Source: Armatimonadota bacterium (GTDB lineage: Bacteria > Armatimonadota > Fimbriimonadia > Fimbriimonadales > Fimbriimonadaceae). From it: a stretch of DNA of 64,000 nucleotides. Both the position numbers and the translations under genes were made by a program. Where the stretch lies: assembly GCA_029781035.1 (NCBI GenBank), contig JAKOXK010000017.1, positions 62,001-126,000 on the forward strand. Direction: 5' to 3'. The notes under the pieces are model-generated. The model worked only from the letters and a program-made list of their open reading frames with translations. It was not told the origin of the DNA and did no database searches. Below, one piece after another: positions 1 through 64,000 of the stretch. How positions within the stretch are numbered: the stretch's first letter is position 1; every line of letters begins with the position of its first letter.

Positions 1-690
1 GACGTTGCTCTTGTTCGTGACGTCCCAGATCTCGAGTCCACGGCCCTCGCCGCAACCGAACATGATCTGTCGCCCTGCATAAGGGCCACTCGTGTAGGTG
101 ACCGTGTTCGCGTCGTGTTGGTAGGTCGTTGTGAGCGACGGTGATCCTACTTGAACCGGATTGAGGGGGTCTTGGTTCAGGTCAAAACAGACGGTCGTCC
201 CGGTGCCATCACGCGAGCCACACGTGTAGAGGTAGCCCGACGCGGTGTCCAACGAGAGGTTGTGGTTCCGGCCGGGGCCGCTCAGGGTCCTGACCAGAGT
301 CACGACGTGATTGTCGATGTCACTGAGGTCGATGACTTGGATGCCGGTTCCTGACGTCTCCGTGACGGCGTACGCCACGTTCTTGTAGACCTTCACGTCT
401 CCCCAAGTGCTTGACGAGTGAGGGATCTCGGCGAACTTCACCGAGTTGGCCGGATCGGTGACGTCGATGAACACGACCTTGTTGTTCAAGCTGACGATGC
501 CGTATTCACGACCGGATGGTGAGACATAGCCCCAGCAGTCGTTTCCAGCCGAGGCCCCAAGTTGGCTGAGGGTGAACTGCTTGTAGAGCTTGACGTTGTA
601 CGCCTGTTGAGCCTGAGACGCGGCGCAGAGCCCACAGACCAAGACGAGTGATGCGGCCAGGACTCTGCCGCCATGAGTGAACCAAGACAT
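1..690 (-). CDS. LVIVD-repeat / choice-of-anchor B family secreted protein (3' end outside window)
   Basis: The frame starts at the ATG at 690 on the minus strand and is open to the window edge: 230 codons are visible and the C-terminus is missing. The first ~28 residues form a signal peptide (hydrophobic VLAASLVLVCGLCAA, then SQA), so the protein is probably exported. It then shows beta-propeller-like repeats with motifs such as WGDVKVYKNVAYAV, GIQVIDLSD, RNHNLSLD, YTCGSRDG and LEIWDVTN. These are typical of choice-of-anchor B (LVIVD) proteins, which are usually surface-anchored through a C-terminal segment not visible here. No enzymatic role can be assigned. It is the next gene downstream of the sugar ABC ATPase, 118 nt away, with no sign of coupling. 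Confidence 0.75.
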   Translation of the reverse strand, partial: MSWFTHGGRVLAASLVLVCGLCAASQAQQAYNVKLYKQFTLSQLGASAGNDCWGYVSPSGREYGIVSLNNKVVFIDVTDPANSVKFAEIPHSSSTWGDVKVYKNVAYAVTETSGTGIQVIDLSDIDNHVVTLVRTLSGPGRNHNLSLDTASGYLYTCGSRDGTGTTVCFDLNQDPLNPVQVGSPSLTTTYQHDANTVTYTSGPYAGRQIMFGCGEGRGLEIWDVTNKSNV

Positions 691-808
691 GAGTGAACTT
701 CTCGACCAAAAAATCAAGAGCCGGATCCACGAGGGCACCCGACCTTGCCCAAGAGGTTATCACAAAATCGTCCACATTGGTCAATTCCAGTGGACGAGTC
801 CTCATTTT

Positions 809-2284
809 CTACGCGGCACCTGGCAAGGCAAGTCTGAGCAAGCCCTCTTCCGTCGCTTCAGCCCGCGGAACCGCAGCCACAATCCGTCCTTCGTTCATCA
901 CGAGGATCCGGTCGCACACACCCATGACTTCGGGGAGTTCACTCGAAACCAGCAGAATGGCCAGTCCCCGTTCGGCAAGTCCATAGATGATCTCGTAGAT
1001 CTCGCTCTTGGCCCCTACATCGATTCCCCGGGTGGGCTCGTCCAAGAGGACGACTTTCGGTTCGCCCCCGAGCCATCGCGCTAGGATCGTCTTCTGCTGG
1101 TTCCCTCCGGAGAGGTTCTTGACGAGTTGGTCGATCGAAGGCGTCCTGATCCCCATGCGCCCCACCATCTCGTCTGCCACCCGTTTCTCAGCCCTTTCAT
1201 CGATCCAGAACTTCTGCCGCCCTGCAATGTTGATGTTCTCCTTGACTGATCGAAGTTCGATGATGCCTTCTTTCTTGCGGTCCTCAGGGCACAAAACGAT
1301 GCCGGACCGGATGGCTGACCGGGGCCCCTTGAGCGGACAGGGCCGCCCACTGACTTCAACGACACCCTTCCCTGCCCCATAGATGGCTTTTAGCAGTTCA
1401 GTCCTCCCTGCACCAACCAGGCCAAAGACACCCACGATCTCGCCCCGGTGGACAGTCAGGTCGGCCCCTGTCTTGAGTCCGGAACCTTCCAGCTTCTTGA
1501 CTTCCAGTACGGGCTCGCCGACTTCACGCGAACGGTAATGGAAGATGTCTTGGATCTTACGGCCGACCATCCGTTCGACGATCGTGTCAGTTGAGATCCC
1601 TTGCAGGGAGGAGAACGTTTCGACGTGCTTGCCGTCTCTGAGAACCGTGCATGAATCGCACACGCGCTGGATCTCGTCCATGCGGTGCGAGACGTAGAGC
1701 ACCACCTTGCCTTGCTCCTTGAGCTTGGTGATCGTGGAGAAGAGACTCTCGACCTCGCGGCTCGAGAGCGAGGACGTCGGTTCGTCGAACGCGATGACTT
1801 TCGCGTTCCGCGTGAGCGCCTTTGCGATCTCTACCATCTGTCGTTGGGCAATCGGAAGGTCGCCGACTTGAGTCGCTGGCTGCACGTCCAGGCTCAACAT
1901 GTCCAGCATCCTTTGACAGTCGCCGCGCAGTTCTTTGCGGCGAACCCAGCCAGCACTCGCAGGAAAGTGACCGAGGTAAAGGTTCTCAGCGACGCTCAGG
2001 TGGGGCACCAAGTGAAGTTCCTGGTAGATCACCGCGATGCCCTCGCGAATGGCGTGGGCTGCGTCCAGAAAGACGAGATCCCGATCGCCGAGCCCAATAT
2101 GGCCTGAATCGGGTCGGTAGACCCCACTCAGCACCTTGAGCAGAGTGCTCTTGCCGGCCCCGTTCTCACCGCACAAGGCATGGACGGAGCCTTCCGCGAC
2201 TCCGAAACTGACATCCTGGAGCGCCTGCACTCCGGGGAAACTCTTGCTGACGCTGACGAACTGCAAGAAGGGCGACTCTGCCAT
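809..2284 (-). CDS. Sugar ABC transporter ATP-binding protein (RbsA/MglA type, two ABC domains)
   Basis: This 491-residue protein has two consecutive ABC domains, the size and layout of RbsA/MglA/XylG ATPases that energise ribose, galactose or xylose uptake at the inner membrane. Domain 1 has a Walker A (GENGAGKST, residues ~39-47) and a Walker B (VIAFDEPTSSL). Domain 2 has the degenerate P-loop usual in this family (GLVGAGRTEL), the signature LSGGNQQK and Walker B VVLLDEPTRGID. The start at 2284 is preceded by AGGAG four bases upstream. The matching permease and periplasmic binding protein are not in the window: one neighbour is the LVIVD protein and the other is divergent. The substrate cannot be inferred. 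Confidence 0.93.
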   Translation of the reverse strand: MAESPFLQFVSVSKSFPGVQALQDVSFGVAEGSVHALCGENGAGKSTLLKVLSGVYRPDSGHIGLGDRDLVFLDAAHAIREGIAVIYQELHLVPHLSVAENLYLGHFPASAGWVRRKELRGDCQRMLDMLSLDVQPATQVGDLPIAQRQMVEIAKALTRNAKVIAFDEPTSSLSSREVESLFSTITKLKEQGKVVLYVSHRMDEIQRVCDSCTVLRDGKHVETFSSLQGISTDTIVERMVGRKIQDIFHYRSREVGEPVLEVKKLEGSGLKTGADLTVHRGEIVGVFGLVGAGRTELLKAIYGAGKGVVEVSGRPCPLKGPRSAIRSGIVLCPEDRKKEGIIELRSVKENINIAGRQKFWIDERAEKRVADEMVGRMGIRTPSIDQLVKNLSGGNQQKTILARWLGGEPKVVLLDEPTRGIDVGAKSEIYEIIYGLAERGLAILLVSSELPEVMGVCDRILVMNEGRIVAAVPRAEATEEGLLRLALPGAA

Positions 2285-2439
2285 GCGGCTCCTAGTTTAC
2301 GCCGAAGGGCCACTTTCGAGGTTGGTTCGCTGAGGAATTGTCCGTGCCACGCCTTCGGGTGCCAAGCGGGTCGTATGAAGGCCCCACTGTTTCTGAGCGC
2401 AGCACGGATCAGGCGTAGCAAGAAGTGAGGCCCTCGCTC

Positions 2440-3924
2440 ATGATCATTGATCGATTCGTACTTGTGTTTGGCAGTTGTCTTGTCCTCAACTCGGTGGGGA
2501 TGGGATCGGGGCCGCTGGGCCACGTCGTGATGGCCCGGCACGTGCTCGAGCAGATCCAGTCCGGTGCCATTACAGCACCGGCGGAGCTTAAGGCGATCTT
2601 GAAGGATCCTGACGCGGCTCGCGCCTATTGCGGTGGCGCCGTTGGGCCGGATCTCGACGATGACACACACTACAAGAGGACCAGCGAACTCCCGGCGCGG
2701 ATGTTGGCCACTGCACGCAAAGACCTCGCTTCCGCGCAGAAGGCCAAGAGCCCGGCTCGGATCAAGGCCGCCAACCTAGAGATCGCTTTCTCCTATGGTT
2801 GGCTGAACCACTGTGCGGCTGACCTCAGCATCCACCCTGGGATCAACGCGGTGACAGGGGACACGTTCCGCTACAACAGCCTCGCAGGGCAAGCCCAACA
2901 CGCCCAAATCGAGGGCCAGTACACAGCGTTCCTCAGCCACGGGAAGCCCCTGCCCGCTTATGACCCGATGATCCCGGCCGAGTTCGTCCATCGGACAACA
3001 TCGATCTCGTTGGCCGACATCGACGCGGGGGCAAAGGGACTGGCCTCGAAAGCGGGATATGAGCGGACATACGCCGAGACCGCGGGATACCCACAGGACA
3101 TGAGCAAGGCCTTCAAGGCCGCGGAAGACGCCGCAATGAGCGACAATGGAGCGTTCATCCGAAACCCGGTGGTGTTCAAAGACTGGGATTTGGATTGCGG
3201 GAAGATATCGACGGCCGAGTTCGAGACGCTGCGGGAGGCTACGATGCGTGCGAACGGGGGAAAGCTACCCGCGAACTGGGGCGCAATGTACCTGTCGTGG
3301 GACGCTCGCACAAACGGACTTGTGCTTGACAAAAAGATCAAAGTCATGACTGGGATCCTGGGGGGTGCCGGCGCTCCACCCCGGGTCGTCGTTCAAAAAC
3401 CCAACGTTCCGAAGACGGCGATCCCCAAAGGTGGTGCCTGGGTGCTCCAAAGCACGAGTTTCACGACCCAGAAGGTGGACGTTGGATTCGTCGAGAAGAA
3501 CAAGGTCGCTGAAACCGGATCGGACGGCATGGGCTCGCAGCAGTCGACGTTTGGCCACCCGGATCCCAGCATCTTTGTGACCGTGAGGATCAAGGTTGCT
3601 TGGACACAGCCGGAACGCACATTGATCCCGGGTAAGACCTATCGGATGCGGTTCGCGATTCTCGATGCCGGCAGCGATGACCCCCACGGGCTCTTCTTGG
3701 GTGGCAACGGCAGCCTCGGTTCGAACTGCCCGGCGCTCGGGGATGTTTGGTACGGCCCCCATGCCTCGATCGATCTTAAGAACAAGGTACTGCAAGGCGA
3801 ACAGATTGCAGACTGGACCCCGAGGTCCGCTCCCGTCGGGTCTGAAATGGTCTTGACCGCCACGTGGACCGTCGGAATGCGCGGCGCTTACTTCACTTAC
3901 CTCTACAAGTTTGTCGAGAAATGA
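2440..3924 (+). CDS. Secreted zinc-dependent phospholipase C-like protein
   Basis: The ATG at 2440 (TGAGG ten bases upstream) gives 494 residues; an in-frame GTG at 2425 is an alternative. The N-terminus is a signal peptide. The first ~250 residues are rich in His/Asp motifs in the order expected for the zinc-dependent phospholipase C fold (GHVVMARH, GPDLDDDTH, WLNHCAADLSIHPG). In that family such residues bind zinc and cut phospholipids. The C-terminal ~180 residues look beta-rich and end in a segment with VTVRIKVAW and MRFAILDAGSDDP, resembling an Ig-like domain of unknown role. Family assignment rests on the histidine pattern and is moderate. The gene is divergent from the ABC ATPase, with 155 nt between them. 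Confidence 0.6.
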   Translation: MIIDRFVLVFGSCLVLNSVGMGSGPLGHVVMARHVLEQIQSGAITAPAELKAILKDPDAARAYCGGAVGPDLDDDTHYKRTSELPARMLATARKDLASAQKAKSPARIKAANLEIAFSYGWLNHCAADLSIHPGINAVTGDTFRYNSLAGQAQHAQIEGQYTAFLSHGKPLPAYDPMIPAEFVHRTTSISLADIDAGAKGLASKAGYERTYAETAGYPQDMSKAFKAAEDAAMSDNGAFIRNPVVFKDWDLDCGKISTAEFETLREATMRANGGKLPANWGAMYLSWDARTNGLVLDKKIKVMTGILGGAGAPPRVVVQKPNVPKTAIPKGGAWVLQSTSFTTQKVDVGFVEKNKVAETGSDGMGSQQSTFGHPDPSIFVTVRIKVAWTQPERTLIPGKTYRMRFAILDAGSDDPHGLFLGGNGSLGSNCPALGDVWYGPHASIDLKNKVLQGEQIADWTPRSAPVGSEMVLTATWTVGMRGAYFTYLYKFVEK

Positions 3925-4055
3925 GGCGGTCACGTTGGAAGCTGAGGGACAAGTTCATCTTGGGCCATGGGAAGCATCCACCAATGGGTCGGTCGCCAGT
4001 GCGATCGTCGGCCCAATCCCCGACCTCTCTTGGAGTGACCGGGTAAACCTCAGGC

Positions 4056-5978
4056 ATGCTTGCACTCTCGGTATTGGCTCTTGTAGCGGCCTTGCCGCAA
4101 CAGACGTTTCGGCTTGGCGATATCGACCTTTCGGCCGTCAGTCAAGGCTGGGGGGTTGCTCACAAGGACGTGAGCGTGGACGGGCATCCGCTCACGATCG
4201 GAGGCACTCAATACGCGCACGGTGTCGGCACCCACGCTGTGAGCCAACTGACCCTTTCCCTCGATGGCAAGGCGATCCAGTTCGATGCATGGGTCGGCCT
4301 CGATGATGAAGCCCTACAAGAGGGCAGCGTGGACTTTCACGTGGTCTGTGACGGAAAGGAGAAGTGGTCTTCCGGTGTCATGAGGAAAGGCGAGCCTGCA
4401 AAGCACGTCACCGTAGACCTGCGCGGCGTCAAGACCCTTTACCTTAAGGTTGGGGACGGTGGTGACGACATCAATTATGACCATGCCGACTGGGCTGACG
4501 CCGTCGTCAAATATGACGGTAAGCCGCCCAAGCCACAGCAGACCGTGAAAGAGAAACCCTACATCCTAACTCCGAAAGCACCCCATACACCGCGAATAAA
4601 CGGGCCCGTGGTCTTGGGGGCCCGGCCTGGTCGCGAGTTCGTCTGGCGCATTCCTGCAACGGGTGACCGACCGATGGCCTTTTCGGCCGAGATCCTGCCA
4701 TCCACACTCAAGTTGGATCCAGTGACGGGCGTGGTCTCTGGCACCACGCCGAACGCAGGAACGTACACCATAAGGTTTGGTGCGAAGAACCGGTTGGGCG
4801 AGGACCACCGTGACATCCGTCTGACCGTTGGAGACAGAATCGCCCTGACCCCACCTATGGGTTGGAACAGTTGGAACTGCTTTGCGACGGCCGTGGACGA
4901 TGCGAAAGTCCGCTTGGCCGCCGATGCCTTTGTGAAAGCGGGTCTGGTCGACCATGGCTGGCAGTACGTGAACATCGACGACTGCTGGTCGGTGATCCCC
5001 CACTCCAACGACCCCGTTCTTGGTGGACCCACCCGCAACGAAGACGGCACTATCCGGACGAACAAGAAGTTTCCGGACATGAAGTCGCTGACGACGTACA
5101 TCCATTCGATGGGGCTCCGTGCGGGCATCTACTCCTCTCCTGGCCCCACAACCTGCGGCGGCTACACGTCGACATACGGTCATGAACTCCAGGACGCCCA
5201 GCAGTGGGCCAACTGGGGGTTCGACTACATCAAATACGACTGGTGCAGCTACAGCGAGATCCTCAAGCCGGAGGGCTTGGACAACCTTCAGAAACCCTAC
5301 AAGGACATGCAGGCTGCGCTGGCGCAAGTGAACCGCGACATCGTGTACAGCCTTTGCCAATACGGGATGGGCGACGTCTGGAAGTGGGGCGAGTCGGTCA
5401 ACGGCAACTGCTGGAGAACTACCGGCGACATTGGAGACTCATGGTCCAGCATGAGCAGCATCGGGTTCAGCCAAGACGGGCACGAGAAGTATGCCGGACC
5501 AGGTCATTGGAACGACCCCGACATGCTCGTGGTCGGCTGGGTCGGATGGGGCCCGCAACTCCACCCGACAAGGCTCACACCCAGCGAGCAGTACACCCAC
5601 ATCACCCTGTGGAGCCTTCTTTCCGCTCCGCTGCTGATCGGTTGCGACCTCACCAAACTCGATGACTTCACGCTCAACCTACTGACCAACGACGAGGTGC
5701 TGGCCGTCGATCAGGATCCCTTGGGTCAGCCGGCGCACCGGGTCTCGGCCAAAGAGGGAATCGAGGTCTGGGCGCGTCCACTGGCGGACGGAACCAAGGC
5801 GGTGGGCTTGTTCAACCGGAACGATGAGGCAACGACCGTCGTCTTCCGACCTAGCGAAGTCGGGCTGCCCGGTTCGCACCTGATCCGCGATCTTTGGCGC
5901 CAGAAAGGCCTGGGAAGCTTCAGCGAGGTCATGTTCACCATCCGTGCCCACGGGTGCGAGCTCCTCAAAGTGAAGTAG
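4056..5978 (+). CDS. GH27 alpha-galactosidase with N-terminal NPCBM domain
   Basis: This secreted 640-residue enzyme has a short hydrophobic leader (MLALSVLALVAALPQ). An NPCBM carbohydrate-binding domain follows at ~20-155 (GGTQYAHGVGTHAVS, LYLKVGDGGDD), then a putative Ig-like domain at ~185-262 (KLDPVTGVVSGTTPNAGTY). The GH27 barrel follows, with PMGWNSWN at ~267, IDDCW, the nucleophile Asp395 in IKYDWC and the acid/base Asp458 in TTGDIGDSW. A C-terminal beta domain closes the protein. GH27 members hydrolyse terminal alpha-galactosides, or less often alpha-N-acetylgalactosaminides. No ribosome-binding site is evident before the ATG. A strong hairpin follows the stop codon. It probably processes plant galactans or galactomannans outside the cytoplasm. 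Confidence 0.93.
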   Translation: MLALSVLALVAALPQQTFRLGDIDLSAVSQGWGVAHKDVSVDGHPLTIGGTQYAHGVGTHAVSQLTLSLDGKAIQFDAWVGLDDEALQEGSVDFHVVCDGKEKWSSGVMRKGEPAKHVTVDLRGVKTLYLKVGDGGDDINYDHADWADAVVKYDGKPPKPQQTVKEKPYILTPKAPHTPRINGPVVLGARPGREFVWRIPATGDRPMAFSAEILPSTLKLDPVTGVVSGTTPNAGTYTIRFGAKNRLGEDHRDIRLTVGDRIALTPPMGWNSWNCFATAVDDAKVRLAADAFVKAGLVDHGWQYVNIDDCWSVIPHSNDPVLGGPTRNEDGTIRTNKKFPDMKSLTTYIHSMGLRAGIYSSPGPTTCGGYTSTYGHELQDAQQWANWGFDYIKYDWCSYSEILKPEGLDNLQKPYKDMQAALAQVNRDIVYSLCQYGMGDVWKWGESVNGNCWRTTGDIGDSWSSMSSIGFSQDGHEKYAGPGHWNDPDMLVVGWVGWGPQLHPTRLTPSEQYTHITLWSLLSAPLLIGCDLTKLDDFTLNLLTNDEVLAVDQDPLGQPAHRVSAKEGIEVWARPLADGTKAVGLFNRNDEATTVVFRPSEVGLPGSHLIRDLWRQKGLGSFSEVMFTIRAHGCELLKVK

Positions 5979-5984
5979 AACAAA

Positions 5985-6014
5985 GTTCGGGGCAGTCGGT
6001 CGACTGCCCCGAAC
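5985..6014. terminator. Strong hairpin between convergent genes (bidirectional terminator)
   Basis: A perfect 14-bp inverted repeat (GTTCGGGGCAGTCG and its complement) with a 2-nt loop lies 7 bp after the alpha-galactosidase stop and 27 bp before the stop of the convergent sigma-like gene. The minus-strand side is followed by a T-rich stretch (ACTTTGTTCT); the plus side has no clear U-tract. It is therefore a better intrinsic terminator for the minus-strand operon. Confidence 0.75.
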
Positions 6015-6040
6015 GCTGACAGGTGCGACGACCCGTTTCT

Positions 6041-6877
6041 TCAGGCCACGTACGCGTCCGCCGTCAGGGACGGGATTCGGCCACGTTTGGCCAGTGTTGG
6101 GTCGTGAAGGACTTGAGCCATGGCTGGCCTCGACTTGAGCGCGCTGAGAAGTTCCTCACCGACTTCGGACCAATGAGCTGCCAAAAGCTCCTCGTCCGCG
6201 CCTGCTTCCATGAGTCCTCGCTTGAGGGCTGACCGGATCTCGCTCAAATAGACCTCGATACGGCCCGCACTCATCGGCCGCTGACCTTCGCGGGCAGCAT
6301 CGGCGGCCAAGACTTCTGCGAGGCGCAGAGTGTAAGAGTGAGTCTTCTCTTTGGCCTTTCGGGGAGTAGCCCAGGTCGCCTGCAAGACTCTGCGGTGCGG
6401 GTGGCTCAGGGCCTGCCATAGGGCGACGCCGACCTCGTCCAAGACCTCACGGGCATGGCGTACTTCATCGACGTCCCGGCCCAGGCAGTCTTCAAACTCG
6501 CGGACAGCGTTGGGATCGGCAACTTGTGCAGACCAGTCGGCCCCGTCCTCCATGACACTCGACACGGCCGCCGCGTTCTGCGATTGCCGGACGGCCTCGA
6601 CACAGGACGACTTGAGTGCCAGGTAAAGCCGGCTGTTCACTAGTTCCAACAGATCCATCGCTGAATCTGGTGCATCCACGATTCGATGGAAATACTTCAC
6701 GAGGCGGTACTCGAACTGCGTCAAGGCGTCGCAGACAAGTTCGCGGTCGGTGAGCTTGGATGCCAGGATCCTCGTGGCCCGTGCCAGGACAAGGTACCAA
6801 AGGTGCTCCACACCCTTCACGAGGACGTCCTCCAGTTCCTCGCGGTTTCTCAACAAGCTGTTCACGTTGGCCGACAT
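6041..6877 (-). CDS. Sigma-70/ECF-like protein of uncertain function
   Basis: The longest frame begins at 6976, but an AGGAG motif stands seven bases before the ATG at 6877, which gives 278 residues (MSANVNSLL...). The N-terminal half has a helical block (FEYRLVKYFHRIVDAPDSAMDLLELV) reminiscent of sigma region 2. A later block (HRRVLQATW ... LAEVLA ... AGRIEVYLSEIRSALKRGL) reads like a region 4 helix-turn-helix. This resemblance is by eye and weak: key aromatic residues of region 2.3 are not obvious. It is the last gene of a three-gene minus-strand operon after a TPR protein and a small secreted protein. It might be a divergent alternative sigma factor or simply an all-helical protein. Confidence 0.55.
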   Translation of the reverse strand: MSANVNSLLRNREELEDVLVKGVEHLWYLVLARATRILASKLTDRELVCDALTQFEYRLVKYFHRIVDAPDSAMDLLELVNSRLYLALKSSCVEAVRQSQNAAAVSSVMEDGADWSAQVADPNAVREFEDCLGRDVDEVRHAREVLDEVGVALWQALSHPHRRVLQATWATPRKAKEKTHSYTLRLAEVLAADAAREGQRPMSAGRIEVYLSEIRSALKRGLMEAGADEELLAAHWSEVGEELLSALKSRPAMAQVLHDPTLAKRGRIPSLTADAYVA

Positions 6878-6906
6878 GTCAGTTCTCCTCTTTCTGTCAG
6901 CCAGGG

Positions 6907-7092
6907 CTACTTGCCGCCTTCCTTCTGTTCTCCGGTGTCCCCACCCGCGCCCAAGGTCGCCACAGCGGCTTGGCACGGGCTGGACTGCATCATCGACTTG
7001 GTTCCTGTGGTGGTGGCGCCGTCAGATTGGGCGTTGGCCCATACCGCGACAAAGGCGCTGAAGGCGAGGAGGACGATCAGTTTCAGTTTCAT
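6907..7092 (-). CDS. Small secreted protein of unknown function
   Basis: This 61-residue protein has a clear signal peptide (MKLKLIVLLAFSAFVAVWANAQ) with probable cleavage after ANA. The mature part is only about 40 residues, Gly/Ser/Thr-rich, with a single cysteine (SSPCQAAV) and a charged tail (GEQKEGGK). The AAGGA motif 11-15 bases upstream and the placement between two genes on the same strand (29 nt to the sigma-like gene, 36 nt from the TPR gene) support it as a real gene. No family is recognised. If the neighbouring protein is a sigma factor, this could be a secreted signal or cell-envelope component of the same circuit, but that is speculation. Confidence 0.65.
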   Translation of the reverse strand: MKLKLIVLLAFSAFVAVWANAQSDGATTTGTKSMMQSSPCQAAVATLGAGGDTGEQKEGGK

Positions 7093-7128
7093 TGCCTTGT
7101 TTCCTTGGTGATGGTGTTCTCTATCGGA

Positions 7129-7863
7129 TCAGACGATTTGATCCAGTTCAGGATACATCGGTTTGTACTCACGGAGCCATTGGTCATAGCGGTCCAAGTC
7201 AATCTTCCGGGCTGCTTCAACATGTTCCAGAGCGACGGTCTTGTCTCCCAGTAAGAGCGAAAGGTGAGCGAGACGCATATGGCGGTTCAGCCTCATGCCA
7301 TCGTCCTGCAGTCCCTCCAACGAAAGGGCCAACTCCTCCCGCGCCTCGTCGAGCCGCCCGAGTCGCCGGAGGATTCCTGCAAGGTTGAGACGGACCATGG
7401 ACAGGTATCGAGCCCATTGGGCTGGCGAGAACGGCCCCTCAATCGTGGCGTGACGAGGAGAGATCCGGCCGGTGTTTCCATTCGGTCGGTGAGCCAGCAT
7501 GTCTGAAATCAGGTCGCGATGTTCAGCGATCGAGGCATCGTCGTCCCTGTTCAGGAGGTCGCGCGCGTTCGCAATGTCAATGCTGGTGGGCCAGTAGATC
7601 CCATGGGCCCTGCAGAACAGCTCTCCCAGCCGCACGGCGTTTTCATGATCGCCTTCCAGATAATGGGCTTTGACCGCAAACGAAAGCAGTTCGGCCGCAC
7701 GGCTCGACAGCCTTGGAGCATCGCGCCTATTGTCGATGACGGCATCAGCGAGCTCCGGAAACATCGCCGCCATTTGCCGGTCTCCTTCGCTCACAGGAAT
7801 AGGATCTCCCTGGCTGGTGAAGACGATTCCCTCGCGCTTGGCATGTCCGAACATGTCTGTCAT
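7129..7863 (-). CDS. TPR-like helical repeat protein
   Basis: This 244-residue cytoplasmic protein has no signal peptide and repeated helix pairs of TPR type, e.g. ELLSFAVKAHYLEGDHENAVRLGELF, LNLAGILRRLGRLDEAREELALSL and LAHLSLLLGDKTVALEHVEAA. TPR proteins serve as docking scaffolds, and no catalytic domain is visible. It is the first gene of the minus-strand trio with the small secreted protein and the sigma-like protein. A perfect 16-bp palindrome lies 11 bp before the ATG. There is no good ribosome-binding site; the ATG three codons in (7854) is an alternative start. In several bacterial regulatory cassettes TPR proteins partner with sigma factors, which makes a regulatory trio plausible but unproven. 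Confidence 0.75.
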   Translation of the reverse strand: MTDMFGHAKREGIVFTSQGDPIPVSEGDRQMAAMFPELADAVIDNRRDAPRLSSRAAELLSFAVKAHYLEGDHENAVRLGELFCRAHGIYWPTSIDIANARDLLNRDDDASIAEHRDLISDMLAHRPNGNTGRISPRHATIEGPFSPAQWARYLSMVRLNLAGILRRLGRLDEAREELALSLEGLQDDGMRLNRHMRLAHLSLLLGDKTVALEHVEAARKIDLDRYDQWLREYKPMYPELDQIV

Positions 7864-7874
7864 CGCTGTGTCTG

Positions 7875-7890
7875 TTCCGTCTAGACGGAA
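7875..7890. promoter_or_regulatory. Perfect 16-bp palindrome upstream of the TPR/sigma-like operon (candidate operator)
   Basis: TTCCGTCTAGACGGAA is perfectly self-complementary and sits 11 bp before the first start codon of the 7863-6041 operon. A site this long and close to the start is typical of a dimeric repressor or activator operator. No loop is available, so an RNA hairpin is less likely than protein binding. Confidence 0.5.
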
Positions 7891-8017
7891 GGTAATCGAA
7901 ATCCTTACGTTCTGCTCTAGGACTGTTGGCCCGAGTTCCTCCGGCGTAACCGGTACGTCCTCCTCGGGGCCCAGTTCACGCTACCGATGCAGACCACTGC
8001 CCTGTATGCTCTCATCC

Positions 8018-9286
8018 ATGCGGGTCGTCGTCGTGGGGGCTGGGATCGTCGGGCTCTGTTCGGCATGGTACTTGAGGCGAGACGGTCACGCGGTCACGGT
8101 TGTCGACCGCGGTGCTCCAGACGGTGACAAGTGTTCGGTCGGAAACGCCGGGATCCTTGTACCCAGCCACTTCATCCCTCTCGCAGCACCAGGAATGGTC
8201 GCTGAGGGCGTCAAAATGCTGGCCAAGCGGGACAGCCCCTTTCGGATCAAGCCGAGTCTTGACCCCGACCTTGCGCGGTGGTGCCTCCTTTTCATGCGAC
8301 ATTGCACCCACGAGAACGTCCATCGTGCAAGCCCTTTACTGAGAGACATGCATGTTGAGAGCAAGGCTCTGTACCTCCGACTCTCCGACGACTTGGGCGG
8401 ATCGTTTGGGCTGACCCAGAAAGGCATGCTGATGCTGTGTCGCACCGAAGAAGGCTTGAAAGAGGAGGCCGACGTCGCCGCACGGGCCCATGAACTGGGT
8501 CTCCGTGCCGAAGTCTTGGAGGCATCGGAGGTCAGAGCCCGGGACGCTGGCGTCTCTGAAGATGTCGTCGGAGCGGTGCACTTTCTCGACGATTGCCACT
8601 TGGCCCCACACACCTTGGTCGAGAAGCTGAGGGCGGCCGCAGAGTCCAAAGGCGTGGAGTTTCGATGGTCGACCGACGTTTCTGGGCTCGATGCCTCTGG
8701 AGACGGGAGATGGAGAATCGCGACTGAACAGGGCAACCTTGATGCCGACTGGGTTGTTGTCACTGGCGGTTCCTGGTCGGGTCGTCTGGCGAAGGGAATC
8801 GGACTTGATCTACCGCTGCAGCCAGGCAAAGGCCAGAGCGTGATGGTCCGTCAGCCCGCAGCCAGGCCTTTGACGGCCATGCTGTTGAAGGAAGCCAGGG
8901 TTGCAGTAACACCTCTTGAAGAAGGTGTGAGGTTTGGCGGGACGATGGAACTCGGAGAGTGGTCGGTCAAGCCAGACCGTACTCGCTCCAAAGCCATGTT
9001 GAAACGCGTACCTGACTACCTGCCCGGCTTTGCGGCATCGAGTTTAGTAGATCTGGACGTCTGGGCTGGCCTCAGACCATGCTCGCCAGACGGATTGCCG
9101 TACATCGGGACGACCAGCGTCGCCGACGGAATCGTCTTCGCGACAGGTCATGGGATGATGGGAGTCAGCCTGGGGCCCGTGACTGGAAAACTGGTGACGG
9201 AGATCATTGCTGGAACCCGTGCCGTGAGTCCGCTCCTTTCACCTGACAGGTTCTGCGCAGCGAAACCTGGCAATCCTGACGCTTAG
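8018..9286 (+). CDS. FAD-dependent amino-acid oxidoreductase (DadA family)
   Basis: The frame stays open far upstream, but homology begins at the ATG at 8018 (MRVVVVGAGIVGLCSAWYL), whose GxGxxG Rossmann motif is the FAD-binding site at the extreme N-terminus. That gives 422 residues, the usual size of the D-amino-acid dehydrogenase small subunit. Further family marks are ERV-like DRGAPDG at the end of strand 2, the NAGILVPSHFIPLAAPG segment, VVVTGGSWSGRLA, WAGLRPCSPDGLPYIG and ATGHGMMGVSLGP. It probably oxidises a D-amino acid or a secondary amine, with electrons passed to the respiratory chain. No Shine-Dalgarno is present; a TATGCT hexamer lies nine bases upstream. Confidence 0.9.
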   Translation: MRVVVVGAGIVGLCSAWYLRRDGHAVTVVDRGAPDGDKCSVGNAGILVPSHFIPLAAPGMVAEGVKMLAKRDSPFRIKPSLDPDLARWCLLFMRHCTHENVHRASPLLRDMHVESKALYLRLSDDLGGSFGLTQKGMLMLCRTEEGLKEEADVAARAHELGLRAEVLEASEVRARDAGVSEDVVGAVHFLDDCHLAPHTLVEKLRAAAESKGVEFRWSTDVSGLDASGDGRWRIATEQGNLDADWVVVTGGSWSGRLAKGIGLDLPLQPGKGQSVMVRQPAARPLTAMLLKEARVAVTPLEEGVRFGGTMELGEWSVKPDRTRSKAMLKRVPDYLPGFAASSLVDLDVWAGLRPCSPDGLPYIGTTSVADGIVFATGHGMMGVSLGPVTGKLVTEIIAGTRAVSPLLSPDRFCAAKPGNPDA

Positions 9287-9337
9287 AATCTTCTTGCGAC
9301 TGTGAACTTCGGGTGAAAGAAGGCGTCGTCTAATAAT

Positions 9338-9523
9338 GTGAGTATTGTTAGTTGGGGGCATCTTTCGTCTCAGCTCGCCTACATCGACGGCGGTTCCGCA
9401 AGCCTGCTGTTCCAAGCTTTGATCGGCGGTCTCCTTGCCGTGGGTTACTACGTCGCGACCGGATGGGCCAGGTTCAAGGCGTCAACGTCGCAGATACTGG
9501 CTCGAATCGCGCACAAACGTTGA
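9338..9523 (+). CDS. Small single-pass membrane protein with YIDxGS-type motif
   Basis: A GTG start gives 61 residues with LAYIDGGSASLLFQALIGG followed by a hydrophobic segment and a basic tail (ARIAHKR). Small proteins with a Y-[IL]-D-x-G-[ST]-x-[ML]-x-Q motif and one transmembrane helix are commonly found immediately upstream of membrane sulfatase-like genes in surface-polysaccharide loci, which is exactly the context here. Its stop overlaps the probable TTG start of the methyltransferase gene (TTGA). An AT-rich TAATAAT element lies just upstream and could be the promoter -10. The function is unknown; a membrane partner or chaperone of the downstream enzymes is the simplest guess. Confidence 0.7.
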   Translation: MSIVSWGHLSSQLAYIDGGSASLLFQALIGGLLAVGYYVATGWARFKASTSQILARIAHKR

Positions 9524-10905
9524 GTACCGCGATCGAGGGCCGGCTGGGCTCTTCGTTTCGGGATCCGAGCGGTTTTGTGTTCGTCCGGGACGGAGTCCTA
9601 TACCGTCAAGTCAGCGCACCCTATGAGTCCGAATACCGCGCAGCGAGCGGCTCGGGCTTGCTCCAACGGCTTGCCGATGCCGGCCAGCTCGTCCCGTTTG
9701 AAGAAGACGCCCTTGAGCTGGCGCCCGAGAAGGGAGCGATCGCGGTCCTTAGGCCGAAGCGGATTCCAGCCATCTCATACCCTTACGAATGGTGCTTCAG
9801 TCAACTCAAAGACGCAGCCATCCTGACCTTGGACATCCTCGAAACGTGCCTTGAACAGGGATTCGTCATCAAGGATGCTTCGGCCTACAACGTTCAGTTC
9901 GACCAAGGGCGGCCCGTGTTCATCGACCACCTGTCGTTCGAGCGCTATGTCGATGGCGAGCCTTGGGTGGCATACCGGCAGTTTTGCCAACACTTCGTCG
10001 CTCCGTTGGTTCTCGCATCTTACATTGACCCGCGACTGCTCCGATTGTTGTCTGTCCATCTGGACGGCATCCCGCTCGATCTCGCCTCGAAGATGTTGCC
10101 ACCTAAATCGAAGCTCAACGTGGGAGCCGCTGTCCACATCCACATGCATGCGAAGGCCACGCAAAGTAGCGGATCTGCGGGTGTCGCTCCCAAGTCTATG
10201 GGACGGACGGCGCTTCTGGCCCTGGTCGCCAATCTGCGCTCAACTGTAGCCAAAACCACGCTCGGAGACGAGACGACCCCGTGGAGCGATTACTACTCAC
10301 ACACCAACTACTCCACGTCGGCAATGGATCACAAGAGGCAGACCGTCAAGGACTACCTCTGTTCCATCGAGCCTCGACCCAAGACATGCTGGGACCTCGG
10401 AGCCAACACGGGGGAATTCAGTGTGGTCGCCTCCGAGCTCAACATTCATACTACGGCGTGGGACTTTGACAGCCAAGCCGTCGACAAGGCTTACCGCATG
10501 ACTCGGGAGAAGGGAGTGCGGAACATGTTGCCACTCCTCCTCGATCTCGCGAACCCATCGCCCAGCCTTGGATGGGATTTGCAGGAACGGGAGTCTGTGA
10601 TCGACCGTGGTCCGGTCGACGTAGTCATGGCGCTCGCTCTGGTGCACCACCTGGCCATTGGCAACAATGTGCCGTTGCCAGCAGTAGCAGACTTCTTTGC
10701 GGAGCTGGGCCGCTGGGCCATCGTTGAATTCGTGCCAAGGGAGGACTCTCAGGTCAAGCGGATGCTTCGGGGCCGAAAAGACGTTTTTGACAACTACAAC
10801 ATCCTGTCGTTTGAATCGGCCTTACTTCGGCAGTTCACGATTGTCTCAAAGACTCCGCTCATGGACACCGAACGAACCCTGTATCTCCTCGAACGGCGCT
10901 TCTAA
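9520..10905 (+). CDS. Class I SAM-dependent methyltransferase with kinase-like N-terminal region
   Basis: The C-terminal half is a Rossmann methyltransferase with motif I CWDLGANTGEFSVVAS and downstream ALVHHLAIGNNVP. The N-terminal ~200 residues contain KDASAYNVQFDQGRPVFIDHLSFE, whose spacing (D-x4-N, then ID) resembles the catalytic loop and metal-binding Asp of aminoglycoside/choline-kinase-like folds. No P-loop-like glycine motif is clear. The start is uncertain: TTG at 9520 overlaps the preceding stop, while the ATG at 9463 would add 19 residues lying over the small membrane gene. The stop codon overlaps the ATG of the next gene by one base (TAATG). It probably modifies a surface glycan or lipid together with its neighbours. 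Confidence 0.8.
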   Translation: MSTAIEGRLGSSFRDPSGFVFVRDGVLYRQVSAPYESEYRAASGSGLLQRLADAGQLVPFEEDALELAPEKGAIAVLRPKRIPAISYPYEWCFSQLKDAAILTLDILETCLEQGFVIKDASAYNVQFDQGRPVFIDHLSFERYVDGEPWVAYRQFCQHFVAPLVLASYIDPRLLRLLSVHLDGIPLDLASKMLPPKSKLNVGAAVHIHMHAKATQSSGSAGVAPKSMGRTALLALVANLRSTVAKTTLGDETTPWSDYYSHTNYSTSAMDHKRQTVKDYLCSIEPRPKTCWDLGANTGEFSVVASELNIHTTAWDFDSQAVDKAYRMTREKGVRNMLPLLLDLANPSPSLGWDLQERESVIDRGPVDVVMALALVHHLAIGNNVPLPAVADFFAELGRWAIVEFVPREDSQVKRMLRGRKDVFDNYNILSFESALLRQFTIVSKTPLMDTERTLYLLERRF

Positions 10906-12479
10906 TGGCGAGCGACGAGTCCGGCCCGAAGATCAGTGTGCCGATCCATCCTCCGTTGGTGGCCCTGTTCTTCGTCGTCGGCGTCTATGCGGCCAACGTC
11001 GACATGGTGCCTCTGTCGAACTTGATCGTCCCGTTGCTGGTAGCGGCTTCTTTTGCGCTGTGCACCTGGGCGATCGGGGCACTCGCCTGGCGAGACGTCA
11101 GGAGAGGTGCCGTCGCCGCCAGTGGCTTTATCGTCTTATTCGCAACTTATTCGTTCGTCGTCACATGGATGAGCAAGAACCTCGACTGGATTCCCGTGCT
11201 TCCCCTGTGGTGGTGCCTGACCCTTGTCGTCACGTTTCTGCTCTCGTGGAAAGTCGTTTGGACCAAGTTCTTCAACGTGGTTTCGGTGTTCCTGCTGGCG
11301 GTGGCCATGGCTCAAGCAATGCTCGTGATCCTGAAGGCCGGCCATGTCGCCTCCAGCAGCGGCGCTACTCAGGGTTGGGCCAGACCAGCGACGGACTCCC
11401 GAACGGACATTTACTACATCGTGCTCGATGGATTCGGCAGGACGGACCAACTGGCCCGAGTCATGGGCTCGACAGACACTGAGTTCGTCAAGGGACTTCA
11501 GTCCAGAGGTTTCTTCGTCGCCAAGGGCTCTCACTCGAACTACTGCCAAACTGAACTTTCCGTCGCCTCCAGCTTGAACTTCGAGTTCATTCAGGACCTC
11601 TACTCCACCAAGCCCACGGACACGAGCCGGGCGCCTCTCGAACAACTCGTCAACAACAATCGAGCCGCTCACGCGCTCAGAGAGTTGGGATATAAGTCCA
11701 TTGCGGTCACGACAGGGTTTCCGCCCCTGGGTTCTCTCGGGGCAGACACTGAGATGGACAACGCGCCTGGATGGACGTTGATCGAGACGGCCCTGCTCCA
11801 GATGACACCGCTGAGAACTTCGTCGGCTCTTGGACCAATGTTCGATCAGCGACGGCGACTACTCAACCGGGCGTTTGAAGAGTTGACGAGTCTTGGCCCG
11901 CCAGACCTCCAGCCGAAGTTCGTCATAGCCCACATACTCGCTCCGCATCCACCGTTCGTATTTGGACCTAACGGCGAACCCGAGAGGTCAAGACACTTGT
12001 ACGGGTTCTGGGACGGCAGTGACTACATGACCTACGCCGGCACCGCCGAGGATTACCGCGTGGGATATTCCGGACAAGCGGTCTATGTCGGCAAGCGGAT
12101 CCTTGAAATTGTCGACGCGATCCTAAGGAACCCAGGGCCAAAGCCTGTGATCATCCTCCAAGGAGACCACGGATCGAAACTCCACTTAGACCAAAACCGG
12201 ATCGAGAAGACGGATCTGAACGAGGTCTTCTCCAACCTGACCGCAGTCTATGGCCCGAAGTCAGTCATCGACCGTCTCTATCCGTCTGTAACGCCGGTCA
12301 ATCTGTTCCGAATCGTGTTCGAGGGGCTGTTCAACGCTCACTTGCCGCTGAAACCGGACGAGAGCTTCTATTCGCCGTTCGAGAAGCCTTATGAGTTCAC
12401 CGACGTGACACAGAGACTTGGTTCGACATCGGGTTGGGCCCAAAGGATCCCGACCGATACAGCTACGGCACGCAACTGA
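10905..12479 (+). CDS. Membrane-anchored sulfatase/phosphoethanolamine-transferase-like enzyme
   Basis: The first ~155 of 524 residues hold about five transmembrane helices (VALFFVVGVYAANV, LIVPLLVAASFALC, GFIVLFATYSFVV, LTLVVTFLLSW, VSVFLLAVAMAQAML). The rest is an alkaline-phosphatase-fold domain facing outward: IYYIVLDGFGRTD (metal Asp), a SNYCQTELSVASSLN segment with the candidate nucleophile Thr, HILAPHPPFVFG, and ILQGDHGSKL (metal Asp/His). LTA-synthase and phosphoethanolamine-transferase relatives share this plan and transfer a phospho-group to a surface polymer. The ATG overlaps the methyltransferase stop, so expression is probably coupled. The substrate is unknown. Confidence 0.83.
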   Translation: MASDESGPKISVPIHPPLVALFFVVGVYAANVDMVPLSNLIVPLLVAASFALCTWAIGALAWRDVRRGAVAASGFIVLFATYSFVVTWMSKNLDWIPVLPLWWCLTLVVTFLLSWKVVWTKFFNVVSVFLLAVAMAQAMLVILKAGHVASSSGATQGWARPATDSRTDIYYIVLDGFGRTDQLARVMGSTDTEFVKGLQSRGFFVAKGSHSNYCQTELSVASSLNFEFIQDLYSTKPTDTSRAPLEQLVNNNRAAHALRELGYKSIAVTTGFPPLGSLGADTEMDNAPGWTLIETALLQMTPLRTSSALGPMFDQRRRLLNRAFEELTSLGPPDLQPKFVIAHILAPHPPFVFGPNGEPERSRHLYGFWDGSDYMTYAGTAEDYRVGYSGQAVYVGKRILEIVDAILRNPGPKPVIILQGDHGSKLHLDQNRIEKTDLNEVFSNLTAVYGPKSVIDRLYPSVTPVNLFRIVFEGLFNAHLPLKPDESFYSPFEKPYEFTDVTQRLGSTSGWAQRIPTDTATARN

Positions 12480-12570
12480 GGCCGCGCCAGCACCAGGCAT
12501 ATGCACACTCCCGAGTCCCAATCATCACAGAGCCGTCAGGATCGGCAGTATGATGAAGGATGAGGAATCC

Positions 12571-13473
12571 ATGTCGATCCGACCCGTCAAGCGCCTGATC
12601 AAAGCCAGACCGACTGTCGAAGGAGCCGGTGTCCATCTACGACGCGCGTTTGGCTTTGGAGACACTTCGGAATTCGACCCGTTTCTGTTGCTCGACGACT
12701 TCCGCAACGATATTCCTGAGGAGTACCTGGCAGGATTCCCCTGGCACCCGCATCGTGGGATCGAGACCATCACCTATGTGTTGGCAGGCACCGTAGATCA
12801 CGGAGACAGCATGGGCAACCGGGGAACCATCTCATCGGGAGACGTTCAGTGGATGACGGCAGGACGAGGAATCATCCACCAAGAGATGCCCAAAGGGGAC
12901 AGTGTTGGAAGGATGCACGGTTTCCAGTTGTGGGCCAACCTCCCCTCCTCGCTGAAGATGACAGCTCCCCACTATCAGGAAGTGAAGTCGGCGGATATTC
13001 CCGAAGTCGTCGACGACGACGGTACGAGGGTGCGCGTCGTTTGTGGCGAGTTCTGGGGAGCCCGAGGAACGGTCGACGGGATCGCTGCAGATCCGATCTA
13101 CCTTGATGTCTCGGTACCTCCTGGCGTCACGAAGACCCTGCCCATGGACACGCGGCGCCATGCCTTTGCTTACGTGTTCGCGGGTTCAGGTCAGTTCTGT
13201 GACGCATCGGAACCGCTTGCCGTGCCGACAGAGGGCCTGAGTTGGTCGGACACCCATCCGTCGTCCGAGGCGGACAACCGCTCTCTCGTCCTGTTCTCCA
13301 GCGGAGACGAGATCACACTACAGGCTGGCGATGAGGGAGTGCGGTTTCTTCTCGTCTCAGGCAAGCCCCTCCAGGAACCAGTTGCCTGGTATGGGCCGAT
13401 CGTAATGAACACACAAGAAGAGTTGCAGGAGGCGTTTGAGGAACTCCAGCAGGGCACCTTCCTCAAACGATAG
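12571..13473 (+). CDS. Pirin family protein (bicupin), first of a tandem pair
   Basis: The chosen ATG has GAGGA six bases upstream; ATGs at 12550 and 12553 lack a ribosome-binding site. The 300-residue protein carries the pirin signature of the N-terminal cupin: FDPFLLLDDF, FPWHPHRGIETITYVLAGTVDHGDSMGNRG and VQWMTAGRGIIHQEMP. The last contains the metal-binding His/His/His/Glu set (HPHRG ... HQE). Pirins are iron-binding cytoplasmic proteins; some have quercetinase activity and others are redox sensors. The C-terminal cupin is present (FAYVFAGSGQF). The physiological role cannot be told from sequence. The next gene is a second, divergent pirin starting 7 nt after the stop. Confidence 0.92.
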   Translation: MSIRPVKRLIKARPTVEGAGVHLRRAFGFGDTSEFDPFLLLDDFRNDIPEEYLAGFPWHPHRGIETITYVLAGTVDHGDSMGNRGTISSGDVQWMTAGRGIIHQEMPKGDSVGRMHGFQLWANLPSSLKMTAPHYQEVKSADIPEVVDDDGTRVRVVCGEFWGARGTVDGIAADPIYLDVSVPPGVTKTLPMDTRRHAFAYVFAGSGQFCDASEPLAVPTEGLSWSDTHPSSEADNRSLVLFSSGDEITLQAGDEGVRFLLVSGKPLQEPVAWYGPIVMNTQEELQEAFEELQQGTFLKR

Positions 13474-13480
13474 CGGTCTC

Positions 13481-14425
13481 ATGAGTCGAACTGACGTGGC
13501 TGCAGAGGAATGCGTTTCTCTGGGCGCCGACGGAGGCGTGATCGAGGTCTATGCCAATCGCGAAGTGAACCTCGGACTGCTTCCGGTGTCCCGCGCCTTG
13601 CCGATCCGGGACAGACGAATGGTCGGCCCGTGGTGCTTTTTGGACCGCTTTGGGCCCTTGAGCTTCACTCAGCAGAAACCAATGGACGTGGCGCCTCACC
13701 CTCATACGGGCCTTCAGACTGTGACATGGCTGTTAGAGGGAGAGGTCGTTCACGACGACAGCCTAGGCTGTGAGGCAATCGCCAGGCCAGGAGGAGTCAA
13801 TGTGATGACGGCGGGCCGGGGCATTGCTCACGCCGAACAGACCCCCAGCGATCACACAGGGAAACTGAATGGGATCCAGCTTTGGGTAGCCATGCCAGAC
13901 AGCTCTCGCAACGCCGAGCCCTCGTTCGAGTCGCGAGAACACGTCCCTCAGGTCGAGTTGCCGGGCGGACTGGTCAAAGTCTTTGCAGGCGCACTCGTCG
14001 GTGAAACGGCCCCGACCACGCACTATTCGCCTCTGTGCGCAGCCGAGATCCTGATCCACGCTGGGCAAGATTGCGAGATAGGTCTCGACCCAACCTTTGA
14101 GCACGCCTTGCTGTCGCTCGATGGCGACAGCCATTTTCAGGGCCAACCACTCGAGCCTCGCAAGCTCTACTACCTGGGTACCCACCGCAGTTCAGCCACC
14201 TTTCGTAGTCTTCATGGAGCCAGGCTCCTCATCATCGGTGGCCCCCCGTTCCCCGAGCGCATTCTGATGTGGTGGAACTTCTTGGCACGGACTCCAGAGG
14301 AGATCGCGCAGTTCAAAGACGACTGGGAACGGGAACAACGGTTTGGGCCGGTCAAAGCCTATTCCGGCCCCAGGCTTGCAGCACCTGAACTGATCCGGTT
14401 TGCCCGACCGAACCCACTGAGCTAG
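13481..14425 (+). CDS. Pirin family protein, second of a tandem pair
   Basis: The protein has 314 residues from the ATG at 13481. It has pirin motifs (GPWCFLDRFGP, VAPHPHTGLQTVTWLLEGEVVHDDSLG, GGVNVMTAGRGIAHAEQTP) with the metal-ligand His residues and Glu conserved. Sequence identity with the upstream pirin is low and the two end differently: this one finishes in the MWWNFLARTPEEIAQFKDDW ... FGPVKAY tail seen in the YhhW/pirin-like subgroup. The pair is therefore two old subfamilies placed side by side rather than a fresh duplication. It probably forms an operon with the upstream pirin. The function is unknown beyond iron or metal binding. Confidence 0.92.
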   Translation: MSRTDVAAEECVSLGADGGVIEVYANREVNLGLLPVSRALPIRDRRMVGPWCFLDRFGPLSFTQQKPMDVAPHPHTGLQTVTWLLEGEVVHDDSLGCEAIARPGGVNVMTAGRGIAHAEQTPSDHTGKLNGIQLWVAMPDSSRNAEPSFESREHVPQVELPGGLVKVFAGALVGETAPTTHYSPLCAAEILIHAGQDCEIGLDPTFEHALLSLDGDSHFQGQPLEPRKLYYLGTHRSSATFRSLHGARLLIIGGPPFPERILMWWNFLARTPEEIAQFKDDWEREQRFGPVKAYSGPRLAAPELIRFARPNPLS

Positions 14426-14476
14426 AGTCCTCCAAATCAGAATCCAATCCAAACAGGGCTGTGTGTAGAATGGGCC

Positions 14477-16849
14477 GTGTTCCTCCTTGCTGTCGCCGTT
14501 GGAGCGGCCTTGACCGTGCGTGACGTCCGTGTGAACCAAGGCTGGTTCTTTCACCGCGATGAGAGTTCAAACGCCTCCCTCTCGACTCCCTATGCGGGCT
14601 CCGTGTGGCAAAGCGTCGACTTGCCCCACTCTGCGCGCCTCGAGGACGATACGGCCAAGAAGATCGAATCGTTCCAAGGCGTGGTCTGGTACAAAAAGGC
14701 GTTCACACCTGCACCCGAATGGGATGGCAAGCGTGTCGTGCTGCGGTTCGACGGCGCGATGCAGACCGCAAGCGTCTGGGTCAACGGGGAGTTTCGCCTT
14801 CGCCATACCGGTGGCTATCTGCCCTTTGAACTCGATCTCACCCAAGACGTTGCCAAGCAAAAGGACTTCGTCGTTGAAGTCGGCCTGGACAACCGGGACG
14901 ACGCTTCATTCCCTCCAGGGAGACCACAGAGCCGGCTCGACTTCACCTATGCGGGCGGCTTGTACCGAGACGTATGGCTCGAAGTGACTGAGAAGTCTCA
15001 CATCGACGACGTCTACGTCGTCAGCCAGAACGTGACGAAGACTGGTGCAGATGTTGTTGTGCGGGTCGGCGTCAGTCAGCCACGAACCGGGCAACAGCTC
15101 AAAGTTCAGTTGGTCGATCCCCGCAAGGTTGTTGCCGGTCACGCCGAGATCGCAGCGAGCACGCAGGGTGTTGTGCAGATCCACGTCAACCGCCCCTTGC
15201 TGTGGGGACTGGACCGTCCTTTCCTATACGAGGCAGTCACACAGCTCACGGACAGCAGCACTGTCGTCGACGAGTTACGCACCAAGTTCGGTATCCGTCA
15301 CTTTGAGTTCAGCGAAAAGACGGGATTCAGCATCAACGGCGAGCCCGTCCGGTTGGAAGGTTCAAACCGGCACATGGCGTTCCCGGTCATTGGCAACGCA
15401 GCATCTGACGCGGCCCAGTTTCGAGAAGCACGACGCCTCAAGTCTCTCGGGCTCAACATACTCCGACTCGCTCACTACCCCCAGTCCCCCGCTTTTCTTG
15501 ACGCTTGCGACGCGCTGGGCTTGCTTGTCATTGACCCAATTCCCGGCTGGCAGTTCTTTCAGGACACGCCCGAGTTTCGGAGCCACGTCCTTCAGGACAT
15601 CAAGGATCTGGTCACGCGGGACCGGAACCACCCTTGCGTCGCCGTCTTTGAAACGTGCCTCAACGAGACTTACAATGTGCCTGACGAGTTCTGGCTGGTG
15701 TGCAACCGGGTAGCCCATGACACCTTTGGCAACGGAAACTTCTTCACGGGCGGCGACAGCTATGGAAAGCGGGACTACTCCCGGCCCATCTGGGACGTCC
15801 CCTGGACCGGGTGGGACGAAGACTCTTTCTCCCGGCCCGCACTCTTCAAGATGCAGAAGGGCGTCGACAGAGAGTACGGCGACTACGAGTTTGGCGGCGA
15901 ACAAAGCACGAGCCGAGCCGATCGTGGCGCTGGCGAAGACGCCCTGATGCTTCAAGCCTGGAACTTCATCTGGTCGCACAACCGGAACCGAGGCAACAAC
16001 TGGAGCTATGGCGACCTGACCTGGGAGGCCATCGACACGGTACGGGGCCTGAACCCGCAAGCTCCTGTCTCAAAGTCAGGTCTGCTCGATCTCTACCGGC
16101 TCCCTAAGCCCGTCGCGTTCTTCTTTCAAAGCCAGGGTCAAAAGCAACCGATGGTCCACATCGCCAACCTGTGGACACAGCGACCGTCCCCCACCAAGGT
16201 CGTCGTCTTCAGCAACTGCGATGAAGTCGCTTTGCTTCTCAACGGCAAGGAAGTGGCCCGACAAGCTCCCGACCACGGACCAACCACGGGCTATATCGGC
16301 CCGCTGACTGCTGACCCGATGTACTGGGCCCACAGTCGAGGTGAGGTCATTCCCCCCAACAGCTCGGACCGAGCGGTCGGAGGGGCGCCGGGCGCATTGC
16401 CGTTCAACGGAGGCAATTGCGAACACCTGAGCCACCCTCCCTTTACGTTTGACGGTGCGAGCTATGAAGCTGGCAAGCTGGAAGCCGTCGGTTACAGGGC
16501 GGGCAAAGAGGTAGCCCGTGACGTGGTCTACACCCCTGGAAAACCCGTGAAATTGGTCATCAAAGTCGATACCCGAGGACGTCCTCTGGAAGCCGATGGT
16601 TCGGACTTCGTGTTCGTCACCGTCGAGGTGCAGGACGAGAACAACCAGCCTCTCCCCACCGATCACCGACCCATCGTCTTGACGGTAAAGGGTGCAGGCA
16701 CACTGCTGGGTTCCGGGAACCGACCCGCTGTCGCGGGAGTGGCCCCATTCATGATCCAGTCTCAAAGCAAACCCGGGGTCATTTCGCTGGAAGCCAAAGC
16801 CGACGGGCTGCCCCCAGTTCGGACTGGGATCCGAACGATCACACCCTGA
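14477..16849 (+). CDS. Secreted GH2 family glycoside hydrolase (beta-galactosidase/glucuronidase-like)
   Basis: A GTG start gives 790 residues with a short signal peptide (MFLLAVAVGAALT). The GH2 plan is complete: a jelly-roll sugar-binding domain (DLPHSARLED, VVWYKKAFTPAPEW, ASVWVNGEF, RDDASFPPGRP), an Ig-like domain (~185-270), then the TIM barrel with GSNRHMAFPVIG and LRLAHYPQSPAFLDACDALGL. The acid/base is Glu397 in the ETCLNE motif. The nucleophile probably lies in YGDYEFGGEQS. C-terminal Ig-like domains follow (PLEADGSDFVFVTVEVQDENN). A TAGAAT hexamer ends five bases before the GTG, leaving little room for a leader. The exact substrate (galactoside, mannoside or glucuronide) is not determinable. 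Confidence 0.9.
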   Translation: MFLLAVAVGAALTVRDVRVNQGWFFHRDESSNASLSTPYAGSVWQSVDLPHSARLEDDTAKKIESFQGVVWYKKAFTPAPEWDGKRVVLRFDGAMQTASVWVNGEFRLRHTGGYLPFELDLTQDVAKQKDFVVEVGLDNRDDASFPPGRPQSRLDFTYAGGLYRDVWLEVTEKSHIDDVYVVSQNVTKTGADVVVRVGVSQPRTGQQLKVQLVDPRKVVAGHAEIAASTQGVVQIHVNRPLLWGLDRPFLYEAVTQLTDSSTVVDELRTKFGIRHFEFSEKTGFSINGEPVRLEGSNRHMAFPVIGNAASDAAQFREARRLKSLGLNILRLAHYPQSPAFLDACDALGLLVIDPIPGWQFFQDTPEFRSHVLQDIKDLVTRDRNHPCVAVFETCLNETYNVPDEFWLVCNRVAHDTFGNGNFFTGGDSYGKRDYSRPIWDVPWTGWDEDSFSRPALFKMQKGVDREYGDYEFGGEQSTSRADRGAGEDALMLQAWNFIWSHNRNRGNNWSYGDLTWEAIDTVRGLNPQAPVSKSGLLDLYRLPKPVAFFFQSQGQKQPMVHIANLWTQRPSPTKVVVFSNCDEVALLLNGKEVARQAPDHGPTTGYIGPLTADPMYWAHSRGEVIPPNSSDRAVGGAPGALPFNGGNCEHLSHPPFTFDGASYEAGKLEAVGYRAGKEVARDVVYTPGKPVKLVIKVDTRGRPLEADGSDFVFVTVEVQDENNQPLPTDHRPIVLTVKGAGTLLGSGNRPAVAGVAPFMIQSQSKPGVISLEAKADGLPPVRTGIRTITP

Positions 16850-17203
16850 GGGAGCGGTCGTCTGGGCTGGGATCACCGTCCTTAGCCCAGGGCACTCGGG
16901 CTTGGCAGGCGAACGCCGTTCCGAAAGCGCACGCTGCGCCGCCGACTCTCGGCATGAACCCTGTGCCGTGATCGAATGGCCCGGTGGAGATTCCAGGACG
17001 CGTTTCGAAGCGTTTTGAACCAATCGGACCAAGCAAGGGCCCGTGCGATGAGTTCGTCGCTACTTCGAACACGTTGATGGGTTCGAGCTCGTAGAACGAC
17101 TCTCAAAGTGGCCGATTTGCGACTCAAGGTCTCAAGTGCATCGACGCTAAAGCCCGACCAGTACAGACCGAGCCACCTGGTTTCCTGCCAAAATCATGTG
17201 CGT
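16850..17203. other. Gene-free interval (354 bp) with repeat copy and imperfect hairpin
   Basis: No frame here looks coding. It contains the first copy of a 39-bp divergent direct repeat (16983-17021). It also holds an imperfect inverted repeat around 17056-17100, in which GTCG/CGAC, TAC/GTA and CGAAC/GTTCG can pair across a ~10-nt loop. Nothing else was recognised; the promoter of the serine hydrolase gene presumably lies in the right half. Confidence 0.5.
16983..17021 (+). repeat. 39-bp direct repeat, copy A
   Basis: This copy starts GGTGGAGATTCCAGGACG and ends CGTTTTGAACC. It matches 32 of 39 positions with copy B at 18651-18689. The two copies flank the serine hydrolase gene in the same orientation. 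Confidence 0.5.
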
Positions 17204-18622
17204 ATGGCGGCCCAAAACCTGCTTCAACGATTCCTTGTGCCGGTGGGCGTGCTCGCTCTGACCACCGTGACCCGAGCCGATGCCATCAATGCCTACGTTG
17301 CTAAGGCGATGAAGCGGCTTCACATCCCTGGCGTTTCCCTTGCGATCATGCGCAATGGCAGAGTCCTCAAGGCCAGATCTTTTGGCTTCTCGGATCTCGA
17401 GCACCGAGTCGCGATGACCAACCAAAGTGCCTTCATGATAGGCTCGGTCAGTAAGCAATTCGAAGCCTCCGCGATACTTGCGCTCGCGGAAGAAGGGCTG
17501 ATCGGGCTCGACGACCCCATCACGAAGTATCTGGATCAACTTCCTAGCGGGTGGGAATCGATAACGATCCGCAGTTTACTGAGCCACACATCGGGCTTGA
17601 AAGATTACACAGAGTTACCCGAACACGAGTCTAGCCAGACGAAGCCGGTTACAAAGAATGAGCTGATCGGATTCGTCGGCCGCTACCCCCTCGAATTCAA
17701 ACCTGGTACACAGTGGGCCTACTCGAACACCGGCTCCCTACTGGAGGGACTGATCATCGAAAAGGTGACGGGAAGACCCTATGAGACCTTCGCTCGCGAG
17801 CGTCTCTGGCAACGCGCCGGGATGAAGTCCACGCGGATCAACCGATGGAGCGACGTGATTCCACGCCGGGTTCAAGGATACGTCTGGCAAGAAGGTGGCC
17901 AGCATCGACCCGGCTTTGAGGACGACTCGTGGCCCTGGGCCGGTGGCGGATGCGTCAGCACATTGGACGATCTGATTGCTTGGATAAGGGCTCTTGAGAC
18001 CGGAAAGGTGGTCAGCCCCACGAGCCTGGAGCGACTATGGTCGCCAATCCGGCTGCAGGGAGCGGGAACCTACCCGTTCGGGCTCGATTGGTTCTTGTCC
18101 GATTTCCGGGGCTTTGCCCGGATATTTAGGACAGGTCACATCGGCGGGTTCTCAGCTTTGATCGCGCGCTATCCGAAAACCGGGATAGACGTTATTCTGA
18201 TGTGCAACCAGGACGGAGTCAACACGCCTCGCCTGGCAAACGAAATCGTCAGCCTCGTCGATCACAATCTTGCGCCCGTCCCTGCGCTGCCCGCCAAGGC
18301 CGATCCCGACCCCGTGGTCACGGAACACATCAAAGAGGGGGTCGCTGATCTGGCAGCAGGCGTCGTCGGTTCCAGGTGGCTAGCACCAGGCTTGGCTACA
18401 AGCACGACCGATCGGCGGAGGGGACTGTTCGCGGCAAGTCTAAAAGCGAACGCGACCTTGCGGTTCATCTGCGCGGACGACGTGCGACGCCGATCTATCG
18501 AGCGCCTGGGGAGCCATGTAGTCGAGATCCGCCACTACTTGGTTCAGTTCGGCGGCCTTGAATTCATCGAGGGCATCTACCTAGACGCCACTGGCCGCGT
18601 CGCGTTCATCCTTGACGAGTAG
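17204..18622 (+). CDS. Serine hydrolase, beta-lactamase class C / penicillin-binding-protein-like
   Basis: The ATG at 17204 (GTG at 17198 is the alternative) gives 472 residues with a weak signal peptide (LVPVGVLALTTVTRADA). All three active-site motifs of the family are present: Ser81-x-x-Lys84 in GSVSKQF, Tyr173-Ser174-Asn175 in WAYSNTGS, and HIGG in GHIGGFSALI. Such proteins are esterases, D-aminopeptidases or PBP4*-like enzymes more often than true beta-lactamases. The segment after ~residue 365 (linker rich in Ala/Pro/Asp, then a small beta-rich domain) is family-variable. The gene is flanked by divergent 39-bp direct repeats, which may mean local rearrangement or insertion. Confidence 0.9.
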   Translation: MAAQNLLQRFLVPVGVLALTTVTRADAINAYVAKAMKRLHIPGVSLAIMRNGRVLKARSFGFSDLEHRVAMTNQSAFMIGSVSKQFEASAILALAEEGLIGLDDPITKYLDQLPSGWESITIRSLLSHTSGLKDYTELPEHESSQTKPVTKNELIGFVGRYPLEFKPGTQWAYSNTGSLLEGLIIEKVTGRPYETFARERLWQRAGMKSTRINRWSDVIPRRVQGYVWQEGGQHRPGFEDDSWPWAGGGCVSTLDDLIAWIRALETGKVVSPTSLERLWSPIRLQGAGTYPFGLDWFLSDFRGFARIFRTGHIGGFSALIARYPKTGIDVILMCNQDGVNTPRLANEIVSLVDHNLAPVPALPAKADPDPVVTEHIKEGVADLAAGVVGSRWLAPGLATSTTDRRRGLFAASLKANATLRFICADDVRRRSIERLGSHVVEIRHYLVQFGGLEFIEGIYLDATGRVAFILDE

Positions 18623-18650
18623 ACGCGCACCTATAGATTCGTAGGAGTCT

Positions 18651-18689
18651 GGTGGAGCTTGCAGGATGAGTTCCGAACGGTTTTGAACC
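18651..18689 (+). repeat. 39-bp direct repeat, copy B
   Basis: It matches copy A at 16983-17021 in 32 of 39 positions (shared GGTGGAG at the left end and GTTTTGAACC at the right end). It lies between the serine hydrolase stop and the tRNA-Ala gene. Confidence 0.5.
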
Positions 18690-18747
18690 TGAGTGTGCAA
18701 ACGAACTGGTCGGCGTTGAACCTGGAAACCTGTTCGAACAAGCGAGT

Positions 18748-18823
18748 TGGTGGAGGCTACCGGATTCGAACCGGTGACCCCCTGCTTGCAAAGCAGGTGC
18801 TCTCGCCGCTGAGCTAAGCCCCC
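18748..18823 (-). tRNA. tRNA-Ala (anticodon TGC)
   Basis: The cloverleaf is complete on the minus strand. The 7-bp acceptor stem GGGGGCT pairs with AGCCTCC. The D-arm reads AGCTCAGCGGCGAGAGC. The anticodon stem-loop CCTGC TTTGCAA GCAGG carries anticodon TGC. The T-arm has GGTTCGAATCC, and discriminator A and CCA are encoded. Length is 76 nt including CCA. Confidence 0.97.
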
Positions 18824-18939
18824 ACGAGCCAGGATTGTACCGAAAGCAGCTCACGAGGCGGGCGTTTGGGCCGGTATGGACGTCATCAGCCCACAAAGGC
18901 TCGGCACGCGAGGGCCTCACCCTGCCAAACTAGGAGCCC

Positions 18940-19692
18940 ATGTCGCCCCGGTTGGCGTTCGCCATCGAGACCGCCGTCCTCGCAGGCAAGTCGACTCTGG
19001 GACTGTTCCACGCTGGTCGCGAGTACTCCCTCAAGGACAATGCGACTCCGGTCACGGCAGCAGACCTAGAGGCCGAGCGCCTCGTTCGAGCCGAGATCGC
19101 CCGGCGCTATCCCAACGAGCCCATCCTGGGTGAGGAAGAGGGTGGCGACCTGACCGCGGCCAACCGCTGGGTGGTAGATCCGATCGACGGGACCAAATCG
19201 TTCATCTGCGGAGTTCCGCTCTACGCGACTCTGTTGGCCTACGAGGAGGATGCTGTGCCCGTCCTTGGCGTAGCCTACTTCCCCGCCCTGGACGAGATCG
19301 TCTTTGCCGAACGGGGTCAGGGCGCGACCTGGAACTCGAGCCAAGCTCACGTTTCGGCAACCGTTGACCTGTCTCGCGCCGTCGTGTGCTGTGGGAGTCA
19401 TGCGGGAATGGAGAACCATGGCCGAACGGCTGGATTTCTGAGCTTGGCTCAGCGTTGTCTCGCCACTCGGACTTGGTGTGACGCTTACGGGCACATGCTC
19501 GTCGCGACAGGACGGGTTGACGCCATGGTCGACCCCATCGTCGCCCGTTGGGACATTAGCGCCATGGCCGTGATCGTTCGTGAAGCGGGGGGGTGCTTCA
19601 CCGACTTCCTGGGTAGCGAAGCCTTGTCGACCGAAGCTGTCAGTTGCACTCCGGGGCTGAAGGGAGCCGTTTTGGGGAGCTTCGAGCCGTGA
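18940..19692 (+). CDS. Inositol-monophosphatase-family phosphatase (histidinol-phosphatase-like)
   Basis: This 250-residue cytoplasmic protein shows the metal-binding motifs of the IMPase superfamily: GEEEG (metal Glu), DPIDGTKSF (Asp/Asp motif DPxDGT) and the C-terminal WDISAMAVIVREAGG. The family removes phosphate from inositol-1-phosphate, histidinol phosphate (HisN) or PAP. The short N-terminus and the FICGVPLYATLLA segment are most like bacterial HisN-type enzymes, but substrate cannot be fixed by eye. Its stop overlaps the GTG start of ruvX (GTGA). It heads a six-gene plus-strand operon. Confidence 0.88.
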   Translation: MSPRLAFAIETAVLAGKSTLGLFHAGREYSLKDNATPVTAADLEAERLVRAEIARRYPNEPILGEEEGGDLTAANRWVVDPIDGTKSFICGVPLYATLLAYEEDAVPVLGVAYFPALDEIVFAERGQGATWNSSQAHVSATVDLSRAVVCCGSHAGMENHGRTAGFLSLAQRCLATRTWCDAYGHMLVATGRVDAMVDPIVARWDISAMAVIVREAGGCFTDFLGSEALSTEAVSCTPGLKGAVLGSFEP

Positions 19693-20108
19693 GACTCCTC
19701 GGTGTCGACTTCGGAGGCACTCGGATCGGGATTGCCGTTGTCGACTCGGCGACGAAGCTCCCGCGCGCCCTTGCACCCCTAGCGTCATCGGGAACGCTCG
19801 CCAAAGACGCCGCTGCCATCCGGGCCGTGGCTGCAGAGCAGGGCGCGGATCAAATCATCGTCGGGCTACCGCTCTCCCAAGGTGAAGAGACCCGAATGTC
19901 GAAGGTCTGCCGGCAACTCGCGGTCCGGATCGCAGAATTGGGATCGCTCGTCGACCTCGAGGACGAATCCCTGACCAGCCATGAGGCGGAAACTTCTCTC
20001 CGTGAAGCCGGGTTGAAGGGATCCGTTGTGAAGCGCAAGCTTGACGGTGAAGCGGCTTGCCGGATTCTCGAGCGGTATCTGGAGACCCATGGCCCGGAAA
20101 CGTCATAG
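19689..20108 (+). CDS. ruvX: RuvX/YqgF Holliday junction resolvase-like RNase H-fold protein
   Basis: The GTG start lies within the GTGA overlap with the upstream stop and gives 139 residues, the normal YqgF size. The sequence starts VRLLGVDFGGTRIGIAVVDS, the first RNase-H-fold strand with the metal Asp. It continues with IIVGLPLSQGEETRMSKVC (the VGLPLxxxG motif), LVDLEDESLTSHEAE and a C-terminal DGEAACRILERYLE. YqgF homologues act in 16S rRNA 5'-end maturation and have been described as a putative Holliday junction resolvase. mltG overlaps its last 20 bases, so the two are probably translated together. Confidence 0.92.
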   Translation: MRLLGVDFGGTRIGIAVVDSATKLPRALAPLASSGTLAKDAAAIRAVAAEQGADQIIVGLPLSQGEETRMSKVCRQLAVRIAELGSLVDLEDESLTSHEAETSLREAGLKGSVVKRKLDGEAACRILERYLETHGPETS

Positions 20109-21102
20109 CGGTTGCAGAACCTGCGCCGGATGCATAGCTAGCGTCTTGGCGGTGCTTGTGTTGGCGTCAGCCCTATGGTTACCGAAACTCATGCCCACAC
20201 CTTCCGGTCCAGCCCAGTTCGTCCGTTTCGAAGTGCGGTCTCCCATGAGCAAGGTGCTCCAGCGCCTGGAATCGGAGGGCATCGTCAAGGACGCTGGTGC
20301 GGCGTCGTTCTTCTGTCGGTTGACAGGCAGGTCGTTCGTGGTCAAACGAGGCACGTACAGGCTCAAGCCCGGTATGTCGCTGGCCCAAGTCGTGACGGAG
20401 CTCCACAAACCCTACCGCCAAATGGTGCGGTTGCCCGAAGGGTGGTGGGTGGCCCGAACAGCAGCAAGGCTCAAGGAGAACGGAGTCTGCGACGCCGATG
20501 CCTACAGAGAAGCAGCTCAGGATCCGAGGGTTCTGGCGAGCATCGGCGTCAATACCAGAAGCTCCTCGCTTGAGGGTTTCCTGTACCCCGACACTTACGA
20601 CCTTCCTCCCCTCACACCGGCCGCCGACGTTGTCGCCCTGCAGTTGCAGACGTTCAAGAAGAAGGTGCTTCCGATCATTCCCCCCAAAGGTGACCTCGAC
20701 CGTCTCGTGACGATCGCGTCGATGGTCGAGCTGGAGGCGGCTAAAGACAGCGAGCGAGCCCGCATCGCCGGAGTGATTGAAAACCGGCTGGCCAAAGGCA
20801 TGCCCCTCGAGATCGACGCGACTGTGCTCTACGCGTTGCAGACATGGAAAGTCTTGACCCCTGGGACTGTCCGGACGGTCAAGTCGCCATACAACACTTA
20901 CCTTCACAAGGGACTTCCCCCGGGTCCGATCGGGTCTCCTAGTGTCAAAAGCATCGAGGCAGCGATCCACCCTGAGAAGCACGGGTACCTTTACTACGTG
21001 GCCCGCCCAGACAAGAGCCACTACTTCTCTTCCACCTATGAGGAGCACCTGAAGAACATCAAAAGAGCACGCGAAGAGTGGCGGCAAGCGGGAATACAAT
21101 GA
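20089..21102 (+). CDS. mltG: Endolytic murein transglycosylase MltG
   Basis: The ATG at 20089 gives 337 residues and overlaps ruvX by 20 bp. A basic N-terminus (MARKRHSGCRTC) is followed by one membrane anchor (IASVLAVLVLASALWLPKLM). Then come a LysM-like region and the YceG domain. Signature segments are LEGFLYPDTYDL, VTIASMVELEAAKDSERARIAGVIENRLAKGMPLEIDATVLYAL (with the catalytic Glu), SPYNTYLHKGLPPGPIGSPS and HGYLYYVARPDKSHYFSSTYEEHLKN. MltG cuts nascent peptidoglycan strands at the inner membrane and limits glycan length. Its neighbours ruvX, yqeG-type and aroE recur beside mltG in other phyla. Confidence 0.95.
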   Translation: MARKRHSGCRTCAGCIASVLAVLVLASALWLPKLMPTPSGPAQFVRFEVRSPMSKVLQRLESEGIVKDAGAASFFCRLTGRSFVVKRGTYRLKPGMSLAQVVTELHKPYRQMVRLPEGWWVARTAARLKENGVCDADAYREAAQDPRVLASIGVNTRSSSLEGFLYPDTYDLPPLTPAADVVALQLQTFKKKVLPIIPPKGDLDRLVTIASMVELEAAKDSERARIAGVIENRLAKGMPLEIDATVLYALQTWKVLTPGTVRTVKSPYNTYLHKGLPPGPIGSPSVKSIEAAIHPEKHGYLYYVARPDKSHYFSSTYEEHLKNIKRAREEWRQAGIQ

Positions 21103-22217
21103 GTGACTTTCGAGCAGGTACGTTCGATCGGGGCCAGATGCCGGGCGGTTTGCGTCGTTTCAGTCCGTCCGAGGCCCTGCACAGCCTGGAGGACGTGGAC
21201 TTGGTGTCGCTCCAGAGCGATGGCAAGACCCTGATCCTGCTCGATGTTGACAACACGCTCCTACCATGGAGGAGCCATGAAGTCCCGCCCTCGACCCACG
21301 ACTGGATCAGCCGAGCTCGCAGCTTAGGGTTCGAACTGTGCATCCTCAGCAACACGAGGAACCCGGAACGGCTCGAGAAGCTCGCTGGCTCCATGGGCGT
21401 CGCCTTCGTCCGCTCCAAGTTCAAGCCAAGCCGCAAGATGTATTTGATCGCACTGGACCGCTACAAGCGGGAGCCTCAGCAAGCGGTGATGATAGGCGAC
21501 CAGCTTTTGACCGATGTCCTGGGCGCCAACCGGTCTGGCATCGATGCGATCTGGGTCAAGCCCATGGCAAAGAAGGAATTCGTCGGGACACGGCTTGTGT
21601 CGCGCAACGTGGAGCGGGTCATCGGCTGGTTCCTCTACCGCTTCTTCCAGGCAACGGACTCGGGTCGGCCCGAGGAACCAACAAGAACAGGGCTCTTCGG
21701 CCATAACGTAGTCCGGCAGTTCGCCAAGTTCATTGTTGTGGGCGGGAGTTCGACGGTCGTGGACGTCGGGCTCCACTTCTTTCTCATGTTCTTCCTCAAG
21801 CCTGGTGGCACCGAGTTTGGCACCACATTTGGACGTTGGCTGATCGGTCACTTTCCCGGTCTTTTCCATTGGGCCGTAGACCCGTCGGCCGCTGCTGTCC
21901 CCGTGCTCAAGATCTTGACCGCCTCGATCGCGATCTGTAACAGCTTTGTCTGGAACAGGCTTTGGACGTTCGAAATCCGTGGCAAGGAGGAGCGAGGTGC
22001 CCAGTTCCGCAAGTTCGTGGTCGTCTCTGTGATTGGGATGATCCTGAACGCGGGAATCACGACGGTGCTGAACAACGTAATTCCAGGGCACCGGAAGTGG
22101 AGCTTGGCTGCAGCAACCGCTGTCGCGACGGTCATTGTGGCCGTATGGAACTTCTGTGGGCAGAAGTTCTGGACGTTTCGGAGTGGCGCGCCCAGCGGGA
22201 CGAACGTCGTTGGCTGA
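21099..22217 (+). CDS. Fusion protein: YqeG-type HAD phosphatase + GtrA-like membrane domain
   Basis: The 372-residue protein starts at the ATG within the ATGA overlap with mltG. Residues ~25-175 are a YqeG-family HAD phosphatase: motif I LILLDVDNTLLPW, motif II LSNTRN, motif III lysine in FKPSRKMY, and motif IV MIGDQLLTDVLGANRSG. From ~205 to the end there is a GtrA-like integral membrane domain: FAKFIVVGGSSTVVDVG, NSFVWNRLWTFEIRG, KFVVVSVIGMILNAGITTVL and VAVWNFCGQKFWTF. YqeG enzymes act on phosphatidylglycerol phosphate or similar; GtrA proteins are thought to flip polyprenyl-linked sugars. The fusion suggests dephosphorylation of a lipid-linked substrate at the membrane, but this is inference. 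Confidence 0.87.
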   Translation: MSDFRAGTFDRGQMPGGLRRFSPSEALHSLEDVDLVSLQSDGKTLILLDVDNTLLPWRSHEVPPSTHDWISRARSLGFELCILSNTRNPERLEKLAGSMGVAFVRSKFKPSRKMYLIALDRYKREPQQAVMIGDQLLTDVLGANRSGIDAIWVKPMAKKEFVGTRLVSRNVERVIGWFLYRFFQATDSGRPEEPTRTGLFGHNVVRQFAKFIVVGGSSTVVDVGLHFFLMFFLKPGGTEFGTTFGRWLIGHFPGLFHWAVDPSAAAVPVLKILTASIAICNSFVWNRLWTFEIRGKEERGAQFRKFVVVSVIGMILNAGITTVLNNVIPGHRKWSLAAATAVATVIVAVWNFCGQKFWTFRSGAPSGTNVVG

Positions 22218-23010
22218 CTGGCACGAGTGGCGGGATGCTCCGTCAGGGGACTATGCCGTCCTCGGCGACCCCGTTTCGCACTCGTTGTCGCCGCGAATGC
22301 ATCAAGCAAACTTCGATGCTCTTGGGCTCAAGAGCACGTACTTGGCGGTCCGAGTACCTGAGTTGGAATTTCCTCAGGCGCTGGCACGTTTGAGCAAACT
22401 CGGTTATTTGGGTGTCAATGCGACCGTTCCGCTCAAGGAAGCGGCGTACCGCTGGGCTCGGGACGGCGACTCCCGCATCGGAGCCCTGAACACCTTGAGG
22501 CTCGCCTTGCGTGAAGGAATCGGCACGGACGGACCCGGTTTCCTGGAGACCTTGGGCGAGCTGGGGGTCGATGTTTGCCGAACCTTGATCCTGGGTGCAG
22601 GTGGCACGGCCAAAACACTGGCTGTCGCGCTCAACGATGCGGGGTTTGAGGTCGCGATCCACAGTCGGACGCACCGACGGGCCCATGCAATTGTCGAAGA
22701 GTCCGGCTGTCCAATCCAGGTTCTCGAACGGCCGGACGCCTCGGGTTGCGGCCTGATCGTCAACGCGACTTCGGCCGGACTGTCGGGAGAAAGCCCGGCC
22801 TTGGATTGGGACACGATCCCATCGCAATCCCTCGTGTACGACGTCTTCTACACTGATGGCCGGACCCCCTTCCTGAGGCTCGCTGAGTCTCGAGGGAACC
22901 TGCGTACCATAGACGGTCGGAGGCTGCTCGTGGCCCAAGGAGCCCTGGCATTTGAGTGGTGGACTGGGCTCAGGGCCTCGCGAAAGGCTATGATGCAAGC
23001 CGTCCTTTGA
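22210..23010 (+). CDS. aroE: Shikimate dehydrogenase
   Basis: The TTG at 22210 is the only initiator that puts the first strand (DYAVLGDPVSHSLSPRMHQANF) at the usual distance. It overlaps the upstream stop by 8 bases and yields 266 residues. Family motifs are all there: SHSLSP shikimate site, NATVPLKEAA with the catalytic Lys, GIGTDGPGF with the catalytic Asp, the NADP site ILGAGGTAKTLAVAL, NATSAGL, and a C-terminal VAQGALAFEWWTG. AroE reduces 3-dehydroshikimate to shikimate in aromatic amino-acid synthesis. It is followed by tsaC with a TTGA overlap. Confidence 0.93.
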   Translation: MADWHEWRDAPSGDYAVLGDPVSHSLSPRMHQANFDALGLKSTYLAVRVPELEFPQALARLSKLGYLGVNATVPLKEAAYRWARDGDSRIGALNTLRLALREGIGTDGPGFLETLGELGVDVCRTLILGAGGTAKTLAVALNDAGFEVAIHSRTHRRAHAIVEESGCPIQVLERPDASGCGLIVNATSAGLSGESPALDWDTIPSQSLVYDVFYTDGRTPFLRLAESRGNLRTIDGRRLLVAQGALAFEWWTGLRASRKAMMQAVL

Positions 23011-23933
23011 ACATCCTGAGGCCAACGACCGAAAACATCAAAGCTGCATCCCGCATCATCCAGCGTGGCGGCGTGGTCGTGATGCCGACAGAGACCGTCT
23101 ACGGCCTGGCCTGCAACGCCCTGGACGAGAACGCTGTGCAACACGTCTTCGCCATCAAAGGTCGACCTGCGGACAATCCGCTGATCGTCCACATCTCTTC
23201 GGAGAGCGACCTCGAAAGGGTCGCATCGGTGATCCCGCCGATCTGCCACGAACTGGCCAAGCGCTTTTGGCCGGGGCCCCTGACCTTGGTTCTGCCTAAG
23301 CGTGCAGAAGTCCCCTATCGAACAACAGCCGGACTGGACACGGTCGCGGTACGCGTTCCCGGCCACGCCGTCGCCCGAGCCCTCATCCAGGAATCGGGAT
23401 GCCTGCTGGCTGCCCCAAGCGCCAACTTGTTCACCCAGTTGAGCCCGACGTGCGCTGAAGACGTCGACCCCCGGATCGTCGAGCAAGTCGGCATGGTGCT
23501 CGACGGCGGTCCCTGCTCGGTCGGCCTGGAGAGCACTGTGCTCGACCTCAGTGGCGATGAGCCGCAGATCCTTCGGCCCGGGGGAGTCTCACGCGCCGAG
23601 ATCCAAGCCGTCATCGGCCAACCGCTTGGCATCGTCCCGCCCCCGTCGGTACGAAAGTCGCCCGGGCTTTACCGCCGCCACTACGCCCCCCGGGCGGTGG
23701 TCAGGCTCGTCGAACGGCTCCGTCACGGCCAGCCGGGACTGACATTCGCCCACTCGGAAGATCCGTGTCAGATCCACATGCCATCCGAGCCGCGGGCATA
23801 CGCAGCCAACCTGTACAGTGCACTCAAGAAACTGGACGACATGGGTTGCGACGAGATCGGCGTCGAACTACCGCCTGACGGCGCTCTGTGGGAGGCTGTG
23901 CTCGACCGGCTTCGGAAGGCGGCCGCGGTTTAG
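23007..23933 (+). CDS. tsaC: L-threonylcarbamoyladenylate synthase (Sua5-type)
   Basis: The TTG start overlaps the aroE stop (TTGA) and gives LNILRPTTENIKAAS, the normal family N-terminus, for 308 residues. The YrdC domain has GGVVVMPTETVYGLACNALD, IKGRPADNPLIVHI, FWPGPLTLVLPKR and VPGHAVARALIQESG with AAPSANLF. The extra C-terminal Sua5 domain follows a linker containing KSPGLYRRHYAPRA, so this is the long Sua5 form rather than short TsaC. It makes threonylcarbamoyl-AMP for the t6A37 modification of tRNA. Its stop overlaps the stop of the convergent STAS-UspA gene by 4 bp. Confidence 0.93.
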   Translation: MNILRPTTENIKAASRIIQRGGVVVMPTETVYGLACNALDENAVQHVFAIKGRPADNPLIVHISSESDLERVASVIPPICHELAKRFWPGPLTLVLPKRAEVPYRTTAGLDTVAVRVPGHAVARALIQESGCLLAAPSANLFTQLSPTCAEDVDPRIVEQVGMVLDGGPCSVGLESTVLDLSGDEPQILRPGGVSRAEIQAVIGQPLGIVPPPSVRKSPGLYRRHYAPRAVVRLVERLRHGQPGLTFAHSEDPCQIHMPSEPRAYAANLYSALKKLDDMGCDEIGVELPPDGALWEAVLDRLRKAAAV

Positions 23934-24739
23934 TTCCTCGGGCCCCTGACGATCATCAGCGGCTTCTTGACCCGCTCAATGACCGCCTTCAGGATCTTGA
24001 GGTATTCGTCGCCACCTTTCATGTCTGAAGCTAGACCGACGATCACGTGGGCAGCATCGTACTCCGTCGAGACTTCCTGAAGAATCGATGGTATGTCCCG
24101 AGTTCGTTCGAGGCGAACCTCACAGGGGATGCCCTTCTCGATCAATCGCGCCTTGCCGCTCTCCAGGACGACGGCGGCGTATTCCTCTTCCTTAGGCATG
24201 GGTGCGGCGAGCGGGAGTTCCCTGGGAACCACGATCGCGTACAGCAACACCACTTTGGCGGGCAAGGTCTCAACGAGTTCCTTGGTAACGGCGAACATCT
24301 GGTCGTCGCTCTCATCGCCACTGATGACGGCCACAATGTGTCGGTCAAACGCCCGACTAGGCTCACGCCGCTTACGTTTTCTGGCACTCTCCTCCTCTTC
24401 CTCTTGAAGGACGTCCAACGACTTGCGGGCCTCGGCGACAGTCGCCGCGACCGGCAACTGGGAGCGGACTTCGGGCACGTGCCGCAAGACAGCCATTACG
24501 TGTTCAGGAACGGCAGCGACCATGATCCGGGCTCGCTCGTGTTCCTGGACGAACTCGATTGCGTCGTGAAATGTCTCGGCACCGTCCGGCGTGAGTTCCG
24601 TAATGCCGCTGCAGTCGATGATGACTCCGGTCGGATGCCTCTTCAAGGTCAATGAGATCGCCGTGTGGATGGCTTCCCAGAAGTTGCTCCTCAAAGGTCC
24701 TGACAGGACGACGACGTCTTCGTACGACTCAACGATCAT
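23930..24739 (-). CDS. STAS domain + UspA domain fusion protein, partner of the KimA-like transporter
   Basis: This 269-residue soluble protein has two halves. Residues ~1-110 look like a STAS/anti-sigma-antagonist domain (VVVLSGPLRSNFWEAI, GVIIDCSGITELTPDGAETF, RIMVAAVPEHVMAVL). A charged linker (LQEEEEESARKRKRREPS) leads to a UspA-like nucleotide-binding domain at ~133-269 (HIVAVISGDESDDQMF, VVLLYAIVVPRELPL, AHVIVGLASDMKGG, VKKPLMIVRGPR). The gene starts 4 nt after the kimA-like stop, so the pair is an operon. STAS and Usp domains often regulate SLC26-type and K+ transporters through nucleotide or phosphorylation signals. A regulatory role on the neighbouring permease is likely but inferred. 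Confidence 0.75.
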   Translation of the reverse strand: MIVESYEDVVVLSGPLRSNFWEAIHTAISLTLKRHPTGVIIDCSGITELTPDGAETFHDAIEFVQEHERARIMVAAVPEHVMAVLRHVPEVRSQLPVAATVAEARKSLDVLQEEEEESARKRKRREPSRAFDRHIVAVISGDESDDQMFAVTKELVETLPAKVVLLYAIVVPRELPLAAPMPKEEEYAAVVLESGKARLIEKGIPCEVRLERTRDIPSILQEVSTEYDAAHVIVGLASDMKGGDEYLKILKAVIERVKKPLMIVRGPRN

Positions 24740-24743
24740 GCTG

Positions 24744-26648
24744 TCATCTCAAGAAATATCGGATGTTCGTCACCACAACGTTCTTCCGCGTCCCCAGCGC
24801 CAGTTTCAGGGCGATTGCAGCATTATTGTGGAGCAATCCCTGCCAGAAGAACTTAGGCACTGCCTGAGGAACGATCACGGTCACGACAAGGTCTGGCTCT
24901 TCGCGCGCCATTTGGTCGATGTAGTCCAGCACTGGTTCGACGAGTGACCGATACGGGGAGTCCAGGATCACGAGTGGCATGTCAATGCCAAAGCGAGTCC
25001 AGTCAGCTTTGAGGCGGGACGCGCTGCTCGGCTCGAGCGTGACGTGCAGCGCTCGGCAGTCCTTGGCCATGGATTTGGCGTAGCCGATGGCCTCCAAGAC
25101 GCCTTTGTGCAGCCTAGGCACGAGGAGAAGGTTCGCGGTCCTGTACTGAGGCACTGAGTCCTCGGGGTTGATGTTGAGTTCGTCGGCCAGGTAGTCGTAG
25201 TGGCGGCGGACCATCTTGAACGCGAAGAGCATCACGGCGAGGGCGATCGCGATCAAGTATGCGCCTTCCTGCCACTTGGTCCAACAAAGGATGAAGGTCA
25301 CAATCAGCGTCACGAAGGCGCCAAATCCATTGACCAGCATCTTTGCGAACAGCTTGTGAGGCGCCTGGGGCTTGTGCGGCTCGTCCTCGGCACAGTCCGT
25401 GTCTGGTTCGCCGGATCTCGCTCGCTTGAACAGCCGGTAGAACTTCACCGCCATCCCGGTCTGGCTGAGCGTGAAGGAGATGAAGACGCCCATCGCGTAG
25501 AGCGGGATGAGGGCGTGAGTGTCGGCGCGGAAGACAGTGACTAGGACGATCGCGATGATCGCCAGCACGACGATCCCGTTCTGGAAGACCAAGCGGTCGC
25601 CCAGGCTCATCAACTGGCGGGGCATGAACCCATCGCGGGCCACGAAACTACAAAGCCTAGGGAAGTCGGCAAAAGCCGTGTTCGCGGCGAGGAACAGTAT
25701 GGCCGCCGTGGCGATCAGGAGTGCGTTGTAGAAGAGCCCTTGGCCAGCCACGATTTCTGCGATCTGGGCGATGACCGTCTTGTAGCCCTTGTCCGCCACA
25801 TCCATGGGAATGACGCCAAAGTGTTGAGCTGCGAGCGACACGCCGACGAACATGGTGACGAGGAGGGTCACCATCAAAGCCAAAGTCCGGCCGGCATTGA
25901 CAGGCGCAGGCTCCTTGAACGCCAGCACTCCATCGGCAATCGCCTCGGTACCTGTCAGTGCCGTACAGGAGGCGGCAAACCCACGAAGGAGGAGGGCGAG
26001 GCCCGCTAGGTGCAGGCCCGTCGGAGGAGGGGGAAGGTTCTGCGGGTGCACCGGCGGTTGTCCGATCACACGCGGCAGACAGATGATGATCAGGCCCAGC
26101 ATGAGGGCCACGAAGGAGTAGACGAACAGCGAAAAGAGAGCCCCACTCTCCTTGGCGCCACGCAGGTTGGCTAGGCACAAAACCACGATGGCCGCGATGG
26201 CGATCGGTACGGCGAACGGTTGGGCTTGAGGGGCCATCGAGATGACGGCAGCGACGCCCGCCGAAATCGAAACCGCGACAGTCAGCACATAGTCCGTCAG
26301 AAGGGCGGCGGCAGCGACACGTCCAGCGATCGAACCGAGGTTCTCAGTCGATACGATGTACGTTCCACCGCCTTTCGGGTAGGCGTGGATCGTCTGGAAG
26401 TAACTGAAGCCGACGATCACCATCAGACCGACGAGCCAAAACGAAATGGGGGTGAGGAAGACTAGAGCCGCAGCCCCGCCGAACACGAGCACATGCAGGA
26501 TTTCCTCACTGGCGTAAGCGACTGACGACAGCGCGTCAGCAGCAAAAACAGCGAGGCCGAACGGCACGTTGAGGCGCTCGTGATGAGCCCTCTTTGTCGC
26601 TATAGGCTTGCCAAACAGGATGTGCTTGACCCGAACTCGCTTTGCCAT
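24744..26648 (-). CDS. kimA: KimA-like APC-family transporter (potassium uptake)
   Basis: The 634-residue protein starts MAKRVRVKHILFGKPIATKRAHHERL, the characteristic cytoplasmic start of KimA/YdaO-type permeases. The transmembrane part carries FAADALSSVAYASEEILHVLV, YPKGGGTYIVSTENLG and LTGTEAIADGVLAFKEPAP, and about 12 helices can be counted up to ~residue 475. The C-terminal ~150 residues are a soluble Usp-like domain (RTANLLLVPRLHKGVLEAIGYAKSM). KimA is a proton-coupled K+ importer that c-di-AMP inhibits in Firmicutes. No c-di-AMP riboswitch was recognised in the 159-nt upstream gap. It is co-transcribed with the STAS-UspA gene. Confidence 0.85.
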   Translation of the reverse strand: MAKRVRVKHILFGKPIATKRAHHERLNVPFGLAVFAADALSSVAYASEEILHVLVFGGAAALVFLTPISFWLVGLMVIVGFSYFQTIHAYPKGGGTYIVSTENLGSIAGRVAAAALLTDYVLTVAVSISAGVAAVISMAPQAQPFAVPIAIAAIVVLCLANLRGAKESGALFSLFVYSFVALMLGLIIICLPRVIGQPPVHPQNLPPPPTGLHLAGLALLLRGFAASCTALTGTEAIADGVLAFKEPAPVNAGRTLALMVTLLVTMFVGVSLAAQHFGVIPMDVADKGYKTVIAQIAEIVAGQGLFYNALLIATAAILFLAANTAFADFPRLCSFVARDGFMPRQLMSLGDRLVFQNGIVVLAIIAIVLVTVFRADTHALIPLYAMGVFISFTLSQTGMAVKFYRLFKRARSGEPDTDCAEDEPHKPQAPHKLFAKMLVNGFGAFVTLIVTFILCWTKWQEGAYLIAIALAVMLFAFKMVRRHYDYLADELNINPEDSVPQYRTANLLLVPRLHKGVLEAIGYAKSMAKDCRALHVTLEPSSASRLKADWTRFGIDMPLVILDSPYRSLVEPVLDYIDQMAREEPDLVVTVIVPQAVPKFFWQGLLHNNAAIALKLALGTRKNVVVTNIRYFLR

Positions 26649-26807
26649 AGTCGGCCAGGTATCCAGGATGGCTTGGCCGGAGACATTGTGGCACGACGCG
26701 AACAGGGAATCGCTTGGCCATAGTTGACGTTGGTCATAACGACTGCAGTCCAGCGGCCGAATTCGACCGGAACCACCATGCGAACCAAGGCTCGATGCCC
26801 AGTGTTG

Positions 26808-27854
26808 TCACCGCTCGAGGATTTCAATGATCCTCAGTTGACGGTCCATCTTGATCCAAGTTGTGGGGTCGCTCGGTCTGCCGGCAACACGCCGGGGGTT
26901 GAGGGAGCACAGCCGGATTGCCGCCTCGAGGCCAAAGTCGTCGGCGAGGTTCCGGAAGCAGTCCAGGAGCGTTGCGGTGCTTCCGGCAAGGGCGCCATTC
27001 GAGACGAGCCGGACACAGTGGTCGTCTGTGACGCAGCGTTGACCCCACATCGTCAGTTCGGTACCTGCGGATAGGCCAGCGGCTTGGCTCGCGTCGCTCA
27101 CCGCCACGACGTGGTCGAGTCCCTTGCACTTGATGAGGACGGTCGCGGCTTCTTTGGAGACGTGCACGCCGTCGTAGATCAGCTCGCACACGAGATCTTC
27201 CTGCAACAGGGCGAATCCAACGGTTCCGGCCTCCCGGTGGTGCAGACCGCGCATAGCGTTGTACGTGTGAGTCGTCCTGGTTGCCCCCGCTCTGTAAGCT
27301 GACTGCGCTTGGGCAAAGGTTGAGTCGGTATGGGCGATGCTGACGGCGACCCCCCGAGCGACCAGCCGGCCGATCAATCCAACCGCACCGGGGATTTCGG
27401 GCGCGAGCGAGACGATCCGGAGCCGGGGATCCTGGAAGACGGTTTCCCAGGGGCTCGAGGGATCGGGGGCGTCACAAATCGCCTCGGGCGGCTGTGCACC
27501 CGGGTACTTTGGGCTCAGGAACGGACCTTCCAGGTGAAACCCGGCCATGAACGAGTCCACGGGGAGCGCGGAGAGGGCCTGTGCCACTTCGTCATAGGAG
27601 GCCGAGACCGTTGTCGGCAGAAAGGCCTCGTATCCAGACTCCTTCAGTCTCCTGATGAGAGATTGAAGGTCCGCCGAGGTGGCGGTCATGAAGTCGATGC
27701 CATGGGCCCCATGAATGTGGGTGTCCACGAATCCTGGAACAAGGAGGACGTCCGCCCGACCTTCCACTCTCTCGAAGACGGGTTGATCCGACCGCCACTC
27801 TACGGAATAGACGCCGAGGCCCTCGGGGCCGTAGGCTTCATAGAGCGGCGTCAT
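26808..27854 (-). CDS. nagA: N-acetylglucosamine-6-phosphate deacetylase
   Basis: At 348 residues this cytoplasmic amidohydrolase is a little shorter than usual because the N-terminal beta domain is compact. Core motifs are intact: PGFVDTHIHGAHGIDFM (HxH metal site), FHLEGPFLSPKYPGAQ (metal Glu), SIAHTDSTFAQAQ, ATRTTHTYNAMRGLHHREAG (metal His), CELIYDGVHVS and VSDASQAAGL with the catalytic Asp. It removes acetate from GlcNAc-6-P, feeding amino sugars into glycolysis or peptidoglycan recycling. The ATG overlaps the dprA stop (ATGA), an unusual pairing of an amino-sugar gene with a DNA-uptake gene. Confidence 0.93.
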   Translation of the reverse strand: MTPLYEAYGPEGLGVYSVEWRSDQPVFERVEGRADVLLVPGFVDTHIHGAHGIDFMTATSADLQSLIRRLKESGYEAFLPTTVSASYDEVAQALSALPVDSFMAGFHLEGPFLSPKYPGAQPPEAICDAPDPSSPWETVFQDPRLRIVSLAPEIPGAVGLIGRLVARGVAVSIAHTDSTFAQAQSAYRAGATRTTHTYNAMRGLHHREAGTVGFALLQEDLVCELIYDGVHVSKEAATVLIKCKGLDHVVAVSDASQAAGLSAGTELTMWGQRCVTDDHCVRLVSNGALAGSTATLLDCFRNLADDFGLEAAIRLCSLNPRRVAGRPSDPTTWIKMDRQLRIIEILER

Positions 27855-28888
27855 GGCTTGAGAGCGTACCCTTCGGAAGTCCGCAAGACCACTCCCTCGA
27901 TCTCAAGCAGGGTCAGCGCGACCATGACCTCGGCAGGGCTGAGCCCCGTCGCTTGAGCGATCGATTCGACTGGTAGCGGAAGACCTTCCAAGGCAGTCAT
28001 CACAGCCTGTTCCGATTCCTTCCAAGTGGCGTTCCGCCGCACGGCGCGGTCAGCCTCGGCCAATCCCAAGGCATTCAGGACATGAATGGGTGCCGCAGCC
28101 AGTTCCGCCCCAGAACGAATCAAGTCGTGTGAACCGCAAAAAGTATCTTGGTTCACCGGGCCCGGAACCACGAATACGGGCCGGCCATACTCGCGGGCCG
28201 CGGTTGCCGTCATCAGGGCGCCCGAGTCGGTCGGCGCCTCGACGACCAGCAAAGCCTGACACAGCGCTGCCAACGTTCGGTTCCTCATCACAAGGCGGTG
28301 ACTCTGTTCCTCCGAACCGCACGCAAACTGGCTCAGGAGACATCCTTGACGGCGGATACGGTCAAACAGGGCCCGGTGACGAGCCGGATAGACGACATCG
28401 ATGCCGCAGGGTAAGACGCAGGCCGATTGTCCTCCGCACTCAAGGGTGGCGACGTGGACGGCCTCATCGATCCCGATCGCCCCTCCGCTCACAATGGTGC
28501 AGCCGGCTTGCGACAGTGCCGCAGCAAACTGAGCGGCGACAGCTCTGCCGTAGCCGCTGGCTCGGCGAGTCCCAACGATTCCGACCGAGGGCCGCATCAA
28601 GGCCTGGATGTCCCCATCGGCGAAGAGGGCTGGAGGAACATCGTCTCGGCGAAAGTGATCCGGCAACTCGTCTCCGCTCACGGTGACGACGCCCATTTTC
28701 AGGGCCGCCGAGAGCGCGTCCATATCGGCAGTCGCTGCCCTCTTCCGCTCTGCCGGAGTCAAGGCGTCACTAGATTCGATGTCGTCAAGATCAATGGTTG
28801 CGGCTCTGACCCTTTGAACAAGGGGCCAGAGCCGCTCTGGGTTTGCTTCTGTCGCCAGGAGCCGCTGACAGGCTTCTGGGCTCAGCAT
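27851..28888 (-). CDS. dprA: DNA-processing protein DprA
   Basis: The 345-residue protein has a helical N-terminal region, then the Rossmann-like ssDNA/RecA-binding domain with SVGIVGTRRASGYGR, VSGGAIGIDEAVHVATLECGG, VLPCGIDVVYPARHRALF, LVVEAPTDSGALMTA and VFVVPGPVNQDTFCGSHDLIRSGA. A C-terminal winged-helix domain follows (ESIAQATGLSPAEVMVALTLLEIEG). DprA loads RecA on incoming single strands in natural transformation. It starts 3 nt after the stop of the PQQ-propeller gene and overlaps nagA by 4 nt, so all three may share a transcript. Confidence 0.95.
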   Translation of the reverse strand: MLSPEACQRLLATEANPERLWPLVQRVRAATIDLDDIESSDALTPAERKRAATADMDALSAALKMGVVTVSGDELPDHFRRDDVPPALFADGDIQALMRPSVGIVGTRRASGYGRAVAAQFAAALSQAGCTIVSGGAIGIDEAVHVATLECGGQSACVLPCGIDVVYPARHRALFDRIRRQGCLLSQFACGSEEQSHRLVMRNRTLAALCQALLVVEAPTDSGALMTATAAREYGRPVFVVPGPVNQDTFCGSHDLIRSGAELAAAPIHVLNALGLAEADRAVRRNATWKESEQAVMTALEGLPLPVESIAQATGLSPAEVMVALTLLEIEGVVLRTSEGYALKP

Positions 28889-28891
28889 GAT

Positions 28892-30478
28892 CTAGCCGCC
28901 GCCGCCGACGCCGCCACCACCACCGCGACCGCCTCCGCCCCCGCGGCCAGGACCGCGGCCACTACCGCTTCCCCGACCGGTTTGGTCGTCCTTCTGCGGC
29001 GGACCTCCGATGGGCGCCAGTGTATTGTCGATGGCCAACATGAAGTGTGACTCGACTTTGTTACCGAGCCAGTCACTGGCGCTGACGACGATTTCTGCTC
29101 GACCGTCCATCAGCGGGCGATTAGCCCCGACCGCAGAGACCCGGACATCGAGGTAGCCGTCACGCGTGTAGGTTCCATCGTATTCCGTCCCGTTGATCGT
29201 TATCTTGACGGTGCTTGGGTTCACACCCGAGCCTGCGTCCTCGATCATGTAGATCATTTCGAGAGGAGGTTGGCCGGAAACCTGGTCGCCGGGGTTTGGC
29301 CACGCCATCCGCACGGTCGGAGGCGTCAAATCCACGCCGTTCTGTTTGTCGAACGCAAGAAGGCTGCCGTCCCGTGCGAGAACAAGCATGGTGTCTCCAG
29401 AGGCCGTTGCCGGGCCAGAGACCGTCACAAACTTGATCTCTTCCTCATCCTGTGTTTGGCTTCCGCCAGAGGTAGTCACCTTGGCTCCACGGAACAGGGG
29501 CGGAACGACGTAGTTGAACACGACATCGCCCGTCTTCGGATCCACAACGTTGAGAGAGCCGTTGTCGGTTCCGACCGCGACGAACTTGCCAACGAACGAA
29601 GGAGACGCGACTGGTGAGGACTTGAGGTCGATCCCTTTCTTGAACACGTAGTTCCCGTTGAGGTCAAAGGTGTAGACCTTTCCGCTTTGGGTCACGGCGG
29701 CGACACCGTTGTCGCTTGCAGTGGGCCCGAAAGCCAGATCCTCGTCGATCCTCTTTTCCCATTTCTTGCCACCGGAAATTCCCCGAAGGGCGGTCAAGTA
29801 GTAGCCCGTGTTGACATATAGGGTGTCACCGAAGGCGGCGACGCGGGAGATTCCCGAGAGCAGGGTGGCCTTGGCGGACCACTTGACTTTGCCGGTGCCC
29901 AACGAGACGCAGGTGATGGACGGCGCGTTCGTCAAAACGATGACACTGTCCTGGAACGCGGTCATGTTCGGGTACAGGCTCGCACCCAGGTCGTAGGGCT
30001 TGTCCCACTCAGGTTTGCCGGACTCTAAATCCAGCGAGATCAAACTACCCGGAAGTTGGCCCACGACGACGTGTTTGCCGACAATGACGGGTGCGCCGGG
30101 GATTGTGCCCGCGGCCGTGTACTGCCACTTCGCCACGCCGGTCGCTTGATCGATCGCGTACACCGTCCGATTGTCGGCAGCCGCAACAATGATGCCCTCG
30201 CTCATTGTCGCGCCATTCCTGAAGTTCGCTTCTTGGAGCGGCTCGCCCACCGGAAACCTCCATTTCTGGTTCCCTGTCGCTTTGTCGAGCGCGTAGACGC
30301 GCCCGCCGACCGCCGCGTAGACAACGTCGCCTGAAGCTAACGGCTGTCCACCGGGGGCAGCGGAGGTCGATTGAGCCCACCTCCAGGCGACGGGGGCTGG
30401 CCCGTCGAAGTCGGCGAACGCCACGGTGGCACTCAGGGCCACCAAGATAACGGCCGTACCGTGCATCAAAACCTTCAT
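28892..30478 (-). CDS. Secreted PQQ-like beta-propeller protein with Gly/Arg-rich C-terminal tail
   Basis: A signal peptide (ILVALSATVAFA) is followed by repeats of the PQQ/BamB-propeller type, for example VYAAVGGRVYALDKATGNQK, VYAIDQATGVAKWQYTAAG, LISLDLESGKPEW and NVVDPKTGDVVFNY. After ~residue 400 an Ig-like domain occurs (SGVNPSTVKITINGTEYDGTY). The protein ends in a low-complexity tail of almost only Gly and Arg (from ~residue 497). BamB-like propellers serve in outer-membrane assembly or as quinoprotein-like binding modules; no catalytic residues are recognisable. The Gly-rich tail is encoded by GCC/CCG-rich sequence and is probably length-variable. Confidence 0.8.
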   Translation of the reverse strand: MKVLMHGTAVILVALSATVAFADFDGPAPVAWRWAQSTSAAPGGQPLASGDVVYAAVGGRVYALDKATGNQKWRFPVGEPLQEANFRNGATMSEGIIVAAADNRTVYAIDQATGVAKWQYTAAGTIPGAPVIVGKHVVVGQLPGSLISLDLESGKPEWDKPYDLGASLYPNMTAFQDSVIVLTNAPSITCVSLGTGKVKWSAKATLLSGISRVAAFGDTLYVNTGYYLTALRGISGGKKWEKRIDEDLAFGPTASDNGVAAVTQSGKVYTFDLNGNYVFKKGIDLKSSPVASPSFVGKFVAVGTDNGSLNVVDPKTGDVVFNYVVPPLFRGAKVTTSGGSQTQDEEEIKFVTVSGPATASGDTMLVLARDGSLLAFDKQNGVDLTPPTVRMAWPNPGDQVSGQPPLEMIYMIEDAGSGVNPSTVKITINGTEYDGTYTRDGYLDVRVSAVGANRPLMDGRAEIVVSASDWLGNKVESHFMLAIDNTLAPIGGPPQKDDQTGRGSGSGRGPGRGGGGGRGGGGGVGGGG

Positions 30479-30681
30479 AACGTGGTTCCTGTCGCTCGGG
30501 CCGCGTGGCCCAGTCAGTCCTAGGCCAGTATAGCGGGGTAAGCCCGCGATTGTCCATCGGCCTTAAGATTCAGACGACGCCTGGCTCCCAAGGTAACAGC
30601 CTGCACAGGCCCTCCCAGGACTGCGGGCTGCGAAGAACAGTGTCAAATCGCCAGTCAGTCCGACGTACAATCACCGTCGAA

Positions 30682-30993
30682 GTGGCAAGAAGTCTTCGAG
30701 AGATCACTGTCGGACAACTCTGGACTGTCGCAGTGATCGTCGTGGTCGCTGGAGCGGCTGCAGGGGCTGGCGTGGGTTGCTTGGTCGCGGTTGTCGAGCC
30801 TGCCTACTATCCCTTCGCCTTGCAGGTGCCCACGGCAGACCCGGTGCGGTTAGGGTTCGTGCACGGTCTGGTCGAAGGCATGCTCGTCGGCACGGGCCTG
30901 GCAGCCGTGTGGATCATCGGAGCATTTCTCGCCTCCGCGGTGGGGCGTCCTTGGCCAGGTTCAGCCGCGAAGCCTGAACACCATGAAGCCTGA
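30682..30993 (+). CDS. Small membrane protein of unknown function (two transmembrane helices)
   Basis: With the GTG at 30682 the protein has 103 residues. Two hydrophobic segments stand out: TVAVIVVVAGAAAGAGVGCLVAVV and LVEGMLVGTGLAAVWIIGAFLASAV, separated by a polar loop (EPAYYPFALQVPTADPVRLG). The frame is open further upstream, but those residues (GSQGNSLHRPSQDCG) look non-coding. No ribosome-binding site is visible, so both start and status are moderately uncertain. The gene is divergent from the PQQ-propeller gene and ends 56 bp before tRNA-Ile. No family recognised. Confidence 0.6.
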   Translation: MARSLREITVGQLWTVAVIVVVAGAAAGAGVGCLVAVVEPAYYPFALQVPTADPVRLGFVHGLVEGMLVGTGLAAVWIIGAFLASAVGRPWPGSAAKPEHHEA

Positions 30994-31049
30994 CCGAACT
31001 TCCGGGCCCAATCTCGCCAGGGTCTGAGGTACAATTCGCGACCGGTTTC

Positions 31050-31126
<77 letters not shown>

Positions 31127-31444
31127 ATCCCTCTTTGCTGGCGGTCTTGGTCTTGTGCTCATCCTTGAGCGACCAGGCTTGCCGGTGGTCTCAACCGACA
31201 CGGAAACCGCCCGCTTGCTTTACAGTGATAGTTCCCCGCCTTAGACTGGGGCGCATCCTAAGCTTCGATTCTTATGCCAAAGCGGCTATATATGACGTGT
31301 TTCCGACTTTTTCAGTCAACAATCAGAAGATCATAACGCAAAGGCGTGATCCGACCAACGATCTATACCGCCTGCATCAGGCAACGACCACTCTGTTGGC
31401 CCTGTTACCGTGCGACCTGATGGGGGCGACCAAGGTTGGATCAA
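31127..31444. other. Gene-free interval (318 bp) upstream of the chemoreceptor gene
   Basis: No convincing coding frame is present. The middle (about 31270-31340) is AT-rich for this genome, with a TATATAT run near 31288, and probably holds the chemoreceptor promoter. I looked for c-di-GMP riboswitch signatures because these often precede chemoreceptors and saw none. Confidence 0.45.
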
Positions 31445-33418
31445 ATGAAAGGGAAACCGTCGCTCAAGGTCGGCCACAAGATCGGAATCGTGTGCACGGC
31501 CGCGCTCGCCATGATGTTCGTGTCCTCGGTCCTGACAAGCAGCCGGCTTTCATCACTGGGGCGCACCGTCTTTGAGACCCGTCAACGCGATATCGCAGGA
31601 TTGGTCGCACTCGAGGATGTGACGACTGCCTTCGGGAACATTCGGTCGCAGATCTATGGGGTCATGGGTGCTTCAGGCAAGCAGTCGGGACGGACCTCCT
31701 CGATCGGCGCCGTACAAGCCGCCGACAAAGTGGACGCCCTCTTTGGAGAGCTGGACAAGCACCTGACCGAGTATCAGACCAAAGTCAGCGACAAAGCCGA
31801 CCGAGCCGACTACGAGCGGTTGAAGTCAGCAATCGGCGACTACCAGCAGGCGTGGAAAGCCGACCGTCAACGCCTTATCGACCTCCCCGTTGAAGAGGCC
31901 TTCGCCCTGGGGACAAGCGATATCAAGCCGATCGCTCTGGAGCGCGTATACCCCGCATTGGAGCAACTCGAGGCTTGGAACCGCAAATACGCCGACTCCA
32001 CGCTCAGGGCGGCAACGGATCAGAAGAACAGAGGGCTCATTGAGACTTGGCTGTTCCTGATCCTGGCCTCGGCCGGATGCGGCGTGCTCGCCTGGGTGAT
32101 CGCCAAACAGCTTTCGACCCAGCTCAGGCTCGCTGTCGACTGCCTGACATCGCTTGGGGAGAACTGTATGCGCAACCTTGAGGCTGGCGTCAAGGCGATC
32201 TCGGACGGCGACTTGACTCAAGTCGTGACACCAAAAACCCAAAAGATCCCCGTCACGACCCACGACGAGACCGGGCAACTGGCACAACGACTGAACGCGT
32301 CTGTCGAGTACTTGCATTCGACGATCACGTCTTACAACAACTCTCGCGCCTCGTTGTCCGCCCTGATCTCTAAGGTGCAGAGCGCCTCGGTTAGCGTGCT
32401 CGAGGCGAGCCAAGGACTGGCTGCCACCTCACAGCAGAGCGGGGCGGCCGCCACTCAGATCTCGACCGGTAGCGAACGGCTCGCGACAACCGCCAGTTCA
32501 ACAGCTCGGACTATGGACGCCGTCGCCACCGGTGTGGGCTCCATCGGTCAAGCGAGCGAAAAGAGCCAAACGCAGCTTCAGGAAGCTGGGCAGCTCCTCA
32601 AAGGCTCACAGGAGACGGTCGGCGAAATGGGGACGGCTGCTGCCTCGATGAAAGCAACAGCAGAGGAAGGGAGCCACGCGGTGCAATCAGCAGTCGAATC
32701 CATGAGCGTGGTCCAGACCAAAGTGTCAGAGACGGCCGAGCGAATCCAAGAGCTGGACGCCCAGGGCGAGCAGATCGGTTCGATCGTGGACACCATCGAG
32801 CAGATCGCGGAGCAGACGAACCTCCTCGCCCTGAATGCAGCGATCGAAGCTGCGCGCGCCGGAGAGCAAGGACGCGGCTTCGCGGTCGTCGCTGAGGAAG
32901 TGCGCAAGTTGGCCGAACGCGCTGGCGAAGCGACCGGTGAAATCCGCGGTCTCATCCAAACGGTTAGACAAAGCGTCGACCAGAGCGTGGCCGAAATCCG
33001 CAAGACGCAAGAACACGCCCAGGAGACGAGTGAAAGGACCGACATGGCAAAGGAGTCTCTGGACCGGATCGTTGAGGCGGCGAACGCTGTCGTTGAGAGC
33101 GCACGCCAAGTCTCCAGTCGGACCTTGTCTGTTGTCGAGACCATGGAGTCCACAGTCTCAGCATCCAACAAAGTGTTTGATGAGATCCGCAGCATCCGGG
33201 CGAACACGGATGCCGTGCAGTCGTCGGTTGAAGACGTGGCGGCGACGAGCGAGGAGGCTGCGGCGAGCGCTCAGGAACTCACAGCCGCCATCGAACAGGC
33301 CGCCAACTCGTCGGCGTCCATGGCCCGCATGAGTGAGGAGCTCCGCGCACAGGTCGCGACGTTCAAAGTCTGTCCATCCGCAGGTGAGATCGACGGCGGT
33401 CTCCGTCTTGCTGCTTGA
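31445..33418 (+). CDS. Methyl-accepting chemotaxis protein
   Basis: The ATG at 31445 (AAGG ten bases upstream; in-frame TTG at 31436) gives 657 residues. A first membrane helix ([17 protein letters not shown]) leads to a ~160-residue helical periplasmic sensor region, then a second helix ([20 protein letters not shown]). A HAMP-like linker follows ([17 protein letters not shown] ... [14 protein letters not shown]). The C-terminal signalling domain has the invariant hairpin tip [20 protein letters not shown]-type sequence and [25 protein letters not shown]. It should cluster with CheA/CheW at the membrane; no che genes are in the window. The ligand is unknown. A large hairpin follows the stop. 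Confidence 0.93.
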
Positions 33419-33436
33419 GCACTCAGCCTGTACCCC

Positions 33437-33480
33437 GGAAGTGCCCGCTGCGCCTCCGTGCAGCAGGGCACTTCCTGTTT
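33437..33480 (+). terminator. Intrinsic terminator after the chemoreceptor gene
   Basis: A 10-bp outer stem (GGAAGTGCCC / GGGCACTTCC) stacks on a 5-bp inner stem (GCTGC / GCAGC) with a short loop and ends in TGTTT. It begins 19 bp after the stop codon. Confidence 0.75.
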
Positions 33481-33594
33481 CCGCCCGCACGGGAAGACAG
33501 CCACACCGAACAACCCTTGTCCGAAACGAACATCACGAGGCATACTGAACTTGCCTTCGAAAGGAACGGGCCCTTTTGGCCCCGGAGGATGTCG

Positions 33595-35001
33595 ATGATG
33601 ACTCCGTTGCGATTCTCGTTTCTGGCGGCGCTTGCCGCCGTTCTCGTTGGCGGCCCAGTGGCCCTGGCCCAAACGTCAGTCCGTGGCGACACCATCCCTC
33701 AGATCAAGTTCACCGACTATCGGTTGCCCAACGGACTCCGGGTCATTCTGTCTGTCGATCATTACGCCCCAGTTGTCGCTGTCAGTGTGACGTACAACGT
33801 CGGTTCCCGGAACGAACGACCCGGTCGCACGGGGTTCGCGCACTTGTTCGAACACATGATGTTCCAGGGCTCGAAGAACGTCGGCAAGGGAGAGCACATG
33901 ATGCTCATCAATGACAACGGCGGAATGATGAACGGCACGACGAACAAAGACCGCACCAACTTCTTCGAGTCGTTGCCCGCGAACCAATTGGACCTCGCCC
34001 TCTTCCTCGAAGCCGACCGAATGGCATCTCTCGACATCAGCCAGGCCAACCTAGACAACCAGATCAAGGTCGTCGAGGAGGAGAAGCGGCAGAGCTACGA
34101 CAATCAACCCTACGGTGAAGTCGGCGAAACGATCGACGGGATGGCCTACTCTAGCTTTGGTTATCGGCACACGACCATCGGTTCGATGGCCGATCTCGAT
34201 GCTGCAACGTTAGCAGACGTGCAGGACTTTCACGACACGTACTACGCGCCGAACAACGCCGTGATCGCTGTCGTAGGCGACTTCAACGAAGCCAACGCCA
34301 AGAAGAAGATCGAGAAGTACTTCGGTGGGATCAAGCGGCACCCTGATCCACCGCAGCCGGACTTGACGGAACCACCTCTCACGGCCGAGCAGCGAAAGAC
34401 ATTGAGAGACCCGTTGGCGCGGGCTACCCGGTACGAGGCAGCCTACAAGACAGTCGCGGGAGACGATCCTGACGCCCCTGCGCTCCAGATTCTGAGTGGG
34501 ATCCTCAGTCGGGGCCGCACCGGCCGCCTGTACAGCGCGATCGTCGAAAAACGGCTCGCGACGAGTGCTTCGGCCGGCGGAAGCTTTGGAAGGGGCCCGG
34601 GCCTCTTCACCTGCACAGCCACTCTCGGCCCGACAGGCAGTGTGGATGCCGTTGAAAAAGCCTTTGACGACGAGATCGCGAAAATCCAGAGGGATGGCGT
34701 GACCGTCGAGGAAATGGCCAAAGCCCGAGCCCAATCTCGAGCGAGTGCCGTTATCGGCGGCGGCGGGCGAAGAGGAGGAGGCGGGGGCATCCTGACGGAC
34801 CTCGGGAAGGCCAACATCTTGTCCCAGGATGCCGTGTTCTACAACGATCCCGGGCGGACCAACAAGAACCTGGCACGACTCGAATCCGTGACAGCGGCAG
34901 ACGTGCAGCGCGTCGCCCAAAAATACTTGAACAAGAACAATCGAGTCGTAGTGATCGTGCAGCCTGACTCCAGCCCGGAGGACGATGGAGGGCAACAGTG
35001 A
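33595..35001 (+). CDS. M16 family zinc metallopeptidase, catalytically competent subunit
   Basis: GGAGG ends six bases before the chosen ATG (33595); 33589 and 33598 are other options. A signal peptide (LRFSFLAALAAVLVGGPVALAQ) sends this 468-residue protein out of the cytoplasm. The inverted zinc motif HLFEH (HxxEH) is present with the distal Glu in VVEEEKRQS, so this subunit should be active. A Gly/Arg-rich loop (IGGGGRRGGGGG) is inserted near residue 390. The next gene encodes a second M16 homologue lacking the motif, with a GTGA overlap. The pair probably forms a heterodimeric M16B-type peptidase that degrades small peptides in the envelope. Confidence 0.93.
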   Translation: MMTPLRFSFLAALAAVLVGGPVALAQTSVRGDTIPQIKFTDYRLPNGLRVILSVDHYAPVVAVSVTYNVGSRNERPGRTGFAHLFEHMMFQGSKNVGKGEHMMLINDNGGMMNGTTNKDRTNFFESLPANQLDLALFLEADRMASLDISQANLDNQIKVVEEEKRQSYDNQPYGEVGETIDGMAYSSFGYRHTTIGSMADLDAATLADVQDFHDTYYAPNNAVIAVVGDFNEANAKKKIEKYFGGIKRHPDPPQPDLTEPPLTAEQRKTLRDPLARATRYEAAYKTVAGDDPDAPALQILSGILSRGRTGRLYSAIVEKRLATSASAGGSFGRGPGLFTCTATLGPTGSVDAVEKAFDDEIAKIQRDGVTVEEMAKARAQSRASAVIGGGGRRGGGGGILTDLGKANILSQDAVFYNDPGRTNKNLARLESVTAADVQRVAQKYLNKNNRVVVIVQPDSSPEDDGGQQ

Positions 35002-36482
35002 AAAGTCTCTTCCTAATCCGCACTCTGTCCCTTTCCTTTGTGTCAGCCCTCGTGCCCGCTGTTGGGCTTGCCCAAGACACGCAGGGCCAGAACCAGGAAC
35101 AGACTGGGGCTGGGACGGTCGTTCGGGGAAAGGCCCCCGTGGCCAAAGAACTGCTCAAAGTCAGGTTTCCAAAGCCAAAGACCTTTCGACTGAAAGACGG
35201 TCTCTCCGTGTACGTCCTGGAAGATCACCGAGTACCGTCGGTTCGATTCAGCCTACAGATCCACGCGGGCACGCTGTTCGAAGACAAGCCTGGCGTTGCC
35301 AACATGACCGCATCAATGCTGACGGAGGGCGCCGGTCCAATGGACTTTCTCGCCATTGCTGAGGCGACCGAGAACGTCGGCGCCTCTCTGTCGGCCTCGG
35401 CTGGGCCCGACACGGCGACGATATCAACTTCAGGCCTGTCAGAGTCCGAAGACTCCCTTCTGGACTTGCTGATCCAAGTCGTGCTGCACCCCACGTTTCC
35501 CCAAGACCGGCTTGATCGAGCCAGGTCGAACCGCGGGGGCGGAGGAGGGCGGGGACGCGGCGCCAACCCTGCAGGAATGCTCAGCGAGTTGTCCTCGAAA
35601 GTGTTCTATGGAGGAACGCCGTACGCACGATCGGCACCGACCCGCGAGCAGTCGGCAGCCATCACGCGGGCGGACCTCGTTGCCTTCCACGAGAAGTTCT
35701 ATCGACCGAACGGGGCGATCTTAGGTGTGACCGGTGATGTGGATCCGAAGCAGCTCAGGGCCAAGCTCGAAACTGCATTCGCCGATTGGAGGGCTGGGAA
35801 CGAACCGCTCAGTCTTCCTCCGGCTTCGTTCAAGCAGCAGTCTGTCACCCATGTGTACTTGATCGACCGCCCGGGCTCAACTCAGACGGTGCTCCAGTTC
35901 GGTGCGATGGCCGTGAAGCAATCCGACCCGGACTTCATACCCCTCACGGTGGCGAACCGCATCCTCGGCGGCGGCAGTTCGGGCAGACTCTTCCAGAACA
36001 TCCGTGAGCAAAAGGGCTACACCTATGGAGCCTATTCCAGTCTCTCCGGCGGACAGTGGCCAGGGATCTGGGGTGCCAACGCCAGCGTTCGGACGGAAGT
36101 GACGGCGCCCGCCGTGAGCGAGTTCTTCAAGGAGTTCACCCGACTTCAAGACCAACTCGTTCCTGCTGACGAGCTCGAACGCGCCAAGCGTTCGATCGTG
36201 GGCAGTTTCGCCAGGACGCTGGAGAGCCCAGAGGGAATTCTCGGGAGGACTCTCGAACTGGTTCAGAACGGCCTGCCCATGAACTACTGGGACACGTATC
36301 CAGCCAAAATCCAGGCGGTCACTCCGGCAGAGGTCCAGCGCGTTGCCAAGAAGTACCTGTCCGGGGGACGGATCCAAGTCTTTGCCGTCGGTGAACGGAA
36401 GGAGATCGAGGCAGGACTAGCCCGATTTGGTGAGCTTCAGGTCGTGGACGCGAGCAAGGTCAGTACTTTCGGCGGGAACTGA
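34998..36482 (+). CDS. M16 family peptidase homologue lacking the zinc motif (inactive partner)
   Basis: The GTG start overlaps the upstream M16 stop (GTGA), giving 494 residues with a signal peptide (LIRTLSLSFVSALVPAVGLAQ). The fold is M16 (LKDGLSVYVLEDHRVPSVRF, GVTGDVDPKQLRAKLE, RILGGGSSGRLFQNIREQKGYTYG). Where the active subunit has HxxEH this one reads GVANMTASMLTEGAG, with no metal ligands. The R/Y-type substrate-binding motif near the C-terminus is kept. This is the usual active-inactive pair. It also carries a Gly/Arg-rich loop (NRGGGGGRGRG) near residue 180. Confidence 0.92.
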   Translation: MKSLFLIRTLSLSFVSALVPAVGLAQDTQGQNQEQTGAGTVVRGKAPVAKELLKVRFPKPKTFRLKDGLSVYVLEDHRVPSVRFSLQIHAGTLFEDKPGVANMTASMLTEGAGPMDFLAIAEATENVGASLSASAGPDTATISTSGLSESEDSLLDLLIQVVLHPTFPQDRLDRARSNRGGGGGRGRGANPAGMLSELSSKVFYGGTPYARSAPTREQSAAITRADLVAFHEKFYRPNGAILGVTGDVDPKQLRAKLETAFADWRAGNEPLSLPPASFKQQSVTHVYLIDRPGSTQTVLQFGAMAVKQSDPDFIPLTVANRILGGGSSGRLFQNIREQKGYTYGAYSSLSGGQWPGIWGANASVRTEVTAPAVSEFFKEFTRLQDQLVPADELERAKRSIVGSFARTLESPEGILGRTLELVQNGLPMNYWDTYPAKIQAVTPAEVQRVAKKYLSGGRIQVFAVGERKEIEAGLARFGELQVVDASKVSTFGGN

Positions 36483-36520
36483 TTGGTTCGGGCCATCCAG
36501 TCGTGCAGGTGCTGGCGCGC

Positions 36521-38146
36521 TCACGCATGCGAACCGGTTGGGATCGGCCCTTGCTGGGCGATGATCAGAGTCACCGACTGTGCCGGCACGGTCAAGGCGA
36601 ACCGCGTGGGGCTCGTGGACACGCCGCTCAAGTGAGAGATCACGTTGGCCGAGGTCAGCTGGTAGACGACAGCAGTCCCTCTCAAGGTCCCGTGTACGAC
36701 GTTCACTGTGACGGGTGCAGTTCCCGTGAGCCGCTTGTTGACGACCATGACCTTGAGAGGGCCAGACGGACCGCCGATTGACGCAAAAGCCGACAGGTTG
36801 TCTGGATCCGCCACGTCGCACTTCACCGACGTGCTCCCAAACCCTAACCCGTTTCCGTCCGCGTTCCGATACATCTGCACTGCCTTGAATGTCACACTGC
36901 CAGGGTCAGGTGTCGTCCAGCGGGTGGCCAGGTCGAGACCTTCACGACCGAAAATGCCGAGCACGTCGGCCTGGGTCGTGGCCCCGTTGATGTGGCCCTC
37001 TGCTCCGAAGTTGTATTCCGTCACCCCAACCTTTGTGCCCGGGAACTGCTGGGTCACCCACGCCTTCATCCTCGGGATCAAGTCAATCTTGTCATTGATC
37101 CACGATTCGTCCACGTAGGTCGGATCCCACAGGGATCGAGTGCTCCGGTTGCGCCAAAGTTGGGCCGCTTGCGACGTGTCGTCCGCACCAAAGTTGCTCT
37201 GCGGGTAGTAGTGCAGCGTCAGGACGTCGAGCAGACGCCGCCCGTTCTGCGCCTGATCGGTCGCAAACTGCTTCAACAGCCATGGCACTAAATCCATGTT
37301 GCCATGCGAGCCCCGGTCAGGCGGGGTGCCCTGCCATCCATGCTGGCCCAGCCACTGGAAGTCATAGCCCGAGTACAGATAGCCAAGCCAGCCCCACTCC
37401 TCAGGACCGCACACGAGCGCGCTGGGATCGGTGTCTTTGACCATCGCCGCCGCAGAACGCGACCGCAACCAGAAGTCGTCCATACGGTAGCCGATCGGGA
37501 AGACGTCGCGGTGCGTTTCTTGCCAGAGCCCGGGTTCGTTGTCGAGCAAGTAGTAGCCGACGCCGCCCTGGGACGCCAGCCCGAACTTGCCCACCAAGTG
37601 CTGCAACCACGGCTGCTGGTAGGTGACCGTCACCGCCATGTTCGCATCGGTCGGATCGTTACCCACGACAGGCTGGCCGTTCAGCCACACCCCGTTGCCC
37701 GCGTCCGGGTGCCAGGGCTCGGTCGATTGCTGTGCTCCGTACTTCACGACTGAGAACGACCATAGGTCGTCGCGGTTTGGGGCCAGCTTGGCCACCCACC
37801 CGATGGTGGGGATCGTGACCATACTTTGCGAACCCGCGCCCACATTGCCGCTGACGAAGTTGTCGACCGTCTCGCTCGGCAGGGCGCCGTCCTCGGGGTG
37901 GCTGAGGAAATACCAGTCGGAACCGGAACTGGTGCAGTCAAGCTGCCAATTGTAACGGGTGGTTGCATTACCGCCCCTCCGGTTGATTGGGCACCTCAGC
38001 GTAGTGGCTTGCGCAGGCGTCGCAAAGTTCATACCGTAGATCAGCGGCGAGATCGGGTGCCGGTCGGCGCCGACGTCGATCGAGACGGTGTCGACCGCTA
38101 AACAACTGGCTGGCAACAAGCCCACGAGAAGTGAAAACCGCTTCAA
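36521..38146 (-). CDS. Secreted GH44 family glycoside hydrolase (endoglucanase/xyloglucanase-like)
   Basis: The frame is open to 38530, but residues before ~38173 look non-coding. TTG at 38146 gives an ideal signal peptide (LKRFSLLVGLLPASCLA) with GGAGG upstream; ATG at 38173 is the alternative. The 541-residue enzyme has GH44 signatures: HPISPLIYGMNFA, RRGGNATTRYNWQ, YLLDNEPGLW (acid/base Glu204), DVLTLHYYPQ and VGVTEYNFGAEGH (nucleophile Glu377). A C-terminal beta-sandwich domain follows. GH44 enzymes cut internal beta-1,4-glucan or xyloglucan bonds with retention. It converges on the M16 pair with 38 bp between the stops. Confidence 0.88.
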   Translation of the reverse strand: MKRFSLLVGLLPASCLAVDTVSIDVGADRHPISPLIYGMNFATPAQATTLRCPINRRGGNATTRYNWQLDCTSSGSDWYFLSHPEDGALPSETVDNFVSGNVGAGSQSMVTIPTIGWVAKLAPNRDDLWSFSVVKYGAQQSTEPWHPDAGNGVWLNGQPVVGNDPTDANMAVTVTYQQPWLQHLVGKFGLASQGGVGYYLLDNEPGLWQETHRDVFPIGYRMDDFWLRSRSAAAMVKDTDPSALVCGPEEWGWLGYLYSGYDFQWLGQHGWQGTPPDRGSHGNMDLVPWLLKQFATDQAQNGRRLLDVLTLHYYPQSNFGADDTSQAAQLWRNRSTRSLWDPTYVDESWINDKIDLIPRMKAWVTQQFPGTKVGVTEYNFGAEGHINGATTQADVLGIFGREGLDLATRWTTPDPGSVTFKAVQMYRNADGNGLGFGSTSVKCDVADPDNLSAFASIGGPSGPLKVMVVNKRLTGTAPVTVNVVHGTLRGTAVVYQLTSANVISHLSGVSTSPTRFALTVPAQSVTLIIAQQGPIPTGSHA

Positions 38147-39193
38147 GACAATCGTCCCGCCCTCCCACCTCATCTTAGCCGTCGATTCCGAGTGTGATCG
38201 AGACAACGTGATGCGGATCACAATTAGCGTGCGAGAGACGGTGGAAGTCGATTGGGGCCAGGTCAAGAAGTCAGAACTGCTCGGTCTCCCAGCGTTGGCG
38301 TCGCGTGTGCCCGTACGTCCATGCGGGACATTCGCTGCGAACTCACGCCACGGAAGTGAAAACAGACCCCTTCCGCGACCTTCCCGCTGGTTCGCTTCCC
38401 CCAACTCATCCCGATGGGAAACTCGCTCGGCGATGTGTTCCCAAAGCCATCGATGCATTGAGTGTCGTTCACATCGCCTGAAAGGGCGTCCGGGGGTACC
38501 GACTGTGACGTCCGAATGGCGCCTGTCCACCTGGTCAGTGAATCTGACTCTGATTCGGTCGCGTGTGTCCCAACTGTCGAAGGCTTCAATGAGCCAGCAG
38601 GACAGGTGGCGGTGCGTAGTACTCTCGCAGTCGTACCCGCCAGAAGATCAAATGGGAGGTACCGGTACTCGCCGGTTGTCACGTGAAGAATCGCTGTCTA
38701 CACTGCTCAGATCAACATAACCGCTCCCCTTGGCTCATTCGCTCCCTGCAAACATAGTATGAACAGCAGGGGGTGGGTCTGTTTGAAACGAGGGCCACGA
38801 GCAAGGCCACTGGTCATATCGTCTCTTAGTGATTGCCAATAACCGTTAATATCACGATCCGCGACCGGATTCATAAAGACACTACCCGACAGTCGCTTCA
38901 TCCTACATCGTGTTTGTGCTCGTGAATCAGCAAACAGTCGACGAGATTGATCCCACTATCAGACACTGCGCTCCTTTCAGTTTGGACACAACATACGGAA
39001 AATGGCGAGCCGCTGAACCGTCGAGGACTCCGACGCGCCACCTTTCTGAAGCGGACTCGCAGGGCGCCCGGGGACGTGCGCTGCTCGCGGGGGCCAAGGT
39101 CTCCGGGCGCCCGGGGACGTGCGCTGCTCCCCAGGCCAAGGTCCCTGGGCGCCCGGGGACGTGCGCTGCTCCCAACTCAGTCACAATAGCGTC
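38147..39193. other. Gene-free interval of about 1 kb with tandem repeat
   Basis: Frames of 60-210 codons exist on both strands, but none has a ribosome-binding site, domain pattern or consistent codon bias. The stretch 38700-38900 is distinctly AT-richer than the flanks. The right end carries a 42-43-bp GC-rich tandem repeat (39062-39171). The interval could host regulatory RNA, a decayed gene or simply promoters of the divergent GH44 and DUF1080 genes. No known RNA family was recognised by eye. Confidence 0.5.
39062..39171. repeat. GC-rich tandem repeat, three copies of a 42-43-bp unit
   Basis: Copies begin at 39062, 39105 and 39147, each with GGGCGCCCGGGGACGTGCGC followed by TGCTC. Copies 1 and 2 share a variable spacer containing GGCCAAGGTC; copy 3 is truncated after the core. 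The unit contains the palindrome GGGCGCCC. It ends 22 bp before the DUF1080 start codon. Confidence 0.85.
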
Positions 39194-39856
39194 ATGGTCG
39201 CCGCACTCACAGTCGCCATCGCTTTGCAGCAGTTGAACTCGCTCACCCCCACCGAAGTGAAGGAGGGTTGGAAGCTGCTCTTCGACGGCAAAGACCTAAA
39301 GGGTTGGCACAACTTCAAGAAGCAGGGCGTCGGGCCGGGGTGGGTCGTGAAAGACGGCGTGCTCACCATTGATGACCCCGGTACGGCCGGCGACATTGTC
39401 ACCGACGGCAAATATGAGTGGTTCGAGCTCCAACTCGACTACAACCTGGACAAGGGGGGCAACAGCGGGATCATGTTCCATGTCGCCGACACCGGCGAAG
39501 AGACATGGCACAGTGGGCCCGAAGTGCAGATTTACGATCACGCTGCCGCGCCCGGTGTCGAGATCTCAGGATATCTGTACGAGCTCTACGCATCGCCGGT
39601 CGACGCTTCGCACCCTGCCGGGCAGTGGAACCACCTGCGCATCATCGTCGCGCCGAAGAAGTGCGAGACGTACCTGAACGACGTGAAGTACTACGAATAC
39701 GAACTCGGCAGCAAAGACTTCTGGGCGCGTGTGGCCAAGAGCAAGTTCGCCGCCTGGCCCGAGTTCGCGAAGTCGAAGACCGGCACCATTGCCATCCAAG
39801 GCGACCACGGGCAAGTCTCGTTCCGGAACATCAAGATCAAAGTGTTGAAGGGTTAG
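39194..39856 (+). CDS. DUF1080 / 3-keto-disaccharide hydrolase domain protein
   Basis: The ATG at 39194 gives 220 residues with a very short hydrophobic leader (MVAALTVAIALQQ). The domain is DUF1080, a concanavalin-like fold: EGWKLLFDGKDLKGWHNFKK, WVVKDGVLTIDD, WFELQLDYNLDKGGNSGIMFHV, GPEVQIYDH, GQWNHLRIIVAPKKCETYLN and GTIAIQGDHGQVSFRNIKIK. Some members hydrolyse 3-keto-glycosides formed by sugar oxidoreductases. No dehydrogenase partner is nearby. Upstream there is no ribosome-binding site; a CACAAT hexamer lies seven bases before the start. It converges with the GH172 gene. Confidence 0.9.
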   Translation: MVAALTVAIALQQLNSLTPTEVKEGWKLLFDGKDLKGWHNFKKQGVGPGWVVKDGVLTIDDPGTAGDIVTDGKYEWFELQLDYNLDKGGNSGIMFHVADTGEETWHSGPEVQIYDHAAAPGVEISGYLYELYASPVDASHPAGQWNHLRIIVAPKKCETYLNDVKYYEYELGSKDFWARVAKSKFAAWPEFAKSKTGTIAIQGDHGQVSFRNIKIKVLKG

Positions 39857-39976
39857 CAGACAGGAATCCAAACATCCGGTTCAACAATCGGTTCTGTAGA
39901 AGACGACGAGTGTTGGCCCGGGTGTAGGTGGAGATCCGGTTTCCGCGGTCAACACTGATGATCCGGTGCTGTCCCT

Positions 39977-41569
39977 TTAGCGCTTCAGCCGCTTGCTCTC
40001 CGCCCTGAGTTGGTCCAGCGACATGATCGGCTTGGCGGCAGCTTTGGGGTCAGGCGGGCGATTGTCGGTGGCGCCAGGGCAAGCGTAATAGAAGGTCACT
40101 GCCGAGTATCCGAGCAGGTTCCAGGGGTTACGGATGTCCACCCCGAACGACGACTCCATGTCGAATCTCAACCTTTTGGTGAACGGCACGGCGTCGAGCC
40201 CTCGCTCACGGGTACAGATGTTGTATCCCAACGTGTGGCCGTCGAAGCCCCCCACCCTGACGTTCGCCTGGAACGGGCTTGAGAACTCGTCCGCCCGCGT
40301 CGGCAGCACGCCGCCGGCCCAGCCGTAGTAGTCCTCGCTTCCAGTGCCAAAGTGGGTAGGAAAGCCCGCCTCCCAGGCGCCGTCAACGTAAACCTTTTCG
40401 TCCCCCTCGCCCCACCAGGTGTCTTGCTGAGGGTTCAGGACGGTCCACGCGTCGCCCACATAGATGCCGTCGCCGTGGATGTCGACAAAGTTCCAGTCCT
40501 GGAACGGCGTGCCCGCCACGATGTCGTCCGGTCGCCATGAGGCATGAAAGTGCAGTGACCGCTCGTCCCAGGTTCGCCGCTCCATCTTAACGCGCCAACC
40601 GACATCCACAGGAAGTTCGGCTAAGTTGACCAACCGGATGGTGGCCGAGCGCTCATAGGGCATCTGCCACCGGCACGACAGCGTTCCATCGTCGGTCACC
40701 TCGCGCGCCAGAGTCTTGTATTCGTGAAGCGAATCGGGGCAGCTCCAGAAGTCGCCGACCGGGCACCAGACCGTGCGTTCACCATCAAAGGTCATCTCCA
40801 AAACGGTCGACCTTAGCTCGACAGGCCGGCTGAGCGCGGCAGCGAGTATGAGGTTGAACTGTGTGACCGCGTGTGGCCCGGCCGGCAGCTCGACGGTGGC
40901 GCAGGCGCCAGGGGCGATATGAGCCTTGATCTCGGGCATCGATGGTGAGGCTGGAGGCTGGAGCATAGAAAAGCTCGGAGACTGAAAGGTCTCGACATGC
41001 GTGCTAGCTGGATACGCTCGGTAGCTAATGGAATAGTAGAACGGCTTGGCCGCCATCGTGACCTTGCACGACTTGGCGAACGGGATTGGCAAGTAGCAAT
41101 CGCCCGCCCGGGCCGTGTAACCGGCGAATGGAGCCGGTACGGAACCTTTTCCCGTCACGAGCTTGATCAATGACTCGTCGATGACGGGCCTTTCGGCGCC
41201 GTCCAAATAGACCCTCACATGGGGGCCCGTCCGCTCATTGAAGTCGTAGTAGAAGAACGGCGTCCAGATGCGCGTGATGGCTCCGGGCCCCTCGTGCTCC
41301 ATCAGCACCCATTCGGTGTGGCCTCCGCGCTCCTCGGTACGGATGAAGCCAGTTCCGTCGCTGTCCGCGAACCACCCCGGCTCCCCTCGTTTTGTGGATT
41401 CCCGGTTAAAACTGGTGGACTGGAGGGCAACGTACGGAGGACTGGCCCGGTGGGTCAGAGCGGAGAGATCCGTCATCTCCTTGATGAGGCTGGCTTGCGT
41501 GACAGCGCCTTGGGCGCACGCAGCCATGGCCACTCCGGCGAACGCGGGAATCCTGTTGATCGAGCCCAC
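39977..41569 (-). CDS. GH172 (DUF2961) family glycoside hydrolase
   Basis: A signal peptide (IPAFAGVAMAACAQGAV) starts this 530-residue protein. The DUF2961/GH172 pattern is clear: FADSDGTGFIRTEERGG, EGPGAITRIWTPFFYYDFNERTGP with VRVYLDGAERPVIDE, YLPIPFAKSCKVTM, YYSISYRAY, and in the second half GDAWTVLNPQQDTWWGEGDEKVYVDG, HFGTGSEDYYGWAGG and FRFDMESS-type strands. Characterised GH172 enzymes include difructose-dianhydride and alpha-D-arabinofuranoside or fructofuranoside hydrolases. Substrate unknown. It is one of several exported carbohydrate-active enzymes in the 36-48-kb segment. Confidence 0.9.
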   Translation of the reverse strand: MGSINRIPAFAGVAMAACAQGAVTQASLIKEMTDLSALTHRASPPYVALQSTSFNRESTKRGEPGWFADSDGTGFIRTEERGGHTEWVLMEHEGPGAITRIWTPFFYYDFNERTGPHVRVYLDGAERPVIDESLIKLVTGKGSVPAPFAGYTARAGDCYLPIPFAKSCKVTMAAKPFYYSISYRAYPASTHVETFQSPSFSMLQPPASPSMPEIKAHIAPGACATVELPAGPHAVTQFNLILAAALSRPVELRSTVLEMTFDGERTVWCPVGDFWSCPDSLHEYKTLAREVTDDGTLSCRWQMPYERSATIRLVNLAELPVDVGWRVKMERRTWDERSLHFHASWRPDDIVAGTPFQDWNFVDIHGDGIYVGDAWTVLNPQQDTWWGEGDEKVYVDGAWEAGFPTHFGTGSEDYYGWAGGVLPTRADEFSSPFQANVRVGGFDGHTLGYNICTRERGLDAVPFTKRLRFDMESSFGVDIRNPWNLLGYSAVTFYYACPGATDNRPPDPKAAAKPIMSLDQLRAESKRLKR

Positions 41570-41663
41570 CGTCCTATTTTGCCCTTGACCGACCCGCGGG
41601 CGCTCACATGGACGTCACCAGGCCCCGTGCAGCCCCTGAATCGAGGCGAGGTAGCCTTGGCCG

Positions 41664-42428
41664 GTGACTCGGCAAGCGATCGTCCTCGGCTCAGGTACCA
41701 GCAACGGGGTGCCGAGCCTCGGCAAGCACTATCCGCCCGAGTACTTGGCCAACGCGAGAAACCACCGCACACGCCCTTCGCTGCTTCTTCAGGGCCCAAC
41801 TGGCAACGTTCTTGTCGACTGTCCTCCCGAACTCCGGCTTCAGATGATCCGTGAAGACGTGTTCGATGTCGAGGCGGTGATGGTGACCCACACCCATGCA
41901 GACCACGTCATGGGGATGGATGACCTGCGTTCACTCTGCCTGAAATACCAACGACCGATCCCCATCTATACTGCACCCCGGTACCAGGAGGACATCCGCC
42001 GCATCTTCCCCTATGCTTTCCAGCAGTTTCCAAAGGGCATCTGGGTGCCTCGGTTCGAACTGTACGATGTACCTGCCGTGCTGAACCTGGGCGGTTTGGA
42101 GATCCGGACGTTCTGGGTCGAGCATGGACCCCTGCCAGTCTTGGCTCTTCGCGTCGGTGGCTTCGCTTACGTCACTGACGTCAGCCACATTCCTGAAGAG
42201 GCTTGGAACCAGTTGACCGGAGTGGAAACGCTTGTCCTTGACGCTGTCCGGTACAAGCCGCATCCGAACCACTTCCACTTTGACCGCGCCCTTGAAGTGG
42301 CTCGTGAGATCGGTGCCAAGAAAACTTACCTCACCCATTTGAGTGACGACTACGATCACGACAAGACGAACGCGGAACTACCCGATGACATCGAACTCGC
42401 TTATGACGGGTTGCGGATTCCGTTCTAA
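41664..42428 (+). CDS. MBL-fold metallo-hydrolase (PhnP-like)
   Basis: GTG start; 254 residues, cytoplasmic. The metallo-beta-lactamase motifs are SGTSNGVPSLG at the N-terminus, VMVTHTHADHVMGMDDLR (HxHxDH), VEHGPLPVLALRVG with a metal His, VTDVSHIPEE (metal Asp), and THLSDDYDHD near the C-terminus. The arrangement is that of PhnP-type phosphodiesterases and related RNase-Z-like proteins. These are often simply annotated as MBL-fold hydrolases; the natural substrate may be a cyclic phosphate. It precedes mutM by 42 bp and may share its transcript. Confidence 0.9.
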   Translation: MTRQAIVLGSGTSNGVPSLGKHYPPEYLANARNHRTRPSLLLQGPTGNVLVDCPPELRLQMIREDVFDVEAVMVTHTHADHVMGMDDLRSLCLKYQRPIPIYTAPRYQEDIRRIFPYAFQQFPKGIWVPRFELYDVPAVLNLGGLEIRTFWVEHGPLPVLALRVGGFAYVTDVSHIPEEAWNQLTGVETLVLDAVRYKPHPNHFHFDRALEVAREIGAKKTYLTHLSDDYDHDKTNAELPDDIELAYDGLRIPF

Positions 42429-42470
42429 CGGTCCCGCGTCCTAGATCGCTGGTGGGCCACGATTGCCCCC

Positions 42471-43322
42471 ATGCCTGAGCTTCCCGAAGTCGAGACTGTC
42501 CGCCGAGTCATGGAACGGGCCCTTCGCGGACGCAGGATCGTTGAGGCGGAAGTCCCTGAGGACAGCATCGTTTTGGACGGGGTCCCGAGCGCAATCGTCA
42601 AGCAGGCTGTTGTCGGGGCCCAGGTGACCCGCGTGGGGCGAAAGGGAAAGTACTGGTGGCTGGAGTTCGACCGTCATCCTTGGCTCTTCGGTCATCTCGG
42701 AATGGCGGGATGGATCCGTGACGTCTCCCCGAACCGAGAGCACGAGGTGATGACCCGGCTCAGAGAACACGGAAGCGCACCGTGGGACGACGAAAGCGGT
42801 CGCCCACGCTTCTTGAAGTTGTTGCTCGAAAGCGAAGATGGACATCGGATCGCCATGACCGATGGTCGAAGGCTGTCACGACTCCGGCTGGCCGGTTCGG
42901 TGGAGGCAGGGCTGCAGGGCCTTGGCCCCGATGTCCGCGACGAACCCTGGTCCGTCGACGACCTGGCAGTCAAGCTGAAAGGGAGGACGGCTCCGATTAA
43001 AGCCCTCCTTCTGGATCAGAAGCTGTTCGCTGGCGTGGGCAACTGGATCGCCGATGAGGTCCTCTTTCAGGCCGGAGTGAGACCGTCTCGGGAGGCAGGA
43101 TCACTGACCTCACAGGAACTCGCCGTGCTCCTCAAAAAGCTTGGCGACATTCTTGAGACCGCCATAGCCGTGGATGCAGATTCCAGCCGCTACCCCGAAG
43201 ACTGGCTTTTCCACTTGCGCTGGGGAGGCGGCAAAGGTGCAGGGAGCGTGGGTGGGCACGAGATCGTGCGGGAGACCGTCGGTGGCAGGACGACGGCCTG
43301 GGCGCCGGCCCTACAAAAGTAA
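42471..43322 (+). CDS. mutM: Formamidopyrimidine-DNA glycosylase with a zincless finger
   Basis: Starts MPELPEVETVRRVME, where Pro2/Glu3 are the catalytic residues after Met removal. It has the beta-strand lysine in GRKGKYWWLEF and the helix-two-turn-helix LLLDQKLFAGVGNWIADEVLF. Length is 283. At the C-terminus the position of the usual four-cysteine zinc finger reads GGHEIVRETVGGRTTAWAPALQK. The hairpin is preserved and the VGGRTT loop with the DNA-binding Arg is kept, but all cysteines are gone. Zincless fingers are known in plant Fpg, NEIL1 and some bacterial clades. It excises 8-oxoguanine and FaPy lesions. Confidence 0.95.
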   Translation: MPELPEVETVRRVMERALRGRRIVEAEVPEDSIVLDGVPSAIVKQAVVGAQVTRVGRKGKYWWLEFDRHPWLFGHLGMAGWIRDVSPNREHEVMTRLREHGSAPWDDESGRPRFLKLLLESEDGHRIAMTDGRRLSRLRLAGSVEAGLQGLGPDVRDEPWSVDDLAVKLKGRTAPIKALLLDQKLFAGVGNWIADEVLFQAGVRPSREAGSLTSQELAVLLKKLGDILETAIAVDADSSRYPEDWLFHLRWGGGKGAGSVGGHEIVRETVGGRTTAWAPALQK

Positions 43323-43325
43323 GGC

Positions 43326-43354
43326 GCTTCCCCTGGCAGAACACCAGGGGAAGC
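43326..43354. terminator. Hairpin between convergent mutM and sialidase-like genes
   Basis: An 11-bp perfect stem (GCTTCCCCTGG with its complement) and 7-nt loop lie 3 bp after the mutM stop. There is no clear U-tract on either side. Position between convergent stops supports transcription termination in both directions. Confidence 0.6.
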
Positions 43355-43363
43355 TGCGGCAGT

Positions 43364-45106
43364 CTACGGATAGTCCAAGAGCACGTCTTGGTCGAGTGTC
43401 GCGGCCCAGTCGGAGATCGTCACCGGCCCGACCGCCTTGAACATGACTCGGCACTTGGCCGTACCTGAGCCCGGCGTGATGTAGTCCGCAGGGTTCGCCA
43501 CGTTGACGAGGGTGTTCGTTGCGGACGTCGGTGCGGTCCGAGTATCGACTGTGTCCCACGCGTTGGTGTTCACGTTGAACATAAGCACGGTCTGCTGTAT
43601 GTTGACTGTGTTCACCATCGTCCACAACTGGACTTTGAGAGCGGATGGGCTCGTGTTCACGATGCCCGTGACCGTCGTGTCGAGTTGGATGGGCGCCTCA
43701 CTTGAGTTCGCAACGATCCCCTGCTTCGCGACCACCGCTTTCCCATCCCTGAGGAACAGGTCTGAGGTGATTCCGCTGACGAGGCGACCACGGAACAAGG
43801 AGAAGCTCGAGGCTGGCTCGATCGGATCCCAGACCTTGTTCGTGTAGATCTCGGCCTGGTTGGTGTGGGTGTCGCAGTAGACGGGGAACACCCACTTGCT
43901 GGCAGCACCCATTCCGTTGTAGTCGCCCAGGAACGAGAAGCCCGTGTTTCGGCCATCATAGTAACTGTCGAACGAGTTGGGAGTCAGCCTGAACTTCTGC
44001 GACCAGGTGGCTCCTTCGTCGTCACTGTACACGTAGATCTGATCCCAGAACCCATGCGCGACGCCATCCGTCTGGTTCGCCGTGTATGAGGAGTCGAAGG
44101 CTAGCAGGTTCAATCGACCTTCCTTCGTGAACTCCACCCACGGGAAGATCATGTCGCCAACCGTGTTGAGCGGCCGGAACGGCAGTCTAGCCGGTGTCGT
44201 CCAGGTCGTACCTTGGTCGGTCGACCGGATCAGATACAGGTCGAGGTTTCCATTGGACCCGATCGTGTTTGTCAAGTCGAACCATACGATGACGAGGTCT
44301 CCGGTGACTGGATTGACCGCCATCGTGTGGATCGGCGGGTTCCGGAAGTTTCCAGGAATGTAGAGGGACTGCACGCCCCAAGTTGCCAAGCGTGACGCTG
44401 CCGTGATGGCAGACGACCACGAGACTCCGCCGTTCAAGCTCTTGCGGAACTTGATGCCGTAACCGGTGTCCCAGTAAGTGACATAGGCCTCTCCGTTCGG
44501 GCCGACCCTTGGCAAGAAGCCGAGGCCCGTCCCCAAGCTAAACGGTGACGTCCAAGTGGCGCCGAGGTCGTCACTTCTAATGACACCCTCGTTATAGGCG
44601 ATGTAGAGGCGGGTCGTGTTCGGGTTTCCCGGAATCGGACCGGCCGTGACCCACTCCTTGTCGGCCCCACCGCTCACGCGACACATGACGGCCGTGCCAA
44701 AGGAGTTCTGACCCGGGTTCTTTTTGGCCAAGTAGACGCCGCCATTGCCGCCGAAAGCGATGGCCCCGGCGAACAGAGTCCCCGTCCGCGGGTCGTAGCA
44801 GCTCATGGGGTCACCTTCGACGGTAGTTTGGTATTGAGCCGGCGGGCGAACGAGCACTTGTGACCATGTCTGGCCGCCGTCCGACGTGACGCCGAAACTC
44901 GCCTTGATCGTCCCGTCGGTGCGGTAGTCGTTGAATCCACCAATGAATTCCAGGCCGTTGCTGCTGGCCGATCCGGTGGTCTCGTCGCCCGAGTTGCTCG
45001 CATTGTCCACAGACATTCTCAGTTGCCCATAGACGACTGGGTCTTGTCCCCAAGCAATGTTCGCGAAAGCCAAGATGAACAGCGGTGCAATCGTCAGATG
45101 TTTCAT
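43364..45106 (-). CDS. Secreted Asp-box (BNR) repeat protein, sialidase-like
   Basis: The ATG at 45106 overlaps the stop of the upstream TPR lipoprotein gene (ATGA) and gives 580 residues with signal peptide MKHLTIAPLFILAFANIAWG. At least five Asp-box motifs (S/T-x-D-x-G-x-T/S-W) occur: TSDGGQTWS, RSDDLGATW, SLNGGVSW, RSTDQGTTW and YSDDEGATW. They mark a six-bladed sialidase or exo-glycosidase propeller. Sialidase catalytic residues (Arg triad, FRIP motif) are not evident, so enzymatic activity is doubtful. The last ~150 residues form a separate beta domain. Confidence 0.8.
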   Translation of the reverse strand: MKHLTIAPLFILAFANIAWGQDPVVYGQLRMSVDNASNSGDETTGSASSNGLEFIGGFNDYRTDGTIKASFGVTSDGGQTWSQVLVRPPAQYQTTVEGDPMSCYDPRTGTLFAGAIAFGGNGGVYLAKKNPGQNSFGTAVMCRVSGGADKEWVTAGPIPGNPNTTRLYIAYNEGVIRSDDLGATWTSPFSLGTGLGFLPRVGPNGEAYVTYWDTGYGIKFRKSLNGGVSWSSAITAASRLATWGVQSLYIPGNFRNPPIHTMAVNPVTGDLVIVWFDLTNTIGSNGNLDLYLIRSTDQGTTWTTPARLPFRPLNTVGDMIFPWVEFTKEGRLNLLAFDSSYTANQTDGVAHGFWDQIYVYSDDEGATWSQKFRLTPNSFDSYYDGRNTGFSFLGDYNGMGAASKWVFPVYCDTHTNQAEIYTNKVWDPIEPASSFSLFRGRLVSGITSDLFLRDGKAVVAKQGIVANSSEAPIQLDTTVTGIVNTSPSALKVQLWTMVNTVNIQQTVLMFNVNTNAWDTVDTRTAPTSATNTLVNVANPADYITPGSGTAKCRVMFKAVGPVTISDWAATLDQDVLLDYP

Positions 45107-45813
45107 GGTCGTGGCGCTGCCTCCTTCAGCAAGCTCCGGAATTGGGCGGGAACAGACTGCATGCGCCGATCCGCCTCGTCGAGGTTGGCGTAGGCCGCCT
45201 TGTAGTCGTGAATGTAGTAGCTGGCGATGGCCAGTCGCGCATAGACGTCGGGATAGTCCGGGGCGTTGGCGATGAGCTGTTTCCACTCATTGACAGCACC
45301 CTGAAAGTCAGAGGTCATTTGTCTGACCGTCCCTAGCTCGAATCGAGCCTTGTTGAACTTGGGATCGAGCGCGACCGCAGTCCTGAGGGCCGCCTCTGCG
45401 TAGTCGGTCATCTGCTCCATCAGGAACCCCCGAGCCAATCCCTCGTACGCTGATGGGTTCGTGGGGTCAGCCAAGACTGCGTCGCGAAAGGCCCCGACGG
45501 ACTTGAACCACGTGTTGTCGGTCTCGGTGACCTCTTCGGCTGTCGAAACGAGAGCCACTGAACGGGCCCTGTTCTTTGTTACGGGTTTGATGACACTGAC
45601 TCTGCCGTTTTGGAACGACAGGCCCCTTGTTGCTTCGGCCAGTCGTTGCTGGTCAAGCTGTTCCTTGGGGTCGTCAGGTTCTGGTGACAATCCGCCCGTT
45701 TGGCTGGCGCTGCCCGTGCTTGGTTGGCGAGACGAGCCGCAACCAGAGAGGGTAAGCGCACCAAACGCGACGGCCAAGAGCCCCGCCAGGGGCCAATAGC
45801 CTGCTCGGTTCAT
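45103..45813 (-). CDS. TPR-containing lipoprotein
   Basis: The ATG at 45813 has GGAG nine bases upstream. The N-terminus MNRAGYWPLAGLLAVAFGALTLSGCG is a lipoprotein signal with lipobox LSGC, so the mature Cys is lipidated and the 236-residue precursor ends up membrane-anchored in the periplasm. A low-complexity linker (SSRQPSTGSASQTGG) is followed by TPR units at the C-terminal half (AVLADPTNPSAYEGLARGFL, ALRTAVALDPKFNKARFELG, YARLAIASYYIHDYKAAYAN). It is translationally coupled to the Asp-box protein downstream, which may be its partner. Function unknown. Confidence 0.85.
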   Translation of the reverse strand: MNRAGYWPLAGLLAVAFGALTLSGCGSSRQPSTGSASQTGGLSPEPDDPKEQLDQQRLAEATRGLSFQNGRVSVIKPVTKNRARSVALVSTAEEVTETDNTWFKSVGAFRDAVLADPTNPSAYEGLARGFLMEQMTDYAEAALRTAVALDPKFNKARFELGTVRQMTSDFQGAVNEWKQLIANAPDYPDVYARLAIASYYIHDYKAAYANLDEADRRMQSVPAQFRSLLKEAAPRP

Positions 45814-45959
45814 CGAAAAGAACTCCAATTGGATACAGGGAGCCCCACGGACTCCCCGAACCTGACCTTAGTATAGTCCTTTCTAATCTTGGGCAGGGCC
45901 AGTTCTTTCACCGGCTTGACCCTCTGTCGACACCATCGCCCCGGTATCCTTGGCCGTCG

Positions 45960-47669
45960 ATGTCGCTTGGCCGGTTCATGCTCGTGCTCCACTCGCACAT
46001 GCCGTATGTGCTGTCGCACGGCAAGTCGCCTCACGGTACCGACTGGCTGTTCGAGAGCGCCGCTGAGTGCTACCTCCCCTTGCTTGACGCGCTCGACCGC
46101 CTCAGGGCTCAAGGCATTTCGCCTCGATGGACCATCAATGTGACGCCTGTCCTTGCCGAGCAACTGGACGATCCTTCGTTCACGGCTGGGTTCGAAGAGT
46201 ACTGCCAGGAGAAGATCGACTATGCCAAGGGCGATCAGGAGCGTTTTCAGGCTAGTGGCGACTTGCGTATGGAAGGCCTTGCCGCGATGTGGCAACGGCT
46301 CTACACGAGGTCACTGGTGCAGTTCAAGCACAAGTGGGAACGATCGATCAACGGTGCCTGGAAGCAGTTCCAAGACGACGGCCTTGTCGAACTGATCACG
46401 TGCGGCGCCACTCATGGCTACTTCCCTTTGCTGGCGACCGACCAAAACGTCTCGGCGCAAGTGAGGCTCGGCGTCGAGAGCCACACCCAGCGGTTCGGAA
46501 CAAAGCCCCGAGGAATCTGGCTGCCAGAGTGCGCTTACCGGCCAGCTTACGATTGGAAGCCGCCGACCGACGATGAGCCGGCTCGGCCACGAAGAGCCGT
46601 TGACGATATCCTACTCGAGAACGGGCTCGAATACTTCTTCGTGGATTCGCACATGATCCGTGGAGGCGAACCGCTTGGCACTTATTGGCAGAAGTTCCCT
46701 CAGCTCGCCGAGCTCTTTGCCCGGACTCGGCACTTGTTCACGCCCCCGACCGAGTTTCGCAGCGAGTACGAGCACTACGCCTTGCCCAGCGGTCTGACGA
46801 TCTTCGCGAGGGACCCCGAAACCACGGTCAAGGTGTGGTCGGGCGACGTCGGGTACCCCGGGGACGAGCACTACTTGGAGTTCCACAAGCAGCTCTACCC
46901 TGGCCGATTGCGCTACTGGCGCATCAGCCAGAACAAGCAAGACCTCGGAGCCAAGCAACCCTACGATCCGTGGATCGCCTACGACAACGTCCACAACCAC
47001 TCGAAAGACCTTGTTCAGTTGGTCAAAGCGACTTTGGCTCGGTATCGGGGTCAATCAGGACGCGAGGGAACCCTCGTCGCGATGTACGACACCGAGCTCT
47101 TTGGGCACTGGTGGTGGGAGGGGCCTGAGTTCCTCTATGAACTGGCCCTGGCGATGTCGCGAGACGGGTCTGTCGACATGTGCAGCGGAGGCGATGTCGT
47201 CGACCAAGACCCTGCCCGCCATGTCATCCACCTCCCCGAGGGTTCCTGGGGAGAAGGGGGCTATCACAGCGTCTGGCTCAACGACGATAACTTCTGGACA
47301 TGGAAGAAGCTGTACCCAGCAGAGAGACGCCTCGTCAAAATGTGCTCGACCATGGCTGGAGGCCCGGCCGACGAGATCCTCAAGCAGTGTGCGAGAGAAC
47401 TGGTCCTTGCTGAGGCGAGCGATTGGCAGTTCCTGATCTCGACTTGGTCGGCGCGCGACTACTCTGAAGCGCGGTTTGAGGACCACATCGAGCGGTTCGA
47501 AAAGCTGTCGTTGCTGGCCCAGAGCGTCCACCGCGGAGGCGTGCTGACCGAAGAGGAACAGGCGTTCTTAATCGACTGTCAACAGAAAGACGCGCCCTTC
47601 CCCGACATTGACCTGGCACTTTGGAAGCAAGGAGCGGAGCCCGCCTTGGGGGGAGTTCCCACCACCTGA
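45960..47669 (+). CDS. GH57 family 1,4-alpha-glucan branching enzyme
   Basis: 569 residues, no signal peptide, starting MSLGRFMLVLHSHMPYVL (the N-terminal LHxHxPY motif of GH57/DUF1957). Further motifs are TINVTPVLAEQL, ITCGATHGYFPLL, GIWLPECAYRP (nucleophile Glu), VWSGDVGYPGDEHYLEFHKQ and YDTELFGHWWWEGPEFL (acid/base Asp). The C-terminal helical domain resembles that of the thermophilic branching enzymes. It should transfer alpha-1,4-glucan chains to 6-positions in cytoplasmic glycogen synthesis; no glgA or glgC is adjacent. No Shine-Dalgarno; TATCCT ends nine bases before the ATG. Confidence 0.92.
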   Translation: MSLGRFMLVLHSHMPYVLSHGKSPHGTDWLFESAAECYLPLLDALDRLRAQGISPRWTINVTPVLAEQLDDPSFTAGFEEYCQEKIDYAKGDQERFQASGDLRMEGLAAMWQRLYTRSLVQFKHKWERSINGAWKQFQDDGLVELITCGATHGYFPLLATDQNVSAQVRLGVESHTQRFGTKPRGIWLPECAYRPAYDWKPPTDDEPARPRRAVDDILLENGLEYFFVDSHMIRGGEPLGTYWQKFPQLAELFARTRHLFTPPTEFRSEYEHYALPSGLTIFARDPETTVKVWSGDVGYPGDEHYLEFHKQLYPGRLRYWRISQNKQDLGAKQPYDPWIAYDNVHNHSKDLVQLVKATLARYRGQSGREGTLVAMYDTELFGHWWWEGPEFLYELALAMSRDGSVDMCSGGDVVDQDPARHVIHLPEGSWGEGGYHSVWLNDDNFWTWKKLYPAERRLVKMCSTMAGGPADEILKQCARELVLAEASDWQFLISTWSARDYSEARFEDHIERFEKLSLLAQSVHRGGVLTEEEQAFLIDCQQKDAPFPDIDLALWKQGAEPALGGVPTT

Positions 47670-47703
47670 GGCGGGACGCCGCTTCTCCATTCAAACTTTA
47701 GAC

Positions 47704-48660
47704 ATGAGACTCTCCGTCATTCACCACGTGATTCAGCGGTTCGCACGGCCCGTCATGCTGACGGCCATCGCCCTTGTCATGGCTTCCGCATGTCGGCGGC
47801 CGACGGCCAGCACCGTGAGCCCGCCCAGCGACAATCAGCCAGGCAGCGCTACATCGGGATTGGGATCGACCGCACCGGGCCCCAAGGACACGACGCCTCC
47901 AGGAAAGAAGGCGACAGACCTTCGGTTCAGCAAGGGCACGTTCGACATCAAGGCTCCCTACGCCGACAACTGGCAGAAGACGGAATCGCCGTTGGCCAAG
48001 CTGGGAGACCAGATGGATGCGTCGCTCAAAGCGCTGACCAACTGCAAGGTAGACGCCCATACTTCGTGGGACTTGGACGGTGGGAAGCTGAGCGGTAACT
48101 CGACTTTCAAGATTCAAGACGCCAGGACTTATTACGTCGAGTACTACTCGCCTGAGACGGAGGCGAGCTTGAACCGCATCATTTCGGACGGCCAAAGCCA
48201 CGTCCAACTGGTGGGCGAGACATGGAACAGCCTGACGCCTCCAAGCGACCTCAAGGGTGGGCCGGTGGACGCCTCTGTCGTCAAGGAGTGGCCCAAGAGC
48301 TTCCTCACCGCGATGCTCGCGGAATACAAGGACGGCAAGTCCGTGTGGGGACCGCTCTTCCGGGCGTGGTCGAAGGGAGACGACGGCATTACAGCGCATG
48401 TCGAGCAGAAGGAGTTCGACATTAACGGCAAGAAGAAACCAGGTTATCGCGTTTTGGCTGAGCGCAAATCGGACGGCGCTCATATGGAAGTCATCCTGGA
48501 CGGCGACCGGTTCGTGCCCGTGACCATTCGGAGCGTTGTGCCCAAGGCAGGAGGCGAGGACGACTCTATCCAGTGGACGGCGACCTGGTCGTTCGGCGGA
48601 CACTTCGCTCCAAAGGACTTCGTCGTTCCGGTGAAGAACGCGCCGCCCGCCTCGCATTAG
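47704..48660 (+). CDS. Lipoprotein of unknown function (LolA/outer-membrane-lipoprotein-like)
   Basis: The ATG at 47704 gives 318 residues; ATG 47755 is also possible. The hydrophobic stretch LTAIALVMASAC with Cys at the end is a lipobox, followed by a Ser/Pro/Thr/Gly-rich spacer. The remaining domain has alternating strands (DAHTSWDLDGGKLSGNSTFK, VEYYSPETEASLNRIISDGQ, MEVILDGDRFVPVTIRS) that recall LolA/LolB-type half-barrels, but no signature is decisive. It may bind lipid or another hydrophobic ligand at the outer membrane. The gene lies between the branching enzyme (34 bp) and a secreted WD40 protein (77 bp). Confidence 0.7.
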   Translation: MRLSVIHHVIQRFARPVMLTAIALVMASACRRPTASTVSPPSDNQPGSATSGLGSTAPGPKDTTPPGKKATDLRFSKGTFDIKAPYADNWQKTESPLAKLGDQMDASLKALTNCKVDAHTSWDLDGGKLSGNSTFKIQDARTYYVEYYSPETEASLNRIISDGQSHVQLVGETWNSLTPPSDLKGGPVDASVVKEWPKSFLTAMLAEYKDGKSVWGPLFRAWSKGDDGITAHVEQKEFDINGKKKPGYRVLAERKSDGAHMEVILDGDRFVPVTIRSVVPKAGGEDDSIQWTATWSFGGHFAPKDFVVPVKNAPPASH

Positions 48661-48737
48661 TGCTGTTAACCGGGGCGTCCTGTCCCAATCTGTACCGTCT
48701 CGATCGAAGAAACGTCCATCATAGGCAGGATGTTGCG

Positions 48738-49742
48738 ATGAGAGTAAGGACGCTATTGATCGGCGCGGCGCTCGCGACCGCGGCTTTTTCGTTTGCAGAC
48801 GTCACGGTCAGCCGTGTCAAGACGATCGACCAGTTTCACGTCACAGCGGCGGCGACGGCCTATTCCGGGCCTCTGATCGCCTTTGCCACAGAAGACAACA
48901 CCGTCCGGATCTTCGACACGAAGGCTATGCAGACGAAGTTCCAGATGACGGGCCATCCCCAGACAGTCCAGGCAATCGCCTTTAATCGGGCCGGGACGCT
49001 CCTTGCGACCGGTGACGCAACCGCACGACTCTATCTGTGGGACGTCAAGACGGGCAAGAAGGTGCGCGAGTTCCCCCGTGACCATGGTCACACGAAGGGC
49101 ATCATCGCCGTTGCCTTTAGCCCGGACGGACAGAAGATCGCCACCGTCGGCAACGACGATGTGATCAAGGTCTGGAAGACGGCGGGCGGCAATCCAATCG
49201 GGACCATTCTCGGCAAGGGCGCCAACCTCTATGGGATCGCGTTCACCTCGAGCGGGTCGATCCTGACCGGCACTCTGGCGGACGGACTGAGGATCTACAG
49301 TGGCACCACCTATGAGTGTGTGGCCAAGATGCCGGTTCCAGGCGGAGAGGGCGTTAACAGCATCGCTGCCAACAAGGACGGCAGCATCGCCGTCACCGCA
49401 GACCGCGACGGAACGTTCATGCTTTGGAGCGTGGCCAAGCGGCAGAAGATTCAGACGATGCGGGCCCACAGCGACTGGGTCATTAATGCCGCGGTGTCGC
49501 CAAACGGCAAACTGGGAGCCAGTTCATCCAGCGACCGGACCGTCGTGGTCTGGAACCTGGCGACGGGCCAGAAGGTCACCACTCTCAACGACACTTCGGC
49601 CGTGGGCTCTCCCGTCGGGTTCACCGGTGACGGACGATACCTCGTCACGACAAACGCATCCGACGGATTATCCATCTACTCGGTCAGCCCGGCGCAGAGT
49701 GGCGGCGCGGCCTCGACCACGACGCATAAGCGCAAAAAGTAA
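48738..49742 (+). CDS. Secreted WD40 repeat protein
   Basis: AGGA seven bases before the ATG supports this start. The signal peptide (LLIGAALATAAFSFADV) is followed by seven WD-type blades over 334 residues: TEDNTVRIFDTKAM, TGDATARLYLWDVKTGK, TVGNDDVIKVWKTAGG, TGTLADGLRIYSGTT, TADRDGTFMLWSVAKR, SSSSDRTVVVWNLATG, TTNASDGLSIYSV. A full seven-bladed propeller is therefore plausible. The C-terminus is basic (THKRKK). WD40 propellers scaffold protein complexes; export from a bacterium is common in this kind of genome. A strong hairpin follows. Confidence 0.88.
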   Translation: MRVRTLLIGAALATAAFSFADVTVSRVKTIDQFHVTAAATAYSGPLIAFATEDNTVRIFDTKAMQTKFQMTGHPQTVQAIAFNRAGTLLATGDATARLYLWDVKTGKKVREFPRDHGHTKGIIAVAFSPDGQKIATVGNDDVIKVWKTAGGNPIGTILGKGANLYGIAFTSSGSILTGTLADGLRIYSGTTYECVAKMPVPGGEGVNSIAANKDGSIAVTADRDGTFMLWSVAKRQKIQTMRAHSDWVINAAVSPNGKLGASSSSDRTVVVWNLATGQKVTTLNDTSAVGSPVGFTGDGRYLVTTNASDGLSIYSVSPAQSGGAASTTTHKRKK

Positions 49743-49753
49743 GTTCCCCGGGA

Positions 49754-49790
49754 GCCGGGCCCGGTTTGAGACTGGGCCCGGCTTCTTCGT
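49754..49790 (+). terminator. Intrinsic terminator after the WD40 gene
   Basis: A 10-bp perfect stem (AGCCGGGCCC / GGGCCCGGCT) with an 11-nt loop is followed by TCTTCGT, 11 bp after the stop codon. Confidence 0.8.
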
Positions 49791-49831
49791 ACCACTTGAC
49801 CCGCCGCGGCCCAGCCTGCCACCCTCCTTCT

Positions 49832-50152
49832 GTGCCCGTCTATGAGTACGCTTGCACCGGTTGTGGCCAGAAAGTGACGCTGCTTGTCGGCATGCTCTCC
49901 CAGGTCGATGACGAGGTCTGTCCTCACTGCGGAAGCCGTGACCTGCTCAAACTCGTCTCCAAGTTCCGCCGCGGGCGCTCAGAAGACGAACGGGTCGACG
50001 AGATGGCTGACCGACTCGAATTCATGGGCGAACCCGACAGTCCTACCGAGATGCGGCAGATGGTGCGCGAAATGGGCCGGGCCATGGACGACGACATGAG
50101 CGACGAGATGGAGGAGATGTTCGAGTCCGACATGGAGGAAGACAGCGAGTGA
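49832..50152 (+). CDS. FmdB-family zinc ribbon protein with acidic tail
   Basis: GTG at 49832 gives VPVYEYACTGCGQK, the canonical FmdB start, for 106 residues. Four cysteines (C8/C11 and C30/C33) form the zinc ribbon. The C-terminal half is Met/Glu/Asp-rich (EMGRAMDDDMSDEMEEMFE) and probably helical. The FmdB family is a putative regulatory or zinc-binding group with no firmly established function. No ribosome-binding site is seen. The gene lies 52 bp before tdk and on the same strand. Confidence 0.88.
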   Translation: MPVYEYACTGCGQKVTLLVGMLSQVDDEVCPHCGSRDLLKLVSKFRRGRSEDERVDEMADRLEFMGEPDSPTEMRQMVREMGRAMDDDMSDEMEEMFESDMEEDSE

Positions 50153-50204
50153 CGGGCATTGAAAGACGAGCTGAGTCTGGTCAGGTACAACCGGATCGTC
50201 CCCT

Positions 50205-50798
50205 ATGAAAAGGCTCGGCAGTATCACCGTCATCTGTGGGAGCATGTATGCCGGAAAGAGCGAAGAGCTGATCCGGTTGGCGCGACGAGCCTTGTACGCC
50301 AAGAGGAGAGTCCAAGTCTTCAAGCCCTCCATCGACGTCCGGTACGACGAACAGATGGTGGTCACGCACATGGGCGTCCGTCACGAGGCCGTTCCCGTGA
50401 AGAACGTGCGCGAACTCCAAGCCGCCCTAGATCCAGCCTGCGACGTCGTCTGCGTCGAAGAAGTGCAGTTCTTCGACCGTAGCCTCGTGGACCTGGCCGT
50501 TCGTCTCGCTGACAGCGGACGGACTGTCATCCTCGCCGGCCTTGACCAAGATTTCCGTCGAAAACCGTTTGGCCCGATGCCTGAAATATTGTGCGTCGCC
50601 GACGAAGTCGTCAAGTTGCGAGCCATTTGCATGAAGTGCGGTCAGCCCGCTAGCCACACGTACCGGCAGGTTAACGGCCGCCCGGCCCACAAGGACGATC
50701 CAATCGTCTTGATCGGTGCCACCGAGGCCTATGAAGCCCGATGCCGCAACTGCTTCGAACTCCGTGGAGAGGGCAAGCGGAAAAAGAAAGACGCATGA
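50205..50798 (+). CDS. tdk: Thymidine kinase (type II)
   Basis: 197 residues, normal for TK1-like bacterial enzymes. P-loop ITVICGSMYAGKSEELIR, the Walker B-like VVCVEEVQFFD with catalytic Glu, ILAGLDQDFRRKPFGPM (lasso and substrate segment), zinc-binding CMKCG and CRNC, and SHTYRQV are all present. It phosphorylates thymidine to dTMP for salvage in the cytoplasm. The tail is basic (GEGKRKKKDA). Confidence 0.96.
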   Translation: MKRLGSITVICGSMYAGKSEELIRLARRALYAKRRVQVFKPSIDVRYDEQMVVTHMGVRHEAVPVKNVRELQAALDPACDVVCVEEVQFFDRSLVDLAVRLADSGRTVILAGLDQDFRRKPFGPMPEILCVADEVVKLRAICMKCGQPASHTYRQVNGRPAHKDDPIVLIGATEAYEARCRNCFELRGEGKRKKKDA

Positions 50799-50841
50799 CA
50801 CCACAAACGTCAAGCGCCCTCCTGAACTCCTAGGAACTCAG

Positions 50842-51537
50842 TCAATCCTCGATGAGGCTCATTGATGCCTTGCCTGAGATGACGAACCCTGAGATCGGAG
50901 CGTTCGTCCACTGGGTGTCCATCTTGACCATCAGGCCGGACTTGATGTCGATCCAGACGGTTCCCTTGGAGGAAGCGGGTTCATCACCCGACAGTTCTTT
51001 GCTCTCAAACGCAACCTTGAAGCAGTCGTGCTTGCCGACGGTCTCCTTGGCGGTGACCTCGTAAGTGCAGTGCACGTCGATCTCCGACTTTCCTTTGGCG
51101 CCCTTGATGTCCGACTCCCACTTGTTCCCGACGCCGACAGGATCCTTCGGCCACAGGAATGTTTGGATGTTTCCCATCCGATAGATGCTGTCGTCGGGCG
51201 TGTCCGTTTCGATCGTCATGATGTGCCCGTCGGCCGCAAACGTTGTGGTCGTCTCCGCGCCCACTCCCGGAGGGACTTGAGTGGTCTGTCCCCCGTATTC
51301 CAATGTTGCGTCCTTTTGTTCGCTGCTCACCGTGATGGAGCCGTCTTCGTGGACTTTCGTGACTTTGTCCATCACCGTGGCTGCGAAATTGATGTCTTGG
51401 CCGTTGAGCTGGGCCGCGAGCTTGAGGCCGTACTTCGCCGTGTCGCCTTCTTTGGCAACGCGCTTGAGCTGCACGGTGTCCTGTGCCAAGGCGAAAGAGG
51501 CGACCAGGGTCGTCACCAATACCAGTGTTGTCCGCAT
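50842..51537 (-). CDS. Secreted protein of unknown function (DUF6263-like)
   Basis: Signal peptide MRTTLVLVTTLVASFALAQ and a beta-rich 210-residue mature region with alternating strands (DGSITVSSEQKDATLEYGG, HCTYEVTAKETVGKHDCFKV, GTVWIDIKSGLMVKMDTQW). The pattern of a conversion-factor-like WPKDPVGVGNKW and a closing ISGKASMSLI strand is like the DUF6263 group, tentatively. Gene order on the minus strand puts another secreted protein of similar layout immediately upstream (10 bp). The two may be distant paralogues and co-transcribed. Function unknown. Confidence 0.72.
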   Translation of the reverse strand: MRTTLVLVTTLVASFALAQDTVQLKRVAKEGDTAKYGLKLAAQLNGQDINFAATVMDKVTKVHEDGSITVSSEQKDATLEYGGQTTQVPPGVGAETTTTFAADGHIMTIETDTPDDSIYRMGNIQTFLWPKDPVGVGNKWESDIKGAKGKSEIDVHCTYEVTAKETVGKHDCFKVAFESKELSGDEPASSKGTVWIDIKSGLMVKMDTQWTNAPISGFVISGKASMSLIED

Positions 51538-51547
51538 GAGCTGGATT

Positions 51548-52264
51548 CTACTTACCTGAACCGGTCAGAGTGGACATATCGGCCGTCAAGCGGCCATCGA
51601 ACTTAATGTCCCGATAAGCGCCCATGAAATAGACGTGCTGTGCAGTTCCCTCGATTGACAGCGTCACTCCCGTCCTGACCAGCACATGGAAAACGCCGCT
51701 GGCGGAGGCAGGCGACTTGTCGGTCTTCTCGTGGGACGACCATCTGACAACCGCCACCGGACCGTACGGACTGTCGACGACCTGGTCCAACCGGTACTCC
51801 TGGATCACAGGACGTCCACCAGAGTTTTCCGTTGGGCCTGTTTCGATCACCCATTCGTCTCCTATGTCAACGGGTCTCTGCGGTGGATTGTAGGTGGTCA
51901 GCACTCCGAGCCGGTCTATCCCGCCTTGTGCAGACTCAGAGGCCGCTAGGCGTTGCTGACCGAACTGAGCCTCGCCAGACTTCGGTAGGGCCAAGGGGAT
52001 CTCTTGGCCATTCATGACCACGCGACCGCCTAGTATCCTCACCTGGATCTTGGTCTGTCCCTGGTCTCCTGTGGACACCACCTGGTTCTGCAGCCGCAAC
52101 TGCATGAAGCTCTTTGAGCCCCTGTCAGCCGTCCCATACTCGACGACATATTCGCGAACCTGTCCGACTGGATCGTGAGACTTCAGATCGTACGAAGACT
52201 GGGCACCCGAGGCGACCGATAGGCCCAAAGCGAGCATGGCGAGGAAGTCCCGTGTCGTCATCAT
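51548..52264 (-). CDS. Secreted protein of unknown function, possible paralogue of the downstream gene
   Basis: The frame extends to 52531 but the signal peptide (MMTTRDFLAMLALGLSVASGAQ) fixes the start at 52264 (or the next Met). The 238-residue precursor is beta-rich (REYVVEYGTADRGSKSFMQLRL, GQTKIQVRILGGRVVMNGQE, VDIGDEWVIETGP, GVFHVLVRTGVTLSIEGTAQ). VDIGDEW parallels VGVGNKW of the downstream protein, and both end in a short strand-rich tail. The start lies 55 bp from the divergent DUF2905 start. Function unknown. Confidence 0.7.
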   Translation of the reverse strand: MMTTRDFLAMLALGLSVASGAQSSYDLKSHDPVGQVREYVVEYGTADRGSKSFMQLRLQNQVVSTGDQGQTKIQVRILGGRVVMNGQEIPLALPKSGEAQFGQQRLAASESAQGGIDRLGVLTTYNPPQRPVDIGDEWVIETGPTENSGGRPVIQEYRLDQVVDSPYGPVAVVRWSSHEKTDKSPASASGVFHVLVRTGVTLSIEGTAQHVYFMGAYRDIKFDGRLTADMSTLTGSGK

Positions 52265-52319
52265 CGTCAGTAGTGTGACGCGCACAGCAAGGGCGGGTTT
52301 CACCCGAGAAGGTAGCGGT

Positions 52320-52550
52320 TTGGAACAAACTGGCAAGGTCATCGTCATTGCAGGACTGAGCCTTACGGCGGTCGGTGGCATCGTGTGGCTGCTGGGTCGC
52401 TTCTTCCCGGGGCTCAGGTTTGGACGACTCCCTGGAGACATCGTGGTCGAGCGCCCTGGGTTCACGTTCGCGTTTCCGATCGTGACGATGGTCCTGGTCT
52501 CCTTGGCCCTGTCGCTCGCCTTCTGGATCATTGGGATGCTGAGACGATGA
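52320..52550 (+). CDS. DUF2905 family small membrane protein
   Basis: TTG at 52320 with AAGG upstream starts a 76-residue protein. Two transmembrane helices (VIVIAGLSLTAVGGIVWLLG and FPIVTMVLVSLALSLAFWII) flank the family motif PGLRFGRLPGDIVVERPGF. The role of DUF2905 proteins is unknown; they are widespread small inner-membrane proteins. The ATG of the HAD gene overlaps the stop (ATGA). In many genomes DUF2905 genes lie beside queA or ruvB, and queA is two genes downstream here. Confidence 0.9.
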   Translation: MEQTGKVIVIAGLSLTAVGGIVWLLGRFFPGLRFGRLPGDIVVERPGFTFAFPIVTMVLVSLALSLAFWIIGMLRR

Positions 52551-53248
52551 GTATCCGCGCCGTCACTTTCGACTGTGCCCAGACCCTGATCGCCGTGGAC
52601 TGGCGCGCAGCCGTCTTGGCCGTGCAGTCCGCACGGGACACCGGGCTGAACTTTGACCAGTCGAGCGCGGCCGTCAAGTACGACACTATCCTTCGTGACC
52701 GTTGGAACGACTTCCGAGAGATCAATCTGTCACGCGACCCCGCTGCTGCCGACGCCTTCTGGTATTCGGTATGCCAAGACTGGGCGGCTGAGTGCGGATT
52801 CCCAGACAGCTCGGTTGCAGGGATCGTTGCTGCAGCTGAGTCAAGGCTCTACGGGGAATGCTCGACCGTCTTCGCCCTGTACGACGATGTTGTTCCGTGT
52901 CTTGAGTCCCTCCAGTCGGCCGGAATCAAGATGGGGATTGTCAGCAATTGGGACGTCTCGCTACACCGCACGCTAGAGAGGTTCGGGCTCGCTGGTTACT
53001 TCGACACGGTGGTGGCATCGATGGAGGAAGGGGTGGAGAAACCGGATCCGAGGATTTTCGAAATCGCTTTGAAGCGGCTTGGGGTAGACGCGTCGGAGGC
53101 GCTCCACGTCGGCGACAACCCGATGGACGATTTGCGGGGTGCGCGGACTGCAGGCATGCGGGCGTTCGTTGTCGACCGAGGTCCCCATGCCCCAGGCGAG
53201 ATCTACCTCAACAGCCTGCTTGAACTTCCGGGGAGACTGGGAATCTGA
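52547..53248 (+). CDS. HAD superfamily hydrolase (subfamily IA)
   Basis: 233 residues from the ATGA overlap. Motif I reads VTFDCAQTLIAVD: the nucleophile Asp9 is present, but the usual second Asp (+2) is Ala, as in HDHD3-like members. Motif II IVSNWD (Ser/Asn), motif III Lys in EGVEKPDPRIF and motif IV VGDNPMDDLRGARTAGM are conserved. It probably hydrolyses a small phosphorylated metabolite, possibly slowly given motif I. Its TGA overlaps the CTG that appears to start queA. Confidence 0.88.
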   Translation: MSIRAVTFDCAQTLIAVDWRAAVLAVQSARDTGLNFDQSSAAVKYDTILRDRWNDFREINLSRDPAAADAFWYSVCQDWAAECGFPDSSVAGIVAAAESRLYGECSTVFALYDDVVPCLESLQSAGIKMGIVSNWDVSLHRTLERFGLAGYFDTVVASMEEGVEKPDPRIFEIALKRLGVDASEALHVGDNPMDDLRGARTAGMRAFVVDRGPHAPGEIYLNSLLELPGRLGI

Positions 53249-54252
53249 ATCTCTCCGACTTTGACTACGAGCTTCCCGAGAGGTTGATCGCCCAGTCACC
53301 CCTGGCCGATCGAGCCTCTTCGCGACTGCTTTGGCTCCATCGGGACTCCGGAAGGGTCGATCACCTCAAGTTTCGTGACGTCGCCACCATCCTCGCGCCA
53401 GGAGACTTGCTCGTCATGAACGACACGAGGGTGACTGCCCGGCGGCTCCTTGGCAGACGAGCCACCGGCGGAAGAGTCGAAGCCTTGGTTCTTCGGCCGG
53501 TTCCTGGCGGGTTCGAGGCACTGACAAGACCTGCCCGAAAGTTGAGAGTCGGAGACCGGATCACCTTTGACGATGGTCTGGGGGCCACGGTGGCGGCCGA
53601 CCTGGGAGCGGGCCGAAAGACTCTCGTGTTCGACTCGTCAGGCGACGTCTCGGAAGCTCTTGCGCGTGCCGGAACCGTGCCACTACCGCCCTATGTCCAT
53701 ACGACCCTTTCTGACGAGGAGAGGTACCAGACCGTCTACGCCAGGAACCCAGGGAGTGCGGCAGCCCCGACTGCCGGCCTCCACTTCACGCACGAGGTGC
53801 TCACGGAATTGGAGGCCAAAGGCGTGGCGACAGCAACGGTGACGCTCGACGTAGGTCTCGACACGTTTCGTCCTGTCGCTTCCGAACGCATCGAAGAGCA
53901 CACGATCCATGGCGAAATCTGCTCAGTTCCGGACGAGACGGTCGAGCGCGTGAGCCAGTGCCGCGGTCGGATCATTGCAGTCGGCACCACGACTGTACGG
54001 ACCCTCGAGACATTCGCAACGGGCAGGCGAGAGCTCCAGAGCGGCTCACGCCTATCGAGACTGTTCATTACTCCTGGATATGTGTTCCAGATCGTGGACG
54101 GGATGTTCACGAACTTCCACCTTCCCAAGACCACCATGCTGTTCATGGTCTCAGCGCTTGCGGGCCATGAAGCCGTCATGGCTGCCTATCGTTCGGCAGT
54201 CGTGGAGGAATACAGATTCCTCAGCTTCGGTGACGCCATGATCGTCGTATGA
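53245..54252 (+). CDS. queA: S-adenosylmethionine:tRNA ribosyltransferase-isomerase, probable CTG start
   Basis: The conserved QueA N-terminus (NLSDFDYELPERLIAQSPL) is encoded from 53245. The codon before Asn is CTG, with GGGGAG nine bases upstream. The in-frame stop TGA at 53221 rules out any earlier start, and no ATG, GTG or TTG occurs before TTG 53284, which would remove 13 conserved residues. The resulting 335-residue enzyme has VMNDTRVTARRLLG, PPYVHTTLSDEERYQTVYAR, AAPTAGLHFTHEVL, VTLDVGLDTFRPV, EEHTIHGE and FNLHLPKT-like NFHLPKTTMLFMVSALAG. It makes epoxyqueuosine in tRNA from preQ1-tRNA. Confidence 0.93.
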   Translation: MNLSDFDYELPERLIAQSPLADRASSRLLWLHRDSGRVDHLKFRDVATILAPGDLLVMNDTRVTARRLLGRRATGGRVEALVLRPVPGGFEALTRPARKLRVGDRITFDDGLGATVAADLGAGRKTLVFDSSGDVSEALARAGTVPLPPYVHTTLSDEERYQTVYARNPGSAAAPTAGLHFTHEVLTELEAKGVATATVTLDVGLDTFRPVASERIEEHTIHGEICSVPDETVERVSQCRGRIIAVGTTTVRTLETFATGRRELQSGSRLSRLFITPGYVFQIVDGMFTNFHLPKTTMLFMVSALAGHEAVMAAYRSAVVEEYRFLSFGDAMIVV

Positions 54253-54311
54253 AGGGAAAAATCACAGGGCAATGTACAGGAATTCTGTTGTAAGATGGGC
54301 GAGAGGGAACA

Positions 54312-54839
54312 ATGGTCGGCTCAAAGGAATTCGATCCGTTGGCCTATATCGAGAGCGCGTTCCTTGACCGGAACCCTGTTGGAACGGTTCCCGAAGAGGC
54401 ATCGAACGCGGTTGTCGATACTCGGCCGCCAACTGACCGGAGCGTCAAGTTTCGGAAGACAGCACTGAGTGCGCCCCGTCCGCGTCGGGCCAAAGAAGGC
54501 GTAGTCGAACAGCCCCTCGATATGACCTTCCGAGAGTTGCTGGACCATCTCCCCAAAAACATCGAGTTCCTAGGGCGGTTTTTCAACGACTCGGTCACCG
54601 CCCACTACTACAACCACGGATTCAAAGAGACCCGAGAAGAGTTGATCCGGAGACTGTTGGATCCTGAATTGACCTTAGAAGAGGTCAGTCGCCTGATCGG
54701 AGTCTGCCCAGCGACCGTTCGCCGGTACACAAACCGAGGATGGCTGGAGCACCACCGGACGCCCGGCGGTCAGCGTCGGTTCCGATTGAGCAGTGTGGTC
54801 CGGTTCGTGGACAAACACGGTCGTCTTCCCGAGGCATAA
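54312..54839 (+). CDS. MerR-like helix-turn-helix regulator
   Basis: GAGAGGG lies four bases upstream of the ATG. The 175-residue protein has an unrelated N-terminal half (disordered basic region, then TFRELLDHLPKNIEFLGRFFNDSV). Its C-terminal HTH is of excisionase/MerR type: LTLEEVSRLIGVCPATVRRYTNRGWLEHHRTPGGQRRFRLSSVVRF. Effector-binding C-terminus of classic MerR proteins is absent; the domain order is reversed. It lies 7 bp before the glycosyltransferase gene, so it may control that operon or an unlinked target. Confidence 0.85.
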   Translation: MVGSKEFDPLAYIESAFLDRNPVGTVPEEASNAVVDTRPPTDRSVKFRKTALSAPRPRRAKEGVVEQPLDMTFRELLDHLPKNIEFLGRFFNDSVTAHYYNHGFKETREELIRRLLDPELTLEEVSRLIGVCPATVRRYTNRGWLEHHRTPGGQRRFRLSSVVRFVDKHGRLPEA

Positions 54840-54846
54840 TCGGAGC

Positions 54847-56022
54847 GTGCGTCCCCTGAAGATCGCGCTGTTCAGCGATAGCGCGCTCCCTGTCTTGAAC
54901 GGTGTCAGTGTCAGCATTGACGCGCTCGTACGTGCGCTGCGAGTCCAGGGGCACAGCGTCTTCCTGTACACGAGCCGATATCCAGGCTTCAGGGACAGCG
55001 ATCCGAACGTGACGAGGTTCACGTCTATCCGCTCTCCTTGGACAAAGGACTACCCTCTCAGTGTCCCTCCCTTTTATCCCTGGTTCCATGAGTTCAAGCG
55101 ACGTTCCTTCGACATTGTCCACACGCACACGCCTTTCACCGTCGGGTTCGTCGGCCTGAGGTGGGCGCAGTCTTGTGAGATCCCAATAATCACGACTTAC
55201 CACACTCACTACGACAAATACGTGCACTATGTGCCTGTATTCTCTAAACGCTATCTGCGGTACAAGATCGCCAAACACACGAACTTCTATTACAACAGCG
55301 TGGATCATGTTGTGACACCCAGCGACGCGTCCCGAAGATGGCTCATGCGTCACTCCGTCCACCGCCCGATCTCGGTCATTCCCACCGGTGTTCCCGAACC
55401 TCGGAAGTTCGACCGCGACCAGATTCGAAGCGAGTTCGGCCTCCAGCCTTTGAGAAAAGTCATGCTTTACGCCGGACGGATCGCGACAGAGAAGAACATT
55501 GGAACCCTCCTCGAAGCCTCGAGCCTCGTGTTCGATAGGAACGACGACTCAGAGCTCTGGATTGTCGGCGACGGGCCCGCCAGGGACGATGCTCAGACGA
55601 TGGCCCGGAATCTCGGGATCGGAGACAGGGTTCGTTTCTGGGGCTTCGTCCCGAGACACGAACTTGACCGGTTCTACGCCGCTGCCGATATCTTTACTTT
55701 TTGTTCCATGACTGAAACACAAGGCCTCGTCGTCACGGAAGCGATGACCTATGGACTGCCCGCGGTCGTCGTGCAGGGGGGGGGAGCCTCGGCGGCCGTC
55801 GAACACACGAGGAACGGATTCGCCGTCCCCAACGATCCCAACGAGATCGCCGACCGGGCCCTGTCGCTCCTTGTCGATCCGCTACTGTACGAGTCGGTCT
55901 CACAATGTGCGCTCGAAACAGGTAGGAGCAACACGGTCAAAAGCATGGTGGGCAACGTCCTTCGTGTTTACCAAAACGCCCTCGGCGAAGGCCACATCGA
56001 GGAGGTCAAGTCCGTTGTCTGA
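54847..56022 (+). CDS. GT4 family glycosyltransferase
   Basis: The GTG at 54847 starts VRPLKIALFSDSALPVLNGVSVSI, a typical GT4 N-terminus, for 391 residues. It has FDIVHTHTPFTVGFVG, TTYHTHYDKYVHYV, PTGVPEPRKF, the GT-B donor-site pattern LYAGRIATEKN, WIVGDGPARDDAQ, RVRFWGFVPRHELDRFY, and FCSMTETQGLVVTEAMTYGLPAVVV with the E-x7-E motif. Closest in look to membrane-associated alpha-glucosyl or mannosyl transferases that glycosylate diacylglycerol or phosphatidylinositol. The membrane protein downstream starts inside its last codons. Confidence 0.92.
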   Translation: MRPLKIALFSDSALPVLNGVSVSIDALVRALRVQGHSVFLYTSRYPGFRDSDPNVTRFTSIRSPWTKDYPLSVPPFYPWFHEFKRRSFDIVHTHTPFTVGFVGLRWAQSCEIPIITTYHTHYDKYVHYVPVFSKRYLRYKIAKHTNFYYNSVDHVVTPSDASRRWLMRHSVHRPISVIPTGVPEPRKFDRDQIRSEFGLQPLRKVMLYAGRIATEKNIGTLLEASSLVFDRNDDSELWIVGDGPARDDAQTMARNLGIGDRVRFWGFVPRHELDRFYAAADIFTFCSMTETQGLVVTEAMTYGLPAVVVQGGGASAAVEHTRNGFAVPNDPNEIADRALSLLVDPLLYESVSQCALETGRSNTVKSMVGNVLRVYQNALGEGHIEEVKSVV

Positions 56023-56977
56023 GGAGAGTCGAGGAATCCGAACGTTCGCTAGCTTGACGGCGGGCCTGTTTCTTCTCAGGATCCTCCTCGGGCTGACTCT
56101 TCTTCCCCCGGGAGTCGCCATGGTGGCCAGTTGGATCGCCACTGCAGTCTTCGTTGGGACGCCCATTGTCGGTCTGTTCTTCGCGTCGCGGTACGGATGG
56201 AGTCCCAAGTCGGCGGCCTTGCCGCTTGTGGTTGGGGCCGCGATCCACGCGGGATGCGCGCTCCTTGCCCGTGCCTTGCCCCAAGTTGGGCTCGAGTCGG
56301 TCGTTGTGCAGGCCGTCGAGCAGATCGGCATTGCCCTTTGGACGCTCGGCCTTGGCGCCCTCGTGGCGACCGTGATTCGCGACAAGAACCTCCTTGTCCC
56401 CGTTGCCCTGTTCTTGGCTGGCCTGGACGTCTTTCTCGTGTTCAATCCTGAGGCCCCGACGGCGAAACTCCTCCGTCAAAATCCCGAGATCTTCCGCTCG
56501 ATGGCGGTCACTGTGCCCTCGGCCCGGGCTGCGGAGCCAGGCAAACCGACGGGAGCGGCTGTTGTCAGCCAAGCCTTCGTTGGCCCGGCCGACCTACTCT
56601 TCATGGCAACGTTCTTCGTCGCCCTCTCTAAGTTCAACATGCGCAGCAAGGAGACGGCCCGCTGGCTGGCTCCTGTCATGATCGGTTATCTCTTGGTCGT
56701 GTTAGCGCCCTGGGGCCTCAATATGCTGCCAGCACTGCTACCGATCGGTGCTACCGTGCTCATCGTCAACCGGAAAGAGTTTGAATTGACGCGCCAGGAA
56801 AAGGGAATGGCTTGGGCCGTGGCCGCCATCGCGGTCGGAATCGGGGGTTTTGGCATTTACCGACACGTCACCTACAAGCCAGCAGGGCCAGCTGAGCCTT
56901 CGACGACGGTGGACGGCCCAGGGCCTCCAAGACGGGGAGCGACGCCTCCGCCAGCTTCAGACGGTCGATCCCAGTGA
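56015..56977 (+). CDS. Integral membrane protein of unknown function
   Basis: TTG at 56015 with GGAGG nine bases upstream gives 320 residues overlapping the glycosyltransferase stop by 8 bp. About seven to eight hydrophobic helices follow (TAGLFLLRILLGLTLLPPGV, WIATAVFVGTPIVGLFF, AALPLVVGAAIHAGCALLA, IALWTLGLGALVATVI, LLVPVALFLAGLDVFLVF, LLFMATFFVALSKF, WLAPVMIGYLLVVLAPWG, MAWAVAAIAVGIGGFGIY). The tail after ~residue 285 (PAGPAEPSTTVDGPGPP ...) is Pro-rich and lies antisense to the end of the HMG-CoA lyase gene. No family recognised. Confidence 0.75.
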   Translation: MSEESRGIRTFASLTAGLFLLRILLGLTLLPPGVAMVASWIATAVFVGTPIVGLFFASRYGWSPKSAALPLVVGAAIHAGCALLARALPQVGLESVVVQAVEQIGIALWTLGLGALVATVIRDKNLLVPVALFLAGLDVFLVFNPEAPTAKLLRQNPEIFRSMAVTVPSARAAEPGKPTGAAVVSQAFVGPADLLFMATFFVALSKFNMRSKETARWLAPVMIGYLLVVLAPWGLNMLPALLPIGATVLIVNRKEFELTRQEKGMAWAVAAIAVGIGGFGIYRHVTYKPAGPAEPSTTVDGPGPPRRGATPPPASDGRSQ

Positions 56978-57749
56978 CCTCGCCTTCCCGTTCGAGGAGA
57001 TAGGCCAGGTCGTCAGTCGCCAGGTTGCCGCCCGCCCCTGGTGCGTATGGACAGCCCCCTAGGCCACCCGCGCTGGAGTCGAAAGCGCGATACCCAAGGT
57101 CCAGGGCCGCTTGGACGTTGGCGAGCGCGGTCCCTCTTGTGTCGTGGAAGTGCCAGGCGATTCGCGAATAGGGCACGTCCAACACCGATGCCAGCCGACG
57201 GACTTCGGGCGGCGTCGCAACCCCTATCGTGTCGCCAAGGGAGACCTCGTCCACACCCAGGGCGATGAGGTGTGCGACCACCTGCGACGTCGTCCCTGGA
57301 TCGACCGGGCCTGCATAGGGGCATTCGAAGGCAGTGCTCACGTAACCTCGGACCCAGCCATCGGTGACCAGCCCCCGAAAGGCCGACACGACCTCTGCGA
57401 ATGCAGCCAGTGAATCAGACACTGTCATATTGATGTTCTTGAGGGTGAAGGCGTCACTGGCGGCAGTGAATACCGCGATCCGCTTGACCCCAAGTGCGAC
57501 GGCCCTCTGGAGCCCCGTTGTGTTCGGAACAAGAGCTGAATACTCGGGCCCAGCCGGCAACATCGGCCACAGACGGTCAGCGTCTCCTAACTGTGGCACC
57601 CACTTGGGGGACACGAAACTGGTGACTTCGATCTCGCGCAGACCAGCATCCGACAGTCGCGCGACAAACTCGGCCTTGGAGTCCGTTGAAAGGGGTGGCT
57701 TCTCGTTTTGAAGGCCGTCCCGGGGCCCGACCTCAACGATCCGCACCAT
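56868..57749 (-). CDS. mvaB: Hydroxymethylglutaryl-CoA lyase family protein
   Basis: 293 residues: VRIVEVGPRDGLQNEKPPLS (metal Asp and catalytic Arg in PRDG), ALVPNTTGLQRAVALGVKRI, FTAASDAF, YVSTAFECPYAGPVDP (with catalytic Cys), EVSLGDTIGVATP, WHFHDTRGTALANVQAALDLG and FDSSAGGLGGCPYAPGAGGNLATDDL with the signature Cys. It cleaves HMG-CoA to acetyl-CoA and acetoacetate in leucine breakdown. The terminal 110 bp overlap the convergent membrane-protein gene. There is no Shine-Dalgarno, and a terminator stands 30 bp upstream, so it likely has its own promoter. Confidence 0.93.
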   Translation of the reverse strand: MVRIVEVGPRDGLQNEKPPLSTDSKAEFVARLSDAGLREIEVTSFVSPKWVPQLGDADRLWPMLPAGPEYSALVPNTTGLQRAVALGVKRIAVFTAASDAFTLKNINMTVSDSLAAFAEVVSAFRGLVTDGWVRGYVSTAFECPYAGPVDPGTTSQVVAHLIALGVDEVSLGDTIGVATPPEVRRLASVLDVPYSRIAWHFHDTRGTALANVQAALDLGYRAFDSSAGGLGGCPYAPGAGGNLATDDLAYLLEREGEVTGIDRLKLAEASLPVLEALGRPPSSKAQLALLACR

Positions 57750-57779
57750 GGTGCGATTCTGGCACGACTGGGGCGGGAC

Positions 57780-57806
57780 AAAAAAAAGCCCCGCTTTTGC
57801 GGGGCT
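57780..57806 (-). terminator. Canonical intrinsic terminator of the candidate ncRNA / upstream operon
   Basis: On the minus strand, AGCCCCGC pairs with GCGGGGCT across an AAAA loop, followed by a run of eight T. It ends 30 bp before the HMG-CoA lyase ATG. Confidence 0.95.
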
Positions 57807-57959
57807 AGCACTTTCATCTCTTTCAGGGAAGATCCCTTACTGACGCCGCGTTATTCGCGACCGCCGTAGGGCTCGCTCTTGCTGTCGCTAAGCCTTGCCG
57901 GTTGCCCTCGTCGGATCTACCTGTCCCGTAGGTTGACCCTCCGTACCAACAATAGCTAG
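57780..57959 (-). ncRNA. Candidate structured ncRNA or leader RNA, unidentified class
   Basis: About 180 nt between an AT-rich promoter-like region and a perfect terminator. Base-paired elements nest cleanly: P1 57955-57959/57805-57809 (CTAGC/GCTAG), P2 57935-57942/57827-57834 (GGAGGGTC/GATCTTCC), P3 57928-57931/57917-57920, P4 57909-57912/57842-57845 (GACG/CGTC), inside it P5 57904-57908/57868-57872 (AGGGC/GCCCT) and P6 57856-57859/57847-57850 (CGCG-AATAA-CGCG). That is a branched fold with a multiloop, not a simple rod, and no open frame of note. It does not match tmRNA, SRP RNA, RNase P or 6S RNA in the features I know. It could also be a riboswitch-like leader for the HMG-CoA lyase. Confidence 0.55.
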
Positions 57960-57973
57960 GTATTCATAATACC
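57959..57973 (-). promoter_or_regulatory. Palindromic -10 region for the candidate ncRNA
   Basis: GGTATTATGAATACC (minus strand) is an inverted repeat with 6-bp arms and contains TATTAT at a -10 distance from the proposed RNA start. The surrounding 57961-58030 is markedly AT-rich. No good -35 hexamer is present at 17 bp, so an activator or alternative sigma factor may be needed. Confidence 0.4.
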
Positions 57974-58038
57974 ACAGGGGTAGCAATTAATATAGACAAA
58001 TCTATTCGATTTTGATCTGACCGACTTTTGTCTACTAC

Positions 58039-58428
58039 TTATTCGCGGCTCTCGATCTGAACCAGGTATGTGACGACAGCTCCGTCAACGACGGCTAGGA
58101 AGACACCGTCGAAGCCAGACTGCGTCCGATGGAACGTGTGGAACGCGTGCGAGGCGGATCCCGTGAGTTGTGCCCACAAGTTCGCCAAGTCGATCTGGAC
58201 GAGTTCCGGCAGCCTCTTGGCTAGGGAGAACTGACCCCGGATTTCGACCATCGGGTGGTTCCTGGGCGTCACGTTGGATCGAGTCAAGGTCAGATAGTGG
58301 AGGCGCCTCAGCGACTCAAGCATCTTGTTCAGCGCGTCACCGCGCTGCCACTGGTCGGCAAGGCTGAACGCTGCCAGGTGCGTCTGGTAGAGCTTCTGGA
58401 ATTCCAGGACGGTGCATGCGTTACTCAT
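58039..58428 (-). CDS. Conserved-looking protein of unknown function
   Basis: The ATG at 58428 overlaps the biotin-carrier gene by 8 bp. 129 residues: an N-terminal helical part (CTVLEFQKLYQTHLAAFSLADQWQRGDALNKMLESLRRLHYLTL) and a C-terminal strand-rich part (NHPMVEIRGQFSLAKRLPEL, GFDGVFLAVVDGAVVTYLVQI). No signal peptide or motif is recognised. As the last gene of the E2-amidotransferase-biotin carrier operon it may assist a carboxylase, but nothing in the sequence says so directly. Confidence 0.7.
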   Translation of the reverse strand: MSNACTVLEFQKLYQTHLAAFSLADQWQRGDALNKMLESLRRLHYLTLTRSNVTPRNHPMVEIRGQFSLAKRLPELVQIDLANLWAQLTGSASHAFHTFHRTQSGFDGVFLAVVDGAVVTYLVQIESRE

Positions 58429-58861
58429 CGACCAGCTCGACGGAGACCAGTAACTGATCCTCGCCGACTTGGTCACCCTTGTGGACGGCCACTTGGCTCA
58501 CGACTCCGGCAAAAGGTGCCGTGACCGTGTGTTGCATTTTCATGGCCTCGAGAACGAGGAGTTTCTGGCCCGAATGGACTTGATACCCTTGTTCCACAAA
58601 CACCTCTACGATCTGCCCTGGCATTGGTGCGTGACATTCGCCGGTGCCATGGTGTTTGAGTCGGGAACGGCTCCTCGTGGGACGCTCCACTTCGAAAACC
58701 CGGCCCTTGTACGAGACGTAGACGGTATCGCCCTTGCGGACAGCCAAGGCGGTCGCTGTCCCATCCTCAGAGTGGACTGCCCATCGGTCTCCAAGGTCGT
58801 CGACCCGAACCGCGGAACTTGGAGACAAGTCGGCCTCAACGCCGTTCACCAGGTACCGCAT
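58421..58861 (-). CDS. Biotin/lipoyl attachment protein (acyl-CoA carboxylase carrier-like)
   Basis: GGAGAG nine bases before the ATG at 58861 sets the start; 146 residues. The N-terminal half is a beta-rich linker region (MRYLVNGVEADLSPSS). The C-terminal half is a biotinyl domain with HAPMPGQIVEVFVEQGYQV and the biotinylation motif EAMKM, then VTAPFAGVVSQVAVHKGD. This resembles the carrier end of propionyl- or methylcrotonyl-CoA carboxylase alpha chains made as a separate small protein. It begins inside the amidotransferase gene. HMG-CoA lyase nearby hints at leucine catabolism, though the carboxylase subunits are not in this window. Confidence 0.9.
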   Translation of the reverse strand: MRYLVNGVEADLSPSSAVRVDDLGDRWAVHSEDGTATALAVRKGDTVYVSYKGRVFEVERPTRSRSRLKHHGTGECHAPMPGQIVEVFVEQGYQVHSGQKLLVLEAMKMQHTVTAPFAGVVSQVAVHKGDQVGEDQLLVSVELVDE

Positions 58862-59571
58862 GCGCCTTTTCTCTCCTTGAAGGCTCTGGCTTGGGCGACG
58901 AACTCCCTGAACACCCGACGAGATGAGTCGTTCTCCGGGGTCCTCTCGGGATGCCACTGGAGTCCCAATATCCACCTTCCCCCCTCGTCTTCGACCGCTT
59001 CAATCGTCCCATCCTCGCTCCGAGCGGTCACCACCAAGCCCTTTCCGACATGACTGATGGCTTGATGATGGTAACTCCGACCTTCAACGGTCTCGCAACC
59101 AAGTGTCGCTGCTGTCAACGTGCCGTCGTCTACGGCATAGCTCTGGGTCGTACCACCTGAGTGGCTCCCGTGTCCTACGACGTCGGGCAGGTGCTGAATC
59201 AAGTCTCCCCCTCTGGCGATGTTGAGGAACTGGCAGCCGTAGCAGATTCCGAGCACAGGGAGACCCTCGGGCGCATGGTCGAACAGATCCTTTTCGAGGA
59301 AGAACCGCTCCTTCGCTTCGACTTCAGTCTTGGGGTGCTGGGTCTGGCCATAGAGTTCGGGATCGATGTCGCGGCCACCGATGATCATCCATCCATCGAT
59401 CAGTTCTAGCACATCGGCCGCGTCAAGACCGTGCGGCACGATGAGGGGCACTCCACCCGCTTCGAGGATGCGGTCGATGTAGGGCTTTCCGACTGTGAAC
59501 ACCTGGCGCTCAGAGGGGTCCGCCGGATCCGGGGCGACCGAGCTCACGATGCCGACGACGGGCTTGTTCAT
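58846..59571 (-). CDS. Gamma-glutamyl-gamma-aminobutyrate hydrolase-like class I amidotransferase (peptidase C26)
   Basis: 241 residues. Family marks: VGIVSSV and a YIDRILEAGGVPLIVP start, the GGRDIDPELYGQ oxyanion segment, VLGICYGCQFLN with the nucleophile Cys, SYHHQAIS, and LGLQWHPERT with the catalytic His-x-Glu pair. PuuD-type enzymes cut gamma-glutamyl bonds of gamma-glutamyl-GABA in putrescine breakdown; others in the family act on different gamma-glutamyl amides. The start overlaps the E2 stop (ATGA) and its end overlaps the biotin carrier by 16 bp, so the four genes are tightly linked. Confidence 0.92.
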   Translation of the reverse strand: MNKPVVGIVSSVAPDPADPSERQVFTVGKPYIDRILEAGGVPLIVPHGLDAADVLELIDGWMIIGGRDIDPELYGQTQHPKTEVEAKERFFLEKDLFDHAPEGLPVLGICYGCQFLNIARGGDLIQHLPDVVGHGSHSGGTTQSYAVDDGTLTAATLGCETVEGRSYHHQAISHVGKGLVVTARSEDGTIEAVEDEGGRWILGLQWHPERTPENDSSRRVFREFVAQARAFKERKGACGTW

Positions 59572-61067
59572 GTGTGGATCAAGTCCCGGATGTTTTCGAC
59601 GTTGTGCTTGATCGCGTTCTGGAAGTTAGCGGCACCGACACCATTGACCAATCGGTGGTCGATCGTGATGCCCAGGTTCGCGTAACGCTTGATCCGGACA
59701 TCACTCGTGGACTGGTCGAGACCGTTGTACGGCTCACCCAGGAAAACGGTCGCCACGCCCGGAGGCACGACGACGGCCACAGCGTCTCTAATGCCGAAGG
59801 CTTGCATGTTCGTCAGGCTGATCGTCACGCTCTCGTTCGCTTGATCCTTGCCTGACCGGGCCAGCTCTATCTTCTCGCGACACATGTCGGCGAACGTGCG
59901 CCAATTCAGGGTGTCAGCGTCGTCGACTACGGCCACGACCAAGTCGTCACCGGGCAAGGCAACGGCGATACCGAGGTGCACATGGTCGTACGTTCTGATG
60001 ACGCCGTCACCGACGATCATCGACCGGAAGGCAGGATGATCACGGGTTGCCTTCGCCACAGCGTACGCGAACATGGTGAATGCGCTCGGCTTGAATTCGT
60101 CGCCTTTGGCCTTGAATTCGGCGCGGAGGGCTTCAATCCCGGTCCAATCCATCGCGACCGTCATCGTGCCCGGTACAGCAAGTTGGTTTCCGCGGACAAG
60201 TCGAGACATCAGATTCCTCTGCTTGGGCGACATCGGCTGTTCCGAATAGCCTTGCCCCGCTGGCGGTTTCACGATCGCGGCCGCGGTGCTGCCCGCCAGA
60301 AAAGCGTCCACATCTTCGGGCATCAACTTGGAGCCAGCTGCCGGTACAGACTCCAGTTCCTCGTTGGAAAGCCCCTTCGATTTGGCATACGCCCTGGTCC
60401 GAGGAGGGATGTCTGTCCGTCGACCTTCAGAAACGACCACTGGCCGCGTAGCCGATAACGGTGCCTGGCTGACGGGAGCGCTGTGGCTGACACCGGTCGC
60501 AACCGGTGACACGCCCTCGGTCCGGAGCAAGACGACGTCCGCTCCGATCGGCAAGACGGTGTCGGGGGCGGCCAGCCACTCGACGACCTCACCCTCGTAG
60601 GGCGATTCGACGTCCATGACTGCCTTGTCGGTCTCCATTTGGTAAAGAGCCTCGTCGCGTTTGACCCGCTCACCGGGTTGCTTAAGGCAAGCCACCAAGC
60701 GGGCCTCCTGGAGGCCCTCGCCGATCTGTGGGATCTGCAGCCGGATCTCGTTGCCTCCAACGGGGATCTGTTCCTCCGTAGCTTCCGGCGTCTGCGGCGC
60801 AGGGCTCGAGGGGGCGACAGAAGGCTCTGACGTCTCGATGACAAGCACTTCGGCACCGATCTTCAATATGGTGTCCGGCTCCGCGAGCCACTTCACGATT
60901 CGGCCGTCTTGCGGAGACTCGACGTCCATGACCGCCTTGTCGGTCTCCATCTGGTAGATCGGTTCGTCACGCTTGACAAGATCGCCGGGTTGTTTGAGGT
61001 AGGCGACCAGCCGGGCTTCCTGGAGACCCTCGCCGATTTGCGGGATTCGGAGGGAGACTTCGGGCAT
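59568..61067 (-). CDS. 2-oxo acid dehydrogenase E2 acyltransferase with two lipoyl domains
   Basis: The ATG at 61067 begins MPEVSLRIPQIGEGLQEARL, the usual lipoyl-domain start; 499 residues. Two near-identical lipoyl domains carry the modified lysines Lys44 and Lys148, each in ETDKAVMDVES. A peripheral subunit-binding domain (PPRTRAYAKSKGLSNEELE) and the CAT domain follow. The active-site motif is TIDHRLVNGVGAANF, where the common DHRxxDG has Asn in place of Asp but keeps the catalytic His. E2 forms the core of pyruvate or branched-chain keto acid dehydrogenase. E1 and E3 genes are not in this window. It leads the minus-strand operon. Confidence 0.93.
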   Translation of the reverse strand: MPEVSLRIPQIGEGLQEARLVAYLKQPGDLVKRDEPIYQMETDKAVMDVESPQDGRIVKWLAEPDTILKIGAEVLVIETSEPSVAPSSPAPQTPEATEEQIPVGGNEIRLQIPQIGEGLQEARLVACLKQPGERVKRDEALYQMETDKAVMDVESPYEGEVVEWLAAPDTVLPIGADVVLLRTEGVSPVATGVSHSAPVSQAPLSATRPVVVSEGRRTDIPPRTRAYAKSKGLSNEELESVPAAGSKLMPEDVDAFLAGSTAAAIVKPPAGQGYSEQPMSPKQRNLMSRLVRGNQLAVPGTMTVAMDWTGIEALRAEFKAKGDEFKPSAFTMFAYAVAKATRDHPAFRSMIVGDGVIRTYDHVHLGIAVALPGDDLVVAVVDDADTLNWRTFADMCREKIELARSGKDQANESVTISLTNMQAFGIRDAVAVVVPPGVATVFLGEPYNGLDQSTSDVRIKRYANLGITIDHRLVNGVGAANFQNAIKHNVENIRDLIHT

Positions 61068-61148
61068 AGACAGACAAGTTTGGCACAGTGCAGGTCGAGG
61101 ACCGGGGGGAGTCGCCAAATCGCCCTACCGGACCGATGCGACCAATTG

Positions 61149-61178
61149 CTGACCATGGGCCGAGCCAGTCGGTATAAT
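61149..61178 (+). promoter_or_regulatory. Sigma-70-type promoter of rplK
   Basis: A perfect TATAAT at 61173-61178 follows CTGACC (four of six matches to TTGACA) at 61149-61154 with an 18-bp spacer. Transcription from about 61185 would give a ~65-nt leader before the rplK ATG. Confidence 0.7.
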
Positions 61179-61248
61179 CGCCCTCTCGGACTCCGGGTGA
61201 CGCTTCCCACTCCCCGTTCCAGTACGTGCAACAAGGATCAATAACGCC

Positions 61249-61674
61249 ATGGCGAAGAAGGTTTCCAGCGTCATCAAGCTCAACATTGCTGCGGGCAAAG
61301 GCACTCCGGCTCCTCCTGTCGGCCCGGCTCTTGGCCAAGCCGGCATCAACATGATGGAGTTCCTCAAGAAGTTCAACGAGCAGACTGCCCCTCAGATGGG
61401 ATTCACCCTCCCGGTCGAGATCACGGTGTTCGAAGACCGTTCGTACTCGTTCAAAGTCAAGCAGCCTCTGATGACTGACTTGATCAAGAGGGCAATGGGC
61501 ATCGAAAAGGGCTCAAGCAACCCGAGCAAGGAGTCTGCCGGCAAGCTCACGCGGGCACAGGCCCTGACCGTGGTCAAGCAGAAGATCGCCGACCTCAACA
61601 CGGACGACGAAGAGCAGGCACTCCGCATAGTCGCAGGCTCTGCACGTTCGATGGGCGTCGAGACTGACTTCTAA
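61249..61674 (+). CDS. rplK: 50S ribosomal protein L11
   Basis: 141 residues with the standard L11 start [38 protein letters not shown], flexible NTD and the rRNA-binding CTD ([56 protein letters not shown]). AAGGA stands upstream of the ATG at ~11 nt. Usually rplK sits in secE-nusG-rplK-rplA; here neither nusG before nor rplA after is present, and the gene has its own sigma-70 promoter. Confidence 0.97.
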
Positions 61675-61732
61675 GCGCGCCCAGGGCGGTGACGTGATAG
61701 AACCGTTATGGGAACTAGTCCTATTGGTCCGC

Positions 61733-61756
61733 ACGTAACCGTCCAACGTAACCGTC
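61733..61756 (+). repeat. Two 11-bp direct repeats (period 13) upstream of the nucleotidase-domain gene
   Basis: ACGTAACCGTC occurs at 61733-61743 and 61746-61756. Position 25 bp before the GTG start makes it a candidate tandem binding site for a response-regulator-type protein. Confidence 0.45.
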
Positions 61757-61780
61757 ATAAGTGATAAGAGTCACACTATT

Positions 61781-62365
61781 GTGAAGGTGCATACGGCGCT
61801 CCGGTTCAGTCTGGCACTCACTGCAGTCGCGTCTGCAGGGTTCTGTGTTGCCGGGCCAGACACCGAGCCTTGGGGCCCCGCCCAGACTGCGGCGGACTAT
61901 ATCCGGTCTGCGGCGCGCTCCGATATTGCTTTCCTGCCTGCCGGCGTGCTGAAGCCTGCGTTCAAGGCCGGTGACCTCTCCGGCCTCTTACTCTTTCCCA
62001 CCGACGACGTCTCCGTCGTGGAACTGACGGGTGCCACGATCAAGCAGGCGCTGGAGCGCTCCATTGCTCTCTACCCGTCCCCGAATCCGGGCTTTCTTCA
62101 GGTCTCGGGCCTCGTGGTCACCTTCTCCAAAGGAGCCGATGCCAGCAAAAGGATCCTCTCAGCGACGATCGCCGGCGCCGACCTTGATCTCGCCAGGAAG
62201 TACCGGGTCGCCATGCCAGGATCCTTGGCGCGTGGGGGACTGGGCTACTTCACGATATGGGACAAGGATCAGAAGGTCGAGAACTTACCAAACCAGAACC
62301 TGGAGTCCGTGCTCAAAGGAAAGTCCGGCACCGACCCTCAGCCGCGTTGGAAAGCCGTCGACTAA
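61781..62365 (+). CDS. Secreted 5'-nucleotidase C-terminal domain protein (no catalytic domain)
   Basis: GTG start; signal peptide (MKVHTALRFSLALTAVASAGFCVA) and a 170-residue mature part. It reads as the 5'-nucleotidase C-terminal domain alone: QTAADYIRSAARSDIAFLPAGVLK, LLLFPTDDVSVVELTGATIKQALERSI, GFLQVSGLVVTFSKG, YRVAMPGSLARGGLGYFTIW. In intact enzymes this domain binds the nucleoside and follows a metallophosphatase domain, which is missing here. It might bind nucleotides or regulate another enzyme, or have lost activity. A pair of direct repeats lies upstream. Confidence 0.8.
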   Translation: MKVHTALRFSLALTAVASAGFCVAGPDTEPWGPAQTAADYIRSAARSDIAFLPAGVLKPAFKAGDLSGLLLFPTDDVSVVELTGATIKQALERSIALYPSPNPGFLQVSGLVVTFSKGADASKRILSATIAGADLDLARKYRVAMPGSLARGGLGYFTIWDKDQKVENLPNQNLESVLKGKSGTDPQPRWKAVD

Positions 62366-62575
62366 GGTCCAGCGAGCCCCGGACATTACTCGCTTCAGGA
62401 TTGAGCCAGGAGCGCTGGCGTGACCGGCTCTTCGTTCTCGGGCTGACGCACCTTCTCACTACTTCGGCTCAACGCTTGGGGATCCCATTCGCGGTCCGGC
62501 GCACTGGTTGAGTACGGGCCACCGGGAGCGCAGGGCTGTCCGCGAGGCAACGGTCCAAGTATCCTGGTTGGTGAC
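62366..62575. other. Interval upstream of the proteasome-like gene
   Basis: 210 bp without a supported gene. I searched both strands for a Pup/UBact-like small acidic protein ending in Glu or Gln and for a beta-type subunit and found none. A 60-codon minus-strand frame is Pro-rich and lacks a ribosome-binding site. Confidence 0.5.
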
Positions 62576-63262
62576 ATGATCTCTCCTTATGACTGGCAAG
62601 AAGCGATCGGGCATCGAGCTCAGTTCGTCGAGGCACGGATCGCGACCGGTGTGCCCGTCGTAGCCGTTTCGCTCGATGAGGGGATCGTCGCCGCAACGTT
62701 CCGGCGCCAAACGCGGAAAGTCTTCGAGGTCTATGACCGTCTGATGTACGCCGCGATAGGTCAGCAGTCAGATGTCGAGTCCCTCAGGGTGGCAGCAATC
62801 GACTTCGCTCACCGAGAGGGGTTTCAGCGAAGTGAGCAGGACGTCACGATCCAGCGTGTCGTGACAGCCATGAGTCAGCCCATCAAGGAGGCGTTCGCCA
62901 ACTTCTCGTCCGCCCCGTTCGTCGCCAAAGGCATGTTTATGGAAGTCGGCGAAAAGGTGGCCGACGACCGCTACTACTGCATCGACTACGACGGCGACTA
63001 CAGCACAGACCATCGACGCGCGTGCCTCGCCGGAACGATGGAACTCGAAGAAGAGCTAGAAGCCCAGCTTTCCAAGACCGAGACGAAGGGCAGGAAGGCA
63101 AAGGATGTGGTTCCCGAACTCGAGCAGATTCTTGTCAAGACGATGGTTCGAGAGGGAGTGTCTGAAGCGGATGTCATGTCTGGCCTATCCCTTGAAGCGG
63201 CCCTCCTGGCACGACACAAGTCTGGAGACCGACGGTTTCAGCTTCTGACTAAAGAAGAGTGA
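62576..63262 (+). CDS. prcA: 20S proteasome alpha-type subunit homologue (PrcA-like)
   Basis: 228 residues. The N-terminal segment SPYDWQEAIGHRAQFVEARI parallels the H0 helix and the start of bacterial PrcA (SPEQAMRERSELARKGIAR). It continues with VPVVAVSLDEGIVAATFRR, KVFEVYDRLMYAAIGQ, ESLRVAAIDFAHREGFQRSE and DVTIQRVVTAMSQPI, all colinear with alpha subunits. The Thr1 nucleophile and propeptide typical of beta subunits are absent. The C-terminal ~70 residues are charged and longer than expected. No prcB, pup/ubact, pafA, dop or mpa gene is in the window. Its end overlaps convergent mnmG by 25 bp. Confidence 0.82.
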   Translation: MISPYDWQEAIGHRAQFVEARIATGVPVVAVSLDEGIVAATFRRQTRKVFEVYDRLMYAAIGQQSDVESLRVAAIDFAHREGFQRSEQDVTIQRVVTAMSQPIKEAFANFSSAPFVAKGMFMEVGEKVADDRYYCIDYDGDYSTDHRRACLAGTMELEEELEAQLSKTETKGRKAKDVVPELEQILVKTMVREGVSEADVMSGLSLEAALLARHKSGDRRFQLLTKEE

Positions 63263-64000
63263 CCGGCGCGAAGGTGGCCAATCAGGAGCGCGATGTCGGA
63301 GGGTCGGACTCCAGGAATCCGGCCCGCCTGACCGACCGTCGTAGGCTTCACCCGCGCGAGCTTCTCCTTGCTCTCGTTGCTCAGTCCGTTCAGCCCGACG
63401 AAGTCGAACTCAGATGGTATTGGCATCTGGTCGAGCCTACGAGCCATCTGGGCTTCGTCTTCTTGACGCTTGAGGTACCCACAGTAAACTGCCTCAATCT
63501 CGATTTGGGCTCTCACAGAGTGGCCGACCGCGCCAAAGGAGTCGCCATGCGCCCGTGCTGGTAGACCCAGGGAAGGATCCAGGCCCGCTTCAGCCGCAAG
63601 ACCCTCGACCAGTTCGAGAGTGACATCCGGTCGCTTGAGCAGGTCGTACAGGCTGGCCCTTCCCTTCACCGGAGCCAGTTCGCGCGCCTCCAGAAGGGCA
63701 TTGTCGGCTTCAAAGATGTAATTCGACTCGAGCCACGACATACCCTCTGCCATGCACTTGACTTTCTCTTCGAGGCGGGCGCGGCGCTCGGTCGAGGCCA
63801 ACCCCAGTTCAATGGCGAGCGGCGTCAGCCTCAGGTCGGCGTTGTCGTGGCGGAGGAGAAGTCGGTGCTCGGCACGTGCCGTCAACATACGATAGGGATC
63901 TTCCACCCCCTTCGTCACCAGATCGTCGATCATGACTCCGATGAAGCTCTGGGTCCGAGAGAACTCGATCGGCGGTTCATCCCAGGCCCAGCGGGCAGCG
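63238..64000 (-). CDS. mnmG: tRNA uridine-5-carboxymethylaminomethyl modification enzyme MnmG (5' end outside window)
   Basis: The visible 254 codons are the C-terminal half of MnmG/GidA: FIGVMIDDLVTKGVEDPYRMLTARAEHRLLLRHDNADLRLT, LYDLLKRPDVTLELVEGL, IEAVYCGYLKRQEDEAQMARRLDQMPIP, GLSNESKEKLARVKPTTVGQAGRIPGVRPSDIALLIGHL. The N-terminal FAD-binding domain lies beyond the right edge. With MnmE it installs the cmnm5 modification on wobble uridine of several tRNAs. Confidence 0.95.
   Translation of the reverse strand, partial: AARWAWDEPPIEFSRTQSFIGVMIDDLVTKGVEDPYRMLTARAEHRLLLRHDNADLRLTPLAIELGLASTERRARLEEKVKCMAEGMSWLESNYIFEADNALLEARELAPVKGRASLYDLLKRPDVTLELVEGLAAEAGLDPSLGLPARAHGDSFGAVGHSVRAQIEIEAVYCGYLKRQEDEAQMARRLDQMPIPSEFDFVGLNGLSNESKEKLARVKPTTVGQAGRIPGVRPSDIALLIGHLRAGHSSLVRS

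Follow-up and report, generated by a model that had tools for sequence, protein, structure and literature searches.

Does the interval of about 180 nt on the minus strand directly upstream of an HMG-CoA lyase gene specify an RNA of its own, or is it the leader of the lyase transcript? The question arises in a 64,000-nt stretch of DNA from an Armatimonadota bacterium of the Fimbriimonadaceae (hereafter the window). The original prediction had placed there a structured RNA with an AT-rich -10 element and an intrinsic terminator. This RNA was thought to act either independently or as a leader whose P1 helix touches the terminator and might thereby switch expression of the lyase. The RNA gene is located inside the cluster PuuD, biotin carrier, 145-aa protein and HMG-CoA lyase, and the relevant features are the following:

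58039-58476, minus strand: protein of 145 aa between the biotin carrier gene and the RNA, without a Pfam match
57966..57974, minus strand: AT-rich extended -10 promoter element TGGTATTAT, with a predicted start near 57959
57780..57959, minus strand: small structured RNA of about 180 nt, found in five genomes by BLAST and covariance model and in a sixth (G013) by covariance model
57888..57958, minus strand: 5' domain, a local P1 (UAGC/GCUUA and GUUGGU/ACCGGC) around a variable hairpin
57872..57888, minus strand: conserved linker GCGACAGCAAGAGCGAG, near-identical across the four genomes of the genus, with AGCAAGAG retained in a second genus (g8)
57834..57871, minus strand: P3/P4 hairpin (CCCUAC/GUAAGGG and GGCG/CGUC), with changes on both sides at three to four pairs
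57816..57833, minus strand: P5 hairpin AUCUU-CCCUGAAA-GAGAU, invariant in five genomes
57808..57836, minus strand: 29-nt invariant block GGGATCTTCCCTGAAAGAGATGAAAGTGC, identical in five genomes
57780..57806, minus strand: intrinsic terminator read from the sequence, an 8-bp GC-rich stem followed by T8
57756..57761, minus strand: CAGAAT, probable leaderless -10 element of the HMG-CoA lyase gene, 6 nt before the ATG
56868..57749, minus strand: HMG-CoA lyase-like protein (PF00682)

Relatives encode proteins similar to the 145-aa protein in the equivalent position, and an open reading frame of 129-160 aa precedes the RNA in G000, G001, G002 and G010, the genomes for which reading frames were listed.

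Pattern scans and the fold of a single sequence are insufficient by themselves to establish the RNA. In the neighbourhood of the locus, a terminator scan found five terminators against 4.8 expected and a promoter scan found none, and the fold of this one interval shows no more than moderate stability (z -2.2, or -1.0 once the terminator is removed). For the homologous sequences, z-scores ranged between -1.7 and -3.6 when the terminator was included and between -0.6 and -3.1 when it was left out, values that cannot be added up as independent evidence because the homologues are related. It is conservation that lifts the RNA above chance: the BLAST matches, the 29-nt block and the compensatory changes in P3/P4.

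Conservation of the RNA and its invariant block

The genus of the window genome (g1) is represented by G000, G001, G002 and G003; further carriers or candidate carriers belong to the genera g8 (G010), g11 (G013 and G090) and g25 (G027). By BLAST, the RNA is present in G001, G002 and G003, the three remaining members of the genus, and also in G010 from a second genus. With the window genome this makes five carriers, and in each of them the RNA lies just upstream of the HMG-CoA lyase gene on the same strand. One further BLAST match, in G057, is weak (E 8.9e-4), spans 26 bases and looks unrelated. A covariance model (R1) built without G013, G090 and G027 found a diverged copy in G013, which represents a third genus, with an E-value of 2.6e-5 over loci and of 3.8e-4 in a whole-genome search. 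Upstream of the lyase gene in G013, G090 and G027, we found diverged candidates that each possess a -10-like element, hairpins and a terminator. The evidence for the weaker candidate in G027 consists of its position, its architecture and GGAUGAAAGUG, and its score with model R3 is not independent because G027 belongs to the training set of that model; for the weaker candidate in G090, the second g11 genome, it consists of position and architecture.

Many other genera of the Fimbriimonadaceae carry the lyase gene closely behind its upstream gene, without such an RNA. Other weak covariance-model matches occur in other genera and families; among those listed, none has a similar promoter, terminator or block. 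We treated the weak matches in the order and the phylum as chance, since the listed ones lack the features of the RNA and most of them fall into open frames. A weak second match in the window genome itself lies inside a coding frame and was rejected. The HMG-CoA lyase tree was too poorly resolved to tell whether the carriers form one clade. Collectively, the small RNA gene is real and previously uncatalogued, and it occurs in a few related Fimbriimonadaceae; the structured minus-strand RNA of the original prediction is thus borne out by conservation and covariation.

Even with up to three mismatches allowed, the 29-nt block has no match in the order's 108 other genomes. Of the contigs in GTDB r220, only three, all from Armatimonadota, contain a 20-mer taken from the block, and IMG/VR has none; both searches may have left out entries for the genome that the window comes from or for genomes very close to it. 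A search for complementary targets with a 19-nt query revealed no recurrent site. Separately, CAGAAAGAGATGAAAGTGC, one mismatch away from the block, is present in an intergenic position beside an enolase gene in G010 (G010:C1:251121-251139, minus strand; L140). This site scores 16 bits with R3, no terminator was seen after it, and it could possibly be a relic or a second copy.

An invariant block might also reflect a short peptide or upstream open reading frame (MKV...) instead of a functional RNA, as the block holds an ATG (GAGATGAAAGTG) that opens a frame in G000, G001, G002 and G003. Yet this frame reads on across the terminator, is closed after 14 codons in G010, and has no ATG in G013. 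Furthermore, every codon position is invariant, and inspection of the sequence revealed no properly spaced Shine-Dalgarno motif. The ATG of the block consequently lacks a conserved frame, and a coding role, which we rejected by inspection, is extremely improbable.

Secondary structure and covariation

When P1, P3/P4 and P5 were imposed on an alignment of five sequences, 90% of the cells were paired, five pairs had changed on both sides, and none of 500 shuffles reached the covariation score of the structure; the alignment and the structure were fitted by hand to the same five related sequences, a small set, which favours both. P3/P4 contributes most of the covariation, likewise with seven sequences, and 94-95% of its cells are paired, compared with about 33-57% when the whole structure is slid by one to three columns. 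In P1, paired changes with different letters restore the local helix in other homologues, as judged by inspection, with G010 being misaligned there. Most homologues adopt two-domain folds. Compensatory changes are present in P3/P4. P5, by comparison, does not vary among the five close genomes and can provide no covariation evidence there; in the diverged G013 and G027, inspection found that the changes mostly preserve its stem (AUCCU/AGGAU in G027).

The helix set of the original prediction also included a 5'-3' closing helix that reaches into the base of the terminator. This helix lacks covariation, and with 72% of the cells paired it performs no better than shuffles. On the comparative sequence evidence, the 5' strand pairs locally instead, as the P1 that closes the 5' domain, and not with the terminator base.

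Transcription of the RNA and of the HMG-CoA lyase gene

The AT-rich -10 element and the terminator seen in the window recur at the equivalent place in the carriers. A TGN motif with a -10-like hexamer precedes the RNA at the equivalent position, most clearly in g1, g8 and g11, and is displaced by a base or two in g25; every carrier has a terminator, and its stem differs in sequence among them. This arrangement suggests that the small RNA is probably transcribed on its own.

What stands beyond the terminator bears on the role of the RNA. In G000, G001, G002, G003, G010 and G013, and hence in six of the eight carriers, the lyase gene possesses a -10 element of its own (CAGAAT, CACAAT, TAGAAT or TAGGGT) 5-7 nt before its start. 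We assessed such leaderless elements with simple open reading frame calls on about 0.35 Mb of G000 that take in the window. Both TANNNT (42 vs 14.7 expected) and CANAAT (8 vs 1.3 expected) are enriched 5-7 nt before start codons, which suggests that leaderless genes may be widespread in G000. This leaderless -10 arrangement has been demonstrated experimentally in Deinococcus (PMC12340547). Shine-Dalgarno-like motifs are infrequent in the same 0.35 Mb of G000. In G090, a possible -10 element is found 9 nt before the lyase start. The HMG-CoA lyase gene is thus probably transcribed from a promoter of its own that lies past the terminator of the RNA.

The presence of this element in six of eight carriers makes it improbable that the RNA is the lyase leader in these genomes. 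A cis-acting leader, either a riboswitch or a protein-responsive attenuator, would hold a core that senses a ligand and chooses between termination and read-through. The RNA is always found directly upstream of the lyase gene on the same strand, as such a leader would be, and its conserved core abuts the terminator. The lyase gene of G027, moreover, has a Shine-Dalgarno-like GGGAGGG before its GTG and, past the terminator, nothing that clearly resembles a -10 element; without a visible promoter of its own, it may need read-through, and a leader role is possible there. Set against this are not only the leaderless elements of the other carriers but also the many genera of the family in which the lyase gene directly follows its upstream gene without such an RNA, the lack of covariation in the proposed pairing between P1 and the terminator, and the failure to see a consistent antiterminator upon inspection by eye. 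We therefore regard a leader function as a rather unlikely explanation of the RNA, and as less likely still the more specific proposal that termination ahead of the lyase gene of Fimbriimonadaceae is controlled by a new ligand- or protein-responsive RNA class whose binding core would be the 29-nt block. The original prediction had left open whether the RNA is independent or a leader; its first option is the better supported one, while the switch of lyase expression through a terminator-touching P1 finds no support in the form in which it was drawn, given the absent covariation and the lyase gene's own -10 element.

Relation to known RNA families and a model for the small RNA

The Rfam scan proposed as a check gave no match at the gathering score within the interval (Rfam 15), and relaxed thresholds brought up nothing above chance, the best weak match reaching 20.1 bits where the cut-off is 95. 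SRP RNA and RNase P RNA were considered and rejected, as both were found elsewhere in the genome. The expectation that the RNA fits no housekeeping class consequently held. Our literature searches found nothing on the RNA at 57959-57780, and one full-text search of a paper library retrieved no paper devoted to small RNAs of Armatimonadota.

6S RNA deserves separate consideration. It is recognised in several genomes of the sister families f2, f3 and f5 and in none of the 25 sampled Fimbriimonadaceae (f1), which a model built for the order's own 6S RNAs also misses, save for a weak match in G015; in this family, 6S RNA has been either lost or strongly diverged. With its length of about 180 nt and its probable independent transcription, the RNA described here could in principle be this diverged 6S RNA (RF00013), acting on RNA polymerase. 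However, it has neither the 5'-3' closing stem nor the rod-like fold with a central bubble, and neither RF00013 nor the order's own model matches anywhere in the window genome. Its restriction to a few genera is likewise at odds with a 6S RNA, which should be general in the family. An identity with 6S RNA is very unlikely.

Among the remaining systems, riboswitch and attenuator leaders are like the RNA in that an intrinsic terminator follows a conserved, structured core ahead of a metabolic gene, but here the gene downstream seems to be served by a leaderless promoter of its own, and no alternative helix is supported. Generic intergenic small RNAs resemble it in size, in having their own promoter-like and terminator sequences, and in a conserved segment adjoining the terminator; it differs from them in that no sequence or structure match exists in Rfam. 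The RNA forms a new family within a kind already known, the bacterial small RNAs.

We favour, as the probable explanation, that the interval constitutes an independent gene, encoding a structured small non-coding RNA of about 180 nt that acts in trans. RNA polymerase would start at the extended -10 element near 57959 and stop at the terminator at 57780. A variable scaffold, formed by the P3/P4 hairpin together with the P1 domain at the 5' end, would then present to a conserved partner a near-invariant 3' module made up of the P5 hairpin and the single-stranded GAAAGUGC. This partner, through which the presumed action in trans would be exerted, is probably either a protein or another RNA that is likewise conserved. 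The HMG-CoA lyase gene would be transcribed thereafter from its own leaderless promoter just past the terminator.

Armatimonadota seem to have yielded few described small RNAs so far. The strikingly invariant core of this RNA, its narrow distribution and its fixed genomic place together make its origin and its partner amenable to testing. It also provides an example of a small RNA gene embedded in a gene cluster in which the gene downstream of it seems to depend on leaderless transcription.
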